From Methanospirillum sp. (GTDB lineage: Archaea; Halobacteriota; Methanomicrobia; Methanomicrobiales; Methanospirillaceae): DNA of 35,830 nucleotides. Positions within the stretch are counted from its first letter, which is position 1, and each line of letters begins with the position of its first letter. Positions 1-35,830 of the stretch are shown here, piece by piece. The notes beneath the pieces were generated by a model. That model saw only the letters and a program-made list of their open reading frames with translations. It was not told where the DNA came from and did not search any database. The DNA lies in the NCBI GenBank assembly GCA_012728895.1, contig JAAYEG010000057.1:1-35830 (forward strand), written 5' to 3'. A program made the translations under genes and the position numbers.

Positions 1-225
1 CGGCAGGGCGGCGTACGCCCCCATCGCCACCATCAGGAGAGCGACGAAGAGGGCGCCGGCCCCGAGGGCGAAGACGAGTTGCTTCACGACGACGGGGCTC
101 GTTACGACCGGCATCCGGGCCGACCAGACGAGGGACCCGGGTCCGGGTGCCTGCAGGGACCCGCAGGACGGGCAGGACTCCGCCCCTCCAGGAAGGGGCG
201 ATCCGCAATCGGGACAGAATGCCAT
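1..225 (-). CDS. Zinc-ribbon membrane protein, N-terminal part (runs off the window)
   Basis: The reading frame is open from an ATG at 223-225 to the window edge, giving 75 residues. It begins with two CxxC pairs (CPDC at residues 4-7 and CPSC at 18-21), the signature of a small zinc ribbon. A Gly/Pro-rich linker follows, then a motif MPVVTSPVVVKQL typical of a methanogen zinc-ribbon membrane family, then a transmembrane helix at about residues 50-72. The domain order suggests a cytoplasmic zinc ribbon attached to an integral membrane protein; the function is unknown. An archaeal TATA-like element lies about 36 nt upstream on the same strand, which supports this start. The rest of the gene lies left of the window. 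Confidence 0.8.
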   Translation of the reverse strand, partial: MAFCPDCGSPLPGGAESCPSCGSLQAPGPGSLVWSARMPVVTSPVVVKQLVFALGAGALFVALLMVAMGAYAALP

Positions 226-260
226 GACGACTGCTCCAGGTACGCTCTTCTGCCCCGGGA

Positions 261-270
261 ATAATAAAAG
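261..270 (-). promoter_or_regulatory. TATA box for the zinc-ribbon gene
   Basis: Read on the minus strand the bases are CTTTTATTAT, an AT-rich island in otherwise GC-rich DNA. It is placed so that transcription would start about 15 nt before the ATG at 225. Confidence 0.5.
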
Positions 271-360
271 CGTCCCCGAAAGCTTCCCGGCACCCCGGCA
301 GCGCCCCGCACCAGGTTGTCCGTGCCGCCCTGTCCCGGGCAGGATCGTGCCACCGTCGCA

Positions 361-369
361 ACACATATC
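361..369 (+). promoter_or_regulatory. TATA box for the secreted protein at 394
   Basis: The AT-rich stretch ACACATATC is centred about 27 nt before the ATG at 394. This is the spacing expected for an archaeal promoter driving a leaderless transcript. Confidence 0.5.
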
Positions 370-393
370 CCTTGAGGCAGAATACGAATTACG

Positions 394-1647
394 ATGAGAT
401 CAGAACCGCCGACGATCCTCTTCATGGCCGGACTCCTGCTCGCGGTGGCCATCACGAGCCCCGTCTCGGCCGCGACCACGGAGGACAGCCCGGTGCAGAT
501 GCAGATGACCGGCGTCCAGGACGGGCAGTACAACCAGGCAAAAATCCACTACCAGGCGGCCGGGGAGGCCTGGAGCCAGGCCTGGGGCGCCTCGGAGATC
601 CCGCTGATCCGCGAGCACCTGACCCGGGCGAAGGCCGAGTACACCATCTGCCTGAACACCGCGAACGCGGCGAACGACCCGGCGAACGCGGCGAACCTGG
701 CGCTCCTGAAAGGGATCTCGACCGCGTACATCGGCCTTGCCGACGCCGCGCTCGCGATGTACGACGGCGCGGACGCGAACACCGAGGGCCGGAGCCGGAT
801 GACGGCTGCGGACTATGCAGCGGCGGCAACCTCGTTCGGCGACGCGGCCGCGAAGTTCGAGAGCTCGAAGATACTCTTCTCACAGGCGACGACCACCCTC
901 CAGTCCGTGGTCTACACCGGGACAGAGTTCGGTGACGGCACCGCGTACACGGCGGCCATCGTCCCGATCCTGAACGCCAAGGGGGACTACATGGGCGAGT
1001 TCTCGACCTACGCCGCGGGCTGGCAGCACACGGCGCTCGCCTTCCAGGCCATGGTGAGCGGCGACCAGGCGACCTTCCAGAGCGAGGCGGGCCAGGCGAT
1101 GGGCCTCTTCGCCGCCCTGCGGACTTCGACTGCGTTCAGCGCCGACGCCTCGAGCAACTACGACATCCTGGCCGCGCTCGCCGGCGGCGTGACCCCGGCG
1201 CCGACACCGACGCCCACGCCGACGGTCACCATGACACCCATGCCGCCGGAAACGGTGACGCCGGTTCCGACCGTGACGAAGACGCCTGCGCCGACGATCA
1301 CCAACACCCCGGTGCCGACAGCCACGAAAACACCGGTGCCGACAGCCACCACTGCCTGGTCGTTCGAGGGCCCATGGCTCGACACCACGAAGACATATTT
1401 CTGGTTCATGGCCCCGGAGGGGAACACGGTCCGGGGCGGATGGGAGTCCGGGATGATCGCTGGTGAGAGCGAGGGCTCCTTCACCGGGACGCTATCGAAC
1501 GGCGGGAAGGTCCTGTCGGGTCCGTTCGAGACCATGTTCCAGGGCGGCAACTTCAGGTTCACCCTGACCGACGCGAACCACTTCACGGGGTACATGGACT
1601 CACCGTCGGGGAAGGTATCGCTCTCCTGCACGAGGATGGGCTGGTGA
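394..1647 (+). CDS. Secreted helical-domain protein with Thr-Pro linker and C-terminal beta domain
   Basis: The protein has 417 residues. A Sec signal peptide (about 1-27, ending VSAA) is followed by an Ala-rich, mostly helical domain at about 45-262, a Thr/Pro linker of repeated TPTPT units at about 264-322, and a beta-rich C-terminal domain at about 323-417. The helical domain is clearly paralogous to that of the protein at 33793-35166: both contain AWSQAWGAS, DLADAALAMYDGAD or close variants, and EFGDGTAYT followed by IVPILNAKG. The C-terminal domains of the two differ. The last domain resembles the small lipocalin-like barrels built from GxxTGTx-type repeats that are common in archaeal surface proteins, by pattern only. 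The protein probably sits on the cell surface; its function is unknown. A TATA box at the right distance supports a leaderless ATG start. Confidence 0.85.
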   Translation: MRSEPPTILFMAGLLLAVAITSPVSAATTEDSPVQMQMTGVQDGQYNQAKIHYQAAGEAWSQAWGASEIPLIREHLTRAKAEYTICLNTANAANDPANAANLALLKGISTAYIGLADAALAMYDGADANTEGRSRMTAADYAAAATSFGDAAAKFESSKILFSQATTTLQSVVYTGTEFGDGTAYTAAIVPILNAKGDYMGEFSTYAAGWQHTALAFQAMVSGDQATFQSEAGQAMGLFAALRTSTAFSADASSNYDILAALAGGVTPAPTPTPTPTVTMTPMPPETVTPVPTVTKTPAPTITNTPVPTATKTPVPTATTAWSFEGPWLDTTKTYFWFMAPEGNTVRGGWESGMIAGESEGSFTGTLSNGGKVLSGPFETMFQGGNFRFTLTDANHFTGYMDSPSGKVSLSCTRMGW

Positions 1648-2456
1648 GATACGGTTCGACTCGGGCCGGGCCGACACCCGGGCCAACCCCCTCTTCACGA
1701 AGGCCGGCCGACTCCGCGCGGGCCACGGCGGGCCATTAAAGTTCCAGTGGAAACAAACGGGTCCGCGCCGGGATCGCCGGGACCGAGCAGGCACGCCCGC
1801 GCAGGCACCCGGGAGACCGGGCACCCGCCCCCTGACGTCCTTCCACGCGCCGGCACTGCCCCTTGCGGGAAGGAGACCCTCCACTCCCCGACGGCTCGAG
1901 TCGCCACGCGAAGGGGATGGACCACGGCGGTTCCGGTGTCCAGAGAGGGCCACATCGGGTCGGCGCGGGCCCGTCCGGATCGTCGAGCTCCTTAAAGCGC
2001 CGGTCCCGCCGTTCTCGTCCCCGGAATGAACCGGGGGGGACGCGTGCCGGATGTGAGCGGGGATGTTGCAGCCACCTCGCTTGTCACCCCCTGCTGCCGC
2101 GCCATCGAGACCCGCTCGGCAGGTCCGATCCTCTCCGACCCGAGATCAGTCGAGATCTCGACCGAACTGGACCGGGGCTCTTCCGGTCGGAGCACCGGCT
2201 CGAGAGGGACCTGGTCTCAGGTTGCCTCGACAGGAGGCCAGCCGTCCACATCGCCATCCGCGCGAAAGAGTACGACGAGTATGTCCGGGCGCATCTCTTT
2301 CGAGGTCTCCTGACGGTCTCGTGTCAACATCGGTTCCGGGGACGATTCCCTGTTCGACCGGACCGGTATCGGCCGCGTGGTCTTCTCCGATCTCGACCTG
2401 CCGGCCGCTACCCCCGCTCAACCGGCAACCCCTCGCCGCTAACGGTGGGCCCCGAC
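1648..2456. other. Gene-poor GC-rich stretch
   Basis: No convincing gene was found in these 0.8 kb. A short plus-strand frame (2026-2313, 95 codons) is preceded by CCTTAAAG at about 1991, which could act as a TATA element. Its translation is low in hydrophobic and aromatic residues and looks non-coding. A perfect 10-bp palindrome CGAGATCTCG lies near 2150. This may be decayed sequence. Confidence 0.4.
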
Positions 2457-3230
2457 CTACCCGAGAAAGAGCGCGGCGAGCGCGGCACCGGCGAGAACGA
2501 TCGCCAGGATCATGACCGCGGCCGGGAGCAGGACGGGAAGCCCCCGTGCAACCGAAAACCCGAACCCGGCCAGGATCCCGAGGCCCATCGCGACCGCGAA
2601 GACCAGGAGCTGGGCGGCCGCGTGCCGGCCGGCGAAGGCGCCCCGCATGAGGAGATCGCCGGCCGCCACCATCCCTGGCAGGAGGATGGCCAGGTCCAGG
2701 ATGTGGACCGGGTTCGTCAAGAGACCGTTCTCCGCGAGGGACGCAGGCGGGATGCCGGAGACGGCGGCCGGGACGACCTCGGCCAGCCAGAGGAGGCCGA
2801 AGAGGGAGCCGACGACGATGAGGTAGAGGGCCGTGGCACCCGACCACCGGTTCAGCCCGGGGGCTGAACCGGACCGGGTGGGGCCGGCGACGAGAAGGCC
2901 GCCGGCGAGGGTGTAGGACGAGAGGCCGAGGACCGCGACGTAGACCGGGAACAGAAACTGGAAACGGACGGCGAAGGCGTAGATCGCGAAGGCGTAGACG
3001 AGGTAGACGAGGAGGCCGAGCCAGGCGAGGTACGCCCGGAGCGAGCTGCGGCGGACGAACAGAGCCGCGAAGAGGAGCGCAACGGCAACGAGCAGGTTGG
3101 CGGCGTCCTGGCCGGCGGCCCGGGCGGCCCAGGACGCGGTCTCGCGGGCGCAGGTCTCCTCGAGGAGAAGGCCGCAGAGGCTGGTCAGGGCGGTGAGCGC
3201 GGCAACGATGACCGAGGTGCCGGTCCACAA
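2457..3230 (-). CDS. Polytopic membrane protein of unknown function
   Basis: The C-terminal 257 or so residues encode about seven to eight hydrophobic helices, with short loops carrying ETASWAAR, FAIYAFAV and NPVHILDLAILLPG-type motifs. This fits an uncharacterised family of integral membrane proteins found in bacteria and archaea, recalled by pattern only. The in-frame region extends further upstream, but residues there are Pro/Arg-rich and look non-coding. A TTG at 3228-3230, just before the first helix, is the nearest in-frame start and has no ribosome site. An ATG at 3278-3280 has a good GGAG site 8 nt before it but is in another frame, so a one-base indel in the C-run near 3231-3236 may have split the true N-terminus. 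Transport or sensing is possible; the substrate is unknown. Confidence 0.65.
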   Translation of the reverse strand: MWTGTSVIVAALTALTSLCGLLLEETCARETASWAARAAGQDAANLLVAVALLFAALFVRRSSLRAYLAWLGLLVYLVYAFAIYAFAVRFQFLFPVYVAVLGLSSYTLAGGLLVAGPTRSGSAPGLNRWSGATALYLIVVGSLFGLLWLAEVVPAAVSGIPPASLAENGLLTNPVHILDLAILLPGMVAAGDLLMRGAFAGRHAAAQLLVFAVAMGLGILAGFGFSVARGLPVLLPAAVMILAIVLAGAALAALFLG

Positions 3231-3707
3231 CGGGGGACAGAAACCGTGACCCGGCGGGCGCGGAAGGCAAGCGGAGGCATGTCGCACTCTCCTGCGACGG
3301 GCCGCTCGGAATACCTTGTTCCGCAACTCGACGCCGCCGGCCCCTGGCCCGCGGGGCGACGCCCGCGGGATCGGTGGAGCGGTCGTTGACGGACGGGGCA
3401 GGCAGGCTATGCAAGACCGGCCACGAGCGGGAGGTTCGGCGCGGGATCGGCCCTCCAGTGACCGTCCCGGGTCGGAGGCCGGCCCGGGACGGCCCATAGT
3501 CTCGGCAAACGGATGGCCGGGAGTCGGGAGTGCGCCCGTTCATCTGAGCTGGCGGGCGGGGCCGTTGCAGGATGCATCCCGATAGATTTATTATTGTTCC
3601 AGATTATCTCGGTGCATCCGGTGCGTCCAGGCGGACGTGACCGACCACGCCCTCCAGCTTCCATACCGCCTGAATCCCGGATGAGAACACAGAAGGAGAC
3701 GAGGAAT
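3231..3707. other. Divergent intergenic region
   Basis: This stretch separates the membrane protein gene (minus) from the small conserved protein (plus). It holds the possible true N-terminus of the former (ATG at 3278-3280 with GGAG) and a TATA box for the latter at 3586-3593. No other gene was seen. Confidence 0.5.
3586..3593 (+). promoter_or_regulatory. TATA box for the small protein at 3708
   Basis: ATTTATTA stands out as AT-rich in GC-rich DNA. Transcription would start near 3617, leaving a leader of 65-90 nt depending on the start codon used. Confidence 0.5.
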
Positions 3708-4010
3708 GTGACACGGTGGCTGATGCTGTGGAAGTTCAACCCGCTTGCGATCCCGGCGGACCGCGAGCTGGCCGCGAAGGTCCGGACGACCTTAAACGAC
3801 ATGGTCAGGGGCATGCTGGATGCGGGGACCATCCAGGACTGGGGGATCTACGCCGACTCGAGTGGGGGCTACGCCCTCTGGGACGACGAAGGAGACAATG
3901 AGGCAAAAATGATCCTGACCCTGGGGACGGCTGCCGGTATGATGCCGTTCGTCACGTGCGACGTGAGGCCTGTCCTCGATATCGACCAGAGCCGGGCGTC
4001 GATCCGTTGA
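3708..4010 (+). CDS. Small conserved hypothetical protein
   Basis: From the GTG at 3708 the product has 100 residues; an ATG at 3681 would add nine more. The GTG is preceded closely by GAGG and further off by AAGGAG, and the residues after it (TRWLMLWKFNPLAIP) begin a well-formed globular sequence. The pattern of a short strand, a long amphipathic helix with VRGMLDAG, then DWGIYADSSGGYA and a second strand suggests a ferredoxin-like dimeric alpha/beta-barrel fold, as in YCII- or NIPSNAP-like proteins. This is inference from layout; no catalytic residue is recognised. There is no signal peptide, so it is probably cytoplasmic. The frame continues open upstream of 3681, but that part is Pro/Arg-rich and lies across the promoter, so the longer start was rejected. 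Confidence 0.7.
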   Translation: MTRWLMLWKFNPLAIPADRELAAKVRTTLNDMVRGMLDAGTIQDWGIYADSSGGYALWDDEGDNEAKMILTLGTAAGMMPFVTCDVRPVLDIDQSRASIR

Positions 4011-4107
4011 GACCGATCCCCGGACAAGAGCGGCCCCGGATGAGGAACGCCCCGGTGCCGTTGAGGCCGTCCACCGGTGGGAGGGGGGATCCCCCCCATC
4101 TCCCGTC

Positions 4108-4478
4108 GTGCCGCTGTTCTTTGATGCACATCTGTCGGCCGGCGGCTCTTCCTCGAGGGGCCGGTGCATCCACCTCGAGCCGGTCCGGGGACGTGAGCGA
4201 GACGAGCCACGGCGGGACCGACGCCTGGCTGGTGAGCCTCGTCGCGATCGGCCGATGGTCCTGGCCGTGCCGCCCTCCTCGGCACTCCCGTCGATATGGA
4301 CGTGGACTGGCTGAACGACGACGTCAACGGGAACGGCTGGGAGGACTTCGCGGAAGTCGTGCTGAACTTCAACCAGATGACCTGGATCGCCGGCAAAGAG
4401 CCGCTCGAGGCCTTCGTCTGCAACGGGAACGGCAGGATCGACTTCGCGGACGTCACCTGGCTGTTCAACAACCTCTGA
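4108..4478 (+). pseudogene. Decayed secreted protein: surface-repeat fragment plus dockerin-like domain
   Basis: Positions 4296-4475 encode a full 61-residue copy of the dockerin-like module that ends the neighbouring secreted proteins, from DVDWLNDDVNGNG to the terminal WLFNNL. Upstream, in a different frame near 4190-4245, the translation reads DVSETSHGGTDAWLV. This matches a repeat seen in many archaeal and bacterial surface proteins (GDVSxNHGGxDAWVVK, from memory). The two parts are out of frame, and a stop (TGA at 4233-4235) closes the module's frame upstream, so no intact protein carries them. The module itself has drifted: FAEVVLNF replaces FADVVLYF, and VCNGNG replaces DYNNNG, so the first calcium ligand of loop two is lost. 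It is best read as the remnant of a tagged surface protein, although a short secreted peptide cannot be excluded. Confidence 0.6.
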
Positions 4479-4903
4479 TCCCGATTTTCCGGGCGCCGGC
4501 TGCCCCCCGGCCGTCGCCGCCGTCTCGGCTCCGCTTTCCCGTGCAGACGGCGTCGCCCCTGTCGGTGCCATCGCCGTGCGTTATTGCCGGACGACGTCGG
4601 GTTGCATATCAATATCTGTACCTGTCGATGATGACTCTCCACCCCCGGACGCCCAGCGGTGCCAGGCCCGCGCAGGGCGCTGCCGGTGAGAACCCGGGCG
4701 ACAGGCCCGGGGCGGGGGCGATCGCGCGGCCGGACCGGACCACGGGAGTCACCACGGAGACAGGTGCCGGGCCCGGGCGGGATTCCCTGCCACCCGCCAC
4801 GGCCGGCCGGCGGTACCCGGTCGCCGCCGGCGACACCGTCGCCAGGCAGGACCCCGGGACGGGAACCGCGAGAGATGATCCAATTACGGATGGTGTATAG
4901 GAA
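4479..4903. other. Intergenic region before the propeller/beta-helix gene
   Basis: The first 25 bases, including a T-run at 4486-4489, match the sequence after the stop of the next gene, so a transcript end was probably duplicated along with the module. An AT-rich patch at 4602-4622 (TTGCATATCAATATCTGTA) could be a promoter, but it is about 290 nt from the next start. No gene was seen. Confidence 0.45.
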
Positions 4904-7186
4904 ATGATCAGGAATGTACTCCTTGTCCTGCTGCTCGCCTCCGCCGCTGTCGGCGGGACGTGGGCTGCGGAGGTTGAGCTGAGTAAGAACGCGTGGAACC
5001 CGGACGTCGACGGGCGCTACATCGTCTGGGAGGACCACGGCGGAGCGGTCTCACGGATCGCCCTGCACGACACCCGGAACGGGACTACGGTGAAGATCCA
5101 CCCGCCCGCCCGGAGCACCAACCAGATCGAGCCCGCCATCTCCGGGGGGATGATCGTCTTCGTCTCCGTGGAGGAGACCGCCGGAGATGATCGCTACGAG
5201 GTCTGCCTCCACTCGATCTCGGACGGCACGACGAAGGTGATCAGGTCGAACGGCAACGTCGTCAGCGAGCCGGACGTCCACGCCACGCGGGACCGGGTGG
5301 CCGTCGTCTGGACGGAGTACGTCCAGAACGACCCCTACGGGGCGCCGAACAGCGAGATCTGGTTATATACGATCAATGTCGGGGGAACCCTGCCGGTCTC
5401 GCCGAAGGTCTCCCAGGTGAGCGACGGGCTGTACGAGAGCGACCCCCGCATCGACCGCGACTGGATCGTCTGGATGCACAAGACCGAGACCCCTGGCCTG
5501 GACTCCTACCACGGGCCGTACGACGTGTACGCGCGGACGGTACGCAGCGGCACGCCCGTGCTGGTCAGCACCACCACGGCAGGGGAGCGGAACACCTGCC
5601 CCGACGTCTCGAATGACCGCGCCGTCTGGATGGCCGCCCAGGAGATCGACGGCTACGGCTCGCGGGTGCTCTCCTCGAGCCTGCCGCCCGGGGCGGGAGA
5701 ACCGGTCGTCCTCGAGCCGGCCGGATCGGGCCCGTCCGGGGGGGCCACGGGATACGGTGACCCCGCGCTCTCCGGGGACACGCTCGTCTACGTCTACCGC
5801 GACTACGTCTCGGGCGAGCACCGGGTGATGCTTGCCGGGCTCGTGAACGGGGACGAGTATGGTTTGAGCGCGGACGCCGTGGTCGAGTACTTCCCGGTCA
5901 GGTTCGACGGGAGTACCGTGGTCTGGGTGGACGGGCGGTCCGGGACCTGGGACGTCTACATGGCTGCCACGGGGTCGACTCCGGTCACGGGCTGCACCGT
6001 GATCGACGCGCCCGGGTACTACGCCGTCGCGAACGACATCCTGGACAGCGCGTGCCCGGTCGCGATCGATGTCATGTGCTCGGACGTCCTCCTCGACGGC
6101 CAGGGCCACCTGGTCGACGGCCTTGACACGGCCGGGACGGCCGGCATCCGGGTCCAGGGGAGCGACACGGCCCCGATCGCGCGCGTCGCGGTCCGGGACG
6201 TCCGGCTGACGGACTGGGGAACCGGGTTCTCTGGCACCTACTGCAGCGACAGCGCGCTCTCGAACCTCTCGGCCACGAGCGGCGGGCAGGGGATCAGTCT
6301 CTGGATGGAGTGCCACGAGAACGCCCTCGCGAACTGCACGGCCTCGTGGAACAGCGACTCCGGCATCGATCTGGGCGACGACTGCGGCCTGGCCATGACC
6401 GGCTGCACGGTCGAGGAGAACGACGCCGGCGGCGTAATCGCCGGGGAAGCCTGGATCGAGTGCCTCGGCAGCCGGATCGCCGGCAACGGGGCCGGTTACT
6501 ACGGCGGCGGCGGATTCGAGTTCTGGCACGCCGGCGGCGACATCCAAGATACCGTCGTCAGCAACAACCAGGGCGCGGGGATCCTCTTCTTCGGCGACTC
6601 CGCCGGTTTCGGCGCGACGATTACGGGCTGCTCCATCACCGGCAACGACGTCGGGATCGGGGATACGAACTACCCGGGCGGGATGGGCGTGCGGACGATC
6701 TACAACAACGTCCTCAACAACACCCAGAACGTGGAGACGAGCTCCCACTGCACCTGGAACGTCACCGAGCGTGCCGGCCCGAACGTCGTGGGCGGCCCGA
6801 GCATCGGCGGCAACTACTGGGCCCAGCCCGACGGGCTCGGGTTCTCCCAGACGCACGACGATACCGACGGGGACGGGTTCTGCGACCAGATCTACGTCGT
6901 CCTGCCGGCGGACATCACCCCGGAAGCGGTCGACTACCTCCCCCTGGCGGAGGTCGGGCCCCCCGTGCAGCCGTTCCCCGGCACTACCGAGCCACCGCTC
7001 GACCCGGACGCGGACGGCATGTACGATGACGTCAACGGGAACGGCCGGAAGGACTTCGCGGACGTCGTGCTGTACTTCAACCAGATGACCTGGATCGCCG
7101 GGAACGAGCCGCTCGAGGCCTTCGACTATAACAACAACGGCCGGATCGACTTCGCCGACGTCACCTGGCTGTTCAACAACCTCTGA
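4904..7186 (+). CDS. Secreted beta-propeller/beta-helix protein with C-terminal dockerin-like domain
   Basis: The protein has 760 residues and a signal peptide at about 1-21. Residues 30-360 form TolB/YncE-like propeller blades with recurring IVWED, IVWMHK, AVWMAA and VVWVDG strands. Residues 370-680 form a right-handed parallel beta-helix of the NosD/CASH type with repeats such as NCTASWNSDSGID and GCSITGNDVGIG. Residues 700-760 form the dockerin-like module with two 12-residue EF loops (DVNGNGRKDFAD at 709-720, DYNNNGRIDFAD at 741-752) and end in WLFNNL. Combined propeller and NosD proteins are typical surface proteins of Methanomicrobia. A role in adhesion or envelope assembly is inferred; no catalytic residues were recognised. 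The ATG follows TAGGA closely. A T-rich stretch just after the stop is a likely terminator. Confidence 0.9.
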   Translation: MIRNVLLVLLLASAAVGGTWAAEVELSKNAWNPDVDGRYIVWEDHGGAVSRIALHDTRNGTTVKIHPPARSTNQIEPAISGGMIVFVSVEETAGDDRYEVCLHSISDGTTKVIRSNGNVVSEPDVHATRDRVAVVWTEYVQNDPYGAPNSEIWLYTINVGGTLPVSPKVSQVSDGLYESDPRIDRDWIVWMHKTETPGLDSYHGPYDVYARTVRSGTPVLVSTTTAGERNTCPDVSNDRAVWMAAQEIDGYGSRVLSSSLPPGAGEPVVLEPAGSGPSGGATGYGDPALSGDTLVYVYRDYVSGEHRVMLAGLVNGDEYGLSADAVVEYFPVRFDGSTVVWVDGRSGTWDVYMAATGSTPVTGCTVIDAPGYYAVANDILDSACPVAIDVMCSDVLLDGQGHLVDGLDTAGTAGIRVQGSDTAPIARVAVRDVRLTDWGTGFSGTYCSDSALSNLSATSGGQGISLWMECHENALANCTASWNSDSGIDLGDDCGLAMTGCTVEENDAGGVIAGEAWIECLGSRIAGNGAGYYGGGGFEFWHAGGDIQDTVVSNNQGAGILFFGDSAGFGATITGCSITGNDVGIGDTNYPGGMGVRTIYNNVLNNTQNVETSSHCTWNVTERAGPNVVGGPSIGGNYWAQPDGLGFSQTHDDTDGDGFCDQIYVVLPADITPEAVDYLPLAEVGPPVQPFPGTTEPPLDPDADGMYDDVNGNGRKDFADVVLYFNQMTWIAGNEPLEAFDYNNNGRIDFADVTWLFNNL
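7001..7183 (+). repeat. Dockerin-like module, copy in the propeller/beta-helix protein
   Basis: This 61-codon unit is nearly identical over long stretches to the unit at 4296-4475, including about 20 bases beyond the stop codon. That points to recent duplication or gene conversion. Confidence 0.8.
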
Positions 7187-7839
7187 TCCCCCTTTTTCCG
7201 GGCGCCGAGTGTTCCGTGCCGCCCGGGATCAGGGAACGGCCCGGGTATTCCGGCACGCCCGGCACACCGCGACCTCGAGCGCTGCCGCGCCCGGGGCTGC
7301 CGGGCCGCGCGGGGACCGGGTCCGGCGCGTCGCGGAACGGCGGGCGGAGAGGATCGAGATCCACCCACCGACTGTCAACGCCGTTAAAACGGCCGGCGTC
7401 ACGGGCGGGCACTGCCCGCCGGCGATGGAGGAGTGGACACCAGCAGCGTCCGCCAGTGCTCCGCACAGGTCGCGGTCGCGACGACCGTCCTGGCCCGTGC
7501 ACCCAGGGCGGGGAGACCCCCGGCGATCGCCGCCCGGAACGCCTCGCAATAAACGCCGAAGTCGCGGTGGATCGGGCGGTCGCGAAGGCCGGCCGTTCCC
7601 CGCCATGGGATCCCGGGATGCCCGTCGCGAGACGCGGCCGGACGTTCTCCTCCGCCTCGCCGGTCACGGGGAGGAGCCGTTCCGCCGCCGCCCGATCGAC
7701 GGGGAGCCTCTCGAGGCCCCGGCGTACGACCCCGGTCGAGCGGCGGTGACGCGCGGACCCGCGCAGTTCCCGGGTACCAGGCCGTCACGCGTCTCCCGAA
7801 TCCATGCCGGTTATCTCTTTTCCCGATAACGTCCTGAGC
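7187..7839. other. GC-rich intergenic region with palindromes
   Basis: No gene is supported here. Two compact inverted repeats occur: GCCGTTAAAACGGC at 7380-7393, and an 8-bp stem GGCGGGCA/TGCCCGCC with a single-base centre at 7404-7420. They could be protein-binding sites or a hairpin. GTTATCTCTT at about 7808-7817 may be the promoter of the aminotransferase. Confidence 0.4.
7189..7199 (+). terminator. T-rich terminator
   Basis: The bases CCCCCTTTTTC come just after the stop of the propeller/beta-helix gene. Archaeal transcription commonly ends at such T-runs. A similar T-run follows the duplicated module at 4486. Confidence 0.4.
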
Positions 7840-9042
7840 ATGGCATGGAGACCCGTGGTCCCCGACGCGCGACCCCTCGCTCCCTCCGGTCCACGGGGCC
7901 GGGCGCCCCTCGTCTCGCGGGCGGACTCCTTCGCCGAGTCCGTGATCCGGGAGATGACGCGGCTCGCGCTGGAGCACGACGCGGTCAACCTCGCGCAGGG
8001 CTTTCCCGACTTCCCCTGCCCCCCCGAGCTCAAGGACGCGGCCTGCGAGGCCGTCCGCGCAGACGTCAACCAGTACGCGATCACGTGGGGGGCGAAAAAC
8101 CTCCGCGAGGAGCTCGCCCGGAAGGTGGGGAAGTACAACGGGATCGACCTCGACCCCGAGACCGAGATCACCGTCACCTGCGGCTCGACCGAGGCCATGC
8201 TGGCCGCGATGCTCGCCCTGGTCGCTCCTGGCGAGGAAGTCGTGGTGCCCGAGCCGTTCTACGAGAACTACGGGCCGGACGCGATCCTCTCCGGCGCGGT
8301 GCCGCGCCACGTCCCGTTCCGCGACGACCTCTCGATCGACGAGGATGCGTGGACGGCGGCCTTCTCGGCGAAGACGCGAGCCGTCATCCTGAACACGCCG
8401 AGCAACCCGACGGGGAAGGTCTTCACGCGGGACGAGCTCTCGTTCATCGCGGACCTCTGCATCGACCACGACGCGATCGCGATCACCGACGAGATCTACG
8501 AGCACATCCTCTACGACGGGCGGGAGCACGTCTCGATCGGGTCGCTCCCGGGCATGGAGGACCGGACCGTCACGATCGGGAGCTTCTCGAAGACCTACAG
8601 CGTGACGGGCTGGCGCGTCGGGTACGCCCTGGCCGACGCGGCCCTGACCGGCCGGATCCGGAAGATCCATGACTTTCTGACCGTCGGTGCGCCGGCCCCG
8701 CTCCAGCAGGCCTGCGTCGCCGCCCTGGGGCTGCCGGCAAAGTACTACCGCGATCTCGCCGCGGACTACGACCGGAAACGGCGCCTCCTCCACCGGGGGC
8801 TGCAGAAGGCGGGGTTCTCGTGTGAGCTCCCCGGGGGCGCGTACTACCTCTTCGCCGAGATCGGCGAGTTCGGGATGACCGATACCGAGTTCGCCCGCCA
8901 CCTGGTCGAGACGGCTGGCATCGCGGCGGTGCCGGGGAGCTCGTTCTACCACGACGGCGGTACGGACAGGCTCCGGTTCACCTTCTCGAAGAGCGACGAG
9001 ACGCTCGAGGAGGCCTGCCGGCGCCTCGGGCGCCTCTCCTGA
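7840..9042 (+). CDS. Pyridoxal-phosphate aminotransferase, class I/II
   Basis: This is a cytoplasmic fold-type I aminotransferase of about 400 residues, the usual family length. Visible family features are NLAQGFPDFPCP near the N-terminus, the cofactor-contact segment TCGSTEAM, the NTPSNPTGKV loop, the ITDEIYEH aspartate/tyrosine pair, and the Schiff-base lysine K251 in SFSKTYSVTGWRVGY. A conserved arginine that would hold the substrate carboxylate occurs near the end in RLRFTFSKS. The closest groups are aspartate, methionine or aromatic 2-oxoacid aminotransferases; the substrate cannot be told from sequence. An ATG at 7804 would add 12 residues. The ATG at 7840 was preferred because a TATA-like element lies about 27 nt before it, though the true start may be further in, near the PLVSRADSF segment. 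It is monocistronic. Confidence 0.9.
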   Translation: MAWRPVVPDARPLAPSGPRGRAPLVSRADSFAESVIREMTRLALEHDAVNLAQGFPDFPCPPELKDAACEAVRADVNQYAITWGAKNLREELARKVGKYNGIDLDPETEITVTCGSTEAMLAAMLALVAPGEEVVVPEPFYENYGPDAILSGAVPRHVPFRDDLSIDEDAWTAAFSAKTRAVILNTPSNPTGKVFTRDELSFIADLCIDHDAIAITDEIYEHILYDGREHVSIGSLPGMEDRTVTIGSFSKTYSVTGWRVGYALADAALTGRIRKIHDFLTVGAPAPLQQACVAALGLPAKYYRDLAADYDRKRRLLHRGLQKAGFSCELPGGAYYLFAEIGEFGMTDTEFARHLVETAGIAAVPGSSFYHDGGTDRLRFTFSKSDETLEEACRRLGRLS

Positions 9043-9220
9043 GGCGGGCCCCCCCCGCCCAGGACGCACCCGTTCGTCTCCTTTGGCTGTGCGCAACCGG
9101 TCCCGGCCATCCGCCGGGGGCGCCGGGCATCCCGATCCGGCAGCACGAACAGGGGGCTGGCGGGTCCTCCAGCGGCATACGCCCTGCCCGCCCGTCTCCT
9201 GTCCGCGTCCGCCGGACTAA
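9043..9220. other. Short GC-rich intergenic stretch
   Basis: Nothing recognisable was found between the aminotransferase stop and the decayed dockerin module that follows. Confidence 0.4.
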
Positions 9221-9370
9221 CGCGGAACGTGCACTCCTGCCACGCTGCATTCTCGAACCGCCGTCGCCCCGTCCGTGCCGGGGGTTCCCTTCGACGGGGT
9301 GTACGACGACGTGAACGCCAGGGGCCGCATCGACGTCGCCGGCGTCGCCTGGCCTTTCAACAACCCCTGA
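9221..9370 (+). pseudogene. Internally deleted dockerin-like module remnant
   Basis: In one frame the sequence reads FDGVYDDVNARGRIDVAG and ends VAWPFNNP before a TGA at 9368-9370. It joins the start of the usual module (GLYDDVN) directly to its second half (NGRIDFADVTWLFNNL), so the middle 31 residues are missing. Key residues have changed: F to V after RID, D to G at loop position 12, and the terminal L to P. The T-rich sequence after the stop is also kept. No upstream protein is attached. It is a decaying copy of the tag. Confidence 0.65.
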
Positions 9371-9596
9371 TCCCTCTTTTCTCCCGGGACCGAAACGGGA
9401 GGACGCGACCGGGCCCGCCGGCATCCGGGCGAGACCGCTCCTGCGCCCCTCGATCCGTCTTCCCCTGCGAAACCCCGGGCCGAGCCCGGACGGACGGCGG
9501 ATGTCTCCCGCCCTGCCCCCCGGCAGGCCCGTTCCGGGGACCCGGCACCACGGGCCCGGGCGGGATCGACTGGTGGTCCCCGGTTAGGAACGCCCG
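9371..9596. other. Intergenic region after the remnant
   Basis: It starts with a T-rich patch (CCCTCTTTTCTCCC) like those after other module copies. No gene was seen before the convergent stop at 9597. Confidence 0.4.
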
Positions 9597-10424
9597 TCAG
9601 AGCTCGATGATCTCTCTGGTCTCGCCGTTCACGAACCAGGTGCCGGCGGTGCCGTTCATCGTGAGGCGGGCGCGGGAACGAACCGTCCCGTCGGTGCACC
9701 AGGACGAGACCACTGCGGAGGTCTCGAGGTAGCGCCGCCCGCCGGGGGCGCCGGGAAGTACAGGGCGATCAGTCGCGCTCAGACCGCCGTAGTTGTCGAT
9801 CACGAGGATCGTCTCTACATCGGCACCGGACCGGGCGTCGATGAGATACCCCAGCTTGTCGTTGTAGAGGTACACGACCCCGCCATCGATCGTCGCCATG
9901 ATGGTACTGTCCGGGAAGTCCATGCGGCGAAGGGTCCGGTTGTCGCGTGCGTCCACGACATGAACCGTGCCCGGGTGGGGCGCGTTCGAAAAATCGACCA
10001 CCGCGACCACGGCCGTACGTTCGTCCCGCGCGATCAGCACCCCGTCCCCTCTGCCCGGGAGGGGGTACGCGAGCCCGGGAGGAGGATGGGGGCCGCTGCC
10101 GAACCCGGTGGAGGGTTCTGGCAGCTCCACGCTGGTCCGATCGAAGTGAGGCAGGATGGCGTACGCGGTGAAGGACAACCCCAGCAGTATGCAGAATACG
10201 GCAGCCCCCGGGACGAGAGCTCCCCTCATACGCTGTCCGCGACACCGGGAGGCGCCCGCCGCCCCGGCGACCAGCGGACCGCCCAGGAAGACCAGGCCGG
10301 CAAACGGGTAGAACAGCCGACCCGGTTCGTCGAGCAACACGATGTACGCCAGGCCCACAGCGACGCCGAAGAACGTGCCGGCCACGACATCCGTCGCTGC
10401 AGTCGCCATCCGAACGGACTCCAT
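9597..10424 (-). CDS. Membrane-anchored protein with external propeller-like domain
   Basis: From the ATG at 10422-10424 the product has 275 residues. Three to four hydrophobic helices occupy about residues 10-105, with a loop containing [10 protein letters not shown]. An extracytoplasmic domain follows with short beta repeats ([37 protein letters not shown]) resembling part of a beta-propeller. A GGAGG ribosome site lies just before this ATG. The frame remains open for 12 more codons upstream, so a start at 10460 is possible. A second ATG five codons in also has a GGAG at good distance. The function is not recognised. It is convergent with the decayed module and divergent from the DUF1801-like gene. 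Confidence 0.7.
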
Positions 10425-10756
10425 TCGCCTCCCCCTTCCTCGTATCGCTGTCATCCGCAATCAATCGGCATGCCACGGCGGGGCGGCACGGGAACGGTGC
10501 GGCGTCGCCGGCGCCGTCCGGCCCGCCGGGCGCCCCGAAGAATGAACCGTGCCTTCTTCTCGTCGATGGTCCGCCGTCCCCCCCGTCGAACCGGAGAACG
10601 GGGAGAAGGTTGCCGGGCAGGCACGGCACGACCCTCTCAACCCGCCCGGAACAACGACGTCCCCCGACCGTCCAGGTCGCAACCCGGCTCCTGGAGAACA
10701 CTCCCCCCTGGGCCGACCGGCAAGCCTATAAGTCTCCACATTTCGAGAGGGAACGT
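10425..10756. other. Divergent promoter region
   Basis: It separates the minus-strand membrane protein from the plus-strand DUF1801-like gene. A clear TATA box for the latter lies at 10725-10732. No other gene is supported. Confidence 0.45.
10725..10732 (+). promoter_or_regulatory. TATA box for the DUF1801-like gene
   Basis: CCTATAAG is centred about 28 nt before the ATG at 10757, giving a transcript that starts almost at the start codon. Confidence 0.55.
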
Positions 10757-11146
10757 ATGACCGAAATTCCCAGTACGACCTCTCCCGGCGGGCAGAATCC
10801 CGGCCCGGGCACGGACGGGGAGAGCGCCGCGCTCGAGAAGATCGCCGGGATGCCGGGACCGTACCGTGCCATGGGCGAGCGGCTCCATGCCGTCATCCTG
10901 TCCAGCGCGCCGACCCTCGCGCCGAGGACCTGGTACGGGATGCCCGCGTACGCCCGGGACGGGAGGGTCGTCTGCTTCTTCCGCGGCGGGACTCCCGGGA
11001 GTCCCGAGCGGTACATGACCCTCGGTTTCACCGAGGACGCCGTCCTCGACGACGGCGCCATGTGGCCGGTGGCCTTCGCGCTGACGGAGCTGGATCCCGC
11101 CGTGGAGGCGCGGATCGCCGCGCTCGTGAAGGGAGCGGCGGGCTGA
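10757..11146 (+). CDS. DUF1801 (YdhG-like) domain protein
   Basis: The product has 129 residues and no signal peptide, so it is cytoplasmic. After a flexible Ser/Gly/Pro-rich N-terminus (1-27) come a helix ending [11 protein letters not shown], then [23 protein letters not shown], and a C-terminal part with [22 protein letters not shown]. The order 'xWYGMPAYxRxGxVV' followed by a helix ending in LVKGA is characteristic of the DUF1801 family. Members have a small alpha/beta fold and no settled biochemical role. The ATG was chosen because the TATA box sits at the right distance; the frame upstream is Pro/Arg-rich and non-coding in character. Confidence 0.8.
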
Positions 11147-11382
11147 GGGGGGGGACGCCGTCCCGGGGCCCGGCCAGCTCTCTCACCCTGCGGACCAGCC
11201 GCCTCCGGCGGTCCGCGGTGGAGAAGCCCCCGGGCCGAGAGTCCGGGATCCCTGCCAGCCGGTGCCGGCGGGCTCGCCGACGATGTCGACGCCGATGGCG
11301 CCCGGCCCTTCACCTGCCTCCCCCGTCCCCCGGCACCTCTCCCGCGCGGCGCGTCCACTCCGCCCCGCGACCGCCGGAAGCG

Positions 11383-11403
11383 GATATATTTGCCAAACTA
11401 TAT
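11383..11403 (+). promoter_or_regulatory. Tandem TATA boxes for the NHL-repeat gene
   Basis: GATATATT (11383-11390) and AACTATAT (11396-11403) are two AT-rich elements. The first would start transcription near 11413, the second near 11427, so only the upstream start would include the short reading frame at 11420. Confidence 0.55.
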
Positions 11404-11419
11404 CTCCCAGGAGGCGATA

Positions 11420-11449
11420 GTGATGGATAGCGGGAGTTGTGCTCCGTGA
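11420..11449 (+). other. Possible nine-codon upstream reading frame
   Basis: AGGAGG (11409-11414) is followed by GTG-ATG and a nine-codon frame whose TGA (11447-11449) overlaps the GTG start of the NHL protein in the tetranucleotide GTGA. This could couple translation or could be chance. Confidence 0.25.
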
Positions 11450-13785
11450 GGACTCGGTCTATCGTCCTGATCCTGCTGCTCCTCGGCAGCAGCGTGCCGG
11501 CCTTCGCGGCAGGCGAGACGTACCTCTTCGAGAGGGGATGGGGCGGCCTGGGCACGGGCACGGGCCAGTTCAACTACACCTGGGGGATCGCGGTGGACGG
11601 CAACGCGAACGTCTACGTCGCCGACTTCTACAACCACCGGATCCAGAAGTTCGCGTCGAACGGGACCTTCCTCGCGAAGTGGGGCACCTACGGGTCGGGC
11701 AACGGGCAGCTCAACCACCCGACCAGCGTCGCGGTGGACGGCACGGGGCACGTCTACGTGGCCGACTACTACAACCACCGGATCCAGAAGTTCACCTCGA
11801 CCGGCGCCTTTATCGCGAAATGGGGGGGGATCGGGTCCGCCGATGGGCAGATGACTTTCCCTTACGGCGTCGGCGTCGACCGTGCCGGCAACGTCTACGT
11901 GGCCGACTACTATAACCACCGGGTCCAGAAGTTCAGCCCGACCGGGGCGTTCCTGGCGAAGTGGGGAAGCAGGGGGACCGATGACGGGAAGTTCCAGTTC
12001 CCCTGCGGTGTCGCGGTGGACAGCCACGGCACCGTCTACGTGGCCGACCAGTACAACCACCGGGTCCAGGTCTTCGCCCCGAACGGCACGTTCATCGCGA
12101 AGATGGGCGGCGACGGGGCCGCGGACGGGGATATGCACTACCCGACGCACATCGCGTTCGACGCCGCGGACAACGTCTACGTCTGCGACCACGGGAACCA
12201 CCGGATCCAGAAGTTCACGCCGGCCCGCGTCTTCGTGACGAAATGGGGGACGCGGGGGTCGGCGTGGGGGGAGTTCTACTCCCCGACGAGCGTCGCGCTG
12301 GACGGCGCCGGGACCATCTACGTCGCCGACACGAACAACAACCGGGTCCAGGTGTTCTCGAGGCAGGGGGCGGTCCCCACCCCGAACACCACCCCGACGC
12401 CGAAACCGACGCCGAAACCGACGCCGACTCCGACGCCCGTGCCGCAGGAGCCGTATCCCGCCCCGCACGCGCCTGGGGACGCGATCCGGGCGGAGGACTT
12501 CGATACCGGAGGCGAGGGCGTCGCGTACCACGACCTCGAGCCGGCGAACCTCGGCGGGGCCTACCGCCCGGCGGAGGGGGTCGACATCGAGACGGTGGGT
12601 GGGGTGACGAACGTCGGCTGGATCCGCGCCGGCGAGTGGCTGCGCTACACGGTCGACGCGGTTGCCAACGGGAGCTTCGGGGTGGTCCTCCGCGCCGCGA
12701 ACCCCGACCCGTTCGCGAAGGCCGTCCGGGTCTACCTCGACGGCGTCCCGGCCGGCGAGGTCGTCGTGAATGGCACCGGGGGCTGGGGGGCGTTCGCCGA
12801 GTTCGCCGGGCCGGCCCCGGTAACCGTCTCGAAGGGCCGGCACGTCCTGACTCTCGCCTTCGAGGGCGTGGAACGGCTCAACCTCGACCTGCTCTCCCTC
12901 CCGGTAACCGGACCGACGGTCACCCCGACGCCGACAGTCAGTCCAACGTCGACGGCCGCTCCCACAATCACGGTCACCCCGACACCGACGGCCAACATCA
13001 CGCCGGCGGCATCGTTCGAGGCGAACAGGACCTTCGGCGAGGCACCTTTCGCCGTCGCCTTCAAAGACACGTCGAAGAACGGTCCCACCTCGTGGACATG
13101 GGACTTCGGGGACGGCGTGGGCTCGTCGCAGCAGCACCCCGTCCATCTCTACACGGTCCCCGGCACCTTCACCGCCGGGCTGACGGCGACGAACGCGTAC
13201 GGATCGAACACCTCGGCCCAGGAGATCGTCGTTGTCGCCCGTCTCCCCTACACCCTCCCCATCCCCGCCGACGGCTCGCGCATCCCGCCGAACACCACGG
13301 TCGGGGTCGAGCGCGGTTCGACCCACGGGATCACGGTCGACGCGATGGAGTCCGCGATGGTCCTCCGGAAGAACGGCACGGGAGAGGTGGTGAACGGCTC
13401 GTTCGTTGACGGTCGGATCAGGACCTACACCGACCCCCTCGGGAGGCTGCTCGGGTCCCGGGGGTGGTTGAACCGGTCCTACGAAACCCTCGAGAACGGC
13501 ACGCAGTACGACCTCTACTACGGCACCGACCTGGTCGCGTCGTACACTGCCGTGGAATACCCCGTCCTCGCCGTGCCGGGATGCAACCAGGTGCCCCGGG
13601 ACGGAGACCGGGACGGGCTCTTCGAGGATTTGAACGGGAACGGCCGGCCTGACTTCGCGGACGTCGAGCTGTTCTTCGACCAGATGGCGTGGATCGCGGA
13701 GCACGAGCCGTTCGAGGCCTTCGACTGCAACGCGAACGGGCGGATCGACTTCGCGGACGTCACCTGGCTGTTCAACCATCTCTGA
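11446..13785 (+). CDS. Secreted NHL-propeller, CBM6-like, PKD and dockerin-like protein
   Basis: The product has 779 residues from the GTG at 11446 (a TTG at 11437 would add three). A signal peptide (1-22, ending AFAAG) is followed by six NHL blades at about 28-305, each with the pattern VAVDxxGxVYVADxxNHRIQKF and GTFxAKWG. A Thr-Pro-Lys linker comes next (about 308-335), then a CBM6/CBM35-like jelly roll at about 342-465 with IRAEDFD and GWIRAGEWLRYTV. A second Thr/Pro linker precedes a PKD domain at about 502-590 with SWTWDFGDG and HLYTVPGTF. A region of unknown fold precedes the dockerin-like module at 719-779. The build suggests a cell-surface protein binding carbohydrate and protein partners; no enzyme domain is seen. 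The GGGAG before GTG supports this start. Confidence 0.9.
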   Translation: MRTRSIVLILLLLGSSVPAFAAGETYLFERGWGGLGTGTGQFNYTWGIAVDGNANVYVADFYNHRIQKFASNGTFLAKWGTYGSGNGQLNHPTSVAVDGTGHVYVADYYNHRIQKFTSTGAFIAKWGGIGSADGQMTFPYGVGVDRAGNVYVADYYNHRVQKFSPTGAFLAKWGSRGTDDGKFQFPCGVAVDSHGTVYVADQYNHRVQVFAPNGTFIAKMGGDGAADGDMHYPTHIAFDAADNVYVCDHGNHRIQKFTPARVFVTKWGTRGSAWGEFYSPTSVALDGAGTIYVADTNNNRVQVFSRQGAVPTPNTTPTPKPTPKPTPTPTPVPQEPYPAPHAPGDAIRAEDFDTGGEGVAYHDLEPANLGGAYRPAEGVDIETVGGVTNVGWIRAGEWLRYTVDAVANGSFGVVLRAANPDPFAKAVRVYLDGVPAGEVVVNGTGGWGAFAEFAGPAPVTVSKGRHVLTLAFEGVERLNLDLLSLPVTGPTVTPTPTVSPTSTAAPTITVTPTPTANITPAASFEANRTFGEAPFAVAFKDTSKNGPTSWTWDFGDGVGSSQQHPVHLYTVPGTFTAGLTATNAYGSNTSAQEIVVVARLPYTLPIPADGSRIPPNTTVGVERGSTHGITVDAMESAMVLRKNGTGEVVNGSFVDGRIRTYTDPLGRLLGSRGWLNRSYETLENGTQYDLYYGTDLVASYTAVEYPVLAVPGCNQVPRDGDRDGLFEDLNGNGRPDFADVELFFDQMAWIAEHEPFEAFDCNANGRIDFADVTWLFNHL
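13600..13782 (+). repeat. Dockerin-like module, copy in the NHL protein
   Basis: Loops are DLNGNGRPDFAD and DCNANGRIDFAD, and the end is WLFNHL. It is one of the more diverged intact copies, with FFDQMAWIAEHEP in the linker between loops. Confidence 0.75.
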
Positions 13786-13872
13786 GGGCGCGGGCCGGTC
13801 GGCCCGCCGCCCCCCACCATGCTTCTGGCCGCTGAAGACGACACTCCATCCCGAAGGCCCGACGGAGTTCCC

Positions 13873-15378
13873 ATGCAGTCCCGAATCATCATATACCTCC
13901 TTGCCGCCGCGGCCCTTCTCGCGGCGCTCGGCGCGTGCCCCGCCATGGCGTCGCCGGACGACGTCACCTCCGGGCCGGGGGGCGAATACGCGGCCCACCG
14001 ACTGATCGTCACCTTCTCCCCGGTCGCCGTGGACCGCGCCGACCTCGTGCTCCTTGCCCACACCGGCGCCGGCGCGGTGGTCTCGCGGGACCTCGGCCCG
14101 CTCGGCCTCCCCGGCCGGCAGGTCGTCACCCTCCCCGATGGCGCCGACCTCGAGGAGGCGGTGGCGCGCTACCGCGCGGACCCGTCCGTTCTCCGCGTCG
14201 AGCGGGACTGGGTCGTCCGGCTCGACCGCACGCCGAACGACCCGGGATACGCCTCGCTCTGGGGCCTGCCGAAGATCGCCGCCCCGGCCGCTTGGGACCG
14301 GACGACCGGCGGAACCGGGGTCGTCGTCGCGGTGATCGACACAGGGGTCGACGCGGCGCACCCCGACCTCGCGCCGAACGTCTGGACGAACCCCGGCGAG
14401 GTGCCGGGCAACGGCCTGGACGACGACGCGAACGGCTACGTCGACGACGTCCACGGCTGGGACTTCCGTAACGGGGACCCGGTCCCGGACGACGCCTACG
14501 GCCACGGCACCCACTGCGCGGGCACGATCGGAGCGGCCGGCGACAACGGGATAGGCATCGCCGGCGCCGCCTGGACGGTCCGGGTGATGCCGCTCAAGTA
14601 CATGCAGGGCAACGACTGCGGCTTCGTCAGCATCGCTGCGGAGGCGATCCTGTACGCGAACCGGATGGGCGCGGACGTCATCTCCTGCTCGTGGTACGAG
14701 CCGGAGAGCCCGCTCATCCGCGACGCGATCGCGGCGAGCCCGGCCCTGGTGGTCTGCTCCGCCGGGAACGAGGGCAGGGACACGGACGCGACGCCCCAGT
14801 ACCCCGCGTGCTACCCGCTCGACCAGGTCATCTCGGTCGCGGCGACGGACCCGGCGGACGCCATGGCCCCGTTCTCGAACTACGGGGCGACCTCGGTCGA
14901 CCTGGGCGCGCCGGGGGTCTCGATCTACTCGGCGATGCCCGGCGGGGGCTACGGCTGGATGTCGGGCACCTCGATGGCCGCGCCCCACGTGGCGGGGGTG
15001 GCGGCGCTGGCCCTCTCTCTCGACCCGTCGCTCTCGACCGCCGAACTCCGGCGGGCCCTGCTCGAGGGCGCCGACCCCGTCGCGTCGCTCGCCGGCCGGT
15101 CCGTCTCGGGGGGGCGGCTCAATGCATCGAGGACGCTCGCGCTCGCCGCCCCGCCCGTCCCCGCCGTGCCGCCGTCGACGCTGTCACCGACGGACACCGA
15201 CACCGACGGGCTGTACGACGACGTGAACGGGAACGGCCGGGAGGACTTCGCGGACGTGGTGCTCTACTTCAACCAGATGACCTGGATCGCCGGCAACGAG
15301 CCCGTTGCCGCATTCGACTACAACGAGAACGGCCGGATCGACTTCGCGGACGTCACCTGGCTCTTCAACAACCTTTAG
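13873..15378 (+). CDS. Secreted subtilisin-like serine protease with dockerin-like tag
   Basis: This 501-residue S8 peptidase has a complete catalytic triad: D156 in VAVIDTGVD, H211 in YGHGTHCAG and S367 in SGTSMAAPHVAG, with oxyanion N299 in SAGNEG. A signal peptide (1-26) and an I9-like propeptide (about 30-115, ending in RVERDWVVRL) precede the catalytic domain, so it should be secreted as a zymogen and mature outside the cell. Residues 441-501 are the dockerin-like module (DVNGNGREDFAD, DYNENGRIDFAD, WLFNNL), which presumably docks the protease to a partner on the surface. The ATG at 13873 has GGAG 5 nt before it; an earlier ATG at 13819 would hide the signal peptide. The gene follows the NHL gene by 87 nt on the same strand and may be cotranscribed. 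Confidence 0.92.
   Translation: MQSRIIIYLLAAAALLAALGACPAMASPDDVTSGPGGEYAAHRLIVTFSPVAVDRADLVLLAHTGAGAVVSRDLGPLGLPGRQVVTLPDGADLEEAVARYRADPSVLRVERDWVVRLDRTPNDPGYASLWGLPKIAAPAAWDRTTGGTGVVVAVIDTGVDAAHPDLAPNVWTNPGEVPGNGLDDDANGYVDDVHGWDFRNGDPVPDDAYGHGTHCAGTIGAAGDNGIGIAGAAWTVRVMPLKYMQGNDCGFVSIAAEAILYANRMGADVISCSWYEPESPLIRDAIAASPALVVCSAGNEGRDTDATPQYPACYPLDQVISVAATDPADAMAPFSNYGATSVDLGAPGVSIYSAMPGGGYGWMSGTSMAAPHVAGVAALALSLDPSLSTAELRRALLEGADPVASLAGRSVSGGRLNASRTLALAAPPVPAVPPSTLSPTDTDTDGLYDDVNGNGREDFADVVLYFNQMTWIAGNEPVAAFDYNENGRIDFADVTWLFNNL
15193..15375 (+). repeat. Dockerin-like module, copy in the subtilase
   Basis: Both EF loops keep D/N ligands at positions 1, 3, 5, 9 and 12 and the glycine at 6. It is preceded by the acidic run DTDTDGLYD, which could form a further calcium site. 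Confidence 0.8.
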
Positions 15379-15509
15379 AGGCTCCCCCGGGACCTCTCGA
15401 TTTTCAGACCACCGCCGGCCCTGTCGCCCGTGAAAGAGGACAGGAGGCGGATGCCGATCACGATGATCGCAATGGCGTCGATCGCGATCGGGAGGAGGGA
15501 CCGGTTCAT
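15375..15509 (-). CDS. Possible small single-helix membrane protein
   Basis: An ATG at 15507-15509 opens a 44-codon frame. It encodes a hydrophobic helix at about residues 4-23 (LLPIAIDAIAIIVIGIRLL) and a short Gly/Arg-rich tail. A GGAG lies 7 nt before the ATG, and a TATA-like GATATGGA on the same strand lies about 60 nt upstream (15565-15572). The frame ends four bases inside the convergent subtilase gene. No homologue is recognised. It could be chance, since the opposite strand is also hydrophobic here. Confidence 0.38.
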   Translation of the reverse strand: MNRSLLPIAIDAIAIIVIGIRLLSSFTGDRAGGGLKIERSRGSL

Positions 15510-15714
15510 GGCACGTCTCCGCGTCTGGATGCACTGCGATTCGGTCGACGGACCCGGGGCCTATCCATATCAATCGCGGCGGACGGGAACCGGGCCGTGC
15601 ACCACCGGCCCGGGCCCGGTGTACTCACGGGGGTCCCGGTCACCGCCGGGTTCGGGGTGCGGTTCGGCTGCTACCATGCGATGGTTTATCAATGCTACAA
15701 TCACCTTTTGTTAT
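15379..15714. other. Intergenic region between the subtilase and metallopeptidase genes
   Basis: It contains the possible small minus-strand gene (to 15509) with its TATA-like element at about 15565, and the promoter of the downstream gene at 15684-15691. The sense-strand frame upstream of 15715 is open but lacks protein-like composition. Confidence 0.45.
15684..15691 (+). promoter_or_regulatory. TATA box for the metallopeptidase gene
   Basis: GTTTATCA is centred 27 nt before the ATG at 15715. A leaderless transcript would begin at that ATG, which rules out the in-frame ATG at 15676 upstream. Confidence 0.55.
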
Positions 15715-17796
15715 ATGAAGGTGCTGCTGGTCCCGATCATCCTGCTCCTCCTGGTCGCCTGCCAGCCGGTTGCAGGGCTCGACAATCCGGTCCCCGTCCC
15801 GCCGAACGCACAGGCGCCCACCGACCCGGACGGCGACGGGAAGTTCGAAGACCTCAACGGCAACCTCCGGCAGGACTTCGCGGACGTCGTCCTGTACTTC
15901 AACCAGATGACCTGGATCGCGACGAACCAGCCGGTGAGCCTGTTCGACTTCAACGGCAACGGCCGGATCGACTTCGCCGACGTCGTCTCCCTCTTCAACG
16001 ACCTGGGGAGCAGCCCGCCACAGGCACGTGTCATCATCTCCGGAACGGTCGCGCCGTCGGACGAGGACCGGGTCCTCAGGGGCGACGGGGTCAACCTGAC
16101 GGTCCCGGGCGGCGCCCTGAACCAGACCTCCGCCGTCCGCGTCGCGACCGTCGCCAGTCCCCCGGCGCCGCCGGAGGGGACGTCCAACCTGACGGTCTAC
16201 GACGTGACGGTCGGCACCCAGGTCCGGTTCATGCCCGGGCTGGTGATCGAGATCCCGTACACGCCCGCCATGATCCCCCCCGGGAAGAGCCCCGCCAGGG
16301 TACTCCAGGGGATCCGGTGGGACGAGGAGACCGGGGCGTGGCGCGAGATCCCGACCGCCGTGGACACGTCCCGCAGCGTCGTGGTGCTCGAGACGGACCA
16401 CCTCTGCGTCGCCGGGTACACCGCGAAACTCGCGCCGCCGCCGATGACCGAGATCTACAGCCCGCCGTTCGTCATCCACTTCGACCCCTCCGATGATGCC
16501 GCGATCGCCGCGGCCTGGAAGGGATGGGGGAACATGACCACGGCCTATGAACTGGCATATTATGTGAAATACGCCCTCGATGACGCCTACGACCTCCACG
16601 TGACGAATCATGGGTTCAAGAAGCCGGTCCCCTCGCGGTTCAGCCTCGACAACTACATCCATGTCTATGTCGGTGACTACTACGAGAGCGAATGGCACCA
16701 GTTCACCAAGACGATCACGGTCAGCCGGGAACCATTTCTCCGTGGCCCGGGGGCTGTGGAAAGACTCTTCGAGGAGATGAAGCACGAGCACTTCCACGCG
16801 GTGCAGAACGCGTACGTCTCGACGGCCTGGATGCACTTCAACCGCTGGTGGACCGAGGCCACGGCCGAGTACGCCGCGACCGGCCTGTATACAGGGGAAA
16901 CAAGCCCCTCGTTTCCGCTCGACGGCGCCTTCTTTTCCGAGCCGCTCGACACCGTTAACGGAAAACACGAGTACCAGGCCGCCCACTTTGTCGATACACT
17001 TGTGTTTGGAGGCGATGAGTTCCGATCGGTGTGGGAGACCACGGTCTCAGCCTCAAATGTCTTCAGTGGCATCAGGGATCATTGTGAGGCGAGAGGGACA
17101 TCGCTCGGGGCCGTCTACGAGGACCTGATGGCCCATTCCCAGCTCCTGGAGCTGGTATGGGCGGGCGATACCGGGTCCTACCTGGTCCGCAAGTCGGTCC
17201 TTGACGGGGCCCTGGATCTGGCCGAAACGAACGAGATCTCGTGGTCATTGATAGCTATTGGAGAGGGCACCGTCTCGACCGCCTTCAGGGTGAGTACCAC
17301 GGAGGACTCGGTGACACTGCTCGAGACGCTGGAGAGCGGCGAGTCGACGCTGCCGGGCGACTGCCACGTGACCCGGTACCACGTGCGGCCGTCCGGGTGG
17401 CACTCGACCGAGCACTTGACATCTTTCAGTACCCATTCTGCGCGCGACGGCGATACCATCGTCTATACGATCGCTACCGGGTTCGATACCTTCATCGACG
17501 CGATCATCCTGACCACGCCGGAGGCCACGATCGAACCAGAATCGATCGAGGTGCCTGAGGGTGCGACGGTCCAATACACCGTCTCCATCGAGAACATACC
17601 GTCCGGTACCCCGGTACAGGTCGTCGACTTGAACGGGAAAGTCCTGGCCTCGGGGACTGGGCCGTGTTCTTTGCAGTTCTCGGAAGAGTTCCCGAACCGG
17701 GGATTGTATGGCCGTGAGTACAGGGCGATGACGGCAGATGGGAGATGGGGCAAAAAGTTGACCACATGGGTTAAGGTCATCGAGATTTTTTCGTAA
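15715..17796 (+). CDS. Lipoprotein with N-terminal dockerin-like domain and HEXXH metallopeptidase-like domain
   Basis: The product has 693 residues. The signal sequence ends in LLLVAC, a lipobox with Cys16, so it is probably lipid-anchored outside the cell. Residues 37-97 are the dockerin-like module, here at the N-terminus; its first loop is DLNGNLRQDFAD, with the usual glycine at position 6 replaced by Leu. Residues 105-235 form a ZU5-like beta domain (VAPSDEDRV, NLTVPGGAL). The core has the zinc motif HEHFH at 357-361 and E381 in WWTEATAEY, matching the gluzincin layout in which a downstream Glu is the third ligand. A C-terminal Ig-like domain covers about 600-693 (EPESIEVPEGATVQYTV). A surface metallopeptidase is inferred; the substrate is unknown. 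A T-run follows the gene. The third quarter (about 16540-17300) is less GC-rich than the N-terminal part. Confidence 0.85.
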   Translation: MKVLLVPIILLLLVACQPVAGLDNPVPVPPNAQAPTDPDGDGKFEDLNGNLRQDFADVVLYFNQMTWIATNQPVSLFDFNGNGRIDFADVVSLFNDLGSSPPQARVIISGTVAPSDEDRVLRGDGVNLTVPGGALNQTSAVRVATVASPPAPPEGTSNLTVYDVTVGTQVRFMPGLVIEIPYTPAMIPPGKSPARVLQGIRWDEETGAWREIPTAVDTSRSVVVLETDHLCVAGYTAKLAPPPMTEIYSPPFVIHFDPSDDAAIAAAWKGWGNMTTAYELAYYVKYALDDAYDLHVTNHGFKKPVPSRFSLDNYIHVYVGDYYESEWHQFTKTITVSREPFLRGPGAVERLFEEMKHEHFHAVQNAYVSTAWMHFNRWWTEATAEYAATGLYTGETSPSFPLDGAFFSEPLDTVNGKHEYQAAHFVDTLVFGGDEFRSVWETTVSASNVFSGIRDHCEARGTSLGAVYEDLMAHSQLLELVWAGDTGSYLVRKSVLDGALDLAETNEISWSLIAIGEGTVSTAFRVSTTEDSVTLLETLESGESTLPGDCHVTRYHVRPSGWHSTEHLTSFSTHSARDGDTIVYTIATGFDTFIDAIILTTPEATIEPESIEVPEGATVQYTVSIENIPSGTPVQVVDLNGKVLASGTGPCSLQFSEEFPNRGLYGREYRAMTADGRWGKKLTTWVKVIEIFS
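15823..16005 (+). repeat. Dockerin-like module at an N-terminal position
   Basis: This is the only intact copy in the window that is not at the C-terminus. It ends SLFNDL instead of WLFNNL and continues directly into the next domain. Confidence 0.75.
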
Positions 17797-17805
17797 TCCC
17801 GGCGC

Positions 17806-17817
17806 CCTCTTTTTTGC
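17806..17817 (+). terminator. T-rich terminator
   Basis: The run CTCTTTTTTGCT starts about 10 nt after the metallopeptidase stop in otherwise GC-rich DNA. Confidence 0.4.
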
Positions 17818-18044
17818 TCGAGCACTCTGACGCCGCGAGTGCGTCCGTGAGGGTGTCCACGGGCGAACGTGCGGTCTTCCTGCCGGCCGCCGGCTCTCTC
17901 CGGCCGACGCGTCGCCCGTCCGACGGGGCGTCGATGCCGCCGGACCTTCAACGGTGAGGGGCGGCGCCGGTTCAGGCCCCCTCCCCCTCCCTCCCCCGCC
18001 GCCAACCTTTTGCCGGCCGGCGGCGATAAACTCCCTGACCGGCG

Positions 18045-18845
18045 ATGGAGACCACGATCTACTACTTCACGGGCACGGGGAACTCGCTCGCCGTGGCCCG
18101 CGGCCTCTGCGAACACCTGGGCGACTGCCGGGCCGTGCCGATCGCCTCCCTCCCGGACGAGCTTGGGCCGGTCCGCCCCGCTGCGGAGCGCGTCGGGATC
18201 GTCTCCCCCGTCTACTTCTCAGGCCTGCCGTCGATCGTCGCGGAGGTCGCCGCCAGCCTCGACCTCTCCGGGGCTCAATACGTCTTCGCGGCCTGCACCT
18301 TCGGCGGCTCGGGTGCCGCTCCCTCCCTCCGCCAGCTCGACCGGGTCCTGCAGGAAGGGGCCGGCCGGAGAGGCCTCGACGCCGGGTTCGCGGTCCGGAT
18401 GCCCGGGAACTACATCCGGCTCTACGACCGCCTGGGGGACCGGGCCCTGGAGAGGACCCTCGCGTCCGCCGCCCGGCGGGTGGCCGCGATCGCGGAGGCC
18501 GTCGACCGCGGCGAGCGCACCATGCCCCGGTTCTCTCCCGCCGGCTCCCTGTTCCACCGGCTCTACTACCCCCGGTTCATCGCCCGGGTCCACCGGGCCG
18601 ACGAAGAGTTCACCGTCGACGACCGCTGCACCCGGTGCGGGACCTGCGAAAAGGTCTGCCCCGTCGGCAACGTCCGGCTCGAGGACGGCCGGCCGACCTG
18701 GCTCCACCGCTGCGAGCAGTGCATGGCATGCATCCAGGTCTGCCCGACCGGGGCGATCCAGGCCGGCCCGAAGACCGCGGCGCGGCGGCGGTACCGCCAC
18801 CCGGAGGTCACGGTCGAGGCCCTCGCGGACCGGGACTCCGGGTGA
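18045..18845 (+). CDS. EFR1-type flavodoxin/ferredoxin fusion protein
   Basis: The product has 266 residues and is cytoplasmic. The N-terminal part is flavodoxin-like, with the phosphate-binding YYFTGTGNS loop at 6-14 and VSPVYFSGLP at 53-62. The C-terminal part holds two 4Fe-4S ferredoxin motifs: Cys195, 198, 201 and 205 (CTRCGTCEKVC) and Cys223, 226, 229 and 233 (CEQCMACIQVC). This order defines the EFR1-family proteins, which are common in anaerobes and thought to pass electrons between flavin and iron-sulfur centres; the partner is unknown. The ATG sits just after a GC-rich leader, and no clear ribosome site is visible. It lies alone between the metallopeptidase gene and a convergent membrane protein gene. 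Confidence 0.88.
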   Translation: METTIYYFTGTGNSLAVARGLCEHLGDCRAVPIASLPDELGPVRPAAERVGIVSPVYFSGLPSIVAEVAASLDLSGAQYVFAACTFGGSGAAPSLRQLDRVLQEGAGRRGLDAGFAVRMPGNYIRLYDRLGDRALERTLASAARRVAAIAEAVDRGERTMPRFSPAGSLFHRLYYPRFIARVHRADEEFTVDDRCTRCGTCEKVCPVGNVRLEDGRPTWLHRCEQCMACIQVCPTGAIQAGPKTAARRRYRHPEVTVEALADRDSG

Positions 18846-18937
18846 AACGCCCGGCGGCACCTCCCCGCGGCGCCCGGGCCGGCAGGGCACCACCGGCCCC
18901 GGCCCGCGGCAAACCCGGCTCCACCCCGTCCAGCCCC

Positions 18938-19561
18938 TCACCGTGAAAAAAGCGGGCTGTCCCTGACCATGTCGTCGACGATTCTTTCCTTTCCGTACCG
19001 CCGCAGGTAGTACCAGCAGCCCGCGGCGACGATGAGGGAGGCGACGAGCACGAAGAGCATGTCGGTCATGGTATCCGTGTTGCTCCCCTGCATCTGGCCG
19101 GCGAGCGACCCCCCCAGGAGGGAGTCCACCAGGAACTCCCAGACCTCCCAGACGTACTCGCAGAACGTGCCGAACAGGACGATGAAGAACGCGCAGAAGG
19201 TGGGATCGAGGTTGAGGTTCCGGGTCCTGTCGAGGTACAGGACGAGGAGGAACCCGAGCAGGGCCACCATGGTGCCGGAGACGGTGTGCGCGAGGACGTC
19301 CCAGTACGGGAACCGGAGGTACCGCTCCTGGATGTACCCGGAGGTATGGATGAGGAGGGCGAACGAGACCAGGAAATAGACGAACCAGGGAAAGGCGATC
19401 TTCGCTCTCCAGGCGACGACGTAGAGGGCCATGCCCGCCAGGAAGAGGAACACCCCGATGACGAAGTCCGAGGGCTTGAACAGCAGGGCGAGAAGCACGT
19501 TGACCCCGATGAGCGCCTGTGCGAGGTAGGCGAGGAGCATGCCGGGCGACCGATCGACCAT
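18938..19561 (-). CDS. DUF2238/YjdF-like integral membrane protein
   Basis: From the ATG at 19559-19561 the product has 207 residues with five to six transmembrane helices. Conserved polar motifs sit within or between them: RFPYWDVLAHTVSG, then FCEYVWEVWEF, then NTDTMTDMLF. This arrangement of an Asp-x4-His pair, acidic EYVWE and a DTxxDM motif is characteristic of YjdF-type membrane proteins of unknown function. The charged residues in the membrane suggest transport or an enzyme acting in the membrane, by inference only. The frame is open for 43 more codons upstream, but those are Pro/Arg/His-rich. An AT-rich AAAACATTGA lies about 27 nt before this start. It is 159 nt downstream of the ABC operon and may be transcribed separately. 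Confidence 0.8.
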   Translation of the reverse strand: MVDRSPGMLLAYLAQALIGVNVLLALLFKPSDFVIGVFLFLAGMALYVVAWRAKIAFPWFVYFLVSFALLIHTSGYIQERYLRFPYWDVLAHTVSGTMVALLGFLLVLYLDRTRNLNLDPTFCAFFIVLFGTFCEYVWEVWEFLVDSLLGGSLAGQMQGSNTDTMTDMLFVLVASLIVAAGCWYYLRRYGKERIVDDMVRDSPLFSR

Positions 19562-19720
19562 GGCACACCATCCACGATGAGAACCATCAATGTTTTGATC
19601 CATGCCGGGCGAATCGTGCCGGCGAGAACGCGTGGAGTGGTGTCTGGGAGGGGTCGAGGGGGACCAGTCCGTGAGGGGGTGGCCGGCCACCGTCCCCTCG
19701 GGTCGGCGTACCGCGCCGCC

Positions 19721-20419
<699 letters not shown>

Positions 20420-20420
20420 G

Positions 20421-21623
20421 TTACCCCCTGATCGCGTCGAGGATCTCCTCGCGCGTCGTCAGCCACGAGGGCAGGTAGCCCGCGATCAGGGAGGCGGCGT
20501 ACAGGCTCGCCACCGACTGCACCACCAGGCCCGGCTCGAGGGCCGGCGCCACCGGCCCGCCCGGAAAGACGATGGGGTTCCCCTCCAGGAACTGGAGCAC
20601 CGCAAGCAGGAGGGCGCCGCCCGCGAGCGTGCCGCAGGTGCAGATGAAGAGCGCCTGGAAGAGGTACGACTTGATGATGATCGACCTCCCGATCCCGATC
20701 GCGCGGAGGATCCCGATCTGCTTCCGGCGGTACACGATCCCGATGAAGATCACGATGAAGATCACCACCACCGCGATCACCAGGCTCACCCCCGTGCTGA
20801 TGGCGTTGATGATCCCGAACGAGCCCACGATCGACTCGAGGAAGTCCGCGGACTTGTCTTCCCAGGTCCAGATCTTCTCCTGCACGCCGTACTGCATCAA
20901 AACCAGGCGCATGGCGTCGTCGTTCCCGGTCGTCTCCGTCCGGACCAGGACCGTGTTCGCCGGGTCGGCCTCGCCGAGCATGGACGCCGCGTCCCGGCGC
21001 GTGATGAAGACGGCGGAATCGACGCTCGAGGTGCCGGCCTTGAGGATCCCCTTCACCCGGAACTGGCGGGTCACCCCGTTCGGGAGGGTCAGGTCGACGA
21101 CCCGCCCCACCTCGACGCCGCCCAGGGTCGGGGTGCTGTCCCCGCCCGGCGTGCCGGTCCCGGCGAGGGTCTCGCCGACCAGGATCTGGCCCGTGTCGGC
21201 CGGGCCCAGGTAATCGCCGCTCACGACCCTGGTGTGGACCTTCAGCACCTCGCGCTCGCGGTCGGGGTCGATGGCCGTGACGAGGGGCGAGGTCGACTCC
21301 CCCCCGTAGACCACCGTCCCCCCGGTCGCGTACCGCGGGGTGGACGCCACCACGCCGGGGATGCCGTTGATCTTCTGGACGAGCTGGCCGGGATCGGCGA
21401 TCCGGAGCGCGCCCTCCTTCGGCTCGACGACGAGGTTGCCGAAGCTGTAGTCGATGGTCTGCTGGTTGAAGAGGACCACGACCCCGGCGATGATGGAGGG
21501 GAGGAAGATGAGGTTGACGAAGACCAGCGCCAGGATCATGATGGTCAGGAGGAGGGTGCCCTTGTTCCCCCGGGCGATCAGCCGGGCGGCGAGGAACAGG
21601 GCGACCTGCTCATCCTCGAGCAT
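20421..21623 (-). CDS. ABC transporter permease, FtsX/MacB type
   Basis: The product has 400 residues. One transmembrane helix near residues 22-48 is followed by a large extracytoplasmic MacB-type domain (about 50-270), with RYATGGTVVYGG and the segment VGRVVDLTLPNGVTRQFRVKGIL. Three helices follow near the C-terminus, the first with the FtsX-like loop YRRKQIGILRAIG. Four helices with a large domain between the first and second is the standard MacB/FtsX layout. It pairs with the adjacent LolD-type ATPase. Its start overlaps the last 14 bases of the upstream COG1361-type gene, a sign of tight operon structure. The cargo is unknown. Confidence 0.92.
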   Translation of the reverse strand: MLEDEQVALFLAARLIARGNKGTLLLTIMILALVFVNLIFLPSIIAGVVVLFNQQTIDYSFGNLVVEPKEGALRIADPGQLVQKINGIPGVVASTPRYATGGTVVYGGESTSPLVTAIDPDREREVLKVHTRVVSGDYLGPADTGQILVGETLAGTGTPGGDSTPTLGGVEVGRVVDLTLPNGVTRQFRVKGILKAGTSSVDSAVFITRRDAASMLGEADPANTVLVRTETTGNDDAMRLVLMQYGVQEKIWTWEDKSADFLESIVGSFGIINAISTGVSLVIAVVVIFIVIFIGIVYRRKQIGILRAIGIGRSIIIKSYLFQALFICTCGTLAGGALLLAVLQFLEGNPIVFPGGPVAPALEPGLVVQSVASLYAASLIAGYLPSWLTTREEILDAIRG

Positions 21624-22872
21624 CGGCGCGGCCCGCCCGCTTCCGCCGGAGGTACCAGGCGGCGCCGACGACGGCGAGCGCCAGGACGATCACGGCCAGG
21701 AGAGGGAGGGGCGAGCTCCCTCCCTGGACGGTCAGGCGCAGGGTCTCCTCGTGGGTGTGGACGCCGTAGTCGTCCTCGTACTGGACGGAGAGGTTGTAGG
21801 CGTAGGTCCCGGGGTCGCCGGCCTCGAGGGCGTAGACGGCGGGGGCGTCGTTGTTCGGCTCGATCCGCCCGACGAAGGCGTCGAGGCTTCCCGGGAAGGG
21901 GAGGTCGACCGAGGCCTTGACCGAGTTGGCCGAGTCCGTGCCCGTGTTCTCGAGCCGGACGACGAGGGAGACGGGATCGCCGGCCGCGATCCGGGCCGGG
22001 TCGGTCGAGAGGGAGGCGATGCCGAGGTCGGCCCGCCCGCGGAGCCGGGCGCCGATCGTCTCGGTCTGCGAGACGGTCGTGCCGTCGGGGCTGGCGTAGG
22101 TGATGGTCAGGACGAGGGGTGTGAGGCCGAGCGGGGCGCGCCGGTCGGAGGAGAAGACCATCTCGAGGGTCGTATTCCGGCCGCGGAGAAGGGTGCCGAG
22201 GTGGTAGGTGCCCGGCGTCCTGGGCATGATGGAGGTGGAGGTGGAGTTGACCGCGACCGTGACCTGGTCGGCCCGGGCGAGCCCGTCGTTCCGGATGTCG
22301 ACCCGGATGGGGATGTCGTCGCCGGGGTTGACACTGTCGGGAACGGTCTTCTCGACGGTGAGCCCCGGCTTCTTGAGAAGGGCGATCTGGGTGTTGACGT
22401 TGAGAGGGACGGACCTGCGGACGCTTCGGCCGTCGGTGACCTCGATCCAGATCTCGGGGAAGTAGACGCCGTCGGCGGCGGGGGCGCGGACGAGGAAGGT
22501 GACGGGGACGGACTCGCCGGGGCCGATGGCGCCGATGCGAGTGCTGTCGCCGGAGAGGACCTCGACACCTCTACCGCTGAGCCGGACGCGCTCGATGTTG
22601 ACGGTGATGTCCGTGCTCCGGGTGCTCGTGATGCTGCCGCCTTCGGGATCGTCCAGGTTTTCGGTCTCGGTGATGCTCGCGGTGGATGCCGTGTTCCGGA
22701 TGGTGGCCGTGATCGTCCCCAGGTCGCCGGGCTGGAGGACAGCGGGGCTGACGGCGTAGTCGGCGACGACGATGGAGGGGTCCTCCGCAACGGCGGGGAC
22801 GGGGACGGTGAGCAGGGCGAGGAGGCAGAGGGCGGCGAGGAGCCGCGATGGGGGCGCTGCAGTACGGCGCAT
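21610..22872 (-). CDS. COG1361-type extracellular Ig-repeat protein with C-terminal anchor
   Basis: The product has 420 residues. A signal peptide (1-29) is followed by three tandem Ig-like (CARDB/NEW3-type) domains, each beginning with a phrase like VLQPGDLGTITATIRN, SVNPGDDIPIRVDIRN or RIAAGDPVSLVVRLEN. A single transmembrane helix at about 393-411 is followed by a basic tail (RRKRAGR), so the Ig domains face outside and the tail inside. This is the S-layer-associated COG1361 architecture. It is the first gene of a three-gene operon with an FtsX/MacB permease and a LolD ATPase, so it probably acts as the extracytoplasmic partner of that transporter. A TATA-like element lies about 33 nt upstream of the ATG. 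Confidence 0.88.
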   Translation of the reverse strand: MRRTAAPPSRLLAALCLLALLTVPVPAVAEDPSIVVADYAVSPAVLQPGDLGTITATIRNTASTASITETENLDDPEGGSITSTRSTDITVNIERVRLSGRGVEVLSGDSTRIGAIGPGESVPVTFLVRAPAADGVYFPEIWIEVTDGRSVRRSVPLNVNTQIALLKKPGLTVEKTVPDSVNPGDDIPIRVDIRNDGLARADQVTVAVNSTSTSIMPRTPGTYHLGTLLRGRNTTLEMVFSSDRRAPLGLTPLVLTITYASPDGTTVSQTETIGARLRGRADLGIASLSTDPARIAAGDPVSLVVRLENTGTDSANSVKASVDLPFPGSLDAFVGRIEPNNDAPAVYALEAGDPGTYAYNLSVQYEDDYGVHTHEETLRLTVQGGSSPLPLLAVIVLALAVVGAAWYLRRKRAGRADARG

Positions 22873-22900
22873 CGAAAAGATCTCTTATCGTTCCGGCCTA

Positions 22901-22908
22901 CTTAAAGT
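22901..22908 (-). promoter_or_regulatory. TATA box for the COG1361/ABC operon
   Basis: On the minus strand the element reads ACTTTAAG and is centred about 33 nt before the ATG at 22872, giving a very short leader. Confidence 0.5.
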
Positions 22909-23036
22909 TTGAGTCGGGGCGAAACGACTGCCTTGACGAAAACGCAGGAAGAACTCGGGGGAGCGTTCGGGGGTGCGACGGAGGAACCGGCACGACGGAC
23001 CCGTGGCACCCCCGCTACAGAGGGCGCGGCGGGACG

Positions 23037-23177
23037 GTTCGTCGGCCGACCTTCGCCGACGTCGTCCTCTCCGTTAACTGGACGACCTTGATCAAAGAGA
23101 CGCTCGAGCCCTTCGAATGCAACGATAACCACCGGATCGACGTCGCCGGCATGGTCCGGCTCTTCTTGAACCATCGA
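23037..23177 (+). pseudogene. Third decayed dockerin-like module
   Basis: In one frame the translation reads RRPTFADVVLSVNWTTLI, then ETLEPFECNDNHRIDVAG and RLFLNH. This aligns along its length with the intact module (FADVVLYFNQMTWIAGNEPLEAFDYNNNGRIDFADV). The first EF loop is cut short, loop two has NDNHRIDVAG in place of NNNGRIDFAD, and the terminal WLFNNL is disrupted to RLFLNH with no stop after it. No upstream domain is recognisable. It lies in the divergent region between the ABC operon and the second subtilase. Confidence 0.65.
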
Positions 23178-23219
23178 AGCCCGGGCCGCCTCCCCGACCC
23201 TCCGCGCCGAACAGACGTG

Positions 23220-23227
23220 TTAATAGT
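23220..23227 (+). promoter_or_regulatory. TATA box for the second subtilase gene
   Basis: TTTAATAG would start transcription near 23250, about 25 nt before the ATG at 23275. The leader contains the ribosome site GGTGAT (23267-23272), four bases before that ATG. Confidence 0.55.
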
Positions 23228-23274
23228 CAGATTGCTGCATGACGAATCGCGGACCTCCGCCCCAGGTGATCACC

Positions 23275-25242
23275 ATGCGCCATCCCCTGCTCTTCGTCCT
23301 CCTCGCCTGCCTGCTCCTGCTGCCGCTCGCTGCGGCGGCCTTGCCGCCGGTCTTGACCGACCGCGCCCCCGTACCGCCAAACAGCACCGTCGGATCGCTG
23401 GAGGGGACCCGGGGCAACGACAAGCTCTCGACCGACCTCGTCCGGCTGGTCGAGCCGTCCGCGCGCCTCCCGGGCCAGTCCCGGGCCGACCTCGCCCGGA
23501 GCCTCCACGGGCGCGGTGCGTACCGGGGCTCTCTCGATCCCGCCGACGCAGGCGAGGTCTACGTCTACGTCTCGCTCGAGGAGGGAGCCGCGACCTCCCA
23601 GGTCGACCGGCTCGCGACCGTCGTCGCCCGCGACGAGGCGCGGGGGCTCGTCTCGGCATGGGTCCCCGAGAAGCAGCTCCTCCCGCTCTCGGCCCAGCCC
23701 CGGGTCCGCTCGGTCCGGACGGTGAACCCCGGCGTCGTGGGTACCGGTTCCCTCACGAGCGAGGGTGACGCCCCCCTCAGGGCTGATCTGTTCCGCGCGG
23801 CAACCGGGTGGTCCGGGGCGGGGATGAAGGTGGGTGTCATCTCCGACGGCGTCAATACCTGGACCGCGGCCCGGGACTCGGGCGACCTGCCCGCCGATTT
23901 CCATGTCCTCTCGGATATGTATGACGGTGACGAGGGGACGGCCATGGCCGAGATCGTCCACGACATCGCCCCGGGCGCCTCGATCTATTTTCACGATGCG
24001 GGCGGCGCCGTGGACCACCTCCTCTTCAACCAGGCGATCACCGCGCTCGCCAACGCGGGTTGCCGGGTGATCGTGGACGACGTCTCCTGGCTCGACACCC
24101 CGCACTTCGAGGACGGGATCATCGCCCAGACCGTCGCAGGGGTGATCGCCTCGAAGGGGCTCGTCTACGTGGGCAACGCGGGCAACTTCGCCCGGCAGCA
24201 CTACCAGGGGCAGTTCCGGGACCAGGGGGGCAGCCTCGCGGGGTGGCACGACTTCCGGACCGGCGGGACCGGCCAGTACACGCAGGTGTACGCCAACCTC
24301 CCCCCGGGCGGACATGCCGGCGTCTTCCTCCAGTGGGACGACCGTTTCGGTCACTCGGGAAACGATTACAACCTCTACCTCTGCACGATGGACGGGACGA
24401 TTCTGGCCTCGTCCATGGACGTTCAGAACGGGAACGACGATCCGCTCGAGGTGGCCGGGTTCACGAACGAGGGCGCTCAGGCCCTGGACGTCGTGGTCTG
24501 GGTGAAGAAGACCGCGGGGGAAGCGCGCGAGCTCGAGGCGTATATCACCGCGAGCAACGGCGCGTGGGTCTACACGGAGAACATCGTCGCCGCCGACTCG
24601 ATCACGGGGAACCACGTGGTACCGGACGAGATCGCGGTCGCTGCGGCCGACGTCGCGAGCCCCTCGACACTCGAGGGCTTCTCGTCGCACGGTCCCGCCA
24701 CCATCCGCTGGCCCGCTCCCGGGGTCCGGCAGAAGCCGGACGTCGCCGGCCCCGATGGCGGCGTGATCAGCGGGGCCGGGGGCTGGGGATCCTGGGACGG
24801 CCTGGCCTACCGCTTCTATGGCACGAGCGCCTCGGCACCGCACGTCGCGGCGCTCGCCGCCCTCGTCTGGAGCGGGAAGCCGAACGCCACCGCGGCGGAG
24901 GTCCGCGAGGCCCTGCTCGAGACGGCGCAGGACCGCGGGCCGTTGGGCTGGGACGCGGGATGGGGGTTCGGCTGGCCCGACGCGACCGGTTTTGCCGAGC
25001 GGCTCGGGGCCACGCCGTCCGTGCGGGCCGTGCCCGGCGGGGTTGGCCTCCCGACGGACACGGACGCCGACGGGCTGTTCGATGACGTGAACGGCAACGG
25101 GCGGAAGGACTTCGCCGATGTCGTGCTGTTCTTCAACCAGATGACCTGGATCGCGGAGAACGAGCCGGTGGCAGCGTTCGACGACAACGGCAATGGCCGG
25201 ATCGACTTCGCGGACGTGGTCTGGCTCTTCAACCACCTCTGA
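23275..25242 (+). CDS. Secreted subtilase-like protein with Glu at the catalytic His position and a dockerin-like tag
   Basis: The product has 655 residues with a signal peptide (1-22). The fold is subtilase-like: D191 in VGVISDGVN, and S518 in GTSASAPHVAALAALVW. Where typical S8 enzymes have HGTxVAG, this protein has DEGTAMAEIVHDIAPGA, with E220 at the His position. The Ser-Glu-Asp set recalls sedolisins (S53), but their ExxxD pattern is absent. A beta-sandwich-like insert (about 305-440) splits the catalytic domain. The dockerin-like module is at 595-655 (DVNGNGRKDFAD, DDNGNGRIDFAD, WLFNHL). It could be an active peptidase of a variant class or an inactive binding protein. The ATG at 23275 has GGTGAT 4 nt before it; an ATG at 23239 lies too close to the TATA box. 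Confidence 0.88.
   Translation: MRHPLLFVLLACLLLLPLAAAALPPVLTDRAPVPPNSTVGSLEGTRGNDKLSTDLVRLVEPSARLPGQSRADLARSLHGRGAYRGSLDPADAGEVYVYVSLEEGAATSQVDRLATVVARDEARGLVSAWVPEKQLLPLSAQPRVRSVRTVNPGVVGTGSLTSEGDAPLRADLFRAATGWSGAGMKVGVISDGVNTWTAARDSGDLPADFHVLSDMYDGDEGTAMAEIVHDIAPGASIYFHDAGGAVDHLLFNQAITALANAGCRVIVDDVSWLDTPHFEDGIIAQTVAGVIASKGLVYVGNAGNFARQHYQGQFRDQGGSLAGWHDFRTGGTGQYTQVYANLPPGGHAGVFLQWDDRFGHSGNDYNLYLCTMDGTILASSMDVQNGNDDPLEVAGFTNEGAQALDVVVWVKKTAGEARELEAYITASNGAWVYTENIVAADSITGNHVVPDEIAVAAADVASPSTLEGFSSHGPATIRWPAPGVRQKPDVAGPDGGVISGAGGWGSWDGLAYRFYGTSASAPHVAALAALVWSGKPNATAAEVREALLETAQDRGPLGWDAGWGFGWPDATGFAERLGATPSVRAVPGGVGLPTDTDADGLFDDVNGNGRKDFADVVLFFNQMTWIAENEPVAAFDDNGNGRIDFADVVWLFNHL
25057..25239 (+). 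repeat. Dockerin-like module, copy in the second subtilase
   Basis: Both loops are intact. It is preceded by DTDADGLFD and ends WLFNHL like the copy in the NHL protein. Confidence 0.8.
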
Positions 25243-25254
25243 GCTGCGGGATCC

Positions 25255-25268
25255 CGTCCCTTTTTATC
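25255..25268 (+). terminator. T-rich terminator
   Basis: The bases GTCCCTTTTTATCG follow the second subtilase stop by about 12 nt. Confidence 0.35.
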
Positions 25269-25456
25269 GACGGCGACGGTCGGGCCGGACAGATCTCGAT
25301 GACCATCCCCGTGTCCAGGCGCTCGCGCCCGGCAACGACACGCTCTTCCTCCCGACGCCACGTACGTCCGGCTTGACCCGTTCGTTCGTCGTGACTCGGG
25401 ACGGGCTCCCGCATCTCCGGCCTCCGGATGCCGCCGGCATCTGGCCCGGCCACTCC

Positions 25457-27046
25457 CTACCGCTTCACGCCCTCCGCAAGTCGCCGGCAGAGCCGGCGGA
25501 GCTGGGGAGAGATATCGTCGGGCGCGAGGACGACCTCGAGGACGGAGAGCTCCTTCGATTTCCGCGCCTCTGCCAGGGCCGCCGCGAGCTCGTCCTCCGT
25601 CGTGACCAGGTACCCCTTCCCCGAGCCGAGCAGGGTCGGGACGAGGTGGTACCGCCACTGCGCCACGTCGTTGAAGGACCCGTCGATCATCGGCCGCTCC
25701 GTTCCGAACCCGGCGTTGTTCAGGACGAACACGATCGGGTTCATCCCGTACCGGGCCGCGATAGAGACCTCCATCCCCGTCATCTGGAAGGCCCCGTCCC
25801 CGACCAGCACGAGCGGCCGGAGGTCGGGGCGCGCGGCCTGGACGCCGACGGCGGCCGGCACCGCGAACCCCAGGGACGAGTAGTACACCGGGCAGAGGAA
25901 CCGGCCCGGGGCCCGCGTCGTGACGTCCATGCTCATCATCACGGCGTCCCCCACGTCGGCGATCAAAACCGTGGTCTCGTCGACGAAGGCGTTGAGGGCG
26001 AGGACGAGCCGCTCGGTCGTGAGCCTCGCCGGCGTCGGGGCGAAGGCGGGCGTCCGCTCCCGCACGGGCGTCGGGGCGGTACTCCGGTCGTGGACCCGGA
26101 GGGACCTCCGGGCGAGCGCTGGGAGGAGCTCGAGGCCGGGCACGGGGCAGGCCTCACGGCCGATGCTGCAGCCCCCGGCCGAGAGGGAGATCATCCGCTC
26201 CGGGTCCAGCACGGCCGTGTTCCCGCCCAGGTTCACGTCGGTCAGGAGCACGCCGAGGAGCAGGAGGCAGTCGCTGGACTCGACGTACTCCCGGACGGCC
26301 TCGTCCCCGACGGCCCCCGAGTAGACGCCGAGGTACCGGGGATCGGTCTCGTCGACCGCCGACTTCCCGAGGAAGGTGGCGACGATCGGAATCCCGGTCC
26401 TCGCGGCGAGCTCCCGGACGGCCGGCTCCAGGCCGAACCGCGCCACCTCGACTCCGGCCACGATGACCGGCCGTTCAGCTCCGTCGAGCACGGCCGCGAC
26501 ACGCTCCACGACCTCGTCCGCGGGGCGCCCGTCGCGGGCGGCGGCGACCGGGACGGGGGAGGGGAGGTCGCCCACGGGGACCATGTCCACCATGTCGCGC
26601 GGGAGCTCGATGCAGCCCGGCCGCTTCGTGCGCACGATCTCCGCGATGACCCGGTCGATCTCCCGGAAGGCGGTTGCGGGGTCCCGGTGGTGGAGGAGGG
26701 GGTGCCGCTCCCGCTCCCGGTATCCGGGGGCGCCGGCGATGACCAGAACCGGGGACCGCTCTGCGTAGGCCTGGGCGGTCGTGTTCAGGAGTTTCAGCCC
26801 GCCGACCATGTACGTGGCGCAGACCACGCCGAAGCCCTGCATGCGGGCGTACGCGTCGGCCGCGAACCCGGCGCCCTGCTCGTCGCAGGTGTTGATGACC
26901 CGGAGCGGGCTCCGGTCGAGCATGGCGTAGAAGTTCAGGACGTAGTCCCCGGGCACGCCGAAGACGTGCCTGCACCCGGTCTCGCGGATCCGCCGGATCA
27001 GGTAGTCGCCGATGCTCGGCCGGGAGGCCCCGGAGAGCTCAGTCAT
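25457..27046 (-). CDS. Thiamine-diphosphate-dependent 2-oxoacid decarboxylase
   Basis: The product has 529 residues, the normal length for pyruvate/indolepyruvate decarboxylase-type enzymes. The N-terminal domain has HVFGVPGDY (27-35), the cofactor-activating E56 in CDEQGAGFAADAYAR, and an HH pair at 119-120 in HPLLHHRD. The C-terminal domain has the cofactor motif GDG (416-418) ending in NN (443-444). These features fit non-oxidative decarboxylation of a 2-oxoacid to an aldehyde in the cytoplasm. The substrate may be an aromatic or branched-chain oxoacid and cannot be fixed from sequence; acetolactate synthase is less likely because of the HH pair. The ATG lies exactly 27 nt from the TATA box, so the message is leaderless. 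Such enzymes are unusual in methanogens, which normally use ferredoxin-linked oxidoreductases. Confidence 0.88.
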   Translation of the reverse strand: MTELSGASRPSIGDYLIRRIRETGCRHVFGVPGDYVLNFYAMLDRSPLRVINTCDEQGAGFAADAYARMQGFGVVCATYMVGGLKLLNTTAQAYAERSPVLVIAGAPGYRERERHPLLHHRDPATAFREIDRVIAEIVRTKRPGCIELPRDMVDMVPVGDLPSPVPVAAARDGRPADEVVERVAAVLDGAERPVIVAGVEVARFGLEPAVRELAARTGIPIVATFLGKSAVDETDPRYLGVYSGAVGDEAVREYVESSDCLLLLGVLLTDVNLGGNTAVLDPERMISLSAGGCSIGREACPVPGLELLPALARRSLRVHDRSTAPTPVRERTPAFAPTPARLTTERLVLALNAFVDETTVLIADVGDAVMMSMDVTTRAPGRFLCPVYYSSLGFAVPAAVGVQAARPDLRPLVLVGDGAFQMTGMEVSIAARYGMNPIVFVLNNAGFGTERPMIDGSFNDVAQWRYHLVPTLLGSGKGYLVTTEDELAAALAEARKSKELSVLEVVLAPDDISPQLRRLCRRLAEGVKR

Positions 27047-27058
27047 AGCTGAAAAAAC

Positions 27059-27388
27059 GTGTCTGGCGGTATTTACCTTTTGTTATGGCCCCGCGGCCCC
27101 GCCTGCCGGGCAGAGGGGTTCGAGTGGCGGGAGGCACAGGGACCTGCCGTACCCGGGGCGGACCGGGACGGCCAGACCTGTCGGTTCGTCAGCGAGTTCG
27201 TGCTGCGCTCGGAGGGCCGGGAACTCCCTGCGACCGATACCGTCACCGTGGACGACGGGTACACCGCGACCGGATGGCCGTACGGCGACGCCCGGGCCCC
27301 GGGTCCCCCGCTCGCGGCCACCGGCACCCTCGCGGCCACCGACGGCACCACGTACACGGAATCCGCCGAGCTGGTGGTGAATACGTAG
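27059..27388 (+). pseudogene. Probable C-terminal remnant of a larger protein
   Basis: An open frame of up to 109 residues has coding-like base use at third positions in its second half and reads like the beta-rich end of a larger domain (TDTVTVDDGYTATGWPYGD, then DGTTYTESAELVV). The only available upstream start, a GTG at 27059, overlaps the promoter of the divergent decarboxylase gene, and the first 35 residues are Arg/Gly/Pro-rich. No ribosome site is visible. This suggests a truncated gene rather than a complete one. The family is not recognised. Confidence 0.4.
27069..27076 (-). promoter_or_regulatory. TATA box for the decarboxylase gene
   Basis: On the minus strand the element reads GTAAATAC and is centred 27 nt from the ATG at 27046. 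Confidence 0.55.
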
Positions 27389-27429
27389 GACGGCGCCCGT
27401 CCCGCGCCCCGGCGGGAACGGCCCGCGGC

Positions 27430-27831
27430 CTACTCCCCGGCGACCCCGACGAGCACGCGCCGCCGCCGGGGCCCGTCGAACTCGCAGAGAAAGACCCCCT
27501 GCCAGGTGCCGAGCGCCGGGCGCCCGTCGATCACCGGCACCATGGCCGAGAAACCCACCAGGGTGGCCTTGACGTGGGCGTCCGAGTTCCCCTCGGCGTG
27601 CCGGTAGTCGCCTCCGGCGGGGACCAGGCGGGCGAGATCGGCGAGGATGTCCCGGGCCACGTCCGGGTCCGCGTTCTCGTTGATCGTCAGGCCGGCCGTC
27701 GTGTGCGGCACGTACACGTGGCAGGTGCCGCTCGCCACGCCGCTCTTTCCGACCTCGTCCGCCACCGCGCCGGTGATCTCGACGAGCTGGGTCCTCGAGC
27801 CGGTCGATACGTCGATCTGCGTCCATTTCAT
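27430..27831 (-). CDS. YjbQ/UPF0047 family protein
   Basis: The product has 133 residues, close to the family's usual length of about 135-140. The three conserved blocks are all present: HTTAGLTINENADPDV, then HAEGNSDAHVKATLVG, then LGTWQGVFLCEFDGPR. YjbQ-family proteins form trimers, and some have a weak thiamine-phosphate synthase activity that can replace ThiE; whether that is the natural role is unclear. It is cytoplasmic. A GGAGG site lies 8 nt before the ATG. The neighbouring thiamine-diphosphate enzyme on the same strand is suggestive, but the two genes are separated by more than 380 nt and each has its own start signals. Confidence 0.92.
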   Translation of the reverse strand: MKWTQIDVSTGSRTQLVEITGAVADEVGKSGVASGTCHVYVPHTTAGLTINENADPDVARDILADLARLVPAGGDYRHAEGNSDAHVKATLVGFSAMVPVIDGRPALGTWQGVFLCEFDGPRRRRVLVGVAGE

Positions 27832-28067
27832 TCTTCACGCCTCCGTCGTCCCGCGCCCGCGGTCACGCGCCGTCCCTCTCCGCCCGGGCGGCGGGCAGGG
27901 GATGCCGGGAGAGCCGCGGGTGCCATGGCCACCAGTGGTGGCCGGATCGTGATAACGGTGATCCCCGGCAGGGGGCGCGTGCCCCCACGGGGACAGGGCG
28001 GCCCCGCGGGTTCATTTCCGCCCCGCGGTCGCAGCGTTCATCTGCCCGAACCGCCCGATCCCCTCTC

Positions 28068-28301
28068 ATGGACCCGGACAACGACGTGGAGCACCGGAAG
28101 AACGGCCTCGCCTTCTGCCTGGAGCTGATCGACGGCTACGAGGCCGACGAGCTCCGGGACCGTGGGCACGCCCCGGTCCGCCCCCGGACAGAAGAGGAGA
28201 TCTGGCGCGAATGCAACCTCTACCGGTGGTGGGCGTGCAGGACCTGGGGCTTTCCCGAGCTGGCCGACCGCCTGGTGGACGGCCCCTCCCCCGGGCCGTG
28301 A
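28068..28301 (+). CDS. Small hypothetical protein
   Basis: The product has 77 residues and is rich in charged and aromatic residues (EEEIWRECNLYRWWACRTWGFPELADRL). It has no signal peptide or membrane helix. The second half looks like two amphipathic helices around a Trp-rich turn. The composition is unlike the Arg/Pro-rich frames that arise by chance in this GC-rich DNA, which supports a real gene. No ribosome site or TATA box is obvious, and the family is not recognised. It lies directly before the promoter of the next two-gene unit. Confidence 0.55.
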   Translation: MDPDNDVEHRKNGLAFCLELIDGYEADELRDRGHAPVRPRTEEEIWRECNLYRWWACRTWGFPELADRLVDGPSPGP

Positions 28302-28304
28302 GCG

Positions 28305-28312
28305 TTTATTTA
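28305..28312 (+). promoter_or_regulatory. TATA box for the holin-like/beta-helix unit
   Basis: TTTATTTA is a strong AT-rich element. Transcription would start near 28336, leaving a leader of about 43 nt with GAGGAG in front of the proposed start. Confidence 0.55.
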
Positions 28313-28378
28313 TCGCGGCCCCCCCATAGCTCCGCGGCACACGCCCCCCCGGCACGCTCTCTTGTTCGAGGAGACACC

Positions 28379-28717
28379 ACGAACGAACCAGGAGGCGCCG
28401 GCATCGTCGCCGGCGGAATCGCCGTCACCGCGGGCGGCGGCGTGGGCATCGTGGCGGAGGGCTGGCCGCAGGCCGCCCTCGTCGCGCTGGACGTCGGGGC
28501 CGCGTTCGGCCTCGGGGCCTGGGGCAGGAATCGCCAGATCTCGGCCGTCATCTCGGTCGTCCGGTCGTTCTGCGAGGAGATTGCCACGTACTACGTCGCA
28601 CGGCATGACGGCGAGATCACGGACGCGGAGGCCCGCGAGATCGCCGGCTGCGTCGGCCGGTTCGTGGCGGACCTCGAGGCCCTGGCCGTCGAGCTCTGCC
28701 GGCGGGAGGAGCCGTGA
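28379..28717 (+). CDS. Small holin-like membrane protein with unusual start codon
   Basis: The reading frame encodes a Gly/Ala-rich hydrophobic region (IVAGGIAVTAGGGVGIVAEG, then ALVALDVGAAFGLGAWG) that would make two membrane helices. A C-terminal helical part follows (SVVRSFCEEIATYYVARHDG, then EIAGCVGRFVADLEALAVEL). No ATG, GTG or TTG lies at the expected place. GAGGAG is followed after 5 nt by ACG at 28379-28381, which could be a rare start or a mutated ATG; this gives 112 residues. A GTG at 28442 would remove the first helix. The stop TGA overlaps the GTG start of the next gene, so the two are coupled. The size, helices and position before a beta-helix gene resemble viral holin modules; this is inference. 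Confidence 0.6.
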   Translation, partial: TNEPGGAGIVAGGIAVTAGGGVGIVAEGWPQAALVALDVGAAFGLGAWGRNRQISAVISVVRSFCEEIATYYVARHDGEITDAEAREIAGCVGRFVADLEALAVELCRREEP

Positions 28718-30003
28718 TCGTCATTGCAGCGCGGGACGCGCCGGCGGCCGATCGGAACGCCGCGGATGTCGTCTGCGACGGGAAGACGGACGTGGCCGTC
28801 CTCGCGAAGGCCCTCGCGGTCCCGGACCGGGAGGTCGTGCTGACGGCCGGGACGTTCGACGCGAACGCGGGGTTCACGTCGGCCGGGAACCGCTACCTCC
28901 GGCCGGCGGAGGGGGTGACGGTCCGCGGCGTCGGGCCGGGCCTGACCCGGCTCATGGCCGGCCGGGAGCCCTGCCGAATCGCAGTCGAGGCGCCGGGCGT
29001 GACGCTCGCGAACCTGGGCGGGTACGGCTACGTCGGGGTGCAGGACACGGCCGACCGGTTCGCGTGCGAGGACGTGTACCTGATCCACTCGCTCGACGGG
29101 AGGTCCTACCTGGACTTCGGCCGGCGCGGGGGGTGCAAGGCCGCGTTCATGGTCTGGGGCCGGAAGGGCCGGACCGTGCGGGACCTGACGTTCCGCCGCT
29201 GCTCGGCGGAGCGGTCGTACCACCACGGGTTCTCGATGAACCTCGCCGGCGCGAACGAGGGCGGCGGGTTCGCCGACGTCCTCTTCGACCAGTGCCACGC
29301 GATCGCGGCGGGGTCGGTCATGGAGCGGTGGAGTTGCGGCTTCGACATCCCCGACGCCGGCGACATCGTGCGGATGACGGTCCGCGACTCCCAGGCGACC
29401 GACTGCTGGCAGGACGGGTTCCACCTGGACGGGAGCTGGGACGGCCACCGGCAGCGGGCCGTCGACGTGCTCTTCGAGCGGTGCCGGGCGCAGTCGTGCG
29501 GCTGGCGTCCGGGGACGGGGCCGGCCGAGCTCTACCAGTCCGGGTTCTACATCCAGTCTGCCACCCTTGTAGATTGTGTCGCCGAGCGCTGCCGCAAGGC
29601 CGGCTTCCTCTGCAAGAACCAGGAGCCCGGCGGACTCGTCCTCGAGCGCTGCCGCGACACCGGCTCGGCGTACTCGCTCGTGATCGAGTACGGCGGGAAC
29701 GGCGCGAAAGTGAAGGGCTTCGTTTCCATTGGAGCGACGCGGCGGGCGCTGCAGATGGTCGGGAACAATGCCGACGTCGGGATCACGATCCTGAACTTCG
29801 CCGGCGCGGGCCGGCCGGTGCTGCTCGGGGTCACCGGGCGGCTCGAGTTCGTGGACGCGCCCTCGCACGTGGCGGAACTTGCTCGGTACCGCGCCCGCGG
29901 ATACCGGATGGTCAACAACCGGATCCATATCGTGACCGACCGCGACGCGGACCTGGTCGAGGTGCACCCGCCGTCTCGGGGACAGTGGACCTGGGCGGGC
30001 TGA
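28714..30003 (+). CDS. Right-handed beta-helix (pectate-lyase-fold) protein, possibly viral
   Basis: The product has 429 residues and no signal peptide. It starts with a short segment containing DAPAADRNAADVVCDGKTD, the typical N-terminal cap of phage tail-spike and Pectate_lyase_3 proteins. Beta-helix turns follow with recurring CRAxxC-type rungs such as FRRCSAERSYHHGFSMN, DSQATDCWQDGFHLDG and CVAERCRKAGFLCKN. Its GTG start has GGGAGGA just before it and overlaps the previous stop as GTGA. Lack of an export signal argues against a secreted lyase and for a structural protein of a virus or gene-transfer particle. No polysaccharide lyase catalytic set was recognised. It is convergent with the exported protein gene at 30329. 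Confidence 0.75.
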   Translation: MIVIAARDAPAADRNAADVVCDGKTDVAVLAKALAVPDREVVLTAGTFDANAGFTSAGNRYLRPAEGVTVRGVGPGLTRLMAGREPCRIAVEAPGVTLANLGGYGYVGVQDTADRFACEDVYLIHSLDGRSYLDFGRRGGCKAAFMVWGRKGRTVRDLTFRRCSAERSYHHGFSMNLAGANEGGGFADVLFDQCHAIAAGSVMERWSCGFDIPDAGDIVRMTVRDSQATDCWQDGFHLDGSWDGHRQRAVDVLFERCRAQSCGWRPGTGPAELYQSGFYIQSATLVDCVAERCRKAGFLCKNQEPGGLVLERCRDTGSAYSLVIEYGGNGAKVKGFVSIGATRRALQMVGNNADVGITILNFAGAGRPVLLGVTGRLEFVDAPSHVAELARYRARGYRMVNNRIHIVTDRDADLVEVHPPSRGQWTWAG

Positions 30004-30328
30004 CCGTCGAGCGGTGCCCGCCGGCGCCGGCGGTGGGGTGATTAGAGGAACGAAACCGGACGGCGTTCCCCCAGAGACCAAGCCGAAAAAGCTGCCGTCC
30101 GGTGTCCGACCGGCATCTAGTATGTACACCGACTGTGGTGTCGTGGGTGGCCTTTCAACGGCGAACGTGGCGATACCCTCAGGGGGGAGATGCTCCCCCA
30201 TATAGGGTCCGTGCCAGTCCCACGGACCAGATGTGGGGCTGTGCGGACAGAGAAAGGTTGGCAGGACTTCGTTGCCTGCCCGAACTCTCTCCATCTCCTA
30301 GACCCTTCTGTTGGCATCGTGAATCCGG
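30004..30328. ncRNA. Hairpin-rich intergenic region, candidate structured RNA
   Basis: Between two convergent genes lie several perfect stems. CCGGACGGC (30056-30064) pairs with GCCGTCCGG (30094-30102). ACACC (30126-30130) pairs with GGTGT (30137-30141). GGGGGAG (30183-30189) pairs with CTCCCCC (30193-30199) around a 3-nt loop. GGTCCGTG (30206-30213) pairs with CACGGACC (30221-30228). GGCAGG (30270-30275) pairs with CCTGCC further on (30285-30290 region). Alternative pairings exist, for example ACCCT at 30175 with AGGGT at 30204, which overlaps the GGTCCGTG stem. No tRNA, RNase P or SRP RNA signature was recognised. Bidirectional termination or a mobile-element remnant are alternatives. The strand is unknown. 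Confidence 0.35.
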
Positions 30329-31315
30329 TCACTTCTCGAGATGGATCTCACTCAGGTAGATGACGCTCCCGTTCGGGTTCTCGTTTCGTGAACTGACCCA
30401 CACGAAACCGCCGATCGTATGGCTCAGGTCCCTGCCCGCGAGGTCTATCGTGTACTGTTGCCATTCTGTCGATAACGTCTGCATCCCGGTGCTCTGGACT
30501 GGTTGCAGCGAATCGGGGAATTCTCCCGTGATACCCCCGATCTTGAACTCGGCCCTTTCACCGCCCTTCTGGCCCCGTGCCCAGACGGTGAGGCGGGTGA
30601 AACCGGTCAGGTCGTATCCCAAAGGATAATCTCCCCAGTTGCTGTCCGGGAACTGCCAGTAGATGCCGGCCCATCCAGCGCCGTTGCTCTTCTTCGCTGA
30701 ATATCGAATCTCGATGGCGGATTTTTCTTCACCATGCGGTGGGACAGCATTGGAAACCGGCTCGTATGCGATATCACCGTGATCTCCCATCCAGCCGGAC
30801 GGGAAGTAGTAATCAGAAATATCGAGGGTCCTCATGGCCTCGAACGTGCCTGGATCTCCCCCGGGAATTGTTGAATTGGAAATATTGGAGTACTCGCCGC
30901 CTTTAGGGGCTATCTGGATATTGACACTGGCCGTGTGTTGCTTGCCATCCTGCCCTGTTCCGATAAACTCCACTCTGTGACTGCCCATCGATACCTCGGA
31001 ATCGAGTATTATATGGGCCGTCGAGCCGTATGCAGGAACTGGTCTGACAGTCAAGGGCTCAAAGTAGACAGTGATACCGGGGAGAGAAACTACGCTGAGA
31101 CTCACTTCCTTATCATACCCCCCCTCATTTGCCACGATAACTGTCACCTGCGCTTTCTCACCGGGCGCAAATTGCCCGGCTAGGGGTCGGGGTTGTAACG
31201 AAAAATCGGGTTCGGGAAAAACATCGTGAATTAGACCAGGTCCAAATATTAGGGTAATAACTGCAATTACCGCCGCGATCCCCCCGCCCTTTAGCCATGA
31301 TTTCAAGCTTCCCAT
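30329..31315 (-). CDS. Membrane-anchored protein with Ig-like and carbohydrate-binding-type domains
   Basis: The product has 328 residues. An N-terminal helix (about 12-30) acts as an uncleaved signal anchor. Residues 38-135 form an Ig-like domain (FAPGEKAQVTVIVANEGG). Residues 165-328 form a beta-sandwich domain shared with the proteins at 31331-32095 and 33793-35166. Landmarks are FPSGWMGDHGDI, then GWAGIYWQFPDSNWG, then FTRLTVWARGQKGGERAEFKIGG and an end in VIYLSEIHLEK. That domain resembles CBM11/CIA30-type jelly rolls that bind glycans, by pattern only. It is the second gene of an operon with the lipoprotein gene, 15 nt downstream of its stop, with GAGGTG before the ATG. GC content is lower than in the first 30 kb. 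Confidence 0.82.
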   Translation of the reverse strand: MGSLKSWLKGGGIAAVIAVITLIFGPGLIHDVFPEPDFSLQPRPLAGQFAPGEKAQVTVIVANEGGYDKEVSLSVVSLPGITVYFEPLTVRPVPAYGSTAHIILDSEVSMGSHRVEFIGTGQDGKQHTASVNIQIAPKGGEYSNISNSTIPGGDPGTFEAMRTLDISDYYFPSGWMGDHGDIAYEPVSNAVPPHGEEKSAIEIRYSAKKSNGAGWAGIYWQFPDSNWGDYPLGYDLTGFTRLTVWARGQKGGERAEFKIGGITGEFPDSLQPVQSTGMQTLSTEWQQYTIDLAGRDLSHTIGGFVWVSSRNENPNGSVIYLSEIHLEK

Positions 31316-31330
31316 AAAGATCCCCGCACC

Positions 31331-32095
31331 TCATTCATAGTAGATATCGTCAAGATAGATGGTGCAGCCCGAGGGGTTTTGCGCGGCCGCACTGACCCAG
31401 CAGAATCCGCCCATGACCCTGCTCAGATCCGCCCCCGTCAGAGCGATCGAGTGCTCCTCCCATTCTGTCGAGAGCGTCAGCACTCCCGTGGTGAGGAATG
31501 GGAAGAGCGAATCCCGGTACGTGCCGTCGACTCCACCGACCTTGAATTCGACTTTTTCGCCGCCCACGGCGCCTTTTACCCAGAACGTAAGATGGGTATA
31601 TTCCGAGAGATCCCGTCCGTCATCGAAGGTGCCCCAGTTGTTGTCGGGGTAGAGCCAGTAGATACCCGCCCATCCCATTCCACTCGTTTTTTCTGCCGAG
31701 TAATGGATCTTTATTGCATCGGGGCCCGAGTGCGCAGAGTCGGCGGAATTCGCGGCGTACTCGATATCGTTCGTGTCGCCCATCCAGCCACTCGGATAAA
31801 AGAGGGAACTCATGTCCGCTCGAGAGGTCCCTGACGGGGTCTGAGAGGGCGTGGAAGGCGTTGTGACCGCGTCCGTGGTGACCGCCGTTACGACCGTCGA
31901 TGTTTCCGCAGGGGGTGCCGTTGTCTGTTGGACGGTCGTGACGGTGGTTGGAAGACCGGCAGTTGTCGAGGATGTGGACGCAGGTGTCGATGTTGGTGCC
32001 GGCATCCCTTGGTGATCTGTACAACCGCAAACCATGATGCTCATCACGACGACGAGTGCGATGAACACCAATGAGGACATCGTGTGCCCTGACAT
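31331..32095 (-). CDS. Lipoprotein with carbohydrate-binding-type domain
   Basis: The product has 254 residues. The signal sequence ends in MVCGC, giving a lipobox with Cys25, followed by a long Thr/Ser-rich linker (about 33-95) of the kind that spans an archaeal cell wall and is often glycosylated. Residues 100-254 form the same beta-sandwich domain as in the downstream gene, with FYPSGWMGDTNDI, GWAGIYWLYPDNNWG and the terminal IYLDDIYYE. No catalytic pattern is visible, so a glycan-binding role on the outer face of the membrane is inferred. The ATG is nearly leaderless relative to a strong TATA box. The gene is divergent from the GH17 gene, consistent with shared function. Confidence 0.85.
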   Translation of the reverse strand: MSGHTMSSLVFIALVVVMSIMVCGCTDHQGMPAPTSTPASTSSTTAGLPTTVTTVQQTTAPPAETSTVVTAVTTDAVTTPSTPSQTPSGTSRADMSSLFYPSGWMGDTNDIEYAANSADSAHSGPDAIKIHYSAEKTSGMGWAGIYWLYPDNNWGTFDDGRDLSEYTHLTFWVKGAVGGEKVEFKVGGVDGTYRDSLFPFLTTGVLTLSTEWEEHSIALTGADLSRVMGGFCWVSAAAQNPSGCTIYLDDIYYE

Positions 32096-32116
32096 AAAGC
32101 TGTATCATTGACAATA

Positions 32117-32128
32117 GTATATAAAATA
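32117..32128 (-). promoter_or_regulatory. Strong TATA box for the lipoprotein operon
   Basis: On the minus strand the element reads TATTTTATATAC, close to the archaeal consensus. It is centred about 27 nt before the ATG region at 32095. Confidence 0.6.
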
Positions 32129-32447
32129 CACAGGTTTGTGTTTTTTTGGGGGGTGATCACAGCGGTTTTTTCCGGTTTATCGCCTCTTCCTGCCGATCTG
32201 GTTCGTCCGGAAGAGACACATCAGCGCGTGACTGCCGTGATCAGGTGGACAGATCAAACTGGTTTCATGAACATGCAGGAAACAGAAGGTTCAGATCCGC
32301 GGAGAGGCGAAAGAAAGCGCAGGACCTCCCCTGCTCATCTGCGTGGGAGCCGATAATCGAGGCGATGATACCAGGAACGGCATGCAGAGGAAGTGAGATT
32401 TCCCCGGAAACCCCCCGAACACGGTCGTTCTGGAAGGAGAAATGGCA

Positions 32448-32455
32448 GATATTAT
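32448..32455 (+). promoter_or_regulatory. TATA box for the GH17 gene
   Basis: GATATTAT is centred 28 nt before the ATG at 32480, indicating a leaderless transcript. Confidence 0.55.
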
Positions 32456-32479
32456 CATCTCTTTCGCCAATTTTGTCGC

Positions 32480-33550
32480 ATGATCGATCTGATCCGACCG
32501 ATCAGGAGTCTTCTTCTGGTAGTCGCGCTTTTTCTCGCTATCCTGGTCGTCGCCTGCGTCACGGTTCCCGGCCCCGCGACAGAGGAGTTGGATGAAGAGG
32601 GTGCACTGCACCTTTCAGGCCTCTGCTTCGGCCCGTACCTGGACGGCCAGAGCCCGAGTCTGACCGGGCCGCTACCGCCTGAACAGATCCGTGAACTGCT
32701 TGCCGTCATCGCGAACTCGACCGACTCGGTCCGCTCGTACGGGAACGATAACGGGCTCGATGCCATCGGCCGATACTCGCACGAGATCGGAAAGAAGGCT
32801 GCGATCGGGGCGTGGCTCAGCCGTAACAGGACGTTAAACGAGCAACAGATCGACACCCTTATCCAGATGGGACAGTATGGGGAGGCGGACGTCCTCATCG
32901 TCGGAAGCGAGACGTTGCTCCGCGCCGACCTCACGAAAGCCGAGCTGCTCGGATACATCGAACGGGTCAAAAAAGCGGTCCCCGGCGTCCCGGTCACCAC
33001 GGCCGAGACCTACGGCATCTACCTCCACAACCCCGAGTTGTTCACGGCCGTCGACCAGGTCTATGTCCACATCCATCCATACTGGGATGGAGTCGGGGTC
33101 GACACCGCCGTCGACACCGTGGACGAAGCCTACTCCAGTCTCCTTCAGCGTGCCGGTTCCAGGCCCGTGGTGATCGCGGAAACCGGATGGCCGAGCGCCG
33201 GGGAACCGAACGGAGCCGCCGTCCCGTCCATGGAGAACGCGGAACAATACCTCCGCGCGTTCACTGCCTGGGCGGATCGGGAACAGGTCTCCTACTTCTA
33301 CTTCGAGGCCTTCGATGAGGCCTGGAAAAAAGACAGCGAGGGGGAAGTTGGGGCGAACTGGGGCCTCTGGAATCATGATGGTCAGCCCAAGTACGGATTG
33401 CTCGGTGGACGAACCACTGGGGTGACCCCCATGTCGGGCTCATCGTTCACCAGGACGACGGGGGGAATTCCAAAGATGACGATCTCCGGCAGGACGTTCG
33501 TGGCAATCGGGCCGCTGCCCACGTCGCTGGAGACAAGCCGGAAATGGTGA
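32480..33550 (+). CDS. GH17-family beta-1,3-glucanase-like lipoprotein
   Basis: From the ATG at 32480 the product has 356 residues. The hydrophobic leader ends in LVVAC (Cys26), a lipobox. The TIM-barrel domain covers about 43-309 and begins LSGLCFGPYLDGQSP, as in fungal Scw/Bgl2-type GH17 proteins. The two catalytic glutamates can be placed: E144 in VGSETLLR, where the family has VGNE (acid/base), and E234 in AETGWPSAG (nucleophile). YFYFEAFDEAWK closes the substrate site. GH17 enzymes hydrolyse or remodel beta-1,3-glucans, or extend them as transglycosylases. A surface-bound glucan-modifying enzyme is inferred. Residues 311-356 are an odd Thr/Ser-rich tail that may reflect a late frameshift. 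The TATA spacing fixes the start; an ATG at 32393 lies upstream of the promoter. Confidence 0.88.
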   Translation: MIDLIRPIRSLLLVVALFLAILVVACVTVPGPATEELDEEGALHLSGLCFGPYLDGQSPSLTGPLPPEQIRELLAVIANSTDSVRSYGNDNGLDAIGRYSHEIGKKAAIGAWLSRNRTLNEQQIDTLIQMGQYGEADVLIVGSETLLRADLTKAELLGYIERVKKAVPGVPVTTAETYGIYLHNPELFTAVDQVYVHIHPYWDGVGVDTAVDTVDEAYSSLLQRAGSRPVVIAETGWPSAGEPNGAAVPSMENAEQYLRAFTAWADREQVSYFYFEAFDEAWKKDSEGEVGANWGLWNHDGQPKYGLLGGRTTGVTPMSGSSFTRTTGGIPKMTISGRTFVAIGPLPTSLETSRKW

Positions 33551-33739
33551 ATCGCCCTGCCTGTGGGTCGGTGGGCCGGTGGGCCGGTCTGACCTCTCCG
33601 AGACCGGAGCTGGAGCGTGGACGGGCATCCCTGCCGGCGGACCCTTCGGAGCCTGTATCGCTCGGCAGGTGCGGCAGGGGCTTATATGAGAAAAGGCAAC
33701 GTGAGGACGGATAGCGCGGGGATCCCGGGCATTTTTTTA

Positions 33740-33749
33740 GGTATACAAT
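33740..33749 (+). promoter_or_regulatory. TATA box for the secreted protein at 33793
   Basis: GGTATACAAT would start transcription near 33771. A second AT-rich element, CTTTATTTT at 33752, is an alternative. Either makes the ATG at 33748 an unlikely start. Confidence 0.45.
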
Positions 33750-33792
33750 GCCTTTATTTTCATCCAGACTATACCAGTATTTCGGTGATCTC

Positions 33793-35166
33793 TTGAATCG
33801 AGCACTTCCGATCCTGATCCTTTCACTCCTCATCGCAACCCCGGCAATCGCCTACGGTTATTCTGTCCAGGCCGGCATCTCTTCCAGTATCTACCAGGGA
33901 ACCGCAACCTACGACCAGGCCCTCGCGTACTACGAAGCCGGCGGGCAGGCCTGGAGCCAGGCCTGGGGGGCGAGCGAGGTCGGAAAGATCCGACAGCACC
34001 TCATCACGTCGAAGACCGCGTACACGAACTGCCATGCCATTGCGACCGCGCTCGACGACCCCGCGAACGGAGCGAATATCGCCCTTTTGAAGGCGATATC
34101 CACTGCGTACATCGACCTGGCCGACGCCGCGCTCGCGATGTACGACGGGGCCGACGTCTACACAGCGGGGCGTGGTCAGATTGCGGCGGGAACCTTCGCG
34201 GATGCAGCTGCCTCGTTCCAGGATGCTGACGAGAAGTTCACCTCTTCGAAGACGTTCTTTTCCCGTGCGACGACCGGGCTCCAGTCAGTCTCGTACGCCG
34301 GCACCGAGTTCGGCGATGGAACGGCCTACACGTCTGCCATCGTCCCGATCCTGAATGCAAAGGGGATGTACATGGGCGAGTTCGCAGCGTACGCCCGAGG
34401 ATGGCAACACACGGCGCTGGCGTACGGAGCCAGCGCAAGTGGCGATCGGACGACTTTCGTCAGAGAGGCTGCCCAAGCATTGGATGCCTTCGACGAACTG
34501 CGCACCTCCCCCAGCTTCGGCAGTGATGCTGCGAATAATTACGAGATTCTCGCGGCACTCATCCCACCAGGCGAAATCATTCCGTTAAAACCGACCGATG
34601 ATCAGACAGTTACAACGACCCCGACTCCTACGCCGACGGCAACCCCCACACCGACAACGGAACCCATCGATTCCTCGAGAATCGATGTGACCACCCATTT
34701 CATCCCGAGTGGCTGGATGGGTGACTATCCGGACATCACCTACATCGCGAGTGATACCTCAAATCCTCACTCCGGCAGCGATTCGATAAAAATTGTATAT
34801 TCTGCTGCCGGTTCGAGAGGAAATGGATGGGGCGGTATCTACTGGCTATACCCTGAAAACAACTGGGGATCGGTGAACGAGGGTCGGGACTTATCGGGCT
34901 GTTCCCGGGTAACATTCTGGGCTCGGGGAGAGCAGGGTGGCGAAAAAGCAGAGTTCAAGGTCGGCGGCGTGACAGGCACGTACCCGGATTCACTTTCCCT
35001 CCGTTCGACTGGTGTGGTCGAACTGTCAGACCGCTGGAAAGAGTTCTCAATCAACATCGACGGGGCCGATCTGAGTCACGTGATCGGGGGATTCTGCTGG
35101 GTAACAAACGAAGATGAGAATCCGACAGGATGCAAAATCTACCTGGACGATATCTACTATTCCTGA
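33793..35166 (+). CDS. Secreted helical-domain protein with carbohydrate-binding-type domain
   Basis: A TTG at 33793 preceded by GGTGAT gives a 457-residue product with a clean signal peptide (about 1-21, ending TPAIAYG). An ATG at 33748 would add 15 residues but overlaps the promoter. Residues 35-262 are the Ala-rich helical domain paralogous to that of the first secreted protein in the window (AWSQAWGAS, DLADAALAMYDGAD, EFGDGTAYT). A Thr-Pro linker follows (about 273-290), then at about 295-457 the beta-sandwich domain shared with the two proteins at 30329-32095 (IPSGWMGDYPDI, GWGGIYWLYPENNWG, terminal IYLDDIYYS). It therefore links an unknown helical module to the glycan-binding-type domain of the GH17 cassette. 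Surface location is inferred; function is unknown. Confidence 0.85.
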   Translation: MNRALPILILSLLIATPAIAYGYSVQAGISSSIYQGTATYDQALAYYEAGGQAWSQAWGASEVGKIRQHLITSKTAYTNCHAIATALDDPANGANIALLKAISTAYIDLADAALAMYDGADVYTAGRGQIAAGTFADAAASFQDADEKFTSSKTFFSRATTGLQSVSYAGTEFGDGTAYTSAIVPILNAKGMYMGEFAAYARGWQHTALAYGASASGDRTTFVREAAQALDAFDELRTSPSFGSDAANNYEILAALIPPGEIIPLKPTDDQTVTTTPTPTPTATPTPTTEPIDSSRIDVTTHFIPSGWMGDYPDITYIASDTSNPHSGSDSIKIVYSAAGSRGNGWGGIYWLYPENNWGSVNEGRDLSGCSRVTFWARGEQGGEKAEFKVGGVTGTYPDSLSLRSTGVVELSDRWKEFSINIDGADLSHVIGGFCWVTNEDENPTGCKIYLDDIYYS

Positions 35167-35189
35167 TTTTATCCAGTCCCTCCTCTTTT

Positions 35190-35366
35190 TCAGGAGTCTC
35201 TGGTCCCGCATGCAACGCGGACCATCGGTCTATTCAATGACATGTCCTCAGGGAGATCTCCGAATAGGCGCTCAATAACAGTGCGATGCTCGTTGGTAAA
35301 AACAGTATGAAGAGTCCCTCTCATCGAGCATATCAATCGATAGCACGAAGAAGAGATTGGCTTCAT
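35190..35366 (-). CDS. Small reading frame or gene fragment next to the insertion sequence
   Basis: An ATG at 35364-35366 opens a 58-codon frame with protein-like composition (RGTLHTVFTNEHRTVIERLF, then GDLPEDMSLNRPMVRVACG). It ends at a TGA at 35190-35192. Upstream the frame is closed by a stop that lies in the presumed end of the IS256-type element, so it may be the tail of a gene cut by the insertion. No family is recognised. Confidence 0.35.
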   Translation of the reverse strand: MKPISSSCYRLICSMRGTLHTVFTNEHRTVIERLFGDLPEDMSLNRPMVRVACGTRDS

Positions 35367-35370
35367 TACT

Positions 35371-35830
35371 GGGGTAGTGTCTCAGAATTGCTGTAATTTC
35401 CTCGAACCCGGAATCCGTGAATCTGCATCACTCCTCCATCGACAAATACCTTTTTCCTGTGACCCACTCCTCATTGATGTCCCTGAGGATCGATCCCGCC
35501 GATCGCAGGAGCGCGTGCTCCGAAGGAAACGCTCCCATCACGCGGGTTCTCCTCTTGAGTTCCTTGTTGATCCGTTCCATGCCGTTGGTCGTCCGGATAC
35601 GGTTCCAGTGCTCCTTTGGAAAAGCCGTGTAATTCTGGAGCCAGGGCAGAAACCGTTCAATCGTTGTTGCTGCTCTCGTGTATCCTCGTCCAGCGAGGTC
35701 ATCAGAGAATAGCGACAAACCCCAGCTCACCTTTATCCACTCTTCGATCGATCTTTCTGGATGAGCACGTTCGGGAACTTTTTTCTCCACCAGGAGTATG
35801 CGTCCATCGCCGCCCGTGGTGACCCTCTCA
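35371..35830 (-). mobile_element. IS256-family insertion sequence, one end
   Basis: The element contains the C-terminal part of a mutator-type transposase and runs past the right edge. Its left boundary is placed at about 35371, where GGGGTAGTGTCTCAGAATTG begins. This resembles terminal repeats of the family, but the matching right end is not in the window, so the boundary is provisional. Confidence 0.6.
35428..35830 (-). CDS. IS256-family transposase, C-terminal part
   Basis: The frame is open from the window edge to a TGA at 35428-35430, giving 133 residues; the N-terminus with the first catalytic aspartates lies outside. The family's C-terminal signature is clear: FPKEHWNRIRTTNGMERINK, then ELKRRTRVMGAFPSEHALLR, then EEWVTGKRYLSMEE. 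This matches the mutator-type RTTNxxERxNxExKRRTRVxxxFP block, which carries the last glutamate of the DDE triad (in the MERINKE segment). The reading frame is uninterrupted in the visible part, so the copy may be intact. It acts on DNA in the cytoplasm by cut-and-paste or copy-out transposition. Confidence 0.9.
   Translation of the reverse strand, partial: ERVTTGGDGRILLVEKKVPERAHPERSIEEWIKVSWGLSLFSDDLAGRGYTRAATTIERFLPWLQNYTAFPKEHWNRIRTTNGMERINKELKRRTRVMGAFPSEHALLRSAGSILRDINEEWVTGKRYLSMEE

Follow-up and report, generated by a model that had tools for sequence, protein, structure and literature searches.

The stretch of DNA that we analysed (hereafter the window: 35,830 nucleotides of Methanospirillum sp., contig JAAYEG010000057.1) carries near its end four open reading frames, P0001 to P0004, all of them present at 30329-35166 as an earlier note on this DNA had claimed. 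Two are on the reverse strand: P0001 (30329..31315, 328 aa), with an N-terminal transmembrane anchor, an Ig-like region and a C-terminal CBM-like domain (30332-30841), and P0002 (31331..32095, 254 aa), in which a lipoprotein signal with the lipobox VCGC and an S/T/P linker precede a second copy of this domain (31334-31834). The other two are on the forward strand: P0003 (32393..33550), a GH17 lipoprotein whose catalytic domain extends from about 32612 to 33410 (on the basis of Pfam PF00332, PDB 4wtp/4wtr and an archaeal alignment), and P0004 (33748..35166, 472 aa), composed of a signal peptide, a helical module (33859-34563), a TPTPT linker and the third CBM-like domain (34669-35163). At the contig end lies the C-terminal fragment of an IS256/Mutator-type transposase (35428..35829, reverse strand; Pfam PF00872 and NCBIfam IS256). 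The gap between P0001 and P0002 is 15 bp and a TATA-like TTTATA is found at -30 of P0002, which fits a single transcript diverging from the GH17 gene. For P0003, the ATG at 32480 is a more probable start than the GTG at 32393, because a signal sequence and a lipobox (VVAC) come straight after it. Judging from these signals and anchors, the proteins of the locus would be located at the cell surface.

The assignment of P0003 to GH17 is well founded. It matches Pfam PF00332 with an E-value of 7e-16 (59.1 bits, against a curated cut-off of 28.2), and its closest solved structure is 4wtp, a beta-1,3-glucanosyltransferase (E 6e-29), with which both active-site glutamates can be aligned. The first, in the motif VGSET (codon 32909..32911, forward strand), is the expected catalytic acid/base, and the second, in AETGWPS (33179..33181, forward strand), the expected nucleophile; both are invariant in nine archaeal GH17 sequences, and 4wtp and 4wtr differ at the latter (E to A). 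P0003 thus shares the GH17 fold family and both catalytic glutamates with RmBgt17A (PDB 4wtp/4wtr), 6fcg and MlGH17B, but differs from them in being an archaeal lipoprotein of distant sequence. Some members of GH17 act by transfer instead of hydrolysis, for instance MlGH17B (PMC11005184) and, among the solved structures, 4wtp. P0003 itself has no binding domain, and no dockerin was found on it, so that it does not qualify as an enzyme of the cellulosome (cohesin-dockerin) type. Its last 45 residues or so (33412-33550), past the catalytic domain, have no likeness to relatives and are probably a read-through. The reverse strand is open too between 33408 and 33550, and this segment is possibly a recombination scar at which a C-terminal domain was lost; we did not retain the reverse-strand reading of the tail, as this frame is short and has no identification.

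The claim that the three other proteins end in one and the same domain is borne out: the copies of P0001, P0002 and P0004 are C-terminal, about 160 aa long and 50-60% identical. Their alignment (about 167 columns) has a mean column identity of 71%, far above chance, and the other two copies match that of P0002 with E-values of 3e-63 and 9e-55; no further copy was found in the host genome. Neither Pfam nor NCBIfam has an entry for this domain, the scores for CBM_11, CBM30 and CBM_4_9 all being below threshold. For CBM30 and CBM11 they are 15.4 and 13.5 bits for a Pfam cut-off of 27, and a single member of the 72 examined reaches an E-value of 0.01 for CBM_11. The sequence has no meaningful match among PDB sequences either. 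The fold is more informative. An AlphaFold model of the P0002 copy, built with 72 relatives (pLDDT 96.6), was compared with the PDB by Foldseek, and the matches are nearly all carbohydrate-binding modules. CBM30 comes first (E 5e-8, TM 0.63-0.68), as expected for a jelly-roll CBM fold, at least on the predicted model, followed by CBM11 in complex with beta-1,3-1,4-glucan, CBM4, CBM29, CBM16 and the laminarin-binding X584. Taken together, CBM30 (1wmx, 1wzx, 2c24) and CBM11 (1v0a, 6r3m) are the best fold matches (E 5e-8 and 2e-6, TM 0.51-0.68), whereas in sequence the domain is only 12-19% identical to them and under the Pfam cut-offs. We therefore call it CBM-like, by predicted fold, and place it in neither family; the model thus agrees with the suggestion of the earlier note that the domain is of a glycan-binding type.

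How widely is this domain distributed? The GTDB species genomes were scanned for it: 267 places were confirmed, of which 79 loci were kept, mostly in Omnitrophota and Elusimicrobiota/Endomicrobia, with others in Methanoperedens, Syntrophoarchaeum and Methanophagales. The bacterial proteins are mostly small and secreted, with one or two copies of the domain, and nine copies in IMG/VR, likewise small and secreted, added no further information. Some bacterial copies carry an OmpA-type end (L022, L023, L027 and L042, in Elusimicrobia, Caldiserica, Clostridia and Endomicrobia MAGs), confirmed by Pfam in L042 and read by eye in the three others; such an end could serve to attach a glycan-binding domain to the cell wall. 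Among archaea, one copy is joined to GH26 and others to long regions without a Pfam match, which by eye appear helical-barrel enzyme-like. By tblastn, none of the 79 loci has a GH17 in the vicinity of the domain, and in 30 domain-bearing genomes GH17 is absent from 28, the two matches including a weak one.

These observations lend some weight to an alternative that we consider possible, yet rather unlikely, namely that the domain proteins serve as adhesins that bind another surface sugar, as may be the case for their small secreted relatives in bacteria, and that the GH17 is next to them by chance, within a composite island. The 28 genomes without GH17 are in its favour, as are the enzyme-free single or tandem domains of Omnitrophota and the OmpA fusions of Elusimicrobia-type genomes; the archaeal copies joined to GH26 and to other long regions mean that a ligand other than beta-1,3-glucan is conceivable. 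The GC3 of the GH17 gene (0.77) is moreover above that of its neighbours (0.61-0.68). What stands against this alternative is the situation in Ca. Syntrophoarchaeum. One MAG of this group encodes a 654-aa protein (L126) in which a GH17 (38% identical to that of the window) precedes the domain (43%); upstream of the fusion gene, and divergent from it, lies a gene for a homologue of the N-terminal half of P0001. The same MAG also holds a protein with an Ig-like region and the domain, that is, with the layout of P0001 (L007); the N-terminal part of P0001 is 34-38% identical to proteins of L007 and L126. In the family of this MAG, a second genome encodes a fusion of GH17 and the domain that is 797 aa long (L131), and both genomes are Halobacteriota outside the class of the host.

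The two fusions therefore share both domains with the window, and L126 also a divergent P0001-like gene as neighbour; they differ from it in that enzyme and domain are fused rather than carried by separate proteins, and in their GC content (41-44%). In 394 genomes of the phylum, GH17 occurs in five, the domain in 13 and both in three (Fisher P 2.7e-4, or 5e-3 without the host), with the reservation that both fusion genomes are of the same family and the events are hence not independent. The expectation that domain and GH17 would occur together elsewhere thus held in two other archaeal genomes, where the fusion is direct, and failed in 28 of 30 domain-bearing genomes; the complete lack of co-occurrence that would have spoken against the note is not what we found. 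We consider the pairing of GH17 with the domain supported in archaea, and their fusion in distant archaea suggests that the two work together. A comparable arrangement has been described for VvGH17 of Vibrio vulnificus, whose C-terminal glucan-binding domain (about 150 aa, beta-sheet) is unclassified (PMC9026390); it resembles the archaeal fusions, by description, in linking GH17 to a glucan-binding domain, but there the binding domain is on the enzyme, whereas in the window it is on three other proteins.

The idea that GH17 would in itself be a novelty in archaea has to be abandoned: three species of the host genus have GH17, and so do two further genomes, Methanosarcina-like to judge by their size, GC and PKD repeats. 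In the former (the host's second copy, L089 7368-8855, and two sister species, L113 9464-11002 and L114 8293-10038) the enzyme has a dockerin-like end and common gene surroundings. These native GH17 (G000 C79, G221, G223) are about 47% identical to P0003 in the catalytic domain, but differ from it by the dockerin-like C-terminus, a GC content of 73%, conserved neighbours in the sister species and the lack of a CBM-like copy beside the gene. It is the set of GH17 plus domain that is unusual.

This set has probably been acquired horizontally. The host is an archaeon, as the note had it (mcrA is present in the genome), and its kinship, with 232 genomes and 40 genera in the class and a phylum shared with Syntrophoarchaeum, would fit Methanomicrobiales. 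Its sampled contigs have 60-73% GC; the locus genes have 54-62% GC and a GC3 of 0.61-0.77, against a GC3 of 0.83-0.94 in nine out of ten ORFs that precede them in the window. The change is a sharp step at about 30 kb, and we favour acquisition because this lower-GC island adjoins the IS256-type transposase fragment; in addition, the domain was found in none of the sister species. As to the donor of the GH17, a 10-row tree does not place the window copy firmly. The claim of an archaeal system is upheld for the pairing of GH17 and domain, but the locus looks acquired rather than like an established system of this lineage. A phage nature of the high-GC first 30 kb was also considered and rejected, the genes scanned there including chromosomal types and the sampled host contigs being high in GC too.

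The same GC step, and the fact that the closest relatives of the domain are in other taxa, could also mean that the contig is chimeric, its last 5.5 kb coming from another organism and having been wrongly joined to a high-GC methanogen. We hold this to be very improbable. The transposase fragment has 12 other partial matches in the genome, on other contigs too, and the helical module of P0004 (about 230 aa) was found, within the class, in no genus but that of the host, whose genome has 12 copies of it; a genus-restricted module in the hybrid P0004 argues against a chimera, and suggests that a domain from outside was combined with a local kit of proteins. Proteins bearing the module are secreted and have many different partners. 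Copies are seen in the window at 33859-34563 and 523-1179 and in L146-L165, the partners, as read by eye, being SGNH/GDSL hydrolase, beta-helix, cohesin-like, subtilase-like, PKD and solute-binding parts, with S/T/P linkers. The structure model of the module (pLDDT 92.7) has no match in the PDB at E <= 0.001, the best being the S-layer protein SbsC at 0.03.

The reading that we put forward, and to which we give about an even chance, is that of a horizontally acquired cell-surface set for handling glucan, made of a tethered GH17 and three partners holding the same glycan. The lipoprotein-tethered GH17 would cleave or transglycosylate a beta-1,3-type glucan outside the cell, and the CBM30/CBM11-like beta-sandwich module, present on three separate proteins, would hold the glycan on which it acts; P0002 would be anchored by its lipid, P0001 by its transmembrane segment and P0004 through the helical module typical of the host genus. 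Enzyme and module, one protein in Syntrophoarchaeum-type archaea, are here divided, the module being on partner proteins. That the GH17 and the three domains have a common ligand is what we infer from this arrangement. Counting against the surface set are the many domain carriers without GH17, the lack of a binding domain on P0003 and its damaged-looking tail.

One may also imagine a nutritional or predatory system, by which the archaeon degrades algal, fungal or bacterial beta-glucan and feeds on the sugars or exposes partner cells, the more so as GH17 with CBMs is one laminarin-degrading arrangement of marine bacteria (PMC9026390, PMC13188888). This we regard as quite improbable for a host that carries mcrA. 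Methanogens of this kind are not known as sugar consumers; a partial scan of the window genes found neither a sugar transporter nor a further glucanase, and nothing like the SusC/SusD-type uptake with several glucanases of the Bacteroidota laminarin locus was recognised in the four-gene locus. Because the host is a methanogen, a role of the surface set in matrix building, remodelling or attachment is more likely than one in feeding.

If this is correct, a surface glucan enzyme in a methanogen would matter for understanding how methanogens form biofilms and consortia or become part of them. The domain seems to represent a carbohydrate-binding family that Pfam and NCBIfam do not list and whose hundreds of members come from lineages with few cultures; its fold-based function is directly testable, and the GH17 fusion in other archaea provides a concrete guess for the ligand. 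A much broader picture can be drawn, which we offer as speculation and hold to be unlikely: a new and wide CBM family (Omnitrophota, Elusimicrobiota, several archaeal groups), surface glucan remodelling with GH17 in archaea, movement of these genes between methanogens, hydrocarbon-oxidising archaea and bacteria, and matrices of beta-1,3-glucan type as a common adhesive in anaerobic consortia.

Two minor observations may be added. The predatory Ca. Velamenicoccus archaeovorus (L065, NZ_CP019384.1) encodes a secreted protein in which the domain occurs twice, as is common in Omnitrophota; this protein is a possible attachment factor. Finally, the use of dockerins is extensive in this methanogen genus: the window has at least six dockerin-like C-terminal repeats (4287-4475, 6995-7183, 13591-13782, 15187-15375, 15817-16005 and 25048-25239), and another is found on the second GH17 of the genome (L089 8664-8855). 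ANME, archaea close to methanogens, carry dockerin and cohesin proteins as well (PMC9012536).
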